Shown one piece after another: positions 1 through 42,159 of a DNA stretch of 42,159 nucleotides (the stretch's first letter is position 1; each line of letters begins with the position of its first letter). A program made the translations under genes and the position numbers. Source of the stretch: a virus. The stretch spans positions 1 to 42,159 of IMG/VR virus record IMGVR_UViG_3300027896_000086; one strand, given 5' to 3'. The notes under the pieces are model-generated. The model was not told the DNA's origin. It ran no database searches and saw only the letters and a program-made list of their open reading frames with translations.

Positions 1-299
1 CCGCAGGGGCCGCCGCAGGGGCCGCACGGGCCGCCGCAGACGTCGCCGCATGGGACGCAGACGTCGCCGCATGGGCCGCCGCAGGGGCCGCCGCAGACGC
101 CGCAGGGGCCGCCGCAGGGGACGCAGACGCCGCCGCAGACGTCGCCGCATGGGCCGCAGACGCCGCCGCAGGGGCCGCAGGGGCCGCCGCAGACGTCGCC
201 GCAGGGGCCGCAGGGGCCGCCGCAGACGTCGCCGCTAGAAACAGAATGCGTCTTAAAATATTAAATTACGGCATGGATTTAGTCCGTCGCTCTAAATGA
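1..299 (+). CDS. C-terminal part of a GC-rich Ala-repeat protein cut by the window start
   Basis: Open from the left edge in the frame whose codons start at position 3, ending with TGA at 297-299. The first 235 bases encode Ala-rich repeats built from short units such as AADVAAW and AAGAA. They are followed by a unique basic tail ending DLVRRSK. The same repeat units occur at the right edge (41798-42159), so this is the distal part of that gene on a circular or permuted molecule. Direct joining of the two ends is out of frame: about 2 bases (mod 3) are missing, or some repeat is collapsed. Base composition is far more GC-rich than the neighbours. The 62-residue Arg-rich reading in another frame is a shadow of the repeat. 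Confidence 0.75.
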   Translation, partial: AGAAAGAARAAADVAAWDADVAAWAAAGAAADAAGAAAGDADAAADVAAWAADAAAGAAGAAADVAAGAAGAAADVAARNRMRLKILNYGMDLVRRSK

Positions 300-315
300 C
301 AATGAACGGAGGAAG
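298..315 (+). repeat. 18-bp direct repeat containing the ribosome binding site, copy 1 (copy 2 at 583-600)
   Basis: The 18 bases from 298 to 315 recur exactly at 583-600. Both copies end in a strong Shine-Dalgarno core (GGAGGAAG) just before a start codon: ATG at 319 and GTG at 606. The copies therefore act as duplicated translation-initiation cassettes. They may have moved together with the genes they precede. Confidence 0.85.
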
Positions 316-318
316 AAA

Positions 319-552
319 ATGAAAGAGAGAGCCAAGAGTTACCCAGAGGGATGGGACGTCCATTGCAAAAGGCTGGCAGAGGCTCTAACTACCGAGAAAC
401 GACAGGAGTTTATTGATTACGTTTGGAAAGGACATCTTTCCGTTGGAGAAGCCGGGGATAAGGCTGACTTAAATTTTGATGAAACATCTGGAATTATGAT
501 GATGCAAATTAAATCGGCAACTTATTTCGACACGGTTGCTGTTAAAGTTTAA
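319..552 (+). CDS. Small conserved-looking phage protein, function unknown
   Basis: 77 residues, starting MKERAKSYPEGW, preceded by a strong Shine-Dalgarno sequence (ACGGAGGAAG) 7-8 bases before the ATG. Soluble and mixed-charge, with no membrane segment or cysteine motif. It stands in the early plus-strand cluster just before the DNA methyltransferase, and its stop codon lies inside a 26-bp sequence that is repeated after the methyltransferase. I do not recognise the family. Confidence 0.7.
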   Translation: MKERAKSYPEGWDVHCKRLAEALTTEKRQEFIDYVWKGHLSVGEAGDKADLNFDETSGIMMMQIKSATYFDTVAVKV

Positions 553-572
553 CCGCTCCCCTCATTCCGTAC
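547..572 (+). repeat. 26-bp direct repeat flanking the methyltransferase gene, left copy
   Basis: The 26 bases at 547-572 recur exactly at 1212-1237. Each copy begins with the final Val codon and TAA stop of the preceding gene and continues into the intergenic spacer. The two copies bracket the methyltransferase ORF at 606-1217, which makes that gene look like a unit that can be gained or lost by recombination between the repeats. Confidence 0.85.
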
Positions 573-605
573 CACGATGAGGGACAATGAACGGAGGAAG
601 GGAAA

Positions 606-1217
606 GTGTTATTAAATAAGTCGTGCCTTGAAACCGTTTTCCCGTCCGGATTAATGATTAGTGACCCACCGTATAATCAAGGGTATCACTATTCAACATA
701 TAAGGACAAGCTGAAGCGTTCAGATTACTTAAAACTTCTTGATGTCTTTAAGCGTCCATGTGTTGTTATCGGTTATCCAGAGATGATAATAAATGAATTA
801 ACTGAAGTTCTAGGAAAAACGGATGAGGTTGTTTGTTGGGTATACAATTCCAATACCGCAAAACAGAGCCGTCTTGTTTCTTGGTATGGATGTAAACCAG
901 ACTTCCGAAAGATACCACAAGAATATAAGAACCCGACGGATAAAAGGATAGCAAAGCGAATATCCGAAGGAAAGACGGCTAGGGGCTACGATTGGTGGAA
1001 CATAAATCAAGTCAAGAATGTGTCGAAAGAGAAAACAATACACCCTTGCCCGATACCAGAAGAACTTGTCCGTCGTATAATTTTATCTACGGCACATCAA
1101 GGACAGTTGATAATGGATCCCTTTGCCGGGACAGGAACAGTCAAACGTGTTGCCAATAAAATGGGATATGATTTTTTTGGTACAGAAATAGACAAAACAT
1201 ATTTTGAAGTAGTTTAA
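606..1217 (+). CDS. DNA methyltransferase, beta class (N6-adenine or N4-cytosine)
   Basis: 203 residues, using a GTG start behind the duplicated Shine-Dalgarno cassette. Catalytic motif IV is DPPY at residues 20-23. The SAM-binding motif I, DPFAGTGT, lies near residues 171-178 and is followed by GYDFFGTEID. The order IV then I is the permuted beta arrangement, with the target-recognition region between them. HPCPIPEELVRRII just before motif I matches the conserved helix of the N4/N6 methylase family (PF01555). No restriction endonuclease is adjacent, so it is probably a solitary phage methylase protecting DNA from host restriction or marking it. The specificity cannot be read from the sequence. 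Confidence 0.9.
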   Translation: MLLNKSCLETVFPSGLMISDPPYNQGYHYSTYKDKLKRSDYLKLLDVFKRPCVVIGYPEMIINELTEVLGKTDEVVCWVYNSNTAKQSRLVSWYGCKPDFRKIPQEYKNPTDKRIAKRISEGKTARGYDWWNINQVKNVSKEKTIHPCPIPEELVRRIILSTAHQGQLIMDPFAGTGTVKRVANKMGYDFFGTEIDKTYFEVV

Positions 1218-1237
1218 CCGCTCCCCTCATTCCGTAC
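1212..1237 (+). repeat. 26-bp direct repeat flanking the methyltransferase gene, right copy
   Basis: Exact copy of 547-572. It spans the stop codon of the methyltransferase and the following spacer. After the shared 26 bases the two spacers diverge, though both continue to a purine-rich ribosome binding site. Confidence 0.85.
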
Positions 1238-1277
1238 TAGGGCGGGGGAAGAAAGGAACTTGAGAAGGTGGGAACAT

Positions 1278-1493
1278 ATGGAAATAGTCGCTTATAATTT
1301 TAAGCCGTATAAAGCTCGGAAAAATATGAAATCGCCAGTTATGATTGTACGAATGAACCGGGAAGAAGCTATAAAAACAATCGAGTCTCTCGCTTTTCGA
1401 TTAGATACAAAAGACTGCAATACTGGACGGTTTGAGAAACACGATAAAAATGGCGTTGATTTTTCAATAGCCGTTCATGAAAATTTTGTTTAA
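1278..1493 (+). CDS. Small phage protein, function unknown
   Basis: 71 residues from ATG 1278 (MEIVAYNFKPYK...), chosen because GAAGGTGGG precedes it at normal spacing. An in-frame TTG at 1260 would add six residues. It has a mixed alpha/beta look, is rich in Lys and Asn, and has no membrane segment. It lies in the run of short early genes between the methyltransferase and the coiled-coil gene at 1509. The family is not recognised. Confidence 0.65.
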   Translation: MEIVAYNFKPYKARKNMKSPVMIVRMNREEAIKTIESLAFRLDTKDCNTGRFEKHDKNGVDFSIAVHENFV

Positions 1494-1508
1494 CCGAAAG
1501 GCACTCCA

Positions 1509-1922
1509 ATGGGGGACGTTAAGATGAAAAGGGAAGAATTGATAAAGGAATTTGGTAAATTTTTACCTCATCACGGAGAGTGCTTTCACGAATTAAACAC
1601 GAAAATGCCCTGTGATTGTAAGGTCGCAAAAATAAAACGCAGGATTGCCGACTTCATCATCAAGCGTGAAGCCGACAAAGACGCCACGATCGCCCGGCTT
1701 ACGGTGTTTCGCGATACCTACGTTTCTGTATTGGAAAACTACACGAACCAGTTAAGCGACGAGTGCGAAAAGAACCGTGTGCTTACGGCTGAGCTGGCGG
1801 AGGCGAGGGAATGGATTAAAAAATCACACCACCACGACGGATGTACTTGGGCTGACGGGGACTATCAGAGCAAAAAGCAAAAATGCGATTGTGGAAAACT
1901 CGAAATTTTGAAGGAGTCCTAA
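1509..1922 (+). CDS. Cys/His-containing coiled-coil phage protein, function unknown
   Basis: 137 residues. The N-terminal third carries Cys and His pairs (HHGECFHEL, CDCK). The middle is a helical coiled-coil-like stretch (DATIARLTVF... AELAEAREWI). The C-terminus has a second Cys/His cluster (HHHDGC, KCDCGK), which suggests a small metal-binding site. An alternative start at 1524 is possible. The stop codon directly abuts the ATG of the next gene at 1923, so the two are probably translated together. Confidence 0.65.
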   Translation: MGDVKMKREELIKEFGKFLPHHGECFHELNTKMPCDCKVAKIKRRIADFIIKREADKDATIARLTVFRDTYVSVLENYTNQLSDECEKNRVLTAELAEAREWIKKSHHHDGCTWADGDYQSKKQKCDCGKLEILKES

Positions 1923-2186
1923 ATGTCAAAAGAACGGGATGAGTTGGTGGGCACGCTTGCAAAGAAAATAGAGGATGAATACCGAGAACGATACGACGCC
2001 GGAGAAACTATTAAGTTGAAATCGCATATGCCAAGAGTTTTTGCCGAGATTGCTCTTAAAGAGTTCCTCGACGCCATAGAGCGGGGAGAGGTTGCCCACG
2101 TTATGATGACGTGGAAGCAGGGCGACGAATACGAAACACCCACAATAGTGCTCAATGACGAATTTCAGAAGGGACGGAAGGGATGA
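1923..2186 (+). CDS. Small helical phage protein, function unknown
   Basis: 87 residues (MSKERDELVGTLAKKIEDEY...), with GAAGGAGTCCTAA as ribosome binding context. Mostly charged helix, ending in a short beta-like segment. It starts immediately after the previous stop and overlaps the next small gene by ATGA, so it is part of a translationally coupled chain. No family recognised. Confidence 0.65.
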   Translation: MSKERDELVGTLAKKIEDEYRERYDAGETIKLKSHMPRVFAEIALKEFLDAIERGEVAHVMMTWKQGDEYETPTIVLNDEFQKGRKG

Positions 2187-2353
2187 AGTGGATTTTAATT
2201 GTTGTCATTCTTATTTGCGATAGCACATACTGTCAGAATGGAAGCACAACATTCACAAACACAAAAAGCCGTAAGGACTGCTTGCGGCAAGCTAATAACC
2301 ACGCATACAAAAGTGGAATCATTGCATATTGCGTAGAAGGAGTTAAGCCATGA
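2183..2353 (+). CDS. 56-residue secreted or membrane-anchored microprotein
   Basis: The ATG overlaps the preceding stop (ATGA at 2183-2186) and is preceded by GAAGGGACGGAAGGG. The product begins MKWILIVVILICDSTYC, a short Sec-type signal or anchor, followed by a Cys/Asn-rich mature region (CLRQANNH... YCVEG). Three to four cysteines would fit disulphides outside the cytoplasm. It is coupled to a tiny ORF at 2350 by another ATGA overlap. Function unknown. Confidence 0.55.
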   Translation: MKWILIVVILICDSTYCQNGSTTFTNTKSRKDCLRQANNHAYKSGIIAYCVEGVKP

Positions 2354-2448
2354 CACCAAACCTCTCAACTCCTTCTGGTAAATTTACCGCAGTTGCCTGG
2401 ATGGTTAACAACGGAATATTTCATCCTATTGTGCAGGAGGGTTTATGA
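2350..2448 (+). CDS. Possible 32-residue ORF in the coupled chain
   Basis: Begins ATGA, overlapping the stop at 2351-2353, and runs MTPNLSTPSGKFTAVAWMVN to TGA at 2446-2448. At 2445 a further ATGA overlap opens an 11-codon ORF. These may be real micro-genes or just re-initiation stepping stones leading to the gene at 2501. There is no independent evidence beyond the overlaps and a nearby GCAGGAGGG. Confidence 0.3.
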   Translation: MTPNLSTPSGKFTAVAWMVNNGIFHPIVQEGL

Positions 2449-2500
2449 CACCCAAGCGGATAACCCGAAAGGGCAAATGATATTAACCGAAGGAGGGAAT

Positions 2501-2767
2501 ATGAAAAAAGCGATTTTGTTGGTTTTGTTTTTAGTGTCTTGTGGATTAGCAACAGCGGGTAATTTTACGGGAGATCAATGCGCTCCGTTTAAGTCAATCG
2601 GGTTCATGGTAGATTTAGATTCGGGGGAGAGAATAAAAACAGAAGTTCCAAAGCTGTTTATATCATCTCCGACGCTTTTTGTTTGTATGGACGGAAAAGA
2701 AATGCACTACGATTTTTCGTTAGCCGAAGCCAATGGAGAAGATGGTGTTATGCTCTATTGTAAATAA
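2501..2767 (+). CDS. Secreted protein or lipoprotein, 88 residues
   Basis: ATG 2501 follows CGAAGGAGGGAAT. An upstream in-frame ATG at 2393 has no such site and would spoil the signal peptide. The N-terminus MKKAILLVLFLVSC is a Lys-Lys plus hydrophobic stretch with a lipobox-like LVSC; cleavage after ATAG is the non-lipoprotein alternative. The mature part has four Cys and a beta-rich look (PTLFVCMDGKEMHYDFSL). It is one of several exported proteins in this genome. Role unknown; surface exclusion is a guess. Confidence 0.6.
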   Translation: MKKAILLVLFLVSCGLATAGNFTGDQCAPFKSIGFMVDLDSGERIKTEVPKLFISSPTLFVCMDGKEMHYDFSLAEANGEDGVMLYCK

Positions 2768-2814
2768 TCGGAGGCTCCAAATGAACCTCATCCGTAAATT
2801 CTATAGGAGGATAA

Positions 2815-2973
2815 ATGCGCAAATCAACATATAGCGTAGAGGAAGTCATGCACAGTCTTAATTCAAAAGATTATGAAACGGTCTATCATCAAAAACTTCG
2901 TAAGAATGAAATCGGCGACACCCATCGTGATGCGTTTATTGGGTGTGGGGAATATGGGGACGTGCTAATCTGA
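2815..2973 (+). CDS. Last plus-strand gene, 52-residue protein of unknown function
   Basis: MRKSTYSVEEVMHSLNSKDY..., with an excellent Shine-Dalgarno (TAGGAGGATAA) before ATG 2815. The stop TGA at 2971-2973 overlaps by nine bases the 3' end of the minus-strand lysis gene (stop at 2965), so the early and late transcripts converge and overlap here. I see no intrinsic terminator at this junction. An 18-codon ORF at 2781 may be a leader for it. Confidence 0.55.
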   Translation: MRKSTYSVEEVMHSLNSKDYETVYHQKLRKNEIGDTHRDAFIGCGEYGDVLI

Positions 2974-3522
2974 AAACCAATACCCTAAGACTTCAATATC
3001 TTCAGGATGTTGTTTAAATAGCCTGTCAATATCAGATGGTGACGGTTCTTTCGGAACATATGAAAACATAGGTAAGAGCCGCAGCATGGTCGCCACGATC
3101 TCCGAACAGAAATAAAGGCCGGGGATCTGGATCCAATGCAGGAACGGCAGGGCTTGTCCGAACAGGCCGAGGATATCGTAGAATTTCTGATACCAGGGCT
3201 TTGCCAATTCCTTGTCGATGAACTTATTTAATATGTCGAGATCAACGTCGTCGATGTTCTTGACGCGCCAGAATTTCAGGAAAGAGCTTCCCTGCATATA
3301 GGAAGTCGCCGGGATCTCTTTGAACACGTTCGCCTGGCTATCTAGTAGGCCGACTTTCCGCATGACCATCGCATGATTATAGTTTCCGCTTTCATGGGCC
3401 TTGATGAACCACCCTAAGAATCCTCGGCGGTCGTCAACCAGGACGATCAGGAAGTCCCCGGCTTGCGGGATAATCGTAGGGTCAATCCAGTTATACGTTC
3501 CCGTCGGAGAAGGGGTGGTCAT
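2965..3522 (-). CDS. Permuted papain-like (YiiX/NlpC-P60 superfamily) amidase, probable endolysin
   Basis: 185 residues. The fold signature is PQAGDFLIVLVD near residue 19, NYNHAMVM with the candidate catalytic His50, and YFCSEIVA with the candidate nucleophile Cys139 and Glu141. A C-terminal PSPSDIDRLF matches the PxD segment common in the YiiX group. His before Cys is the circularly permuted order of the NlpC/P60 relatives. It has no signal peptide, so it would need a holin. The gene just upstream (3533-3760) is a two-TM holin candidate, supporting an endolysin role, although intracellular roles exist in this superfamily. Confidence 0.7.
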   Translation of the reverse strand: MTTPSPTGTYNWIDPTIIPQAGDFLIVLVDDRRGFLGWFIKAHESGNYNHAMVMRKVGLLDSQANVFKEIPATSYMQGSSFLKFWRVKNIDDVDLDILNKFIDKELAKPWYQKFYDILGLFGQALPFLHWIQIPGLYFCSEIVATMLRLLPMFSYVPKEPSPSDIDRLFKQHPEDIEVLGYWFSD

Positions 3523-3532
3523 AGTACATGCC

Positions 3533-3760
3533 TCATTTCATTTGCGCTGAACCTGACGCAACGTCAGAAGGTTTTTTCGTTCGGTCGTCGCGCCGGAAGT
3601 AGTCGTCAGCGATTTCCCGAACAATCAGAGCGAACGCTCCGAGAACAGCGATAAAAGTCTCGACCGAAAGGATTTTATACAGCAACGCTACGGTACATCC
3701 CAACATTACAACGCAGTATGTCGCGGAGAACAATATCGTCATTATATACCTTGCGCCCAT
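3533..3760 (-). CDS. Probable holin, two transmembrane segments
   Basis: 75 residues with a perfect Shine-Dalgarno (AGGAGGGGG) directly before ATG 3760. It has two hydrophobic segments at about residues 7-28 and 32-50, a short turn, and a charged C-terminal tail (RRDDRTKK). Size, topology and position immediately before the amidase fit a class II-type holin. No sequence family was recognised, so the call rests on topology and context. Confidence 0.65.
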   Translation of the reverse strand: MGARYIMTILFSATYCVVMLGCTVALLYKILSVETFIAVLGAFALIVREIADDYFRRDDRTKKPSDVASGSAQMK

Positions 3761-3768
3761 ACCCCCTC

Positions 3769-3960
3769 CTATGCTGTCGGTGGATTAAAAATATCATGCA
3801 CCGCGTTCTGGATATCATCCAGATCAGCCGGAGTAGCCGCTGTTCCAGATGCAATCTGGTCTTTCAATGTCTGAATTTGCGCGTCTAAAGCGTTGATTGC
3901 ATCTGTTACTTCCTGTTTCTCCTTAGCGATTGCGTCTAAAACTTCTTGTTTTGTAGCCAT
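3769..3960 (-). CDS. Small coiled-coil protein next to the lysis genes
   Basis: 63 residues from ATG 3960 (MATKQEVLDAIAKEK...), chosen because TGGAGGTTATC precedes it; the longer reading upstream lacks a ribosome binding site. Heptad-like hydrophobic spacing covers residues 3-40, followed by a short acidic tail. The motif VLDAIAKEKQEV resembles VMQAIAQEKVQV in the next upstream gene (4016-4363), suggesting a shared oligomerisation helix. Function unknown; a spanin-like or fibre-trimerising element is possible. Confidence 0.6.
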   Translation of the reverse strand: MATKQEVLDAIAKEKQEVTDAINALDAQIQTLKDQIASGTAATPADLDDIQNAVHDIFNPPTA

Positions 3961-4015
3961 GATAACCTCCATTAATTTTTTATTGTTCTGTCCGCAAAAC
4001 CAGCACATAAGCTCC

Positions 4016-4363
4016 TTAGTTATAAAGGTCGGGCATTTGACCGTAATAGTAAACGTTTGTTGCCAAAACCCCGTCGCCTTCCCAAGTAGCCCCGCCGGCA
4101 GTCGTGTGGCAGGAGTAATACCAAACGCCGTTGGCGTAATGGGCGTCTATCATGTTATGCCCCCAGTAGTCCGTGACGCACGCCAGCTCGAAGGTCGAAA
4201 CCGTGTGAGTATAGGCGACGGCCTCATCGACCTGGACCTTCTCCTGCGCGATCGCCTGCATCACGTCGGAAACTGTGGCAGCGTAAAGCAGACTGGCGAA
4301 AAAGAATGCCGTCGTAAGTATCACAAGTAAGATGAATACTGGTTGTTTAGCTTGTGGGGTCAT
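4016..4363 (-). CDS. Exported protein with N-terminal coiled-coil helix
   Basis: 115 residues from ATG 4363, whose start overlaps the stop region of the preceding gene (4347). A hydrophobic segment (VFILLVILTTAFFFASLLYA) with a cleavage-like ALA/YAA boundary is followed by the helix ATVSDVMQAIAQEKVQV. The mature C-terminal half is rich in Tyr, Trp, Gly and Cys (ACVTDYWGHN, WYYSCHTTAGG), typical of a small beta extracellular domain. Unlike normal virion proteins it should leave the cytoplasm. Function unknown. Confidence 0.6.
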   Translation of the reverse strand: MTPQAKQPVFILLVILTTAFFFASLLYAATVSDVMQAIAQEKVQVDEAVAYTHTVSTFELACVTDYWGHNMIDAHYANGVWYYSCHTTAGGATWEGDGVLATNVYYYGQMPDLYN

Positions 4364-4538
4364 TAAACTTCCGCCTGTATTCGTCCATGTCCTTAAACTC
4401 GTCGTTGCCGAGCTTGATAATGGCGTTGTATGCCGCCATCGATTCATCCCGCCGTCCCTGATGGTCGCACATGAAATAGCACGACTTCAGCGCGTCCTCG
4501 ATGTGGATGTACGCCTCGCGGCGTTCGTCGTCAGTCAT
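4347..4538 (-). CDS. Small soluble protein of unknown function
   Basis: 63 residues (MTDDERREAYIHIEDALKSC...), ribosome binding site AAAGAGGGCGA. An all-helical look, with one CYFMCDHQ segment. It sits between the two membrane-associated genes of the lysis region and overlaps the next start by 17 bases. Confidence 0.6.
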   Translation of the reverse strand: MTDDERREAYIHIEDALKSCYFMCDHQGRRDESMAAYNAIIKLGNDEFKDMDEYRRKFNDPTS

Positions 4539-4548
4539 TCGCCCTCTT

Positions 4549-4842
4549 TCAGTGTTCCAGCAGCGATGTCTGAATTTGCGCCAACTGAATCTTGATCTCT
4601 AAAAACCCGTCATCAATACGGCGGTTCATCTCGGCAAACTGCTTGTCTCTGGCCTTGACAATCTCAGCGCGTTCTTCCCGTATCTTCTGGTCTTCCTTTT
4701 TAAGGTCACTGACGTTTGAAATCACCAGCGGAGTGCAAATCGAAAGGTACAAAACAAAGAATGAGCAGACTGCAATAAACATGAATTTCATATTGTCATG
4801 TACCTCCTGACACTCCGGTAAAACCGCCTCGTGTTTGACCAT
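4549..4842 (-). CDS. Inner-membrane coiled-coil protein, possible i-spanin analogue
   Basis: One strong transmembrane segment (FMFIAVCSFFVLYLSICTPL) is followed by a long charged coiled coil (DLKKEDQKIREERAEIV... FAEMNRRIDDGF). An N-terminal anchor plus periplasmic coiled coil beside a holin and amidase is the i-spanin architecture, but I see no partner o-spanin lipoprotein nested in or next to it. Two starts are credible: ATG 4842 (97 residues, weaker GAGG site) and ATG 4791 (80 residues, after AGGAGGT). Family not recognised. Confidence 0.6.
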   Translation of the reverse strand: MVKHEAVLPECQEVHDNMKFMFIAVCSFFVLYLSICTPLVISNVSDLKKEDQKIREERAEIVKARDKQFAEMNRRIDDGFLEIKIQLAQIQTSLLEH

Positions 4843-4862
4843 AAAAGCCTCGATGTTATAAA

Positions 4863-5189
4863 CTACGGTTGTATTTCCTCAACTGGTGTTTCCTCAGCTA
4901 TCGGTTCCTCAACAGGCTCAATCTTCGGCGGCTTGATAGGAGCCGGGTTGATCGCCGCCTTTGCCGTTTCAAAATCTGCCCCGTCATTGAGAACTGCTTT
5001 AGCCAACTCCACGTTCTTGTTTGCCGCGTCCATTCTTGCTTGAGCCGCCGCGACCTCCGCAGCACAGCGTTCCGTGACCTGCCCGTAGTTCGCGATCGCC
5101 CGGTTCAGTTCGTCCTGCAATTCCTCAAGCGAAATCTCCGCTGTCGAGATCGTGAACTTTCCGTTATTGACACCTAAAAGCTCTGCCAT
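4863..5189 (-). CDS. Coiled-coil protein with Pro/Glu-rich tail
   Basis: 108 residues with an excellent Shine-Dalgarno (GTAGGAGGCAAT). Residues 20-75 are helical and Ala/Glu-rich (EELQDELNRAI... AAAQARMDAANK). The C-terminal 25 residues are Pro/Glu-rich and low complexity (PIKPPKIEPVEEP). It follows the fibre gene and opens the lysis region. Possibly a structural or fibre-associated accessory protein; unassigned. Confidence 0.6.
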   Translation of the reverse strand: MAELLGVNNGKFTISTAEISLEELQDELNRAIANYGQVTERCAAEVAAAQARMDAANKNVELAKAVLNDGADFETAKAAINPAPIKPPKIEPVEEPIAEETPVEEIQP

Positions 5190-5197
5190 ATTGCCTC

Positions 5198-7060
5198 CTA
5201 CCTATGATTTATCGGCCCTTTAACTGCTCCCCTTACTCTATTCGTCCAACTCGTATTCAATCCCGTAACCCCCGTCCCCGGAGTGCATCCGGTTAAGCAC
5301 TCCCACGTCGCCCCGGTGAACGAGATGTCAGTCGGGTTGGTGTATGTCAAATTCTGGTCTAACGTCGTGCATATGGTCGCCGGTGTCCCGCCAGTTGATG
5401 AGTTGATGGTGATAGCGTTAGAGCCGTCGCCGTCTGCGACTAGATGGGCGATGGTGGTTGTGGTACTGGCGGGGAAGGTAACGGTCTTGGGCTTGTTGAT
5501 GGTCAGGGTGTTGAAGGTATTCCCATCCGAAAAAATCATTGCCCCTGTGCCAGTTCCGGTAACGGTTAGATTGTTATAATTTTTTCCACCGCCAGTAAAA
5601 GTTGCCGTACCGTAAGATATGTTCTGTTCGACGATGGTTGATGTTCCTGCGTTCATGGTTGATGTGCTTCCGACATTCCACCCAGTAGCAGATGTGTTTA
5701 TGTTCCAAGTAGAACCGTTAAGGTTGACCGTCCCTGTAGACGTTGATGTTAAAGAACCAGTAACCGTACTTCCATTGGTGTCTAAAGTTGCCCCTCCGCT
5801 AACCGTCCATCCCCAACCAGCTGCGTAGGCACTTGCATCCAATAAATTAAGGACAGCCCCTTGCGTGGAAACGGTGTTACCCCAAGCAAATGTCTTACCA
5901 GCACTCGTTAAATTTATGTTTCCTGTTCTTGCGTTGCTCTCAAAAGTCCAAGCGAAGTTTCCACTCAACGTCCCCGCCCCCGTAAAATCCAAGCTCCCGT
6001 AAGACGTAACGGCGTTGCCGAGCGTGAAATTCGTCCCCGTCGTAAACGATATATTCCTGCCTAACCTCGGCATATTCGCAGTCAAGGTCTGTCCGGCGGT
6101 CAAACTGATCACCACGTCGTCTTGAGGTAAGGGCACACGGGAAGTCCAAGAAGCCGTTGACCAGTTGGCGGATGAGCCTGTGATGGTCTGCGTCGTACTC
6201 GCTGGAAAGATTATCCCGGAGTTTCCGCCAGCGTCGCCAATGTCGGTTTGGGCGGAAAAATCCTTGGTGACGGATAGGGCAATGTCCCGAAAGTCTGTGT
6301 TCGTGGCGGTGACGGTTGCGCCGGTGGTGGTGATGGTGTATTGAGTTCCAAGAGTTCCGCTTTTCACAAGGAGTCTATAGATAGCAGAATTACCATTAAG
6401 CGTTAATGTTCCTGTTATTGTTTGATTGGCATAAAAAACTAGGTCGTGGTTTTTTGTAGTTGACCCGCCTGTTTTAGAAAGATTGACAAAAGTATTCGCC
6501 CCAGTAACGGCGCATTCGGTTGTTGTGTTCGTATCAAAAGCAACCGTATTGTAAGACTGGCTTCCGCCCCTTAATGTAGCCGCCGCGCCACTCATGTTGA
6601 TTGTAGAGGTTCCCTTGGTTAAGGTCATTCCAGATGAGTTTGTTAATAACCACTCGTTACTCCCACCACCCGTCATGTTTACTGTCGAATTTCCCAAAAG
6701 CAATGCCCTTGTGTTTGAATTACTCGACGAGAACGCCCCCCAACTATGCGTCAACCCGGAGTTATCAGATGCGCCGTCGGTGTGGAGAGTGCCCTTCGTC
6801 AGCGTAACCTGTGCGACTGTTGTGTTAATGGTTATCGTGCAGACCGTGTTCGTCTGATCGAAAATCGCCGTGTCGCTTGCTCCGGGGACAGCCGCACCGC
6901 CTGACCCGCCGGATGACGTTGACCATTTCGACCCTGCGGTTGCGTCCCAGTTATCCGTTCCGCCTACCCAGTAGACACTAGCCCCCCACGCCGGGCTGAC
7001 ACACAGACAGAAAAGAAGGGTGAGGAGAAATGGTTTTATGTGCATGAGCCGCTCGTGCAT
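5198..7060 (-). CDS. Signal-peptide-bearing beta-repeat adhesin or fibre-like protein
   Basis: 620 residues from ATG 7060 (GAAGGCGGAAT site). The N-terminus HIKPFLLTLLFCLCVSPAWGA is a textbook Sec signal with an AWGA cleavage site. The rest is Ser/Thr/Gly/Asn-rich short beta repeats with recurring patterns such as GTSTINMSG, GNSTVNMTGG and GSTWNINTS, typical of beta-helix or filamentous surface proteins. It overlaps the stop of the preceding fibre gene by 25 bases. The position suggests a tail spike or fibre, but a Sec signal would send it out of the cytoplasm, which is odd for a virion part. A secreted surface coat is an alternative. Confidence 0.7.
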   Translation of the reverse strand: MHERLMHIKPFLLTLLFCLCVSPAWGASVYWVGGTDNWDATAGSKWSTSSGGSGGAAVPGASDTAIFDQTNTVCTITINTTVAQVTLTKGTLHTDGASDNSGLTHSWGAFSSSNSNTRALLLGNSTVNMTGGGSNEWLLTNSSGMTLTKGTSTINMSGAAATLRGGSQSYNTVAFDTNTTTECAVTGANTFVNLSKTGGSTTKNHDLVFYANQTITGTLTLNGNSAIYRLLVKSGTLGTQYTITTTGATVTATNTDFRDIALSVTKDFSAQTDIGDAGGNSGIIFPASTTQTITGSSANWSTASWTSRVPLPQDDVVISLTAGQTLTANMPRLGRNISFTTGTNFTLGNAVTSYGSLDFTGAGTLSGNFAWTFESNARTGNINLTSAGKTFAWGNTVSTQGAVLNLLDASAYAAGWGWTVSGGATLDTNGSTVTGSLTSTSTGTVNLNGSTWNINTSATGWNVGSTSTMNAGTSTIVEQNISYGTATFTGGGKNYNNLTVTGTGTGAMIFSDGNTFNTLTINKPKTVTFPASTTTTIAHLVADGDGSNAITINSSTGGTPATICTTLDQNLTYTNPTDISFTGATWECLTGCTPGTGVTGLNTSWTNRVRGAVKGPINHR

Positions 7061-8580
7061 ATTCCGCCTTCGTATCTTAAACAAACACACGCCGTTGAGC
7101 CTGAAGTTCCTATGCCTACGTTCCCGGAATAAAACGCCGTTGCTTTCACAGTACCTATCACGTCCAACGCCTGACTTGGTGCTGTCGTCCCTATCCCCAC
7201 GTTACCGCCGTAGACGGTTAACCTTGAACCCACCGCAGTTGTCCCTATGCCAACATTGGTTGAGAACGTCCCAGCCCCAGTTACAACCAACGCCTGTGTC
7301 GGGGCTGTGTTGCCTATCCCGACGTTTGCAGACACAATAACGCTTCCCGTAACCTCAACCTTTTGCCGGGGAACACTAGACCCCACTCCCACATTCCCGT
7401 TGTCCAACACAATGAATTTAGAAGCCAACGCACTGTCCCTCACATGAACCGAGGACGTTGCTGAAGTCGCACCTGAACCCACGATCTCAACTGTCGATAA
7501 AGGTACGGTAGTCCCCACTCCGACGTTGCCGCCGATTACTACCAGTTTCGCACCCGGTGTGCTTGTCCCCACCCCGACATTTACGCCCATGAATAAGGTC
7601 GTAGTACCGCCAACGGCGTCGAAGATTGCTGAAGGAGCTGACGTTCCGATACCTACGTTCCCAGCATCGGTTATCGTCACCTTGGCGTTTAACAGACTGT
7701 CCCGTATCATCAGTGAGTTTGTGGCAGAGGTCGTGCCGTTGCCCACTAATACCAACTTGGCAGAGGTCGGGTTTGTAGAACCAATCCCCACAAGGCTCCC
7801 TACGGACGCGATATTCGTGGTTAAAATAGCAGTAGCTTTGACGGTGCCGATGATTTCCAATTTCTGTTGAGGTACGGTTGTGCCGATACCGACATTCGTC
7901 CCGTCCGAATATATCAAGCTGTCGCCAAGCGTCGATGCTGTCAGGGCTTTGGGGAGCTTGCCGGGGGTTAGGCCCGTTATGCCTGATGCAAGACCGGATA
8001 GTTGAGAGCCATCGCCGATGAAGGAGGTGGCTTTGACCGTACCGCCAACGTCTAGTTTCTGTGAAGGAGTCGCCGACCCGATACCAAGATTGCCGGTAAA
8101 ATTTGCCCCTGATAGTTGTGGATAGGCCGACAGGTCAACGGTTAAATGGCTTCCTGACGTGCCGGAACCGGATAGAGGATAGTCAGGGGTTACACCGGTG
8201 ATGAATGAGGCTATGTCCGCAGGCTTGGTCACTCCAGTCAACGATGCGCCAGAGCCAAGATAGGCCGTAGCGTTGACGGTGCCGGAAACGTCGAGTTTTT
8301 GGGAAGGAATAGATGAGCCTATTCCCACATTTCCAGTATTGAAATAAATATTGCTTCCAAGCGTTCCCCACTGTGAACCCGTCCCACCAGAAGTGGAAAG
8401 GCTTACCGTTCCGTCTCCATTGTCGGTGAGTGCCGAATTGGATACGCGGAGTTGATAAGGCCAAGTATCTACCGTGCCATCCTCTGTCCTGATTTCTAAC
8501 GGAGCGTTGCTCTGGTTAGCTCCATACGCCAGTGAACAGAATAAAAAACTAACGTAAATAAGAAATAGATAAATTCGCAC
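7036..8580 (-). CDS. Fibre-like protein with GNVGIGTT repeats and a Sec signal peptide
   Basis: 514 residues from GTG 8580 (GGGAG site). The signal peptide MRIYLFLIYVSFLFCSLAYG ends at an AYGA site. The mature part holds more than ten variants of a repeat with the core NVGIGTTAPSQKLDVxGTVKAT, the pattern seen in trimeric fibre and adhesin stalks. The C-terminus is Cys-rich (TACVCLRYEGGICTSGSC). Other phages use such repeats in tail fibres, normally without a signal peptide. It overlaps both neighbours, so it belongs to the late operon. Receptor binding is inferred. Confidence 0.75.
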   Translation of the reverse strand: MRIYLFLIYVSFLFCSLAYGANQSNAPLEIRTEDGTVDTWPYQLRVSNSALTDNGDGTVSLSTSGGTGSQWGTLGSNIYFNTGNVGIGSSIPSQKLDVSGTVNATAYLGSGASLTGVTKPADIASFITGVTPDYPLSGSGTSGSHLTVDLSAYPQLSGANFTGNLGIGSATPSQKLDVGGTVKATSFIGDGSQLSGLASGITGLTPGKLPKALTASTLGDSLIYSDGTNVGIGTTVPQQKLEIIGTVKATAILTTNIASVGSLVGIGSTNPTSAKLVLVGNGTTSATNSLMIRDSLLNAKVTITDAGNVGIGTSAPSAIFDAVGGTTTLFMGVNVGVGTSTPGAKLVVIGGNVGVGTTVPLSTVEIVGSGATSATSSVHVRDSALASKFIVLDNGNVGVGSSVPRQKVEVTGSVIVSANVGIGNTAPTQALVVTGAGTFSTNVGIGTTAVGSRLTVYGGNVGIGTTAPSQALDVIGTVKATAFYSGNVGIGTSGSTACVCLRYEGGICTSGSCT

Positions 8581-8863
8581 TTTGGACTCCCGTTCTAATT
8601 GCCTTGAAGTTGTTTAATTGGTGATAGCCTTCCAACAATAAAGACTGCATCGGTAACAAAATATGACCAACGCTTGAAGTCGGTGCTGTGCCATCCATCC
8701 GATAGCGACATTGACCAGACTCAGCAGTTATAAACGCTTGTTTTGGTTGTGGACTTGCCGATAATTTTGAAGCCGTTAGCCCTATCGCCGAATCCGCAAC
8801 AACCACGACCTCAAAATCAAATGGCTTGTACTTCCCTATAATATACTGCCTTGCGTCAATCAT
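8549..8863 (-). CDS. Small beta-sandwich-type phage structural protein
   Basis: 104 residues. The segments AFITAESGQCRYRMDGTAPT and SSVGHILLPMQSLLLEG match a short beta-rich protein often found next to phage fibre genes. It has no signal peptide. It ends 32 bases inside the downstream fibre gene, so the two are translationally coupled. The exact role in the virion is unknown. Confidence 0.6.
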   Translation of the reverse strand: MIDARQYIIGKYKPFDFEVVVVADSAIGLTASKLSASPQPKQAFITAESGQCRYRMDGTAPTSSVGHILLPMQSLLLEGYHQLNNFKAIRTGVQSANLSISYLR

Positions 8864-8866
8864 AAA

Positions 8867-10129
8867 TCACCCCAGAAGGTTTATACCAAACTTTTTCAAA
8901 TGCTCAAATTCTTTACCGGCGTTATCAAGACTGTCGCTGTAAACGTCCAAAGAATACCCCTCGATTTTATGGGATAACTCCTTGACTTTCTTGACAGCTT
9001 CATCCATCGTGTTTCCCACGGCAACAACCGCGCCAATAATCGAGCATCCGGCTAACGGTATGACGTAGTTTTCTCCGTCAATAATGGTCAGATTCTTCAG
9101 CTTAATGTTGTCCTTGATTTCTTTCGGGAACCGTATCGGTTGCCAGTTCGTTTCCGCCCAATCGGAATAGATAAGAAGCTCTGCGCCGAATTTCGCCGCA
9201 GGAATGGGGTCGATACACTTACCCTCTGCCCCGAACCAGAAGATGTCGGGAAGGTTAGTGTACATTAACTGAATAAGCTCTCCGGGCGGACTGCCAAATC
9301 GACAGAGCGGGTCTATTACCCACCCCGTTCCGTCTTTCGTAATCCGCATTTCTAAGCAGAACGAGTTGCGGTACTGATATTTTTTAAGCGTGTCGGACAG
9401 CTTGCTATTAACGTCAAGGATTTGCTTCGGCATATCCTTGTAGTCTTTAATAACCCCGATGTAACCCTTGTCCTTCGTTTCAATCCCGACCATTGACTTC
9501 TTCGGGAACTGACCGTCGATACAGTACCCGTCAAATCCGATTTCGGCGGCGTCAGGAATATTGTCCTCGACGATAAATTCCATGATTTTTTTCTTTGCAC
9601 CGAGCGAGTGTTCCAGTTCATCAAGACGGGGTTCGATGTTCCTGTAGTTTATAGATTTGAAAGTTTCGCAGTCTCCACGGGTCAAGCTAATTTTTACCCA
9701 TACATCATTTTTGGTTTTTAAGTATGCCCTTAATTTGTCGATACCGACGATAACCTCGTATTTTCCGACCGGAATACCGAGTTTCTTTAAGTATTCCTTT
9801 GACTCTTTCCGACACAGTTCCAATTCCTCTCCAAAACCACTTCCCCAGACACGCTTGCCTTGAGAACGGAGTTCGTACTGGAGTCCGGCGTAATAAATGT
9901 CGGGCATAATCCAGAGGTCGACCTCGTTTTTAATCTTCCAAATATCGTTACACCGCGTAACTCCGGGAAGTCCGTAGCCGGGAAGTCGGGAATTGCTAGT
10001 TGGCGAGGATTTTACCCAAGGCGTCGCATAGTAGACCTTGCCGAAATGTTTTGCCATGAGTTCGGCAAGGCTGACAAAAAGCCCGTTGTCCACGATACAG
10101 CAACAGCGTGACTTATATTCCTGCAACAT
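8867..10129 (-). CDS. ATP-grasp superfamily ligase, PurD-like
   Basis: 420 residues. The N-terminal pre-ATP-grasp region runs to about residue 100. The central lid contains KISLTRGDCETFKS and EFIVEDNIPDAAEIGFDGY. The metal-site region WVIDPLCRFGSPPGE resembles the ExNxRFGDPE motif of PurD (GAR synthetase). The C-terminal CSIIGAVVAVGNTMDEA resembles the PurD C-terminal domain. The Asn of the PurD metal motif appears to be Cys here and Glu appears as Asp, so substrate and activity may differ. No other purine gene is present. Its place among tail and ejection genes, coupled by TAATG to a HELVE-motif protein, argues for modification of a virion or cell-surface peptide rather than purine synthesis. 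Confidence 0.7.
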   Translation of the reverse strand: MLQEYKSRCCCIVDNGLFVSLAELMAKHFGKVYYATPWVKSSPTSNSRLPGYGLPGVTRCNDIWKIKNEVDLWIMPDIYYAGLQYELRSQGKRVWGSGFGEELELCRKESKEYLKKLGIPVGKYEVIVGIDKLRAYLKTKNDVWVKISLTRGDCETFKSINYRNIEPRLDELEHSLGAKKKIMEFIVEDNIPDAAEIGFDGYCIDGQFPKKSMVGIETKDKGYIGVIKDYKDMPKQILDVNSKLSDTLKKYQYRNSFCLEMRITKDGTGWVIDPLCRFGSPPGELIQLMYTNLPDIFWFGAEGKCIDPIPAAKFGAELLIYSDWAETNWQPIRFPKEIKDNIKLKNLTIIDGENYVIPLAGCSIIGAVVAVGNTMDEAVKKVKELSHKIEGYSLDVYSDSLDNAGKEFEHLKKFGINLLG

Positions 10130-10500
10130 TATTTAGCTCCGTCGAAGTTTTCAATAAACTTATCGTACTGACGCCAATCTATGCCAAGCTCTTTAGCCAT
10201 AAGACGTTCAATCTTCGTGGAAAATTTATGTTCCCTGTGATACGGCGAATTTTTATCGTCACCTTTCATCTCAGGATGCGAACAATCCCATTCATCGACC
10301 ATAGCGACCGATATGCCGTGCTTCTTGCATAAAGCAGTCTCGACCAACTCATGCAGAGCAACCAATAAGGCGTACTCATCATTCTTAAAATCGCTTACCT
10401 TGATTATCAGTTCACCCTTCTTACCGTAATACCAATCGGCAATATCCCCATTATGGAGTCGTTGCTTACGGTGGGGGATGGTTTTTATGCGAATATCCAC
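10129..10500 (-). CDS. Phage protein with HELVE metal-site-like motif
   Basis: 123 residues. LLVALHELVETALCKKHGIS (about residues 45-64) holds an HExxE helix. Further conserved-looking acidic and His residues follow: VDEWDCSHPE, DDKNSPYHREH and then KIERLMAKELGIDW. This pattern resembles a small family common in phage genomes. The HExxE arrangement suggests a metal site, perhaps a degenerate metallopeptidase, but activity is unproven. The stop overlaps the start of the ATP-grasp gene (TAATG), so the two proteins are probably made together. Confidence 0.6.
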   Translation of the reverse strand: MDIRIKTIPHRKQRLHNGDIADWYYGKKGELIIKVSDFKNDEYALLVALHELVETALCKKHGISVAMVDEWDCSHPEMKGDDKNSPYHREHKFSTKIERLMAKELGIDWRQYDKFIENFDGAK

Positions 10501-10501
10501 A

Positions 10502-11998
10502 TTATTCCTGAAACTTAATGTTCTTAAATGGTTGATGAGTCAATGTCGGCCCTGAATATGGCAACTGAAGCGGAGCCTTTACCGCCTTAAACGGTTTTTG
10601 ATATTTCGACGCCAGTTCGTACATCTGAGCGATTTTTCTGTCTGGACTACGCATAAAATCAACTATCTTGCTTGCCGACTTAACAGCGGCGGCTCTAGCA
10701 AGGCTTCCCGTAGCCGCAGGAATGTTTCCGACAAGAGATTGACCAGCAGACTGCAATATTTCTTCCAAAGACCACAAATTAACAATGGGATGAATAAATC
10801 CTCCGCCACCACCCTGTTGTCTTAAATATTTATTTGCCGCCGCCAGAATTTCACTCTGTGCGCCTCTTAAATCGGAGTATTGCTTCCTCGCCTCCTTATA
10901 TCCTGCCTGACCAAGTGTTTCTTCAATCACATTGTCGGTCTTCTCAGCAAGGTTATAGCGAAGGCTGTTCAGTAAGTCTTTCCTTGAGAAATCTACCGCC
11001 TGACCAGACTTTCGCAACGACTGGATTTGGTCATTAAGGTATTTTAAATATTCCTGTGATTGTGTTGGATTAATCGAACCAACATCCTTTATTTTTTTCG
11101 CTGTGCTGTCCAATGCTTTCTCTAAACCAGGATTGGCTTTTAAGGCAACGCTTCCGATATTGGCTTTTGCTTCCTTTAAGGATTGGTCAACCAATGACCC
11201 TAAATCAATTTGTGCGCCTTTAGCAGTAGCACCTTGAGACAGCTTGGTAACATTGTTTTTCCAAATCAAATCTTTCGCCTGTTGAAATGCCAAAAGATTT
11301 TCTTCTCTGGTCTTGGGTATGCGAGATTCTAAGACGCCAGTATCGAGATTTGGCAACTTAATATTTGGAAGATTATCCGAAATGGTTTTAACGACGTTCA
11401 CCTTTGAAGCCTTAACAGTCATGGCTTCGGAAGGTTGTTTTATCCTTGTCCCGATAGCTTCATTGTATAAGTTAAAAATCTTGTCTTCTATCGACTTCGG
11501 AACCATAGCCTTTATTGCCTTACCAACAAAAGGCGTGGCAACCTCCGCCACACCTCCGAGTGCGCCACCAATTCCAGCCTGTAACGCAACGCCACCCGCC
11601 GACTTTTTGGGGTCTTCTACGGCCTGTCCTGCCATATACGAAGCACCGCCAACGGCAGGGCCAACGCCGGGAGCGAATGAAGCGAGTTTCAAGGATTCCC
11701 CTGCGATATTTCTACGACCTTGAGGATTTAAAGGGTTCAAAGTCTTTGTTCTGTCGCCAAAAGGAACGACCTTGCTTATCTGATTTGCGGTGTTCTCCAA
11801 TCCCGTTAAAATAGTGAATGGCGCACTTGCTTCGAGTTTGAGCTGTCTCACGTCTTTTTGCGCCGCAATATTCGCTGGAGCCTTCGCCCCACCTTGCATA
11901 TCGGGATTAGTTCGTTGACGACTTATCAGTTCCCGTCTCGCCAGTTCTCGCGTTGCCAATTCTTTTATTGCCGCTTGTTTTAAGTCGTCGTTAGCCAT
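10502..11998 (-). CDS. Large internal virion/ejection-type protein
   Basis: 498 residues. The N-terminal 30 residues are charged helix (IKELATRELARRELISRQ). Residues 100-165 are Gly/Ala-rich and hydrophobic (GVGPAVGGASYMAG, GIGGALGGVAEVA), and a long helical Gln/Lys-rich body follows. Amphipathic glycine zippers in a long helical protein after the nozzle gene fit the ejection proteins of podoviruses (P22 gp7/gp16/gp20 type), which pass into the envelope with the DNA. It overlaps the preceding gene by eight bases. The call rests on composition and order. Confidence 0.55.
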   Translation of the reverse strand: MANDDLKQAAIKELATRELARRELISRQRTNPDMQGGAKAPANIAAQKDVRQLKLEASAPFTILTGLENTANQISKVVPFGDRTKTLNPLNPQGRRNIAGESLKLASFAPGVGPAVGGASYMAGQAVEDPKKSAGGVALQAGIGGALGGVAEVATPFVGKAIKAMVPKSIEDKIFNLYNEAIGTRIKQPSEAMTVKASKVNVVKTISDNLPNIKLPNLDTGVLESRIPKTREENLLAFQQAKDLIWKNNVTKLSQGATAKGAQIDLGSLVDQSLKEAKANIGSVALKANPGLEKALDSTAKKIKDVGSINPTQSQEYLKYLNDQIQSLRKSGQAVDFSRKDLLNSLRYNLAEKTDNVIEETLGQAGYKEARKQYSDLRGAQSEILAAANKYLRQQGGGGGFIHPIVNLWSLEEILQSAGQSLVGNIPAATGSLARAAAVKSASKIVDFMRSPDRKIAQMYELASKYQKPFKAVKAPLQLPYSGPTLTHQPFKNIKFQE

Positions 11999-12995
11999 TT
12001 ATCAATGCCTTTAGTTGTTCATCTGTCATTTTCGTAACGTCTGGCATACCCGTCTGGTCTGACTGTCTGATTGGTTTGTAACCACCCTGAAAATCACTCA
12101 CTTCACCCTTTAAATATTTCGCTCTTTGTTCTTGTGCCACAGCCCCCTGTCTAGCAATCGTGTCCCTGAACATCTTTATAACGCCCTGTGTTGAACCACC
12201 AACCTTCATCGGGTCAAGACCAAGCCAAATAGCTGTCTGTGCGAAATTCTCTTTCGCCGTGTTCTGTCTCAACTGCTGTTCCAGTTCGATAGGTACAACA
12301 CCCGTCGGTGATAACATTCTGGCTGTTCCGAGAGCCAATTCTGTATGTAGAGTTGGAGGAATAGTGTAAGTATCGGTCTTGGGGTCGTAATTTGAATCCA
12401 ACAGCGTCATCAACTGGTTTGCCGCTAGAACTTTTGCGTCGGGCAACTTTACGTTTGTCATAACTGACTTTTCTGCTCCAAACGCAATATCCGCTGTCCT
12501 TGGATTAAAACTTGGATTTATTTCTCTTGCCCTGTTTATGACCTGTTGCTTTTGTTTAGAAAAACTGCTTAATTGACCCGGAACCTCAAGACCTTGTGCC
12601 AATAACTGCGCGGCTTCTTCGATGTCGCTAGGGGCCATTCCCGGTTTTATTGGTAGAATTTTGTCTCCCTTGGTTATTTTACCGACAGGAATAAGCGTGG
12701 GATTGCCCTTATCATCGACGCCCTGTTGATAGGCGGTTTCGCCTTTAGCAACGACCTTGCCGAGTCCAGGAACGTCAATGGTATCGGTATCTTCGGGCTT
12801 TGCCATCGAAACTTTACCGCTCATCAACCCCTCATATCCAAGCAACTGCTTCTTCTGCTCCATCTCCTGCTTGGCTTTATGTTGAGCCAGAATAGCGTCG
12901 AGAGCGGATTGGAGGCCGGTAAATCGACCTCCGGCCTGTTGTCCTATCTGGAATCCAGACGCCACGCCACGTTGAATTTCTCCCCAATCAGCCAT
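11991..12995 (-). CDS. Internal virion-type protein, function unknown
   Basis: 334 residues. Starts MADWGEIQRGVASGFQIGQQ, an amphipathic helix opening often seen in phage DNA-transfer proteins. A coiled-coil segment AQHKAKQEMEQKKQLLG is followed by a globular middle with VDVPG-like beta strands, and the C-terminus is helical (TKMTDEQLKALING). It is the second of three long proteins between the tail genes and the ATP-grasp gene, so an ejection or tail-hub role is inferred. Confidence 0.5.
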   Translation of the reverse strand: MADWGEIQRGVASGFQIGQQAGGRFTGLQSALDAILAQHKAKQEMEQKKQLLGYEGLMSGKVSMAKPEDTDTIDVPGLGKVVAKGETAYQQGVDDKGNPTLIPVGKITKGDKILPIKPGMAPSDIEEAAQLLAQGLEVPGQLSSFSKQKQQVINRAREINPSFNPRTADIAFGAEKSVMTNVKLPDAKVLAANQLMTLLDSNYDPKTDTYTIPPTLHTELALGTARMLSPTGVVPIELEQQLRQNTAKENFAQTAIWLGLDPMKVGGSTQGVIKMFRDTIARQGAVAQEQRAKYLKGEVSDFQGGYKPIRQSDQTGMPDVTKMTDEQLKALING

Positions 12996-13003
12996 ATAAA
13001 CTC

Positions 13004-14497
13004 CTATTTTAATGCCGCGCCTAAAATATTCCCGCCGACAGTTCCCATAATCTGTCTCAACTGTTGGACTGACTGAGCGTCAACGCCGTACTTAATTGCG
13101 GCTGTCTGGGCGTCAATTCCTGAAAGCCCTACTAGGTCATTCATCGTGTTCTGGTCAACCCCCAACGCTTGCTGTATCGCACTCAGTTGCTGTTGCTGTC
13201 CAGTTAAATACCGACTCTGGTTTTCTTGAGCAACATACTGATTCTTTGCATCGTTATAGCTCTGCGTCAACTGCCGAAGTTGGTCTTGATATTCACCAGA
13301 ACCAAGCTGTCCGTTTGCGTTGAACGAAGCGTCTAGTTGAGCTTTTGCGTTCTTGAACTGATTATCCATATTGGCAAATGTTGACTGGAAATACGGGTCG
13401 TCAGCCTGTAACGCCGGGTTCAAGGACGAAGGCGGTGTAGCGATAAGTTTCTGTAATGCCGCCTGTGACTGTGCGCCAAGAGCGGTAGCCGTCCCACCGC
13501 TTTTAATCTGGTTTTCGAGGTCGGTCACGGATTGAGGAGTTTGGTACTGAGGCTGTTGCAATAAGGCCGATGCGCCGGTAAGACCTGCACCCAATAGTAA
13601 TTTCGGGTCAGTCAATGCTTTGGTTAAAGCTGACGTTCCGCCTGCCGCGCCTGCGCCCGTACTTGGGCCAGATGCGGCGACGATACCGGATGACGCTGGT
13701 GTTACCAACGGACTTGTGGTTCCCATCGAACCGGATAAGGTGACAGGAGCATTTGCGGCGGGTAATCCGACGCTTGCGGCGTTTGCCGCGCTTGCCGCCG
13801 CTGGAGTTGACCCTAAAAGCCCCCCTGCCGTAGTACCAGCCGCGCCCGGAGCGAAGGACATTCCACCAAGACCAGTCGCTCCACTGAGCATACCACCAGC
13901 CCCAAACCCCGGTATACCACTGATAAACGTATTCGCACCCGACTCAAGACCAGACAGTAATCCACTTCCAAACCCGCTCAGCCCACCGCCACCCATTGCA
14001 CCTTCGACACCACCAAGCAACCCTCCGCCAAGACCAGCACCTAATCCACCCGCGCCGAATCCCTGCAAAGCACCGCTAAGAATATTATTTCCTTGAATCG
14101 CCGCTTGTCCTGCCCCACCAAGAGCAGATAATAGAGGCATAAACCCAAGCGAAGCTCCACCAGTAAAAGGGGCAAGTCCGATAGCTAAAGCATCTCCTAA
14201 AAACCCCCCCACACCACCTGCCGCAAGAATACCGTCATTAGAAAATGGACGTGTAATCTTAGAATACCAATGTTGTTTATGACAAATTCCATCTTCATCA
14301 AAATCGGTAGGCTCTGCTTCAAGCAAATGGTTGATTTCGTGGGTCATAGTATCTAAATCATATTCTTTATTCCCCGTGTTGCGGACAAAAGCCAGTCCCT
14401 TATTCCTGTCGGCAAGACCGACGGATGATTCGAGTCCTTTGTAGGGAAGGTTGAACCATTCTTTTTCGTTTAAGACCTGTACGGTGTAGCGTTGCAT
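13004..14497 (-). CDS. Metallopeptidase-like N-terminal domain fused to a Gly-rich ejection-type protein
   Basis: 497 residues. Residues 1-80 form a small domain with the zinc-peptidase helix MTHEINHLLEAEP (HExxH at 53-57) and a later Asp/His cluster (DFDEDGICHKQHW) that could give the third ligand. Residues 90-280 are strikingly Gly/Ala-rich and hydrophobic (GAGGLGAGLGGGLLGG), like membrane-penetrating ejection proteins. Residues 300-497 are Gln-rich helix (QLRQLTQSYNDAKNQYV). A virion protein that carries both a peptidase and a membrane-active stretch could cut the envelope or itself on entry. Peptidase activity is inferred from the motif only. Confidence 0.6.
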   Translation of the reverse strand: MQRYTVQVLNEKEWFNLPYKGLESSVGLADRNKGLAFVRNTGNKEYDLDTMTHEINHLLEAEPTDFDEDGICHKQHWYSKITRPFSNDGILAAGGVGGFLGDALAIGLAPFTGGASLGFMPLLSALGGAGQAAIQGNNILSGALQGFGAGGLGAGLGGGLLGGVEGAMGGGGLSGFGSGLLSGLESGANTFISGIPGFGAGGMLSGATGLGGMSFAPGAAGTTAGGLLGSTPAAASAANAASVGLPAANAPVTLSGSMGTTSPLVTPASSGIVAASGPSTGAGAAGGTSALTKALTDPKLLLGAGLTGASALLQQPQYQTPQSVTDLENQIKSGGTATALGAQSQAALQKLIATPPSSLNPALQADDPYFQSTFANMDNQFKNAKAQLDASFNANGQLGSGEYQDQLRQLTQSYNDAKNQYVAQENQSRYLTGQQQQLSAIQQALGVDQNTMNDLVGLSGIDAQTAAIKYGVDAQSVQQLRQIMGTVGGNILGAALK

Positions 14498-14510
14498 ATT
14501 AATCTCCTTG

Positions 14511-14912
14511 TTAATTTATAACGATATAATCAAACGATTCTCCGCCAGCGGCGGTCAAATGAGTAAGCACAAAATTTCCACTATTCTTTGCTGAAACATA
14601 AACCCCTAACGAAGTAATCGCCGAACCCGTCGGCTGAATCATAATTATCGACGACGCCGTGACACCTGCAATCGTAACCGTCGTAGTTGTCCCGACCGTA
14701 AGCGTTCCACTACCCTTGATAATCGACGTTTGGTATCCATTAATCGTGTTCGTTCCAGACAAAGTTACCGTACCGTTTGTTGTAATCGGGCCGTAAATTA
14801 CTCCACCAACGTACAAGTCTTTCCACCGATAACTCGCCGAACCAAGGTCTTGGCCTAAATCCTGGGCTGGACTTAAATTGGTGTCCCAAAGTTTTGTTAT
14901 CTGGCTGCCCAT
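14511..14912 (-). CDS. Short fibre/tail protein with YRWKDLYVGG motif
   Basis: 133 residues. LGSASYRWKDLYVGGVIYG is the common tail-fibre phrase (LG..S.RW..LYVGG), followed by repeated TVTLSGT, GTLTVGTTTT and beta-strand segments. It has no signal peptide. It lies just after the four-member paralogue array, so it is probably a small fibre or tail-tip component. Confidence 0.6.
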   Translation of the reverse strand: MGSQITKLWDTNLSPAQDLGQDLGSASYRWKDLYVGGVIYGPITTNGTVTLSGTNTINGYQTSIIKGSGTLTVGTTTTVTIAGVTASSIIMIQPTGSAITSLGVYVSAKNSGNFVLTHLTAAGGESFDYIVIN

Positions 14913-14918
14913 ATGCGA

Positions 14919-15554
14919 TTACGCCGTTATCTGAAAAGTGTAAGTTACTTTTAAATACTCACCATCGTTCACCGTGACGGTGGGGGAAAGGACGTCGCGG
15001 ATAATACAATAAATTGCCCCGTTAGCCCCATTTAATGTATGCGAATCTATTCCAAGCTCCTTAATCTCAATACTGCCACCCGAAGAATTTCTGAATATCC
15101 TCTCGATGTCAAAGCTGGCATTGGGAGCCGAAACAACCACGGGATAAATCATTGTTCCACTATACTCCATTTTCCCCGACGTTGTTCCGTGAGCAATGCG
15201 GGTAACCAGCTTATAGTCCGTCGGAGTTACTGCCGTATTGCCAGTTCCAATAACAATACCAACGTATTCAGATGGAGCAACGCTTATAGTCGCATTTGTT
15301 TCATTATATTGATAATATGCCGTAACATAAGTTGTCGGGTATGAATTACCCCTTAAAAACAATGGGCCACTAACTGACGCGGATTGTGTTTGTACGGTAT
15401 TTGATATATCTTTTATTGAATAAGATAAATTCGCAAATGTCGTATAAAGTACTTGTAAAAACGCACAGACAAAACTCTTTGACTCACGCTTACGTCCACG
15501 GCTTATTAAGCCGTTATTTTTATCAAATCTTTCAACGCGGTAATAAAGTTTCAT
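14919..15554 (-). CDS. Tail paralogue array member 4
   Basis: 211 residues. Basic N-terminal element (RGRKRESKSFVCAFLQVLY), a central IGTGNTAVTPTDYKLVTRI, and a C-terminal beta domain ending GEYLKVTYTFQITA. The same three elements occur in the genes at 15551-16621, 16618-17229 and 17229-17858, so these are tandem paralogues. The start overlaps the previous stop by ATGA. Probably decorative or receptor-contacting tail subunits; the exact role is unknown. Confidence 0.65.
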   Translation of the reverse strand: MKLYYRVERFDKNNGLISRGRKRESKSFVCAFLQVLYTTFANLSYSIKDISNTVQTQSASVSGPLFLRGNSYPTTYVTAYYQYNETNATISVAPSEYVGIVIGTGNTAVTPTDYKLVTRIAHGTTSGKMEYSGTMIYPVVVSAPNASFDIERIFRNSSGGSIEIKELGIDSHTLNGANGAIYCIIRDVLSPTVTVNDGEYLKVTYTFQITA

Positions 15555-16621
15555 ATAGCCGTACTCAGAGTATAATTTACAGTTACCGATTCGCCAACTG
15601 CAAGCGTTATCGGAGGATCAAGCACGTCTCTAGCAATTAATAGCTTATATGTGTTATTCGTTGACGTTATAAACGCACTCCATCTCGAAATAACCATGCC
15701 AATTTCTTTAATCGCTATGCTACTCGCCGACTGGTTTGTGAATACCCTGGTAAAAACCATTGTCGTTTTTGAAGCGTCAGTAGATGGTGCTCCAAATGTT
15801 TCAGCACTATACTGAAGCTGATTTGTTCCAGTGCCGTGCGATATAAGATTGTTCAACCTGTAATCGTTAATAGTTACTGACGGAACTGTTCCTGATGAAG
15901 TACGATATAAGACCAACTCAGCAACGTATAGATAATACGAATGGTTGACGTTACTGCTTACGTTCAGCCTGAAGTAACGGTACGCCGTTGTCATAACGTC
16001 GGGAGTAAATGTTCTTATCTCATAATAACCCCAACCAGTCTGATTAGTTACAGTATGAATAACATCCCATGTTGAATCGTCGTTTGAACCTTCAAGCGTC
16101 CAGTCCTTAGGTGAGTAGTTATTGTCTACGCCCTTGACTGAATACGATGTGCAGATATTAGAAATCCCTGCCCCAGTATCGAGTTTAAGCCAACCGTTCC
16201 ACGTTGAAGCACCCCAAACACTAGTTGTTCCGTCAAAAGCACAATAACCATATCCAGCCTGAACAGTAGATTGAGATGCGACAAGTGGCGCAGGAAAGTT
16301 CACATTCGTCATATATTGGACATTTTCACCGTCGGGAGTAATGTAAATACTGTCCGTACCAAGACCAACCTGCGTACCGAACGTATAGTAGTAAGCAGAA
16401 GCCGTCATCGTCCATTGCTGAAAAAAGTCCTCTGTTATCGCAACTCCATTTGTTACCTTCCAACTATCCGCAGGAATATAGTTTGCCCCGGAAGCAAACT
16501 GCCGAAGAATTTGGATAAAAGCCTTAACGAACGACTCTGCTTTATGCTTACGGATCACGCGAACGGTCTTTCCATTTCTGTCGGTAACCTTTCCGCTGTA
16601 ATAGAGTGCTATTGACTTCAT
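15551..16621 (-). CDS. Tail paralogue array member 3 with inserted F5/8C (discoidin, CBM32-like) domain
   Basis: 356 residues, about 145 longer than its paralogues. The N-terminus (RKHKAESFVKAFIQILRQ) and the C-terminus (DYRLNNLISHGTG... VFTNQSASSIAIKEIGM) match the array family. Residues about 112-240 are an insertion with discoidin-type features: CAFDGTTSVWGASTWNGWLKLD, DWTLEGSNDDSTWDVI and YRYFRLNVSSN with a terminal AELVLY. That fold usually binds sugars or other surface ligands, so this member is the best receptor-binding candidate in the array. Coupled by ATGA overlaps to both neighbours. Confidence 0.75.
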   Translation of the reverse strand: MKSIALYYSGKVTDRNGKTVRVIRKHKAESFVKAFIQILRQFASGANYIPADSWKVTNGVAITEDFFQQWTMTASAYYYTFGTQVGLGTDSIYITPDGENVQYMTNVNFPAPLVASQSTVQAGYGYCAFDGTTSVWGASTWNGWLKLDTGAGISNICTSYSVKGVDNNYSPKDWTLEGSNDDSTWDVIHTVTNQTGWGYYEIRTFTPDVMTTAYRYFRLNVSSNVNHSYYLYVAELVLYRTSSGTVPSVTINDYRLNNLISHGTGTNQLQYSAETFGAPSTDASKTTMVFTRVFTNQSASSIAIKEIGMVISRWSAFITSTNNTYKLLIARDVLDPPITLAVGESVTVNYTLSTAI

Positions 16622-17229
16622 GCCGACACCGAGATTGTATATGTAACTTTTAAGTATTCACCGTTAGCAACCGTAACTGGAGAACTAAGAACGTCTCGCA
16701 CTATACAAATTGGATACGCATAAGAAAATCCAGCACAAACAATTCCGAGTTCATTAACCACGACATCTCCGCCACTACTATTCTTAAACATTCGTTCAAT
16801 ATTAAATGAGGCTGTAGGAGCAGAAACAGTTACGTCAACAGGAAAGAACATACCGAGGTATTGCATCTTTCCGGTTTCTGTGCCATGTGCAATCGCTGTC
16901 GCTAACTTATAGTCTGCGGCAGTTACGGCAGTAGTTCCGGTCCCAATCACAATGCCCATGTCTGCTCCGGGACACCCGCCATTCGGATTAATCCATGTGT
17001 AGCCATCTCCTCCACCAGAAACACAATAGAAGAAGTGATACCCAGCAAGAGAGTATGCCGTCCGGCCTGTATTGCTAGTGTCTTTTACGGTATATGTTAA
17101 TCCTGAAATAGCCACATATAGCATTTGCACAAACTGTTGAACGAAGCTACGCGAAAGAAGTCTGCGTGACTTCTTTTTCAGTTGGTTCTTGCTGTCAAAT
17201 GTCGAAATCTGGAAGTATGCCTTCAACAT
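16618..17229 (-). CDS. Tail paralogue array member 2
   Basis: 203 residues. Same family features as its neighbours: basic SRRLLSRSFVQQFVQMLY at the N-terminus, IGTGTTAVTAADYKLATAI in the middle, and SFNIERMFKNSSGGDVVVNE with GEYLKVTYTISVSA at the end. It is the closest relative of member 4 by eye. The variable part is the loop with VSGGGDGYTWINPNGG, which may contact the receptor. ATGA/TAATG overlaps couple it to both neighbours. Confidence 0.65.
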   Translation of the reverse strand: MLKAYFQISTFDSKNQLKKKSRRLLSRSFVQQFVQMLYVAISGLTYTVKDTSNTGRTAYSLAGYHFFYCVSGGGDGYTWINPNGGCPGADMGIVIGTGTTAVTAADYKLATAIAHGTETGKMQYLGMFFPVDVTVSAPTASFNIERMFKNSSGGDVVVNELGIVCAGFSYAYPICIVRDVLSSPVTVANGEYLKVTYTISVSA

Positions 17230-17858
17230 TAGATGATGACCTTGATTGTATAATTCAACGTAAGATTATTGCCATTCGGTATCGTTACCGTTGCCGGAAG
17301 TTTGTCCCGTATAATACAAAAATTATAAGTGTTGTTCCATTTAGCGTATAAGCCAATCTCATTCACATCCACATTACCACCAGAAGAATTGGTAAATACT
17401 CTAGTAACAACGGTGTATGAAATTCCGGCAACTAGGTCAGTGAACGGCGGTCCAAAGACAACTGCGCTATGCTGAATCTTTCCAGAAGTTATACCCTGCA
17501 CTATCTGAATCTGTAATTTATAATCAGTAACCGCAACTGCATTTGTTCCAGACCCAATAACTGAACCATAAGAATCATCATTTGCCGCCGCACTTAACGC
17601 ACATAGATAACTTGAATAATAAGTGCTATTCGTCATTCCAAGCCCAGTTGTTATCGGATAGGCAGACGCAATCCATTTAAGAGTTCTACTTGAATTTCCT
17701 GTATCTAAAATACTAATTACATTACCTGTCATGCTATGAAGCAAGAGTTGCGGAAACGCCTTTACAAACGAATGGCACTTCCGCTTACGCGACTTCATAA
17801 CGACTTTCTTGCCGTCGTCTATTTTAAAGTCATAATAAAGGTGTGCTCCAGGTATCAT
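17229..17858 (-). CDS. Tail paralogue array member 1
   Basis: 209 residues. N-terminal KSRKRKCHSFVKAFPQLLLH, central IGSGTNAVAVTDYKLQIQIV, C-terminal VFTNSSGGNVDVNEIGLYA and CIIRDKLPATVTIPNGN. First in the array of four tandem paralogues. Differences concentrate in the middle third, which suggests diversification by duplication. Start and stop overlap the neighbours (ATGA and TAATG). Confidence 0.65.
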   Translation of the reverse strand: MIPGAHLYYDFKIDDGKKVVMKSRKRKCHSFVKAFPQLLLHSMTGNVISILDTGNSSRTLKWIASAYPITTGLGMTNSTYYSSYLCALSAAANDDSYGSVIGSGTNAVAVTDYKLQIQIVQGITSGKIQHSAVVFGPPFTDLVAGISYTVVTRVFTNSSGGNVDVNEIGLYAKWNNTYNFCIIRDKLPATVTIPNGNNLTLNYTIKVII

Positions 17859-18424
17859 GCCACCACCGTTGAATAATCAGTTCCAAGATTCGAGTTAGAC
17901 TGTGACTTCGTTTTGTCCATCGTGATTATCGTCGAAGCCTTTGACGTTACAGGAGATTTTTCTGTGTTATTTGCATCTTCATCGTATTCTGAAGCCATAT
18001 CTGCACTCCCCGTTGCTGCTTGAGCCATCGTGATTAAAGCAGTTGCCTTAGATTCAATTAGCGTCGTTATTGACTGAGTTAGATTTTTTGCTATTAACCA
18101 TAAAGTAAATAAGTTGTTGTTTATAATTTGATGCGTAAGAAATCTTAAAGTAACAAAACTAAGTGGCTTAAAGAATGTTTTTAATGAATAACTTGCGTAA
18201 AATATCACCGGATTGCTATGCGAGCTTTGCCAAAACACAACCGGATTGCCGTTATCCCTGCTCGAAAACGTAATTGGTCTACCCATTGTTTCATTTAAAG
18301 CATTCCTATTAGCAATTTCTTGCGGTGAAACAACCTTGACCGCCGACTTATCCATCGTTATCGTGCCACTTGCCTTTGAACTTGTTGTGCTAATTTCTTG
18401 GCTAACCGTATACGTCGTCGGCAT
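17855..18424 (-). CDS. Phage structural protein with three SKAxxxITM repeats
   Basis: 189 residues. The phrase SKASGTITMDKS near residue 16 recurs as ESKATALITMAQA and SKASTIITMDKTKS, so a short degenerate repeat is present three times. The middle is hydrophobic and aromatic (FFKPLSFVTLRFLTHQIINN). It lies between the tail genes and the paralogue array with one-base overlaps. Function unknown. Confidence 0.55.
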   Translation of the reverse strand: MPTTYTVSQEISTTSSKASGTITMDKSAVKVVSPQEIANRNALNETMGRPITFSSRDNGNPVVFWQSSHSNPVIFYASYSLKTFFKPLSFVTLRFLTHQIINNNLFTLWLIAKNLTQSITTLIESKATALITMAQAATGSADMASEYDEDANNTEKSPVTSKASTIITMDKTKSQSNSNLGTDYSTVVA

Positions 18425-18939
18425 TACATTTCCATTCTTTTTACACCATCAGTCCATATTTCAAAATAAGCAGTTGAAGAATTATATTTCATAAACGTAT
18501 TCCCATTGAGTCCGTCAAACGAAATCGGAAAATCTGAATTTATCGAAACGCCTTGGGCGTTAATTGAAAAGACATAAAGATTATTAATATAGAATCTAAG
18601 TGTCTGCTCATTCTTAACATATTGTGTAAATATCCCCGTCGTCCTCGCGTCATCCAAAATCCTGTCGCCCCAAGCGTTGATGCTTCCCGAACCCGTCCAT
18701 TCAAGATAATGCCATGTTCCGTTTGTAGCATCGTAAATATACAATCTCCGCGTCTGACCGTTGACGTACATCAAATGTTCGCCGTCGTCCCCTATCCAGT
18801 CGGGGGGCGCAGTAACTACCCTCATCTGATACCGACCATTGTTGATAATGGTCTGCAAACTGTTCAGAACGTCTGCAAGAGAGAGGTCTTTTTTAACGCC
18901 AATTGTGAAATTATAATCGCCTATCTTCAATGATACCAA
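18424..18939 (-). CDS. Tail-associated protein, function unknown
   Basis: 171 residues. N-terminal helix (SLADVLNSLQTIINNG), then a beta-rich region with phage fibre-like phrases (HLMYVNGQTRRLYIYDATNG, NTFMKYNSSTAYFEIW). It follows the large nozzle-like gene by a few bases and is coupled by TAATG to the next. Probably a small tail or fibre-attachment protein. Confidence 0.6.
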   Translation of the reverse strand: MVSLKIGDYNFTIGVKKDLSLADVLNSLQTIINNGRYQMRVVTAPPDWIGDDGEHLMYVNGQTRRLYIYDATNGTWHYLEWTGSGSINAWGDRILDDARTTGIFTQYVKNEQTLRFYINNLYVFSINAQGVSINSDFPISFDGLNGNTFMKYNSSTAYFEIWTDGVKRMEM

Positions 18940-18943
18940 CCTT

Positions 18944-21271
18944 TTACGACAATGCTCTATCTTCTGTTTCTGTACCTAACTGCTTTCCAAACAAATCCAC
19001 CCCATAAATCGTCGACGCCGCCTGCGTCGAATTATCCTTTAACTTTATCTGAAACATATTCTCAATCGTCCCGACATCAAACGTAACCGTAGCTCCAAAC
19101 GCAAACTGGTCGTTCCTGTCGTAACTAAACGCCTGTGCCGTAGTCCACGTCACGTTCCAGTCACAACGGTACTGGAAGTTTATGGTCAATGCCGTGCCGG
19201 ACGAAATCTGCTTGATATACAACAACAGCCAAAGCGTCTTGCTTAACAGTCCGGCTGACTGTGGCTTCATCTTCCCCGAAACGTAATAAGCGTTGATTGC
19301 CGAACCGTTGTCCGAGTTTCCGCTTTCCATCTGGTACATATACCCGTCATATCCAACGGTATATAAAACCTTTTGCTTGTTGGTGGACAAGGCATAAACT
19401 GAACTGGAAAATATCTGATTGTCATACGGAAAAACACCATTCGTTTTCCAGTCGTAGACAAAAGCGTATTTCACCGTAGAATCCGTCGATAATACACAAT
19501 ACAAGATATATTCCGACGTATCTTTCTTAACGACCGCGTGGAACAGGTCGGTATAGGTATAGTTCATGTCCGAGAAGGCAATCGGCTGATCGTCTGCGCT
19601 GGCGAATAAATCATTCGTCTTCTCTGTGAGAACGTCATTAATGATTTGAATATTATATCCGTCAAATATCGCCAGCTTTTTATCTGTGGTCGGGAAAATC
19701 AGGCACGTTCCGACGTTGCCGCCGAAATCAATCTCTTTAATCGCGTAATGCGACGGGCAACCTGTGCCTAAAATCTGGTCGATTTGAAATGTCGGGTTTG
19801 AGCCGACATAGGTAATACGAAATATTGAATACCGCTTAAAGACGTATAGCTTACCCTTGAGCAAGGCGACGCCAGTAACAACGTCGCCGTCGTTGGTGTC
19901 AAAAGCGTTGCTAAAAACGTGTCCGGCAGGCCATGTCGTATAATCGTTCAGCGTACAGTATTGATACCCGTTCGGTGAACCACGAAGTGCAATAGCGAAA
20001 CAGTAGTTCTTCCAAATAATGATGAACTTCGATATAGGAACATTGGATGCGGCGGTTGTATAAACGACCGTACCCGCCAAATCACCCGTAGCGTTGGTCA
20101 CGGTCGGCGGAACGAAAATTGTCGTCGGCAAAGTCGCCGTAAAGATAAGGTTCGCGTTCGATGATGTCAGCGTAATCCCAACGGCGGCATACGCGGCGGC
20201 GTTAGCGGTAACGAAATTCGACGCCGTAGTGGTAAGAGTCGAACTGAATGTAGCAGTCAGGGATAGCCCACCTGCTCCGGCGATAGTCGCTGTTCCCGAT
20301 ATTCCAGTCAGCGTTACGGTATATACCTGAGAAACCGACGGGATAATCGCCGCGCTTCCCGTTCCAGTATATTTATAAATCCCAACGTCGGTATTAATCA
20401 ACGCCGTTCCCGACTGCCAGTCGGCGAACGTCCAGAACCTCGATGACGAAATCGCGCCCAATGAATCCCATGTCCCGTCAGGCGTTCCAACGGCGGATTT
20501 ATCCATCTTGTATAAAGTCGTCCCGAACGCGCCGAGAATCATGTTCTTGGAACTGAAATCGAAAGTCCCATAGCCTATGGTTCCCGACAAACCGCCCGTA
20601 ATATAGACCTCAAAACAGGCTTTATAAAGCGTCTGCGCCGTCCACGTCGCACCACCGTAAAGGCTCATGGAACCACTTGGATAAATCACGTCGTAATTAT
20701 CCGCGCCCCAACTGACACAAGCGGTCGGGCTTATTGCAAACGAACCCTGTAAAACAATATGGTACTGCGTTCCTGCGACCAATGTAGGATTCGCCGCAAA
20801 CGTGAACGTAACCCATCCGTACCCTGTCGTCAGAGTCGTTACGTCAACATTCTGAGAATCGCCGTTTGTAACAGACGTTCCGGAAGGAACTCCGGCTGTA
20901 TCGGTTTCAATGGATATGGTGATATTTCCGGTCGGCGCACCCGTTTTCTTGAGCCATAACCGAACCTTCGTGACCGTACTGGACGTGTTCGGCTTGAACC
21001 CCTGAGAGATATTCGTATTCGCCGTAACGTCACGCCAGTTCTGGTCGAAAGTCTGATACCCACAAGGATAAAACGTGTCCAGAAGGTCGGACGAAACGGC
21101 AGACGCATTGACCTTCGCAAACCCACCGCGCTTAATCAGTCGGTTCCCAATGCCCGCGCAATGCCAGTTCCGCATATTCGGGCTGTTCTTCAACGGCATA
21201 GATAGGATAGGCGTGAGCGTATCCTGTCCGCCGGAGAAGTCGTTAATCATGGCAATCTGTTGTTTAAGCAA
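18944..21271 (-). CDS. Large beta-rich tail protein, P22 gp10/nozzle-like
   Basis: 775 residues if TTG 21271 (after AAGGGA) is used. GTG 21304 and ATG 21250 are alternatives. The opening INDFSGGQDTLTPILSMPLK... SPNMRNWHCAG is the hallmark of the podoviral stabilisation/nozzle family. The body has propeller-like beta repeats (IFRITYVGSNPTF, LAIFDGYNIQIINDV). A middle segment with TATIAGAGGLSLTATFSS looks like an inserted Ig-like domain. It lies directly after the adaptor gene, as expected for a tail closure protein. Confidence 0.65.
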   Translation of the reverse strand: MLKQQIAMINDFSGGQDTLTPILSMPLKNSPNMRNWHCAGIGNRLIKRGGFAKVNASAVSSDLLDTFYPCGYQTFDQNWRDVTANTNISQGFKPNTSSTVTKVRLWLKKTGAPTGNITISIETDTAGVPSGTSVTNGDSQNVDVTTLTTGYGWVTFTFAANPTLVAGTQYHIVLQGSFAISPTACVSWGADNYDVIYPSGSMSLYGGATWTAQTLYKACFEVYITGGLSGTIGYGTFDFSSKNMILGAFGTTLYKMDKSAVGTPDGTWDSLGAISSSRFWTFADWQSGTALINTDVGIYKYTGTGSAAIIPSVSQVYTVTLTGISGTATIAGAGGLSLTATFSSTLTTTASNFVTANAAAYAAVGITLTSSNANLIFTATLPTTIFVPPTVTNATGDLAGTVVYTTAASNVPISKFIIIWKNYCFAIALRGSPNGYQYCTLNDYTTWPAGHVFSNAFDTNDGDVVTGVALLKGKLYVFKRYSIFRITYVGSNPTFQIDQILGTGCPSHYAIKEIDFGGNVGTCLIFPTTDKKLAIFDGYNIQIINDVLTEKTNDLFASADDQPIAFSDMNYTYTDLFHAVVKKDTSEYILYCVLSTDSTVKYAFVYDWKTNGVFPYDNQIFSSSVYALSTNKQKVLYTVGYDGYMYQMESGNSDNGSAINAYYVSGKMKPQSAGLLSKTLWLLLYIKQISSGTALTINFQYRCDWNVTWTTAQAFSYDRNDQFAFGATVTFDVGTIENMFQIKLKDNSTQAASTIYGVDLFGKQLGTETEDRALS

Positions 21272-21998
21272 AGTTGGTTCCCTTGTAATCCATTTGCGAA
21301 CCACCCCGACGCTGATTAATCGGTATCATGGGCTTTCCCATCTGTGGCAATTTCGTCTGTATTCTCTCATCGTTGCTGAATGCGTCATTCAACAATCGTG
21401 TTGCCTTCGCTTCCCATCCAGCCATTCCTTCAGCGTCACCCTGCTTACCAAGCAAATCCGATACGGCGAGATAAACAATCGCCATATGCTCGTCGGTATC
21501 AGGAACTTCGGGAACATCCGTATCGCCAGACAGTTCAGTTAATTTCTTGATGTAATCGAAATAAATCAACGGTGACTGAGTAATAAACGACGCCGACGGG
21601 ATTGGCGAGAACTGGACTTGCAGAACCCCTGCGGCGGTTGACGTTATCCTGGCGACTTCGGGAGTGCCGACAATCTGATTATTGACCCGCTGATGCCATT
21701 TGTCGTCGTCAACGATTTCGATTGGCAGTTGCGTTCCGGCGAGATAATACCAACAATTCAACATATGGTCGAAATCTGTGACCGTCGCAAGGATACCGTA
21801 TGCTTGTTGACTGGCGACCGGAGTAATCGTCGCTTCTCTTTTGAGAACTTCCCAATTCCGTTTTCCGGCGATAGAACGTACCGCGTCCTTAACCGCCGTC
21901 TGTGCCTTGGTCTTGGAATTGACGATGTTATTTACGTTGGCATAGTCCTGAACTCTGCCGTATAAATCCGCGTAGGTTAGCCCGTAGGTAGTAGGCAT
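21264..21998 (-). CDS. Head-tail adaptor protein
   Basis: 244 residues. Helical N-terminus (TYADLYGRVQDYANVNNIVN, AQTAVKDAVRSIAGKRNWEV), the middle ITPVASQQAYGILATVTDF, and a helical C-terminus (HMAIVYLAVSDLLGKQGD). This order and phrase set are typical of the connector/adaptor (gp4-like) proteins between portal and nozzle. It sits immediately before the nozzle-like gene, which overlaps it. Confidence 0.65.
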   Translation of the reverse strand: MPTTYGLTYADLYGRVQDYANVNNIVNSKTKAQTAVKDAVRSIAGKRNWEVLKREATITPVASQQAYGILATVTDFDHMLNCWYYLAGTQLPIEIVDDDKWHQRVNNQIVGTPEVARITSTAAGVLQVQFSPIPSASFITQSPLIYFDYIKKLTELSGDTDVPEVPDTDEHMAIVYLAVSDLLGKQGDAEGMAGWEAKATRLLNDAFSNDERIQTKLPQMGKPMIPINQRRGGSQMDYKGTNFA

Positions 21999-22000
21999 TA

Positions 22001-22465
22001 TTAAACCTCGTCTAAAACTTCTTTAACCGTCCTTAGAACATTGTCGAGCTTGGCACTTTTCCGACTAACTTCCATCGTCTGAATTTCCAAGTCCTTCTTT
22101 ATGCCCTCATTGGACTTTATCAGGTCGTAAGCCGCTTTCTGCGACACGGCGATATTCTTTTCCTTGTCGTTCACGGCACTTTCTTTATTAATCAAATCCT
22201 TCAGCCTGTCTTTCACCTTGTCGTGAAGAACCGACGCTTCATCCTTAATCCTCTGGGCTTCGTCCTTGGCGGCTTGAACAATGCTTTTGCCGTTGGCTTC
22301 TAAAGCGATTAGTTCTTCCTTTGCCTTTGAGATTTTCTCAGCCAGACCGTTTATCTCAACGATCAAATTGGTCTTCTGATTAGTAAGGCTCTTGACCTCG
22401 CTCGTTAAATCAAGAATCTCCGAATCACGGCTGTCGAGTTCACGGGAATTATCCGTCCTATCCAT
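22001..22465 (-). CDS. Long coiled-coil protein, function unknown
   Basis: 154 residues, almost entirely heptad-patterned (LTSEVKSLTNQKTNLIVEIN, IKDEASVLHDKVKDRLKDLI). Strong ribosome binding site AAAGGAGATACCG. It lies between the Wzy-like gene and the adaptor. It might be a structural spacer or assembly factor; no family recognised. Confidence 0.6.
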   Translation of the reverse strand: MDRTDNSRELDSRDSEILDLTSEVKSLTNQKTNLIVEINGLAEKISKAKEELIALEANGKSIVQAAKDEAQRIKDEASVLHDKVKDRLKDLINKESAVNDKEKNIAVSQKAAYDLIKSNEGIKKDLEIQTMEVSRKSAKLDNVLRTVKEVLDEV

Positions 22466-22721
22466 CGGTATCTCCTTTGCTTTTTTTGCCCTTACTGAAA
22501 AACGATTCTTTAACAGGTTCTTTCACCGATTCTTTTACAATCACTGGCTCTCTCTCAATGACTTCAAACTCATTCCTGTTCGGCAGACTGAAAATATGGG
22601 AAATAATTTCCTTGCGCTTTATGTCCAGCGTCCAGTCATTTTCAGGAGTGAAATGAAAAAACTCCCTGCCGTAAGAAATCTTGTAAACCCCCGGTCTTCC
22701 TCCAACGTAACGAATCAGCAT
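22458..22721 (-). CDS. Small protein with basic C-terminus, function unknown
   Basis: 87 residues. The N-terminal half looks like a small beta domain (LIRYVGGRPGVYKISYGRE, FFHFTPENDWTLDI). The C-terminal 30 residues are charged and repetitive (KESVKEPVKESFF, KGKKSKG). Ribosome binding site AGAAAGGAAATTTT. It overlaps the membrane protein before it and the coiled-coil gene after it. Confidence 0.6.
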   Translation of the reverse strand: MLIRYVGGRPGVYKISYGREFFHFTPENDWTLDIKRKEIISHIFSLPNRNEFEVIEREPVIVKESVKEPVKESFFSKGKKSKGDTDG

Positions 22722-23797
22722 AAAATTTCCTTTCTATCAGCCGTTAAAAGTCCAAACAACACTATCGCCGTCCCTGCTAACCGGGGATAGTCGAGAAAAC
22801 TATATCCAAATCCCACTATAGCCAAAATCAAGCAGGATGAAAATATCGCCAACTTCACCGGACACTTGCTGTGGCGATTAACCAACTGGCTTCCCAAGAA
22901 CAAAATAAACGCAATCAATCCCAATATCCCGACGGAATAAAAAATCTCCAAGTACAGGCTGTATGGGTCAGTGTAAACATGGTCGGCGATACCGATATAA
23001 TGAAAGGTTCCTATGCCGTTACCTTTCAAAACATGGTTTATGCCCTCTTTAATCGCATAAATCCATGACCCGATGCGTATTTCCATTTGACCGTAATGCC
23101 AATAAATATAAATTGCGACCAATCCAAGAAACGATTGCCATACGGGAAGCGACTGTATTCTTAATCCTTTTTTCCACAAGAAATACCACATCCCACCAAC
23201 CGCCGCGACTGTCGCTGTTCCTGAATGAGATAGAAACAGACCAAGCACCGGAATAATGGTCAGCCAGGGGTTTAACGTGAAACAGATCGGCATAGCTATC
23301 GCCTGATAAATCCCAAGTTGTGTCTTGTATCCCATCAGGCCGATGATTTCGCCCTGTTTGAACATTAAAAAGTGGATGTTAAAAAATTGCAGGATTGCGA
23401 AGACCATGTTGAGTAGAGATACTGCGGCAATAACCCAAAAGAGACTCCTCAAGTGTTTAACATCCGCCCAAACAGCAACAACGTAATATAACAAGAACCC
23501 TAAAAATACCTGTGGGAACAACTTTATCGTTACTGGATGCCAGTACACGCTCCATACGCAGACCAGTAAAACCAAATTCAAAAATCCGTTACTGACCGTC
23601 CGTCGTGGATATGACGACAGCGCGGCAAGCAATAACAGGATGGTTCCGTACATAAAAATTTGGAGTTGAACAACGTCAATGTTGTTCGTGAAATATCCAA
23701 ACTGATAAAATTGGAGTGTAGCGACCGCTGGGACGCTTAACGGAATGAACAGTATGGGAGACAGGAATAAAAATATTCCTAGAGCAATATTAAACAT
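22715..23797 (-). CDS. Polytopic membrane protein of the O-antigen ligase/polymerase (WaaL/Wzy) type
   Basis: 360 residues with about ten hydrophobic segments. The large loop after about residue 235 carries the Wzy_C-like pattern: MEIRIGSWIYAIKEGINHVL, GNGIGTFHYIGIADH at about 259-273, then DPYSLYLEIFYSVGILGLIAF. In the family this region joins O-antigen or related polysaccharide chains at the outer face of the inner membrane. Its location inside the head operon, just after two secreted paralogues and coupled by TAATG, suggests late-expressed alteration of the host surface, for example receptor masking against superinfection. Activity is inferred from topology and motif only. Confidence 0.65.
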   Translation of the reverse strand: MFNIALGIFLFLSPILFIPLSVPAVATLQFYQFGYFTNNIDVVQLQIFMYGTILLLLAALSSYPRRTVSNGFLNLVLLVCVWSVYWHPVTIKLFPQVFLGFLLYYVVAVWADVKHLRSLFWVIAAVSLLNMVFAILQFFNIHFLMFKQGEIIGLMGYKTQLGIYQAIAMPICFTLNPWLTIIPVLGLFLSHSGTATVAAVGGMWYFLWKKGLRIQSLPVWQSFLGLVAIYIYWHYGQMEIRIGSWIYAIKEGINHVLKGNGIGTFHYIGIADHVYTDPYSLYLEIFYSVGILGLIAFILFLGSQLVNRHSKCPVKLAIFSSCLILAIVGFGYSFLDYPRLAGTAIVLFGLLTADRKEILC

Positions 23798-24168
23798 TAG
23801 TTGTACGTAATTAAAACCGTTCCATTACTGACAATTAAATATAGTCCCGTGTCTAATTGCAATGGATTATTGCCATAATCTCTCACATAGGTATTACCAG
23901 ACGTTGCCTGTTGTCCTTCTGCTTTAACGTCGGTACTTGACCCTGTTAAAGTGGTGTCTGAGAGAGCGTCAAGAATCATAAAACTTCCACCATTTGATGT
24001 GGCAATAAAATTTATAGACAAGACTTCCGCATTTCCTCTTTTGACAAGGGTGCTTGCTGTATATGCTTTCGTGGTTGAATTAATTCTGTTTCCTCTCGAC
24101 CCGCTATCGGCAAAAACAACACCGCCCAACATCAACGTGACAACGATTAACGCAAAAAGTTTTTTCAT
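23797..24168 (-). CDS. Secreted protein, paralogue B of the tandem pair
   Basis: 123 residues from ATG 24168 (GAGGACGAT site). Signal peptide MKKLFALIVVTLMLGGVVFA with a VFA cleavage boundary. The mature domain is beta-rich and ends DTGLYLIVSNGTVLITYN. It aligns with the gene at 24226-24627: both have GG/SS-FMILDA or VFTIYDA, then EGQQAT or EGGQAT, then YGNN or FGDN, and a final strand. The stop overlaps the start of the Wzy-like gene. Function unknown. Confidence 0.65.
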   Translation of the reverse strand: MKKLFALIVVTLMLGGVVFADSGSRGNRINSTTKAYTASTLVKRGNAEVLSINFIATSNGGSFMILDALSDTTLTGSSTDVKAEGQQATSGNTYVRDYGNNPLQLDTGLYLIVSNGTVLITYN

Positions 24169-24225
24169 ATCGTCCTCTATGAGATTGGGAGAGGGCTTTA
24201 TCAGCCCCCTCCCCAATCCGCATTT

Positions 24226-24627
24226 TTAGTAATACAGCAAACTAATATCCGCTGTTGTAGTAACAACAACAAGACCGTTGTTAAACGGAATACCATTGTC
24301 TCCAAAATCAATCGGAGAAATGCTGGCATACTGCGTTGCCTGACCGCCTTCGACCAAAATTCCGGTCTGAGCATAAACTCCGGTTGCCGCCGCAACGGTC
24401 GCCGCATCATAAATCGTAAACACGGCATTCGAAGACGATGCAACGCCGGAGACGTATCTTAAAACGCCTCCATGTGCAATGACTACGGTATTAGTGTGAT
24501 AAACAAAACCCGACTTCAGCGGAACTGTCCGGTTGACATCCGCTCCTGAAAAACTACTTGCGAAACTACCTGAAGCCAAACAGACTCCAATCAGAACCGC
24601 AAGGACTAAAACGATATATTTCTTCAT
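24226..24627 (-). CDS. Secreted protein, paralogue A of the tandem pair
   Basis: 133 residues from ATG 24627 (GAAAGGAAATAAA site); the longer reading upstream would place residues before the signal. Signal peptide KKYIVLVLAVLIGVCLASGS with an SFA cleavage boundary. The mature domain shares EGGQAT, FGDNGIPFNNGLVVV and a terminal strand with paralogue B. Immediately downstream of the capsid gene one expects a head decoration protein, but a Sec signal argues for export. Function unknown. Confidence 0.65.
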   Translation of the reverse strand: MKKYIVLVLAVLIGVCLASGSFASSFSGADVNRTVPLKSGFVYHTNTVVIAHGGVLRYVSGVASSSNAVFTIYDAATVAAATGVYAQTGILVEGGQATQYASISPIDFGDNGIPFNNGLVVVTTTADISLLYY

Positions 24628-24643
24628 TTTATTTCCTTTCTGG

Positions 24644-25975
24644 TTAGACGCTAATTGGGTTGTCTGCATAAGACTTCATCAATACATAGTTCACCGACTC
24701 GCCCGCGCTGTTCTGAATGGTGGACTGCCCGTAAACAGCGGCAATACCAAGACCATTCTCGAACGATGAGCCATCTGGGAACTTGTAATCGTAACCTTGG
24801 GTAATCGGCACAGGCTTCATACCCCAACCGCGACAAGCGATTTCGGCTCCAAAGCCGACGACGCTTGACACGTTACGCTGTGTTATCAGCGCACCCGCTG
24901 TGTGAGTAGCGGCGGTTGTTCCGTTCGCACCACGCGTACAACCCGCGAAACGATAGGTTGTCCCCGTCATGGTTCCGGCGGTCTTACTGGTATAGGTGAT
25001 TTCCTCGTTGTCAATCTTGAGAGTACCAGTAGCACCAAAGAACTTCGCCAAGTTCATCTTCGTACCAACCACTTCAAAGATAATCTCGGTGTCAGCCGCA
25101 CCCGCTGAAGTGTAAAGCCGAACTTCAGGACGAAGCGGAGAACCCTGGATGTTATTCCCTGATTTCTTCGCCTTATGGGTGTAAACAATGATACCGTTAT
25201 ACATACCTAACGCACCCGTGAACAGCCGGTTCTTGCTGTAATCACGAGGGCCAGCGTCTCTCTGCGCCTGATTCCATACCGGGTCGCCCTTGAGCCAGTA
25301 TTCGTCAATTTCAGAGATAACACAGCCGTAGACCTCTTCCTCTTCGCCTTCCGCGCCTTCTGTGCGAATCGGAATCGCCGTCCTCTGCAACGCCAACTTG
25401 AGACGGTCGATTTCTTCTGTTCCGAAGTGATCGTTCGTACCCAAAGACGCCACAGACGTACCAGACCCGGCGTAAATCGTGTTGCTCGCCCCGGAAATCA
25501 GAGCGGCGAACATATCGCTGTCCATATACCGGCTCATCCAGTCAGCAAGTTCCTGCCGAATGGTCTGAACGATATTGAAATTCACTCTTTTTTCCAACGC
25601 TTTTGTGTAAGCAACAGCGTTCCTCAACCAATCGACTGTCAGGGTGTATTGACCTAACGCTAACTGGTCTTCGTTTCCTTGCAGAGTGCTTTCACCAGTA
25701 ACACCGGCAGAAAACAACTGAGATACCGTGTTAAACTTGATGGTATCGCCGGGTTTCTTGGTGAAATCCTCGTTCACGATAATCGGCTTGCGGGAACCCT
25801 CTTTCCCTTCAAACCTTTTGCCCCAAAATGCCCTTCTAACGGCATCTTCACGGAGCCTTTCACTCCACCATGTAGGAATCGCATCCTGTAAAACGCCACT
25901 TCCGGCGTTATACGTCATGTCGTTAAGGGTTGAACCCTTATTCCCAAGAAGGAGTGCTTTCCAAAACTTCCACAT
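24644..25975 (-). CDS. Major capsid protein, N4-gp56/DUF4043 type
   Basis: 443 residues from ATG 25975 (AAAGGAGCGATT site). NDMTYNAGSGVLQDAIPTWW, EGSRKPIIVNEDFTKKPGDT, QELADWMSRYMDSDMFAAL and CVISEIDEYWLKGDPVW fit the N4-gp56 capsid family (HK97 fold). Residues about 308-366 (GTLKIDNEEITYTSKTAGT, RGANGTTAATHTAGALIT) look like a small beta domain inserted in the shell protein. It stands between the scaffold and the secreted pair, in normal head order. Confidence 0.85.
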   Translation of the reverse strand: MWKFWKALLLGNKGSTLNDMTYNAGSGVLQDAIPTWWSERLREDAVRRAFWGKRFEGKEGSRKPIIVNEDFTKKPGDTIKFNTVSQLFSAGVTGESTLQGNEDQLALGQYTLTVDWLRNAVAYTKALEKRVNFNIVQTIRQELADWMSRYMDSDMFAALISGASNTIYAGSGTSVASLGTNDHFGTEEIDRLKLALQRTAIPIRTEGAEGEEEEVYGCVISEIDEYWLKGDPVWNQAQRDAGPRDYSKNRLFTGALGMYNGIIVYTHKAKKSGNNIQGSPLRPEVRLYTSAGAADTEIIFEVVGTKMNLAKFFGATGTLKIDNEEITYTSKTAGTMTGTTYRFAGCTRGANGTTAATHTAGALITQRNVSSVVGFGAEIACRGWGMKPVPITQGYDYKFPDGSSFENGLGIAAVYGQSTIQNSAGESVNYVLMKSYADNPISV

Positions 25976-25991
25976 AATCGCTCCTTTTAAT

Positions 25992-26756
25992 TTATCCTGC
26001 CTGACCCATGTCATAGGCATCTTTTTCTTCGTCGCTCAGTTTATTATATTCATCAAAACTGAGTGCCTTTTTTCCACCCGCACCGCTAGTCCCCTTGCCT
26101 TGAATGGCTCCCAACTTACCTTTACCGGGAGTAGTTTCCGCCTTCGCCCGCCGTGTAATAATCGCAAACGCTTCAACGGTTGCTAAATACTCAGCTTCGG
26201 GAATCGTGTACCTCTGAAACGTCCCTTCAGGAGTGAACTGTGCGTATTTAGACGTTAAAATTTCGTCTGCGAGTTTATACAACGGACTTGCCGGATTGAA
26301 TTTCCCATCCTTGGCAAAATCGTACTCTCCCCCGAACTCCTTAATGCACTTCTCTCTTGCGGACGTAACGCCCTTGTTATAGGACTCCACAAAAGTATTC
26401 CGTTCATTGTACTTGTTCAGGGCCGCGTCAATCTGCCGCTGAGTGTAGACCTTCAGATTCTTCCTAAAATCAGGGTCATAACCTTCCAACAGTTTTTCAA
26501 CGTCGTCGTCACTTGACTCTGTTGGCTTTGCTTTTGGTTTCCATGATTTCAGCGAATGGTCATACTCAAAACCATTCTCTTTTAAAACCTGAACCAGCCT
26601 CGGTGCTTGTCCCTCGCTATTCATATAACGTCTCTTATATGGATTAGCGTCGTTCTCCCAATCGGGTTGCTGTTGTTGTCCAGCTTGCTGATTGTCCTGC
26701 TGTCCCTGTTGTTGGACGTCTTGTTGCTGTTCTTGTTCCTGTGCCTGTTCTGGCAT
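25992..26756 (-). CDS. Probable scaffolding protein
   Basis: 254 residues. The first 32 residues are Gln-rich and low complexity. The body is charged and helical (DDDVEKLLEGYDPDFRKNLK, YTQRQIDAALNKYNERNTF) and the C-terminus is basic then acidic (SFDEYNKLSDEEKDAYD). Acidic, helical and directly upstream of the capsid gene is the usual scaffold position. The assignment is from composition and order. Confidence 0.65.
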   Translation of the reverse strand: MPEQAQEQEQQQDVQQQGQQDNQQAGQQQQPDWENDANPYKRRYMNSEGQAPRLVQVLKENGFEYDHSLKSWKPKAKPTESSDDDVEKLLEGYDPDFRKNLKVYTQRQIDAALNKYNERNTFVESYNKGVTSAREKCIKEFGGEYDFAKDGKFNPASPLYKLADEILTSKYAQFTPEGTFQRYTIPEAEYLATVEAFAIITRRAKAETTPGKGKLGAIQGKGTSGAGGKKALSFDEYNKLSDEEKDAYDMGQAG

Positions 26757-26823
26757 AACTAACTCCTTACCTGTTACGGTATAATATTAATGACCCATCG
26801 AGGCCCGTTATTCCACCGACGAA

Positions 26824-26982
26824 TCATGTCTTCCCTAAAATCTGCTGTTCGTCCATCTTGTCCCGTCCGTCGTTATTGGCCTTCATGTACTCGTCCTTGT
26901 TAGGAACGGAGTTGGACTGGATTCCTAATTTCTGTTCGATAACGTCGAGCCGTGCCATAATTTGCTGAATTTCAGGATTCAT
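26824..26982 (-). CDS. 52-residue protein, function unknown
   Basis: The ATG at 26982 overlaps the preceding stop by ATGA. MNPEIQQIMARLDVIEQKLG is a coiled-coil opening, followed by polar sequence ending EQQILGKT. It is coupled to the gene at 26979-27263. Possibly a head-assembly helper; no family recognised. Confidence 0.5.
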   Translation of the reverse strand: MNPEIQQIMARLDVIEQKLGIQSNSVPNKDEYMKANNDGRDKMDEQQILGKT

Positions 26983-27263
26983 TTTTCGCCTTTCGCCTTT
27001 TCCTCAAGTTGTTTAGGGAGCCGTTCAACCTCGCGCCAAACAGCTAACGCCAACTGCAAACGCTTTAACGACTCACCGTCAAGCGTCGTATCTTCTTCCA
27101 TCTTCTTCTTAACAATCTCAATCTTCTTATCGACAGCTTCAGAATACGTTTTCCATCCTCGGCTATTGGATATTTCCAACCAAGAAACATACCCCTCTCT
27201 CGCCTTCTCGATTTTCTCAAGCCGTAACTTTTTACGCTCGTTAAATTTCTTGAATATATCCAT
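26979..27263 (-). CDS. Small charged helical protein, function unknown
   Basis: 94 residues, almost all helix with alternating Lys and Glu (NERKKLRLEKIEKAREGY, SEAVDKKIEIVKKKMEEDTT). It lies between portal and scaffold. The composition suggests a coiled coil; no family recognised. Confidence 0.6.
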   Translation of the reverse strand: MDIFKKFNERKKLRLEKIEKAREGYVSWLEISNSRGWKTYSEAVDKKIEIVKKKMEEDTTLDGESLKRLQLALAVWREVERLPKQLEEKAKGEK

Positions 27264-27281
27264 TATGCACCCGCCCCAGGA

Positions 27282-29345
27282 CTAGCCCCCCACTGGCATC
27301 CCCGTCATTTCTTTCGGCTTCATCTTCTGAATATGGTCAAGAAACTTCTGAACACCAAGAGATTGTATCGACGCTGGTAATTCCAAATTAGACAATATTT
27401 CCAACTGCTGTTCAATCGGTAAATCTTTCCAATCGAGCTTCAACGATGGGTTCTCAACACTTCCCTTTGTGGCTTTCTTCGCCTCAATCTGCGCCTGAAT
27501 CTGCGCCATCATCATCTGCATCTGCATTTGCTGTTGCTTCTTCTGCATAATTTCTTCTTCACTCGCCAACCGGACATTACGAATATCCATTGCCATCAAC
27601 ATATTCTTCGTCGTATCGAGCATGGTCTGTTCGTTTATGGCGGGATTTTTACCAACCGATTCCAACACCGTCTTGTACATCCCCATTGCCCGTTCCTGTT
27701 CGAGCTGGCGATTGATATTCGCGGAATTGCCAACTGACTCAAAATCAAAATTACCTGACCAGTCATCCTTCTTAATGGACTTAAACGGATTATCCTTTTC
27801 TCCCGTCAACTGATAAATAAAATCGTCTTCCAAAAACTCCGCGTTCAACGCAACGATGAACTCAAACATATCCTCGTTCACATTCTGTAACGCAGTAATC
27901 ATATCGTCGAACTTTACGTTCCCTTCGCCAACGATGGTCGCTATCCCACCATACGTCCGGTTCGACGCCAACCCGCCACCCTGGTCTAGCGCATAATCCG
28001 TTGTCCCAAACAACTTCTGTACCATGCTCAGAAGAAACTCCATCTTCTGAAATTCCATCTGCTCGGCTGTCGGCAACTGCAAAACCTTATACGCATCAGG
28101 ATTACTCGTCTTCCACTTAATCCCCGGCCCAAACGGATTTAATTCATCCTCATGGTCTTCTGGCGTGATAATCGGCGGGTTATTATTTATCGACCCCCGG
28201 TCAATCATCTGATTGAACACGGCATCAATCATGTCCCTTAACCCACACAGGAACTCAGGAACGCCCTTGCCCGTAGCCTTGCCTTCCATCGGGATGATTT
28301 GGTAATGGAAAAATGGTCGTATCGAGGTCGGCGCGAACATCCACCCCAACAAAATCTTCTGTTCAGGACAAACAAACGCCACGATTTCTTCGTCCTCGTC
28401 GTTCTCATCAACGTCATATTTCCCGTGCCACTCAAAAACCTTTATCTCCTGACGCATGGCTTTCTGGTGGTCATTGCTCTTTTCGATTATCTTTTCCCAC
28501 AACTTCCTGACGCTCTGTTCCTTAAACTTCCCCTCGGACGGGTCGCCTTCCCGACGAGAAAACCAATCGAACGTCCGTTTATAGGTATCGCAAATCCACG
28601 GCCAGTCCTCAATCTCAGGGCTGTCGGCGTTCTTCGGGATGATGATTTCTTTTATCGTCCGTCCGTAAACCATCGGCCCGTCGTAAACGACTTTGGTTTC
28701 CTGTGTTTCATTCTTTACTTTTTCAGGGACTACTCCAAACTGGTCTGCAAATGGTTCAAAATCACTTTTAACCTCAATCGGTTTCTTTGTCGCGGGGTCT
28801 ATAAGCAATTCTTGGGCAATCGGGTGTTTAAGGTTGTAGACCACCTTATTAAAAGGTCGGGTCTTCTTCTCCCACACGACCTTCGCAAACCCGTCGCCTT
28901 CAATAATAACGGTCTTAAACACCAACTTCATTTTCCGGTAAATCTTAATCAGGCGGGTAAGTTGATAGTTCAGGGCTTCCTGAACGATAGGAGCTTTCTG
29001 TATGCTCGACGGTTTTGTAGAGGACACCCACGCGATAGGCTTTATTCCGAAACAAACCTTTAAAAATCTCGGAAGCAATCCTTCAATCGTAAACGCATCA
29101 ATCGGAATCCCCACATCACTCGCGCCTTCCCACGGCGAGTCCTTCGGAGATTTCTTCGGGTCGTCGCCCCACCCAAGCAAACCGGAAATAGAACGCTTCG
29201 CCTCGTACCGTTTCGAGTATTGTTTTACTTCTTCAATCCTCGGTTGCTGAACGGTCAGGGATTCTTCAACTTCTTTGATAATGAAATCCCTGAGCTTCCT
29301 ATCCTTGTCATTATCTTCGGGCATCGAGTCGCTGATTTCAGACAT
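27282..29345 (-). CDS. Portal protein
   Basis: 687 residues, a size like the P22-type portals. The N-terminal PRIEEVKQYSKRYEAKRSIS and KDSPWEGASDVGIPIDAF, the middle FKTVIIEGDGFAKVVWEKK, and GVPEFLCGLRDMIDAVFNQM with DRGSINNNPP are typical portal phrases. The C-terminus has a Gln/Met-rich helix (MQKKQQQMQMQMMMAQIQ) of the barrel type. It follows the large terminase and one small gene, as expected, and starts with a TAATG overlap. Confidence 0.85.
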   Translation of the reverse strand: MSEISDSMPEDNDKDRKLRDFIIKEVEESLTVQQPRIEEVKQYSKRYEAKRSISGLLGWGDDPKKSPKDSPWEGASDVGIPIDAFTIEGLLPRFLKVCFGIKPIAWVSSTKPSSIQKAPIVQEALNYQLTRLIKIYRKMKLVFKTVIIEGDGFAKVVWEKKTRPFNKVVYNLKHPIAQELLIDPATKKPIEVKSDFEPFADQFGVVPEKVKNETQETKVVYDGPMVYGRTIKEIIIPKNADSPEIEDWPWICDTYKRTFDWFSRREGDPSEGKFKEQSVRKLWEKIIEKSNDHQKAMRQEIKVFEWHGKYDVDENDEDEEIVAFVCPEQKILLGWMFAPTSIRPFFHYQIIPMEGKATGKGVPEFLCGLRDMIDAVFNQMIDRGSINNNPPIITPEDHEDELNPFGPGIKWKTSNPDAYKVLQLPTAEQMEFQKMEFLLSMVQKLFGTTDYALDQGGGLASNRTYGGIATIVGEGNVKFDDMITALQNVNEDMFEFIVALNAEFLEDDFIYQLTGEKDNPFKSIKKDDWSGNFDFESVGNSANINRQLEQERAMGMYKTVLESVGKNPAINEQTMLDTTKNMLMAMDIRNVRLASEEEIMQKKQQQMQMQMMMAQIQAQIEAKKATKGSVENPSLKLDWKDLPIEQQLEILSNLELPASIQSLGVQKFLDHIQKMKPKEMTGMPVGG

Positions 29346-29656
29346 TATCTTTTCCTCTTTCCAAACCTGCTACGAACAAAATCTACCGGACTCATCGTCG
29401 GACTCGTAATAATCTTCTTTTCTTCTGGCATCTGCGCTGTCTTTATAATATCACGACACAACTCTAATAACCCAAGCGCACGAACCTTATCCATCCAAAA
29501 TTCTTTTGTGCCTTCCAAATACACCTGATTATTTTTAATCCAGACCTCGCATATTTTAAAATCGGTGGGAGGCGTAGCATCTTTGTTTAATTCGGGCTGT
29601 CCCGTCTTATTTGCGTCGCTGTGAAGCTCGCCATTCCCACCGGATTTTTCTACCAT
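29345..29656 (-). CDS. Small protein between large terminase and portal, function unknown
   Basis: 103 residues. Polar N-terminus (GELHSDANKTGQPELNKDA), then a small alpha/beta segment (FKICEVWIKNNQVYLEGTKE, MDKVRALGLLELCRDII) and a basic tail (RSRFGKRKR). Its stop overlaps the portal start, so translation is coupled. No family recognised. Confidence 0.6.
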   Translation of the reverse strand: MVEKSGGNGELHSDANKTGQPELNKDATPPTDFKICEVWIKNNQVYLEGTKEFWMDKVRALGLLELCRDIIKTAQMPEEKKIITSPTMSPVDFVRSRFGKRKR

Positions 29657-29665
29657 AAGTCTCCT

Positions 29666-31348
29666 TTAATATCCTGACAGGCCACGAAACCTATGCGCCG
29701 TCGGCTTCGGATTAAAAAACTTTTCCTTATACGGCTGTTCCATCCGAACCTGACCCGCTATCGCCCGACTCATCACCATATCATCCGCTTTGCCTTTTTC
29801 CGCCTCTGGCTGTCCCCTTTTCAAATTATTTATAAACGTCCAACACTGTGCAATCAAATCCTTATCCACCAACTCTGTCGAACCGTTCTCAATCTCAGAC
29901 TTTAACTGCGCTAACATCTGTGGGCGTGTCACGCTATTCGTCGAGAACCCCAACTCCTGTGTCTGCTCGACGTGTCCCTTCTTGGTTTTAATCTTCCGGT
30001 ACACACGACCATAATTTTTATACAAACCCTGATTAACCGAGTAACCATACCCCTTACTCTCACACGCCACCACCGCATCGTTGTAAAAATGTCCCATCTT
30101 AATTAAATCTTCCTCGAACCTGTCTGGGGGAATGTTATGGTTATACGCACACACCGTCTTATTCGTCTTTTTATCCAGCACCACCGCCGAGGACTTGTCC
30201 CCGTGTTCCAACCCCTCCGCCGGGTCACCACCAATCACATACTGACCACCACGCACAGGCCATTCATATATCTTAAACAGCCCCGTCGCCATTTCACGCC
30301 ACACGAACTTTCCGTTCTCCTTAACAATATTCCCGACGGACTTTGGCTTTGACGATTCCTGTCTTGCCAATGCTCTCTTATCGAAGAAATTATCGCCCGT
30401 CGAGACGAAGGCCGTTTTTGCCGAGTCCGGAAATTCTTGGTTAAATTGTAAAACGGAACGATTGCAGTTATTTACGATACACCACCGTCGCCACATTATC
30501 TGACCGCGATCCAGCTTATATTTCTCGGCCTGTATCGCCTCATCCGTCAAAAAATCTTCGCGTTCCTGCGCGGTCGCAAACTCAATCGCGTCAACGGGGT
30601 ACTCCGAATCGAGGCGATACTCCGCAATCTCGAACCACGGCACAAAAAAGCATTCCCAATCAGTCAAACCAGCCTTGCTCGCTTCCTCCGTCGATACCCA
30701 CTCGTCATAAAACTGATTTAACCCATTCGCCGTCGTTTCGCCGATGATAAATGTCCCCGGTAAATTCGGAACCGCCTGGTTGATACCCAACATCAGGGTT
30801 TTTAAGTCACGAAACCGCGAAACTTCCGATAAATGCACAAATCTAAACGTATATTTTCGTCCCGCCGACAAATTGTCGCTCGTATCAATCAAAATTTGAC
30901 TGTGTATCGACTCAAATTCCAACTTTTTTTCGTTTGAGTGCTTCGGAACGGGTCTTAAATGCTCGGCGAGAGTCTCTTGAAACAGTTTTTGCATACCAAA
31001 AAGATAATTTGCACCGTCAATGTCATCTGCGACCACCAGCGAAGTCGTAGCTTCGCGCTGTGACGTTACTGCGTACTCCAATGCTTCTACTATCGTCGAG
31101 ATACCGGCCTGTCGAGCCTTCAAACACCATATTCTTACTGGTTTCTTCGCTAAAATCTTCCGCCGTATCAACGCCATCAGCCGTTTCTGCACCGTATTTA
31201 ACGTCAGCTTTACCAGTTCTCCACCCTTCGTCCTTATGGTTAAATACCCACCCTCCACCAACAACAGCGGATCGTCCATCACCAACGACTTTTCCGCCAT
31301 CAGCAGGTCTTTGTCGCTCATATTATCGAGTTCCGCTACGCTGTTCAC
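29666..31348 (-). CDS. terL: Terminase large subunit
   Basis: 560 residues from GTG 31348, chosen because GTGA overlaps the stop of the preceding small gene and GGGGGACAGGGC precedes it; a TTG at 31369 is the longer alternative. ATPase: CLKARQAGIST (Walker A variant at about 76-85) and FRFVHLSEVSRF (Walker B region). Nuclease: VIGGDPAEGLEHGDKSSAVV with the metal Asp. This is the DNA-packaging motor of a headful or cos tailed phage. The family is clear; the packaging type is not. Confidence 0.9.
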   Translation of the reverse strand: MNSVAELDNMSDKDLLMAEKSLVMDDPLLLVEGGYLTIRTKGGELVKLTLNTVQKRLMALIRRKILAKKPVRIWCLKARQAGISTIVEALEYAVTSQREATTSLVVADDIDGANYLFGMQKLFQETLAEHLRPVPKHSNEKKLEFESIHSQILIDTSDNLSAGRKYTFRFVHLSEVSRFRDLKTLMLGINQAVPNLPGTFIIGETTANGLNQFYDEWVSTEEASKAGLTDWECFFVPWFEIAEYRLDSEYPVDAIEFATAQEREDFLTDEAIQAEKYKLDRGQIMWRRWCIVNNCNRSVLQFNQEFPDSAKTAFVSTGDNFFDKRALARQESSKPKSVGNIVKENGKFVWREMATGLFKIYEWPVRGGQYVIGGDPAEGLEHGDKSSAVVLDKKTNKTVCAYNHNIPPDRFEEDLIKMGHFYNDAVVACESKGYGYSVNQGLYKNYGRVYRKIKTKKGHVEQTQELGFSTNSVTRPQMLAQLKSEIENGSTELVDKDLIAQCWTFINNLKRGQPEAEKGKADDMVMSRAIAGQVRMEQPYKEKFFNPKPTAHRFRGLSGY

Positions 31349-31461
31349 GCCCTGTCCCCCACCCAACAAATAATTCCTATAATTATCGGCATTACCACCA
31401 AATATATCTTACCGAACACCGTCAACCCATTCCAATCCTGTACAATCTCAGCCCAACTCAT
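31345..31461 (-). CDS. 38-residue single-pass membrane microprotein
   Basis: MSWAEIVQDWNGLTVFGKIY is followed by the hydrophobic LVVMPIIIGIICWVG. The ATG overlaps the preceding TGA by one base and the stop overlaps the GTG of the large terminase (GTGA). The unbroken chain of overlaps argues that it is translated. Confidence 0.5.
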   Translation of the reverse strand: MSWAEIVQDWNGLTVFGKIYLVVMPIIIGIICWVGDRA

Positions 31462-31736
31462 CACGGCATCACCGCTTTCCCGTCCGAATATTTATGCCGA
31501 TGGTTCATTATCAACAGCGCGTTACCTACCATCTCATCACGCAGTTTTTTATCAATAATCCCATACTGCCGTAACACTTCCTGGTCTATCTTATATTTCT
31601 CGTTCCTCCATAAATCATCGAACACCACCATCCCCAATAATACAAAAACCGACAGCCCTATCGCCACCTGCGATAATCGCCTGTCGGTTAATTTATACCA
31701 CTTATCCGTATTTACTGCCCCACTCGCCTTTATCAC
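31461..31736 (-). CDS. Single-pass membrane protein between the terminase genes
   Basis: 91 residues. A hydrophobic segment (VAIGLSVFVLLGMVVFDDL) lies near residues 24-42, preceded by a Lys/Arg-rich stretch and followed by a charged domain with MNHRHKYSDG. A membrane protein between the terminase subunits is unusual. Possibly a holin-, antiholin- or exclusion-type protein; unassigned. Confidence 0.6.
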   Translation of the reverse strand: MIKASGAVNTDKWYKLTDRRLSQVAIGLSVFVLLGMVVFDDLWRNEKYKIDQEVLRQYGIIDKKLRDEMVGNALLIMNHRHKYSDGKAVMP

Positions 31737-31756
31737 TCGCCACCCCGTCGCTGTCT

Positions 31757-32143
31757 CTACTCCCCATCCCCTTCGTCTGAACCCACATCCAACACCCGGT
31801 TAAATCCCACACTCAACCGCTTCTTAATATCTTCCCTCTGCTGTACCGTTAAATTAAAATTAACCGAATTATCATCCCCACCACCTGACTTTATATATCC
31901 CTTTATCCTCATCAAACCTTCCCAAAATTTAAACCTGGCATTCCAGTCGGGAGTCGAAGTCTCGTCCCCGTCCTTATCATACCGACACGCCACCAACCCC
32001 TCTCGCGCCGTCTGAAATAAAACATCGTCGGTAATTCCAACTTTCTGTAACGCCAAATCACGAACCGACAATTCACGCGACAAATCTCGAACACCACTCG
32101 TCTCTACCGGCAACCGCGATCCTATCTGCTCTACGTCTCCCAT
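31757..32143 (-). CDS. Terminase small subunit (by position and length)
   Basis: 128 residues. Helical N-terminus (DLALQKVGITDDVLFQTARE) with a helix-turn-helix-like spacing, then PDWNARFKFWEGLMRIKGYI, a phrase common in small terminases of this type. The C-terminus is acidic. It is the first gene of the late block, just before the large terminase cluster. A perfect TTGACA lies 29-34 bases upstream of the start. Confidence 0.7.
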   Translation of the reverse strand: MGDVEQIGSRLPVETSGVRDLSRELSVRDLALQKVGITDDVLFQTAREGLVACRYDKDGDETSTPDWNARFKFWEGLMRIKGYIKSGGGDDNSVNFNLTVQQREDIKKRLSVGFNRVLDVGSDEGDGE

Positions 32144-32149
32144 ACTTTT

Positions 32150-32177
32150 ATCTTATATTACCTTTCTCCCATGTCAA
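32150..32177 (-). promoter_or_regulatory. Candidate late promoter reading into the terminase genes
   Basis: On the minus strand a perfect -35 TTGACA (32172-32177) is followed after 16 bases by TAAGAT (32150-32155, 4 of 6 to TATAAT). The predicted start site would fall at or beside the ATG at 32143, so the transcript would be nearly leaderless. There is no good Shine-Dalgarno between. This is a consensus match only. Confidence 0.45.
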
Positions 32178-32230
32178 TTTTTATCTGTTTTATTTTTAAC
32201 ACCACACCAATCTCCACCTCTTATCGACTT

Positions 32231-32290
32231 CGTTCGCCTTAGCCAACCCTGGCGAACGTGGCAATCGTTTAAAACGCAACTGCCACATCC
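32231..32290. other. Structured segment in the divergent intergenic region
   Basis: A perfect 8-bp stem CGTTCGCC (32231-32238)/GGCGAACG (32251-32258) with a 12-base loop is followed by a second, imperfect hairpin with outer arms GTGGCA and TGCCAC around CGTTTAAAACG. No T-run follows, so they are not simple intrinsic terminators. They may be protein-binding or RNA elements. Between 32144 and 32650 I see no gene. Confidence 0.4.
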
Positions 32291-32657
32291 GAATTACCGT
32301 GTGCGCTACTACGATAACCCCCCGACGGAACTCCGACGGAAAATCAAGTTTCAAAATTTTGGGAAAATTCAGATGCGACTATTGGAAATAAAATTAATAT
32401 ACGCGCCGTCCCCCATGCCTTGCGCGTTCCGGGCCGATCTGTATCAGCGACACAACACAGCGACATAGCCCCATGCCACGCTATGAGCTGGTGATATGAC
32501 GTATCGTCAACGAATACTATAAAACTTCCTATAATCTACATTATGGGTAAGTACACACGCATAGATGATACTTGCATATAATACAAGGGCATTAGTGGTT
32601 GATGCGCTCCATTTTAAGAGCGGTGCTACTAAGGAAATGGAGTGGAAAACAAGGCGT

Positions 32658-32913
32658 TGTCCATCATGTCTATCGTCCGTCCACTATGTTTTAGTCATCC
32701 TTCCCTTATATAGTCGTCCACCATGTCCACCATGTCCATCATCTTTTTTTTATATATAAGGAAAAAAGAGAGTATGTAGAGAGAGGAGAGGAAAAGAGAG
32801 AATATAGTATAGGCAAAACTGATGGACATAGTGGACATTGTGGACAAAATATTATATATCAATGACTTACAACAAAATTGATAATGGACATAATAATGGA
32901 CGGATGATGGACA
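32658..32913. other. Mirror-image TGTCCA/TGGACA repeat array, candidate replication origin
   Basis: Left block on the plus strand: TGTCCA at 32658, TGTCTA at 32667, CGTCCA at 32678 and 32715, TGTCCA at 32724 and 32733. Right block: TGGACA at 32823, 32832, 32841 and 32885, TGGACG at 32897, TGGACA at 32908. The inner three of each block are spaced exactly 9 bp and the blocks face each other across 84 bp of AT- and purine-rich DNA. Ordered 6-mer iterons around an easily melted spacer resemble origins read by a phage or plasmid initiator. A regulatory operator is the alternative. Confidence 0.6.
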
Positions 32914-32988
32914 TTGTTAGAGTATTAATATATATTTATAAAGATAATAGAAGCGGAAAAAACGGGTTATAAACCTCGACGGGAAGCG

Positions 32989-33048
32989 GATAGTAGCATG
33001 ATATGATATTAAAAAATAGTTGATAAAAAGACTTAACAATCTACTATC
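32989..33048. promoter_or_regulatory. Inverted repeat overlapping the early promoter, candidate operator
   Basis: GATAGTAG at 32989-32996 and its exact reverse complement CTACTATC at 33041-33048 have start positions 52 bp apart. The right arm lies in the spacer of the candidate early promoter. Two separated arms could serve a looping or dimeric repressor. The small regulator at 37571 is a possible binder, but this is a guess. Confidence 0.4.
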
Positions 33049-33060
33049 ATATGCTATACT
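33033..33060 (+). promoter_or_regulatory. Candidate early promoter
   Basis: TTAACA (33033-33038), 16 bases, TATACT (33055-33060): five of six matches to each sigma-70 hexamer. It lies 49 bases upstream of the first plus-strand gene (33109), which has a strong Shine-Dalgarno. The surrounding DNA is AT-rich. Confidence 0.55.
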
Positions 33061-33108
33061 AGCAATAGATGAAGGGAAGGGTAAACCAATAACAAGGAGG
33101 GGAAAAAC

Positions 33109-33312
33109 ATGAGTATGTCAAAGAAAGATTTCATCGAGCTGGCGGACGTTATTAAGGAACAAAAGGGGAAGGGCGTACCGTATGAATTCAGCGCGGACCA
33201 AATCGGAATACTGGGCGATTTTTGCGCTGGTCAAAACCCGATGTTTATGCGCGGACGCTGGGAATCTTATATCAACGGCGCTTGTGGCAAGAACGGCGGG
33301 AAGGTGAAGTAA
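33109..33312 (+). CDS. First early gene, small phage protein of unknown function
   Basis: 67 residues with the strong site AAGGAGGGGAAAAAC before ATG 33109; a second ATG at 33115 is possible. Charged alpha-helical N-terminal half (KKDFIELADVIKEQKG). As the first gene behind the early promoter it may be made at once after infection, perhaps to alter host functions. No family recognised. Confidence 0.65.
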   Translation: MSMSKKDFIELADVIKEQKGKGVPYEFSADQIGILGDFCAGQNPMFMRGRWESYINGACGKNGGKVK

Positions 33313-33341
33313 TAACGTATCATAACAGGAAGGGGGAGAAT

Positions 33342-33530
33342 ATGAATAGGATCGAACAAAGCGTTCTACATGGTGATGACGGATTATTTATGGGAAAGAT
33401 TACAATTTATAGTGATGGTATTAAATGTTATAGCCAGTTTTCAGGGACAAAGAGATTGACCAGGGCTGATGCGATTGCCGATGCTGAATGGATGCAAAAT
33501 GACTTGTTATCAGTAAACGGGAAGGCATAA
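33342..33530 (+). CDS. Small early protein, function unknown
   Basis: 62 residues from ATG 33342 (GGAAGGGGGAGAAT). A longer reading from 33222 would overlap the previous gene and lacks a site. Beta-like middle (LFMGKITIYSDGIKCYSQF), then a helix (ADAIADAEWMQNDLL). No family recognised. Confidence 0.6.
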   Translation: MNRIEQSVLHGDDGLFMGKITIYSDGIKCYSQFSGTKRLTRADAIADAEWMQNDLLSVNGKA

Positions 33531-33564
33531 CAGTCGCAACGCGACGGGAAGGATGGGGAATGGT

Positions 33565-33873
33565 ATGAATATCCAACAAAGATATATAGTCCACGAATTC
33601 AAGCGTTGCGGATATATGCCGGAAAAGTCTTTTGATTCTTTTGAAGAAGCCGTTTCATACGTTGAAATGTTATCTAATGGTGACCGTCTTTCAAACAATA
33701 TGACAAGCTCACAATATAAGAGATATGAACAAAATATGAAACCATTGATTGAAGCGTCCTTCACTGGCTTTTATACGGATTGCTTCAATTACTGCCCGAA
33801 AGACGGATTAGACCACAAGAAAGAAGTGCTGGACTATGTTATGAATGGTTCAATTCAATTATCGCATAGATAA
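33565..33873 (+). CDS. Small early protein, function unknown
   Basis: 102 residues from ATG 33565, with AAGGATGGGG at usable spacing; ATG 33553 sits too close to its purine stretch. Helical, with Cys and Tyr/Phe-rich segments (FTGFYTDCFNYCPKDG). No family recognised. The 90 bases after its stop contain no further clear gene. Confidence 0.6.
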   Translation: MNIQQRYIVHEFKRCGYMPEKSFDSFEEAVSYVEMLSNGDRLSNNMTSSQYKRYEQNMKPLIEASFTGFYTDCFNYCPKDGLDHKKEVLDYVMNGSIQLSHR

Positions 33874-33962
33874 ACCAAAGTGTTAGTGACAAGGAATTTG
33901 AGGATATTTTGAAGAAAGAAAGAGTTTAACCCGCCCGCAAGGGCAAAAGAGGAGGGGAAAAG

Positions 33963-34088
33963 ATGAAGTGTAAATTATGCGACAAGGAATTTACACCGAA
34001 AAAGACCGGGCGAAAATGGTTTAAAGATAACTGTTGTTCCAAATGTACAAATTGGTTTAATGTTCCGAAATATAAAATATTCAGATAA
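33963..34088 (+). CDS. 41-residue zinc-finger-like microprotein
   Basis: ATG 33963 after AAGAGGAGGGGAAAAG. MKCKLCDKEFTPKKTGRKWF followed by DNCCSKCTNWF gives two Cys pairs (CxxC and CCxxC), as in small treble-clef or ribbon proteins. It is basic overall, so nucleic acid binding is plausible. Confidence 0.55.
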   Translation: MKCKLCDKEFTPKKTGRKWFKDNCCSKCTNWFNVPKYKIFR

Positions 34089-34121
34089 CCCCGCCACCGG
34101 CGGAGAAGGGAAGGGAATATC

Positions 34122-34280
34122 ATGCAGATATATAAAGGCGTATTTGCCCGAAGGGTTGACGGCGATTTGCAGACCTATGAAACAGTCGAACCAGCTAAGA
34201 ACAAGGCAGAGGCCACGCGCTTGTTTAAGCTCATGGCGCAAAAAATGGACGCAAGATTTATTGAATTAAGAACCGTTTAA
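34122..34280 (+). CDS. 52-residue early protein, function unknown
   Basis: ATG 34122 after GGAGAAGGGAAGGGAATATC. Reads MQIYKGVFARRVDGDLQTYE, then a helix EATRLFKLMAQKMDARFIEL and stop TAA 34278-34280. A competing ORF in another frame (34060-34269) has no ribosome binding site. Function unknown. Confidence 0.5.
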   Translation: MQIYKGVFARRVDGDLQTYETVEPAKNKAEATRLFKLMAQKMDARFIELRTV

Positions 34281-34305
34281 CGCTCCACCAACGAAAGGAA
34301 TTAAT

Positions 34306-34575
34306 ATGAAGGCGCAGAGAACACATACAGAAGGCCAGTGGTATTTAACGGACGAATGGACAATCAAAAGCGGAGAAAAATGTATTGCAAAGGTTTACCC
34401 GTCAGTCGGCAATTTTGACGGGATACCAAACGCTAATTTGTTGGTATCCGCGCCGGAGCTGTTGGAGGCGTTGAAGGATGCCGAAATCTCGTTGCTTCAA
34501 ACGGACATCCCAAATACAAAACCACACTTTATGACCAAGATAGCGATTGCAATCGCAAAGGCTGAAGGTCATTGA
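34306..34575 (+). CDS. Conserved small phage protein (SAPELLEALK family)
   Basis: 89 residues. NANLLVSAPELLEALKDAEI and a C-terminal helix IAIAIAKAEG match a small protein that is very common in early regions of many phages. Its function is not known. Ribosome binding site GAAAGGAATTAAT. Confidence 0.65.
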   Translation: MKAQRTHTEGQWYLTDEWTIKSGEKCIAKVYPSVGNFDGIPNANLLVSAPELLEALKDAEISLLQTDIPNTKPHFMTKIAIAIAKAEGH

Positions 34576-34619
34576 CAACTTATCCGCTTTGGATTAGTAT
34601 ATAAAGCGGAGGTACTATC

Positions 34620-35003
34620 ATGCAAACAAAAGAGGAAATCAGGCTTTACAAAAGGGAATGGGCAAGAAAGCGCAGGGCGTTAGGCTTGCCAACAGGCGGT
34701 AAGGCTTCCGCCGAGTGGTGGAAGAAATACAACAAGGCATATTATGCAAAGCCGGAGGTGAAGAAAAGAAAAGCTAGACAGATGAGAAAGTATCGTAAAG
34801 ACCCGACGTTGAGCGTTCGTTTTGTGGCAAGGGATTTAACCAATAAGGCTATAAAGCAAGGACGGCTTGTTAAAAAGCCATGTGAAAAATGTAGAGTAGA
34901 GAAAACAGAGGCACATCATACAGACTATTACAAGCCTTTGGAAGTGGTTTGGCTTTGTAGGACCTGCCACAAGGCCGAACACGCCAAAGCGGAGGGCAGA
35001 TAA
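34620..35003 (+). CDS. HNH-like or treble-clef zinc protein
   Basis: 127 residues. The N-terminal half is very basic. The C-terminal domain has Cys88/Cys91 (CEKC), AHHTDYYKPL with His99, His100 and Asp102, WLCRTCHKAEH with Cys113, Cys116, His117 and His121. This phrase is common in small phage proteins annotated as HNH-type. The ligands for zinc and the His pair are present, but the diagnostic central Asn of an HNH nuclease is not obvious, so it could be only DNA-binding. Confidence 0.6.
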   Translation: MQTKEEIRLYKREWARKRRALGLPTGGKASAEWWKKYNKAYYAKPEVKKRKARQMRKYRKDPTLSVRFVARDLTNKAIKQGRLVKKPCEKCRVEKTEAHHTDYYKPLEVVWLCRTCHKAEHAKAEGR

Positions 35004-35004
35004 C

Positions 35005-35226
35005 ATGAAAACCGCAGAAATAAAACCCGATTATTCAACCCTACACTGTCCGCATTGTGGCTTTGATATTACTAATGAGCTAGAAACGGAATACGGCGTA
35101 TTCTGTCCTAATGCCTGTAATGCCAAATGCGGAGACTTTTGGAAGTCTGAAGCCTTGCCGAAGAACTGGAGAGCACTAGGCATGATATTGTTAGGGGATG
35201 AGCTATATCATAAAACAATTAGATAA
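35005..35226 (+). CDS. Zinc-ribbon protein, function unknown
   Basis: 73 residues. LHCPHCGFDI and VFCPNACNAKCGDFW supply a CxxC plus a Cys-rich second half, typical of a zinc ribbon. It starts two bases after the previous stop. The role is unknown; a restriction-alleviation type protein is one possibility, based only on size and cysteines. Confidence 0.6.
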   Translation: MKTAEIKPDYSTLHCPHCGFDITNELETEYGVFCPNACNAKCGDFWKSEALPKNWRALGMILLGDELYHKTIR

Positions 35227-35252
35227 ACTAATTAAAATAAGGAGATAATTAT

Positions 35253-35447
35253 ATGACACAACCTAGATTTTTTATATGCACATTGACCACGCCAGACGCC
35301 GATATCTTGCGCCGTTCAGAAATTGTTAGACGGGGAGAGAGGACACATTTGGATATTTACCGTCGAGGGATAGAGGCGTTTGAGGCTGAGCCGGAAGCCA
35401 AGAAAACAGTAGACGGAAAAGCCAAGAAAATGATAGACGGGAAATAA
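35253..35447 (+). CDS. 64-residue early protein with repeated tail
   Basis: Strong site AAGGAGATAATTAT. The first 45 residues look like a small fold (FFICTLTTPDADILRR). The tail repeats KKTVDGKAKK and KKMIDGK. It is the last gene before the replication-control region at 35475-35672. Confidence 0.55.
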   Translation: MTQPRFFICTLTTPDADILRRSEIVRRGERTHLDIYRRGIEAFEAEPEAKKTVDGKAKKMIDGK

Positions 35448-35474
35448 CGCGATAAGAATAAAATATAAATTGTG

Positions 35475-35503
35475 TTGACACGCACAGGCTTCGGGTGTAA
35501 TGT
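35475..35503 (+). promoter_or_regulatory. Candidate promoter upstream of the intrinsic terminator
   Basis: A perfect TTGACA (35475-35480) with TAATGT after 17 bases (35498-35503) or TGTAAT after 15 (35496-35501, five of six). A start near 35510 would give an RNA of about 80 bases ending at the terminator at 35553-35590, unless it reads through into the helicase gene. Confidence 0.5.
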
Positions 35504-35552
35504 TTTCGAGTAACTCAACCGAGGCCAGGCGGATGACCCCAGAAAAAATCAG

Positions 35553-35590
35553 ACCCCGTTTTTTATTAAAGAATAAAAGACGGGGTTTTT
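35553..35590 (+). terminator. Intrinsic terminator
   Basis: Long stem: ACCCCGT (35553-35559) pairs with ACGGGGT (35580-35586), and the stem continues with TTTTATT against AATAAAA around a short AAAG loop. TTTTTC follows, the classic Rho-independent form. On the other strand the upstream AGAAAAAA would supply a U-run, so it may work in both directions. A second GACCCC at 35535-35540 could compete for the GGGGT arm. Confidence 0.8.
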
Positions 35591-35596
35591 CTTTGT

Positions 35597-35654
35597 GTTC
35601 CCGGTGGTTGCACTGGCCTGCGACCTGTAAATCCTCGAAAGGGGAGCCGGGAAC
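35597..35654 (+). ncRNA. Predicted three-way-junction RNA element in the helicase leader
   Basis: Closing stem GTTCCCGG (35597-35604)/CCGGGAAC (35647-35654). Inside are hairpin GGTTGCA (35606-35612)/TGCGACC (35619-35625) with loop CTGGCC, and hairpin TCCTC/GGGGA (35632-35636, 35641-35645) with a GAAA tetraloop. The only good purine tract near the helicase start (AAAGGGGAG) is buried in the second hairpin. The apical CTGGCCT is exactly complementary to AGGCCAG at 35522-35528. It could be a riboregulator of helicase translation. The structure was worked out by hand. Confidence 0.5.
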
Positions 35655-35672
35655 CTTCTTATTTATGACACC

Positions 35673-37124
35673 ATGAGCGACCCCGAAATGCCAGACACAC
35701 CGCCAGACAGAACGCTAGGAAATGAGCAAGTCCTAGCCGACGCCGAACTTATCCGCAAGGAAGCAAACTTGGCAGAAGCCAAAATCATCAACACCGCAGA
35801 ACCTAAAAAATTACAGGATAAGCCCAACAAATATTTTACCCTTGCCATGAGTATAAACGGAGGCAAGGAGTGTAAGGAGTTTTTGTATTGCCTGGAAGAA
35901 GATAAATTTTATAACTATAAGAACGGATATTGGACGCCATTATATGATATTGAGTTTTTAGGCATACTCGAAAACCGTATGCCAAGACTTATCTCCATGA
36001 CGTTGCCAAGCAGAAAGCAGATCATAGAGAACTTTAAGACTATCGCCCGTCAGCACGTTGACAGGTTTAACTGGTGCGAAATGGTGAATTTAGAAAATGG
36101 GATGTTAAACCTGAGTTTGGGACAGCTAGAAGAACATGAGCCAATGTTTTTTTCCACTAACCGCCTTCCTTATAAATACGACGCAGGGGCTAAGTGCGAG
36201 TTGTGGCTTAAATCGTTGTCAGAGATATTCGAAGGCGACCAGATAAAAATAGATGTGCTACAGGAGTTTTTCGGGTATTGTTTGACGAAGGACACGAAAC
36301 AGCATAAGGCGTTGTTGCTACTTGGAGAAAGTCGGTCGGCAAAATCGACTTTATTATATGTATTGAGATATTTGATTGGAGATATAAATTGTTCATCCGT
36401 ACCATTGAAAGACATCCGTAATCCGCAACACACGCCCGACCTAGTGAATAAGCTCGTAAATTTTGATTATGACGTTTCCGCTAAAGCCACAGAATTTGAA
36501 GATGAATTTAAAAAGATAACCAGTGGCGAGCCGATAAGAGCCAACCAGAAATATATCGAATCTTTTTCGTTTAATCCCTACTGCAAGCTGGCTATGGCCG
36601 CGAATATATTTCCTAAGATAACCGACCATAGCTCCGCATTTTATAACAGGTTGATATTGATACCTTGCGACCGGGTGTTCAGCCCAGAAGAACAAAACCG
36701 GGATTTGCCGAAGCAGTTGTTAGGGGAATTGCCGGGGATATTAAATTGGGCTATGGCAGGATTAAAGCGGTTGACGAATAGGGGAAGGTTTGCGGAGCTA
36801 GAATTTATGCGTGAAGCGGTTGAAGAACTGGAAAACGAGAATAACCCAGTTAATTTATTTTTTGATGAATATGTTGTTGTAGAAAACGGAACATGGATAG
36901 AGAAAAGCGATTTGTTCGATAAGTATAAAATGTGGTGCGAGAGGACTAAAAATTTTACGTTAAGCAAAAACAGGTTTGCGTCATGTGTGTATAAAAAGTA
37001 TCATAAGCACACGCCAAAACAGATACGGTTAAGTTCTGGAAAACGGGCTTGGATTTGGAAGAATCTTAAATATATTGACGTTCCGCAGGGGCAGGGTGGG
37101 CAGGAGGTCGGATGGCAAGAGTAA
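35673..37124 (+). CDS. SF3 helicase of the P4/D5 replication-initiator type
   Basis: 483 residues. The D5_N-like region is at about 150-210 (WLKSLSEIFEGDQIKIDVLQ, EFFGYCLTKDT). The Walker A loop is GESRSAKST at 218-226, with Ala where the family has Gly. Walker B region NFDYDVSAKATEF; sensor 1 KLAMAANIFPKI (Asn311); candidate Arg finger NRLILIPC. No primase domain is visible at the N-terminus, so priming may come from the host. There is no clear Shine-Dalgarno at 35673; a four-codon ORF (35665-35676) overlaps the start by ATGA. Probably unwinds the origin at 32658-32913. Confidence 0.85.
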   Translation: MSDPEMPDTPPDRTLGNEQVLADAELIRKEANLAEAKIINTAEPKKLQDKPNKYFTLAMSINGGKECKEFLYCLEEDKFYNYKNGYWTPLYDIEFLGILENRMPRLISMTLPSRKQIIENFKTIARQHVDRFNWCEMVNLENGMLNLSLGQLEEHEPMFFSTNRLPYKYDAGAKCELWLKSLSEIFEGDQIKIDVLQEFFGYCLTKDTKQHKALLLLGESRSAKSTLLYVLRYLIGDINCSSVPLKDIRNPQHTPDLVNKLVNFDYDVSAKATEFEDEFKKITSGEPIRANQKYIESFSFNPYCKLAMAANIFPKITDHSSAFYNRLILIPCDRVFSPEEQNRDLPKQLLGELPGILNWAMAGLKRLTNRGRFAELEFMREAVEELENENNPVNLFFDEYVVVENGTWIEKSDLFDKYKMWCERTKNFTLSKNRFASCVYKKYHKHTPKQIRLSSGKRAWIWKNLKYIDVPQGQGGQEVGWQE

Positions 37125-37288
37125 GGAAGAAGAAGCGTAAAATTAAAATCGTTCCGGTAGATTTAATGGTCGGCTTGGGCGAGGTGGGTGGGGTATGGGT
37201 GTTAAGGGATCATGGAGCCGTTCGCCGTTTAGTTCGTACTGTCTACGCCCATGTAGGAACCGGGATATTAAATGTGATGATTGTCTGA
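37112..37288 (+). CDS. Basic 58-residue ORF overlapping the helicase end
   Basis: ATG 37112 with the strong site AGGAGGTCGG, inside the last codons of the helicase gene. MARVRKKKRKIKIVPVDLMV is strongly basic; the rest includes GGVWVLRDHGAVRRLVRTVY. It overlaps in another frame the Cys-containing ORF at 37195. One of the two, or both, may be made. Confidence 0.4.
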   Translation: MARVRKKKRKIKIVPVDLMVGLGEVGGVWVLRDHGAVRRLVRTVYAHVGTGILNVMIV

Positions 37289-37380
37289 GGTTTAATAATT
37301 ATGTTGAGCTTAAACGAATTGGGTCTAGACCCCGACGAAATAGCATGGATACGGTTAGTGGCAAAGACGATGAACGCTGA
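37195..37380 (+). CDS. Small Cys-motif phage protein
   Basis: 61 residues. CLRPCRNRDIKCDDCLRFNN (four Cys in a CxxxC...CxxC pattern) looks like a genuine zinc-binding phrase seen in small phage proteins. Preceded by GGTGGGTGGGGT. It overlaps the basic ORF before it by 94 bases and the gene after it by 80 bases, all in different frames. Confidence 0.5.
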   Translation: MGVKGSWSRSPFSSYCLRPCRNRDIKCDDCLRFNNYVELKRIGSRPRRNSMDTVSGKDDER

Positions 37381-37507
37381 ATGGGTGAAAATCATGGGTT
37401 GCTATGTCTGCAAATCTACCGGCAAACAAAAAGACAAAGAAGGCAATACGGTCATTTGTCCGATGTGTAAGGGAACGGGAGAGGCGATAAAGCCAGCGGT
37501 AGAATAA
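37301..37507 (+). CDS. Small zinc-ribbon protein (DnaJ-like CxxC pair)
   Basis: 68 residues. MGCYVCKSTGKQKDKEG and ICPMCKGTGEAI give two CxxCxxTG units, as in the DnaJ cysteine-rich fold or a rubredoxin-like ribbon. ATG 37301 has only a weak GAGG; ATG 37370 would give 45 residues and overlap the previous stop. Function unknown. Confidence 0.55.
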   Translation: MLSLNELGLDPDEIAWIRLVAKTMNAEWVKIMGCYVCKSTGKQKDKEGNTVICPMCKGTGEAIKPAVE

Positions 37508-37513
37508 TTTTTC

Positions 37514-37542
37514 TTGACAATAACATAACAGCATGGTATATT
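37514..37542 (+). promoter_or_regulatory. Strong sigma-70-type promoter
   Basis: TTGACA (37514-37519), 17 bases, TATATT (37537-37542): a full -35, the ideal spacing and five of six in -10. It is the best consensus promoter seen here. The ORF at 37571 starts about 22 bases after the expected start site, with an AAAGGAGG site. Confidence 0.75.
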
Positions 37543-37570
37543 TTTATCAATCAAGAAAGGAGGCTGTCTC

Positions 37571-37717
37571 ATGGGTAAATACACTAACGTAACAATCGCA
37601 CTTCTCGACGAAGAATTAGCAAAGCTCAATCAGGTAAAGAAAGCGGAGAAGGACATAACGCTCAAGGGGATTTTTGTTTTGGGATTGGATGCTATTTTAA
37701 AAAGGGTAAAAAAATGA
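37571..37717 (+). CDS. 48-residue ribbon-helix-helix-like regulator candidate
   Basis: ATG 37571 after AAAGGAGGCTGTCTC. MGKYTNVTIALLDEELAKL, then KDITLKGIFVLGLDAILK, fits the short strand plus two helices of Arc/CopG-type DNA-binding proteins. It is the first gene behind the consensus promoter. The first 15 bases of the gene nearly repeat at 32543. No homologue was checked; a coiled small protein is the alternative. Confidence 0.5.
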   Translation: MGKYTNVTIALLDEELAKLNQVKKAEKDITLKGIFVLGLDAILKRVKK

Positions 37718-37842
37718 CCACCATCCTTGTCCACTCACCACTACACAACTATCTTCAATACCTGTGTTTCTACGGGCGGATAACGACTGAACAGGCGATA
37801 TTGGTTTTGGAGTGTAAGAAGGCGTTGGCGGAGATGAACTAA
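37714..37842 (+). CDS. 42-residue ORF, function unknown
   Basis: The ATG overlaps the previous stop (ATGA). MTTILVHSPLHNYLQYLCFY, then a helix TEQAILVLECKKALAEM. The stop shares a base with the next ATG (TAATG at 37840-37844), so three genes are coupled in series. Confidence 0.5.
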   Translation: MTTILVHSPLHNYLQYLCFYGRITTEQAILVLECKKALAEMN

Positions 37843-38252
37843 TGCGTGACTTAAAAACCCAACAAGACGCGGGAATAATTCTGATGTGGTGCATTTTTCT
37901 TTCCATTTTGGTTGTGCTGTTGTTTGCGAAGCCGGTGAGGGCGGAGGACTACGAACCCGTCATGGTCTGTAATGCGATATTCCATGCTGAAGGGGGCGCG
38001 AAGGCACAGTATTTATATGGAATCCGCTCTGTTCACTATAAAGACCTGTTTGAAGCCCGTCATATCTGTTTAAACACCGTAAAACACGCGAAAAAGGACT
38101 ATCTAAGGGAAACGGGTGGCAAAATTGATTTTATCGCCTTCTTGGGGTCGCGCTACGCTCCTGTAGGGGCTAAAAACGACCCCAAACACCTCAATAATCA
38201 CTGGATTAAGAATGTGCGGTATTGGCTCAGAAAGGATGCTCATGTCAAATAA
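37842..38252 (+). CDS. Membrane-anchored or exported lysozyme/transglycosylase-like protein
   Basis: 136 residues. Hydrophobic IILMWCIFLSILVVLLFA with PVRA cleavage-like end (residues 12-35). The mature part VCNAIFHAEGGAKAQYLYGI, then FIAFLGSRYAPVGAKNDPKH and NNHWIKNVRYWL, follows a pattern I associate with small phage muralytic proteins: an AEGG Glu, then a Gly-Ser-Arg-Tyr and NDP block. The catalytic assignment is uncertain. Being early and exported, it is separate from the late lysis cassette, so an entry or exclusion role is possible. Confidence 0.5.
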   Translation: MRDLKTQQDAGIILMWCIFLSILVVLLFAKPVRAEDYEPVMVCNAIFHAEGGAKAQYLYGIRSVHYKDLFEARHICLNTVKHAKKDYLRETGGKIDFIAFLGSRYAPVGAKNDPKHLNNHWIKNVRYWLRKDAHVK

Positions 38253-38499
38253 CGATGTGATAAGGCGTGGCGGCGGCTCGCCACAGGCAAGGGGCGCGGA
38301 TGAAGCCGGTATGAGTGGATCGTCCCACGCACAAGGATATGAATGCGAAGATTGCTTTGAAATATTTGATCGCGTTAACGAGGACGGCGTATGCCCTGAA
38401 TGCCAAGAGGAACGTGACGCCGAAATGTACGCGGATAAATTTGGAAGTGATATTCGACCTGGCAAGGTGAATGAAGATAATCCGAAAGTGGATAGATAG
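38242..38499 (+). CDS. Small zinc-ribbon protein
   Basis: 85 residues from ATG 38242 (AAAGGATGCTC). YECEDCFEIFD (Cys35, Cys38) and GVCPECQEERD (Cys51, Cys54) form a zinc ribbon. The N-terminus is low complexity with Gly, Ser and Ala. It overlaps the preceding gene by eleven bases. Function unknown. Confidence 0.6.
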   Translation: MSNNDVIRRGGGSPQARGADEAGMSGSSHAQGYECEDCFEIFDRVNEDGVCPECQEERDAEMYADKFGSDIRPGKVNEDNPKVDR

Positions 38500-38670
38500 A
38501 TGCCTAAGATTAAAAATTTATTAGCCGAGATTAATAAAATTAACCGTCATTGCCTTAAGCAAGCGATTACGGGCGCAAAGCACCGAACCCCGGCACATCA
38601 ATCTGAGCTTATTTATGGTCAGTGGTGTCACGAAGGAAAGATAAGGAAACGGAATGGGAGTTTTTATTGA
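38500..38670 (+). CDS. 56-residue basic protein, function unknown
   Basis: ATG 38500 sits on the previous stop (TAGATG). MPKIKNLLAEINKINRHCLK and AKHRTPAHQSELIYGQWC are basic; Cys and His residues are spaced but no clear motif stands out. No Shine-Dalgarno is needed if coupled. Confidence 0.5.
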   Translation: MPKIKNLLAEINKINRHCLKQAITGAKHRTPAHQSELIYGQWCHEGKIRKRNGSFY

Positions 38671-38686
38671 TAAATAAGGAGGAAAT

Positions 38687-39271
38687 ATGGCAGAGAATGA
38701 GGTAGCAATATTCGAGGAGTTGAAAGCTCCAATGGCGATTGGAGAAGTATTTGCGAAGTCGGGAATGTTCCCAGACGTTAAATCACAGGCACAGGCTGTT
38801 GTAAAAATCCTTGCTGGAAAGGAATTGGGGCTGTCGCCGTTTGAGAGCATGGGTTCAATTTATGTTGTAAACGGGAAACTAGCACTTACATCAAAGGCGA
38901 AAGCCGGTCTTATCAAAAGAAGCAAGAAATATGATTATGTCATCGTCAAGTCAGACGACACAGAATGTACTATCAATATTACTAATGCCGACGGAATTGT
39001 TGGGTCTACAACTTTCACATTTAAAGACGCCGCCAAAGCCGGATTAGTCAATAAGGACAACTGGAAGAACTATCCGAAAAACATGTTGTTTGCTCGCGCA
39101 CTATCCAATGCCTGTACTTTCTTTTGTCCAGAGGTTGTTTCGGGATATTATTCAACGGAAGAATTAGAGGACTTAGGCGACAGCGTATTGTCGCCAGTTA
39201 AGACGACGGTTAATGTTGATGTTCCGGCACATACGGATGCGGAGGTCGTAAATGACGAAAAAAAGGCGTAA
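38687..39271 (+). CDS. RecT-like single-strand annealing protein candidate
   Basis: 194 residues with the strong site AGGAGGAAAT. SQAQAVVKILAGKELGLSPF, SIYVVNGKLALTSKAKAGLI, YDYVIVKSDDTECTINI and LFARALSNACTFFCPEVVSG match a common phage protein that sits beside exonucleases and is often treated as a RecT-type recombinase. Its stop overlaps the start of the exonuclease gene, the usual partner. The fold is not proven here. Confidence 0.65.
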   Translation: MAENEVAIFEELKAPMAIGEVFAKSGMFPDVKSQAQAVVKILAGKELGLSPFESMGSIYVVNGKLALTSKAKAGLIKRSKKYDYVIVKSDDTECTINITNADGIVGSTTFTFKDAAKAGLVNKDNWKNYPKNMLFARALSNACTFFCPEVVSGYYSTEELEDLGDSVLSPVKTTVNVDVPAHTDAEVVNDEKKA

Positions 39272-39920
39272 TTACGACAATGACTTCCCAAGTGTTACGC
39301 AGGTGCTTGACTGCCTTCGCAAACCGGGACTTGAACAATGGTACAAGATTAACACTCCACAGTTCATTCAAGAGGCAATGGTCAGGGGCCGAACAATAGG
39401 AACGGCTACCCACGCCGCGATTGAGTCTTATATAAATACCGGGTTGCTGACCGTTGACACGGAATATCCCGATGAAGTGACGACGGCACTTAATAGTTTT
39501 GCCATGTTCCGCAGAGAACATCCTGAAATTAAACTTCATTCCTCTGAACAAAAAATGACTTCGTTTAAGTACGGCTTTAACGGCACGATGGATATTATTG
39601 GAGAAATTGGGATTGAGTGTCTTTGTGGGGATTGGAAAACAACTGCGGCGAAGCTGAACGATAAGCCAGAAATATACGATGAGGCAAAAACACAAGTGGC
39701 AGCCTATCTTCATCTATATAACGAAGTCAACACAGACCTTGTTATCAAGCCTGAACGAGCGTTCATTGTATCGCTGGCAAAAGATAAGGTTGCATATTCG
39801 TATGAAATTATTGAGAAAGAAGAACTGGTAAGCCGCTTTGAAGAAATATTCCTTTCTGCGCTAAAAATTAAAAACTACCAAATAGGAGCCAAATATGCAA
39901 AGTTCTGGAACAAGTCTTGA
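39252..39920 (+). CDS. RecB/Cas4-like PD-(D/E)XK exonuclease
   Basis: 222 residues. GTATHAAIE (His54), GTMDIIGEI (Asp114), CGDWKT (Asp127, Lys129) and AKTQVAAYLHLY (QxxxY) are the standard nuclease motifs. No Cys cluster for iron-sulphur is present. It overlaps the annealing-protein gene by 20 bases, which supports a two-gene recombination system acting on DNA ends. Confidence 0.85.
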   Translation: MTKKRRNYDNDFPSVTQVLDCLRKPGLEQWYKINTPQFIQEAMVRGRTIGTATHAAIESYINTGLLTVDTEYPDEVTTALNSFAMFRREHPEIKLHSSEQKMTSFKYGFNGTMDIIGEIGIECLCGDWKTTAAKLNDKPEIYDEAKTQVAAYLHLYNEVNTDLVIKPERAFIVSLAKDKVAYSYEIIEKEELVSRFEEIFLSALKIKNYQIGAKYAKFWNKS

Positions 39921-40683
39921 AGTTATTGTTAGGGAGAGTGGTCTTGAGAAAACAAAGGCAGACATAATTCTGTCCAAGTTTCAGAACTACTTTGAGCTTG
40001 CCGCAGATTGGGAGCGAAAGGCAAAGACCATAGTTGTCACCAATGAGAAACAGGTTGACGACATGAAGATGGCTCGGACTGGACGACTTTTGCTTCGTGA
40101 AAAGCGTATATCTATTGAAACCGCAAGAAAGGAGCTAAAAGAACAAGCCTTACGAGAAGGCAAGGCTATTGATGGAATAGCCAATGTCCTAAAGGCGTTG
40201 ATTGTTCCTATCGAGGAATACTTGGAAAAGCAAGAAAAGTTCGTCGAGTTTAAGAAAGCCGCAGAAGAAGAACGGATCAGAATTGAAGTTGAGAAGAAGA
40301 TGCAAGAAGATGAACTTAAGCGCATTGCAGAAGCCGCCGCTGAACAGGAGCGTATTAGGGTTGAGAACGAAAAATTAAAGAAAGAAGCGATTGAAAAAGA
40401 GAAGGCGTTATTGGCGGAAAGAAAAGAACAGGAAAAGAGATTGGAAGCCGAACGCGCCAAGGCGGAGGCGGAGAAGAAAGAGATTGAGGAGAAGGCGAGA
40501 CTTGAGCGCGAGAAGGCTGAATTAGCGAGGAAACAGGCTGAAGCACAGGCGGCAAAGGAACGTGAAGCCGAACGCGCCAAGGCGGAGGCGGAGCGCAGAG
40601 AGAAAGAACGCCTTGCTGAAATTCTCAAAAATACAATTGAATGCCCGAACTGTCATCACAAATTTCAATTAACCAAAAACTAA
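39895..40683 (+). CDS. Coiled-coil protein with C-terminal zinc-knuckle-like motif
   Basis: 262 residues, ribosome binding site AGGAGCCAAAT. Globular N-terminus (SGTSLEVIVRESGLEKTKAD, MARTGRLLLREKRISIETAR), then a long charged coiled coil with repeated EAERAKAEAE, and a final ECPNCHHKFQLT (CxxCHH). Overlaps the exonuclease gene. Probably assists DNA recombination or replication; the family is not assigned. Confidence 0.65.
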   Translation: MQSSGTSLEVIVRESGLEKTKADIILSKFQNYFELAADWERKAKTIVVTNEKQVDDMKMARTGRLLLREKRISIETARKELKEQALREGKAIDGIANVLKALIVPIEEYLEKQEKFVEFKKAAEEERIRIEVEKKMQEDELKRIAEAAAEQERIRVENEKLKKEAIEKEKALLAERKEQEKRLEAERAKAEAEKKEIEEKARLEREKAELARKQAEAQAAKEREAERAKAEAERREKERLAEILKNTIECPNCHHKFQLTKN

Positions 40684-40696
40684 AAAGGAGCTACAA

Positions 40697-41131
40697 ATGA
40701 GTTCTTGGGACAACGAAACACCACCGAAAGACACAAGGCTTTTGCCGGAAGGCGTGAGAGGGTTTGAGATCGTTACTGGAGATGATAACCCCAGCAAGGC
40801 TGGAAACCCGATGTTTACTCTCCAGTTGAAAGACGAAGAAACCGGAATTGTGGTAAAGGTCTATCTTATCAGGACGCCTGGAAAGCGTTGGTATCTAAAA
40901 CAAGTTTTAGAATCTCTTGGTCTTACCAAGCAAGATGACGATAACTATAATTACTTGCCTGAGCTTATCGGCAAGAAGATTATGGGAGAGGTGGCACACG
41001 AACAGAATGAATGGATAAATAGAAACGGCGAGCCAATCACCACAACACAGCACAGGATTAATTCATTTTCGGAATACACGATAAATCCTGATGGTGTGAC
41101 TAAGGCAGAAGATGTGGCGTGGGAACAATAA
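40697..41131 (+). CDS. SSB-like/DUF669-type single-strand DNA-binding candidate
   Basis: 144 residues. RLLPEGVRGFEIVTGDDN, NPMFTLQLKDEETGIVVKVY, RWYLKQVLESLGL and IGKKIMGEVAHEQNEWI have the pattern of phage OB-fold single-strand DNA-binding proteins next to recombinases. The gene order (RecT-like, exonuclease, coiled coil, SSB-like) supports this. Ribosome binding site AAAGGAGCTACAA. Confidence 0.6.
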   Translation: MSSWDNETPPKDTRLLPEGVRGFEIVTGDDNPSKAGNPMFTLQLKDEETGIVVKVYLIRTPGKRWYLKQVLESLGLTKQDDDNYNYLPELIGKKIMGEVAHEQNEWINRNGEPITTTQHRINSFSEYTINPDGVTKAEDVAWEQ

Positions 41132-41142
41132 TCTAATCTCTC

Positions 41143-41279
41143 TGCGGTGTGGCGTTCTGGCGAAAACGCCGCGTAAACCAGCGTTGGGTGTGAAATAGCA
41201 CTAATGGGTGTGAAATAGCACTAATGGCTCTGGAATAGGCGAAACTCAAGTAAGCAGAGTTCAAATCCTGCCACCGCAG
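41143..41279 (+). tRNA. tRNA-like element with tandem duplication, probably degenerate
   Basis: TGCGGTG (41143-41149) pairs perfectly with CACCGCA (41272-41278), as an acceptor stem, with G following. After it come TG and a Leu-type D-arm-like stretch (GCG, loop with GG, CGC). Near the 3' end TTCAAATC sits between GCAG-A-G and CCTGC, a T-arm with one bulged A. The middle holds a 20-nt tandem duplication (41186-41225), making the whole 137 nt. I cannot place a proper anticodon arm. It may be a broken tRNA, a tmRNA-like relic or another structured RNA. Confidence 0.4.
41186..41245 (+). repeat. Three tandem 20-nt units (two exact, one degenerate)
   Basis: Units 41186-41205 and 41206-41225 are identical (GGGTGTGAAATAGCACTAAT). 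A third, 41226-41245, matches at about 10 of the first 13 bases. They lie inside the tRNA-like element and explain its excess length. Confidence 0.8.
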
Positions 41280-41296
41280 GGACTTTAAAATGACAT

Positions 41297-41680
41297 ATGC
41301 CCAAACTAGAATCCGAAGTCATTAAAGACGTAAGAAACACCCTTTCTTTCTTAGAAGTCGCCGGAGATGTTTTGTGGTACTCCCGGCTAAACTCGGGTAT
41401 GGTTCGTGACCAATATGGGGCCTATATTCATCTTTGTAAAAAAGGAACATTCGACTACATCTGTATCTTTAAGAATAAAAAAGGAACCCTGACCGCCCTA
41501 TTCATCGAGTGCAAGCGTGAAGGCGTAAAGGTGTTAAGGGATAGTCAGAAAGAATTTTTAGAGCAATATGACGGCTGTCATCCTGACATTATATTTTTAC
41601 TGGCTGATAGCGACCAGATCGTTAAGGATAAAATTAAAGAGATGTGCTTTGACCGTCTAGCCTCAATAAATTTATGCTGA
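41297..41680 (+). CDS. VRR-NUC domain nuclease
   Basis: 127 residues. Glu7 (ESEVIKDV), YSRLNSG (28-34), GTFDYI with Asp53, FIECKREG with Glu71 and Lys73, and Gln84 (SQKEFL) are the VRR-NUC nuclease motifs. The family includes Holliday-junction-resolving and helicase-linked nucleases. It closes the recombination/replication gene run. There is only a weak ribosome binding site upstream. Confidence 0.85.
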   Translation: MPKLESEVIKDVRNTLSFLEVAGDVLWYSRLNSGMVRDQYGAYIHLCKKGTFDYICIFKNKKGTLTALFIECKREGVKVLRDSQKEFLEQYDGCHPDIIFLLADSDQIVKDKIKEMCFDRLASINLC

Positions 41681-41790
41681 TAGTCAAAAACGGACGTAAG
41701 CCACCGAGGATAAAGAAGAAGGATAAGTACAAGATGTTGTGGGGTCTAGCACCGAAGAAAGATAAACAGGGGTGTCTCCATGAAAGGTGA
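41674..41790 (+). CDS. 38-residue highly basic ORF
   Basis: ATG 41674 overlaps the end of the nuclease gene. MLIVKNGRKPPRIKKKDKYK has many Lys and Arg, then MLWGLAPKKDKQG. The stop at 41788-41790 lies inside the longer start option of the next gene. A nucleic-acid-binding peptide is possible, or it is a chance ORF. Confidence 0.4.
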   Translation: MLIVKNGRKPPRIKKKDKYKMLWGLAPKKDKQGCLHER

Positions 41791-41797
41791 GGGGAAG

Positions 41798-42159
41798 ATG
41801 AAAATAACAAACGAATGGTTAAAGGAACACTCGGCTTGTGTTGAAGGTTTCCAATGGAGCCAGACACAGGAAAACCGCGAGCTAGAGCCGTTTATCAAGG
41901 CTTTAGTTGACGCGGATCACTGGTCTTGGGCGAACTGGGTCGTTGTGCGAGTAATGACGTATGACCAATATGTGTCATACGCTGTTTATGCCGCAGAACA
42001 AGTTATCGAAATTTATGAAAAGAAATATCCGATGGATAAAAGACCACGCAATGCGATTGACGCGGCTAAAAAGTGTATCGGATTAAAAGGGGCCGCACGG
42101 GCCGCCGCAGACGCCGCCGCACGGGCCGCAGACGCCGCCGCAGACGTCGCCGCATGGGC
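41798..42159 (+). CDS. Ala-repeat phage protein cut by the window end, N-terminal part (Imm5-like family candidate)
   Basis: ATG 41798 after GAGGGGAAG; ATG 41780 would add six residues. The first 90 residues are unique (MKITNEWLKEHSACVEGFQW, then DADHWSWANWVVVRVMTYDQ and KRPRNAIDAAKKCIGLKG). From about 42092 the codons become GC-rich Ala repeats (AARAAADAAARAADAAADVA) running off the window. The layout resembles a phage family with an ACxEGxxW start and an Ala-rich helical tail that is sometimes called putative immunity protein. It continues at positions 1-299. Function unknown. Confidence 0.6.
   Translation, partial: MKITNEWLKEHSACVEGFQWSQTQENRELEPFIKALVDADHWSWANWVVVRVMTYDQYVSYAVYAAEQVIEIYEKKYPMDKRPRNAIDAAKKCIGLKGAARAAADAAARAADAAADVAAW

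What the first reader, a model, noticed from the sequence alone, without database searches (positions are those of the whole stretch)
32658..32913. Mirror-image iteron array around a purine-rich spacer: candidate replication origin
Six TGTCCA-type hexamers on the left face six TGGACA-type hexamers on the right. The innermost three on each side are spaced exactly 9 bp (32715/32724/32733 and 32823/32832/32841), and the outer three at 9-12 bp. The 84-bp spacer is AT- and purine-rich and gene-free. The genome has a P4/D5-type helicase, whose relatives use iteron origins. The dyad arrangement with two tiers per side is not one I recognise.
Basis: partly seen in the sequence, partly recalled or inferred. 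Interest (0 to 1): 0.8.

Follow-up and report, generated by a model that had tools for sequence, protein, structure and literature searches.

The report
Phage origin with facing repeat arrays
This stretch is very probably where the phage starts copying its DNA: two sets of six short repeats face each other across an easily opened stretch, a layout already known from phage satellites and a dairy phage, and seen here beside the same type of helicase gene in many unrelated phages.

Summary
Six TGTCCA-type hexamers (32658-32738) face six TGGACA-type hexamers (32823-32913) across an 84-bp AT/purine-rich spacer: 8 exact copies in 256 bp against 0.09 expected; dyad score 8.6 against at most 4.9 in 184 randomised loci. 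It lies between terS and an early promoter, 2.8 kb from a D5-type helicase gene. Eight of nine relatives found through the helicase (39-56% identity) have a comparable array at the same place, but the hexamer differs (TACACGCC, CCACGC, TGTCCT, ATACGC, TACAGC, TGGATACAA): layout is kept, sequence is not. A blind scan finds such dyads just downstream of D5-helicase genes in many other phages (21 of 39 within 600 bp of the stop codon, 2.1 expected). Its top hits in the two known controls are the annotated Sfi21 origin and P4 crr; lambda and HK97 give nothing of note. Best reading: the replication origin, bound by the D5 helicase, of the layout published for SaPI/PICI satellites, here in an autonomous tailed phage. 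New member of a known kind; the survey contradicts a published statement that the layout is unique to PICIs. Binding and replication are inferred, not shown.

The parts
32658..32683 (+). outer left tier: TGTCCA, TGTCTA, CGTCCA (spacing 9, 11)
32701..32712 (+). TTCCCTTATATA element between the left tiers; near-identical in G001 and L125, inverted in L129
32715..32738 (+). inner left tier: three hexamers at exactly 9 bp
32739..32822 (.). 84-bp AT- and purine-rich spacer, proposed melting region; among the less stable stretches of the genome but not the least stable
32823..32846 (-). inner right tier: three TGGACA at exactly 9 bp
32885..32913 (-). outer right tier: TGGACA, TGGACG, TGGACA (spacing 12, 11)
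33033..33060 (+). early promoter TTAACA-16-TATACT; promoter and 5' leader conserved in G001, comparable promoters in L090, L125, L129
35673..37124 (+). D5-type helicase (DUF5906, D5_N, Pox_D5), 483 aa, no primase domain recognised; proposed initiator that binds the hexamers through its C-terminal domain
31757..32143 (-). terminase small subunit-like gene left of the array (rival binder); named by its place next to terL and similarity to the same-place gene in relatives
35253..35447 (+). small ORF just upstream of the helicase, resembling ribbon-helix-helix proteins by eye; no family match (rival binder)
37571..37717 (+).

Best explanation
The array is the phage's DNA replication origin. The C-terminal domain of the D5-type helicase (35673-37124) binds the hexamers. 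Six sites on each side, in opposite orientations, load two helicase hexamers facing each other. They melt the AT/purine-rich spacer, encircle the exposed strands and start two forks. Shown here: the array, its rarity, its constant place in relatives, its co-occurrence with D5 helicases, and its match to characterised origins. Inferred: which protein binds, how many helicases load, the melting and the direction.
For: 1) Array far beyond chance. 2) Comparable arrays at the same place, between terS and the early genes, in nine of ten clade members: window, G001 (L005 1752-1924), L090 5269-5447, L124 7301-7515, L125 6468-6690, L126 6494-6690, L127 8161-8430, L128 3503-3757, L129 7190-7375. 3) The helicase is the only window gene with a homologue in all ten. 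4) Terminase relatives in which no helicase was found have no dyad: 12 loci, of which 7 (about four distinct) reach 1.6 kb or more upstream of terL and so test the place. 5) Of 39 helicase clusters with a dyad, 21 have it within 600 bp downstream of the helicase stop, 2.1 expected, maximum 10 in 5000 placements. 6) The top blind hit in Sfi21 lies inside its annotated 302-bp origin just after a D5-like primase gene, and in P4 in crr; lambda gives none and HK97 1.9. 7) The helicase profile matches the SaPI5 primase-helicase 7ola at 3.8e-27, also by fold. SaPI Rep binds iterons with its C-terminal domain, apparently as two hexamers, and the related Cch2 binds its iterons through that domain in vitro (PMC7581432).
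Against: No binding or replication data exist for this phage. Here the array is 2.8 kb upstream of the helicase gene rather than directly downstream. Across families, helicase similarity does not predict hexamer similarity (Mantel r = 0.05, p = 0.17), so co-evolution of protein and motif is not shown. A TerS homologue is also found in five relatives. L130-L132 show no array, their upstream regions being cut short. Three clade arrays (L125, L128, L129) were recognised by eye, not by the scanner. Six isolate phages (9NA, Isfahan, Henu15, 13VV501A, LincolnB, UFV02) gave no scanner hit within 5 kb of their helicase.
Confidence: 0.86

Rival explanations
1. A packaging site: the hexamers are a cosB/pac-like array bound by the terminase small subunit, whose gene lies about 500 bp to the left.
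For: Position next to terS in the whole clade; TerS homologues at 30-37% in five relatives.
Against: Terminase relatives without a detected helicase have no array. L090 has a terL not hit by the window's but has the array. In other families the dyad lies next to the helicase gene. Mirror symmetry around a spacer is not the cosB layout (established knowledge of lambda).
Confidence: 0.05
2. An operator: a small ribbon-helix-helix protein (35253-35447 or 37571-37717) binds the hexamers to control the early promoter or the divergent late genes, or to partition the genome.
For: Ribbon-helix-helix proteins bind short tandem sites (general knowledge). Small RHH-like ORFs occur upstream of the helicase in several clade members. 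The array is next to the early promoter.
Against: None was seen near the helicase of L124, L125 or L126, which have arrays. In other families dyads lie after the helicase gene. An operator needs no 60-100 bp melting-type spacer.
Confidence: 0.05
3. A replication origin whose hexamers are bound by another phage or host initiator, the D5 helicase being loaded afterwards. (The origin is shared with the best explanation; only the binder differs.)
For: The helicase gene is 2.8 kb away; motif and helicase divergence are not measurably coupled.
Against: The helicase is the only gene common to the clade. D5 relatives bind iterons themselves (PMC7581432). Sfi21 and P4 have the layout with their own D5-like proteins.
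Confidence: 0.1

Closest known systems
PICI/SaPI replication origins (Gram-positive and Gram-negative PICIs; SaPI Rep / PriRep)
   Same: [quoted passage not shown] served by a D5-family initiator helicase; iteron sequence differs between elements (PMC6092414; PMC7581432).
   Different: PICI origins lie directly 3' of rep; here the array is 2.8 kb upstream, between terS and the early promoter, in a full tailed-phage genome and not a satellite.
Streptococcus thermophilus phage Sfi21 origin (302-bp non-coding region)
   Same: Facing tiers AGTTACT/AGTTACT and TGTAACT/AGTAACT around about 70 bp of AT/purine-rich DNA, next to a D5-like primase gene.
   Different: The repeat also occurs in the wrong orientation on both sides; located directly downstream of the primase gene.
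Phage P4 crr and ori with type I repeats, bound by alpha protein
   Same: 8-bp repeats, some at 9-10 bp steps, facing each other across about 35 bp in crr; D5/P4-type helicase.
   Different: P4 splits function between ori and crr, crr is a duplicated 120-bp unit, and alpha carries a primase domain.
SCCmec Cch2 origin (AAGTG iterons)
   Same: D5-family helicase binding short repeats through its C-terminal domain.
   Different: Only three direct iterons; deleting the inverted repeats there did not affect binding.

Membership tests
[quoted passage not shown]
PICI/SaPI-type (D5-helicase) origin | element encodes a D5-family initiator helicase | tested here: met
PICI/SaPI-type (D5-helicase) origin | origin directly 3' of the initiator gene | tested here: not met
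   Array midpoint is 2850 bp upstream of the helicase open frame. So it shares the layout of this kind but is not a PICI origin in the strict sense.
PICI/SaPI-type (D5-helicase) origin | initiator binds the iterons through its C-terminal domain and supports plasmid replication | not testable with these tools
   needs gel shift and plasmid maintenance assays
PICI (the element itself) | small satellite lacking most virion genes and needing a helper | tested here: not met
   42-kb record with a terminase large subunit (phrog_2) and a long leftward block of late genes in synteny with G001
lambda/plasmid-type iteron origin | tandem direct iterons of about 17-22 bp with a non-helicase initiator | tested here: not met
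   6-bp units in mirror arrangement; lambda, with four annotated direct iterons, gives no dyad
cosB/pac packaging site | array travels with the terminase genes | tested here: not met
   terminase relatives without a detected helicase lack it; other families carry the dyad by the helicase gene

The most novel reading that the evidence does not exclude
Facing iteron dyads are the general origin design of D5-family initiator helicases across tailed phages, not a PICI hallmark. The recognition hexamer turns over quickly, even between phages with half-identical helicases, while the place, the 9-10 bp step, the two-sided layout and parts of the spacer (TTCCCTTATATA, CTACAATG) are kept.
Probability: 0.6. 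Interest if true: 0.6.

Novelty: new member of a known kind. Interest (0 to 1): 0.45.

Why it matters
The published account calls this origin layout unique to PICIs (PMC6092414). The survey places it beside D5-helicase genes in dozens of phage lineages and in the Sfi21 origin. That weakens its use as a mark of PICI ancestry, gives a sequence-only way to locate origins in uncultured phages, and yields natural sets of helicases with matched hexamers for working out how this helicase family recognises DNA.

Tried and rejected
DNA-level search of phages with the array region: no match. First helicase scan of viral contigs with the window protein alone: none. One degenerate pattern was wasted through a missing codon. 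Coupling of helicase and hexamer similarity: not significant. GC skew as independent evidence: set aside, confounded by gene direction. Spacer as the least stable DNA of the genome: not so; other sites melt more easily, including the stretch just right of the inner tier. Rfam: no RNA family in the region. The ORF 32565-32759 that overlaps the left tiers has no support and is taken as spurious. A SaPI sequence was not fetched as a yardstick; papers, Sfi21 and P4 were used instead. The 2007 SaPI replicon paper is not held.

Full report
Observation. The array is present as described. Six hexamers on the left and six in opposite orientation on the right, four of the twelve with one mismatch, flank an 84-bp spacer that is 30% GC and holds the most purine-rich 60 bp of the genome. 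Inner spacings are exactly 9 bp on both sides. Eight exact copies in 256 bp compare with 0.09 expected. A blind scanner that looks for two facing tiers of any hexamer with 8-12 bp steps scores the site 8.6. The best of 184 order-3 Markov control loci scores 4.9, as does the best of 100 shuffles of the window, and the best of 1500 shuffles of the local region scores 5.2.

Setting. The window is a whole 42,159-bp virus record whose two ends lie in the same GC-rich repeat, so the genome is probably circular or circularly permuted and nearly complete. The array lies between a leftward terS/terL block and a rightward early block. An early promoter (TTAACA-16-TATACT, 33033-33060) starts 120 bp to its right, and its leader is conserved in the relative G001. 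The cumulative GC skew minimum falls in the same kilobase, as expected for either an origin or a transcription divergence point. The early block encodes a D5-type helicase without recognised primase domain, RecT-like and exonuclease proteins and an SSB-like protein. No other initiator was recognised among the early proteins scanned.

Close relatives. Relatives were found by terminase and by helicase. The window helicase was aligned with nine others of 33-56% identity. Eight of the nine relatives have an array at the same place: G001 (TACACGCC/GGCGTGTA), L090 (CCACGC/GCGTGG), L124 and L125 (TGTCCN), L126 (ATACGC), L127 (TACAGC), L128 (TGTCCT/AGGACA) and L129 (TGGATACAA). The hexamer differs, but the left inner tier of units at 9-10 bp is kept, as are an AT-rich spacer and, in several, two spacer elements: TTCCCTTATATA left of the inner tier and CTACAATG at its right end. 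Symmetry is not perfect: in L125 the outer right copies point the other way, G001 has a mixed right side, and L129 has a weak right side. The ninth relative, L130 (with L131 and L132), is cut too close to the helicase on the relevant side and shows no array. L125, L128 and L129 were recognised by eye, because copies with mismatches fall below the scanner's criteria.

What the array travels with. The helicase is the only window gene with a homologue in all ten genomes. Twelve loci that share the terminase (54-79% identity) but in which no helicase was found lack a dyad. Only seven of them, about four distinct, extend 1.6 kb or more upstream of terL, so this control is modest. L090, whose terL was not hit by the window's, has an array.

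Wider survey. 170 loci with helicases fall into 77 clusters at 70% identity. Thirty-nine clusters have a dyad scoring at least 4.5. In 21 of them it lies within 600 bp downstream of the helicase stop codon, against 2.1 expected and at most 10 in 5000 random placements. Several show two tiers per side, for example L139 (TGGTCA), L140 (GGTCAG) and L133 (GTCCGG). The median gap between inner tiers for dyads near the helicase is 68 bp. Not every D5 phage shows one: of eight annotated isolates tested, six gave no hit and two only weak ones.

Known controls. In phage Sfi21 the scanner's best hit in 15.7 kb falls inside the annotated 302-bp origin, directly after a D5-like primase gene. In P4 its best hit is crr, the cis-required region for replication. 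Both score low (2.6 and 3.1) because their repeats also occur the other way round, so there the rank is informative and the score is not. Lambda gives nothing and HK97 1.9.

Mechanism. The helicase profile matches the SaPI5 primase-helicase (7ola, E = 3.8e-27), and the predicted fold (mean pLDDT 71.5) matches D5-family helicases including 7ola. [quoted passage not shown] SCCmec Cch2 binds iterons through its isolated C-terminal domain (PMC7581432). PICI origins always have two iteron sets flanking an AT-rich region (PMC6092414). The best model is therefore that the phage helicase binds six sites on each side, forms two facing hexamers, melts the spacer and starts two forks. Six sites per side fits one hexamer per side, but relatives have other numbers, so this count may be coincidence.

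Rivals. A TerS-bound packaging site is disfavoured by its absence from terminase-only relatives and by dyads beside the helicase gene elsewhere. An operator for a small RHH-like protein (35253-35447 or 37571-37717) cannot be excluded for this phage, but it does not explain the family-wide pattern. Coupling between helicase and hexamer divergence was tested and not found, so direct recognition by the helicase rests on analogy.

Novelty. The feature is a new member of a known kind: an origin of the layout known from PICIs and Sfi21, placed here at the terS/early-promoter junction. What is less expected is the breadth. The 2018 statement that the layout occurs in no other known bacterial replicon is contradicted by Sfi21 and by the survey. 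The literature searches covered open-access papers only, so others may already have noted this.

Noticed in passing
window 1-225 and 42090-42159; L005 1-230: Both ends of the record lie in the same GCC/GCA-rich repeat of an Ala-rich gene; the relative G001 also ends in an Ala-rich repeat gene (AGCAGC type). Assemblies seem to break there, so the records are probably circular or permuted.
   Followed up: partly
L013 6192-8645 and L014 1635-4088: The terL match is split by about 790 bp near query residue 475, as if by an intron or inserted element in the terminase gene.
   Followed up: no
window 41185-41238: 2.7 tandem copies of a 20-bp unit TGGGTGTGAAATAGCACTAA between early genes.
   Followed up: no
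window 32351-32371 and L005 2169-2189: TCAAAATTTTGGGAAAATTCA is conserved upstream of terS in window and G001 (19 of 21); possible late promoter or packaging element.
   Followed up: no
L090 4719-4795: Tandem TATACACATAA-type repeats upstream of terS, separate from the origin-like array.
   Followed up: no
window 37842-38252: A probably membrane-anchored small protein has homologues near the helicase in five relatives (30-44%); function unknown.
   Followed up: no
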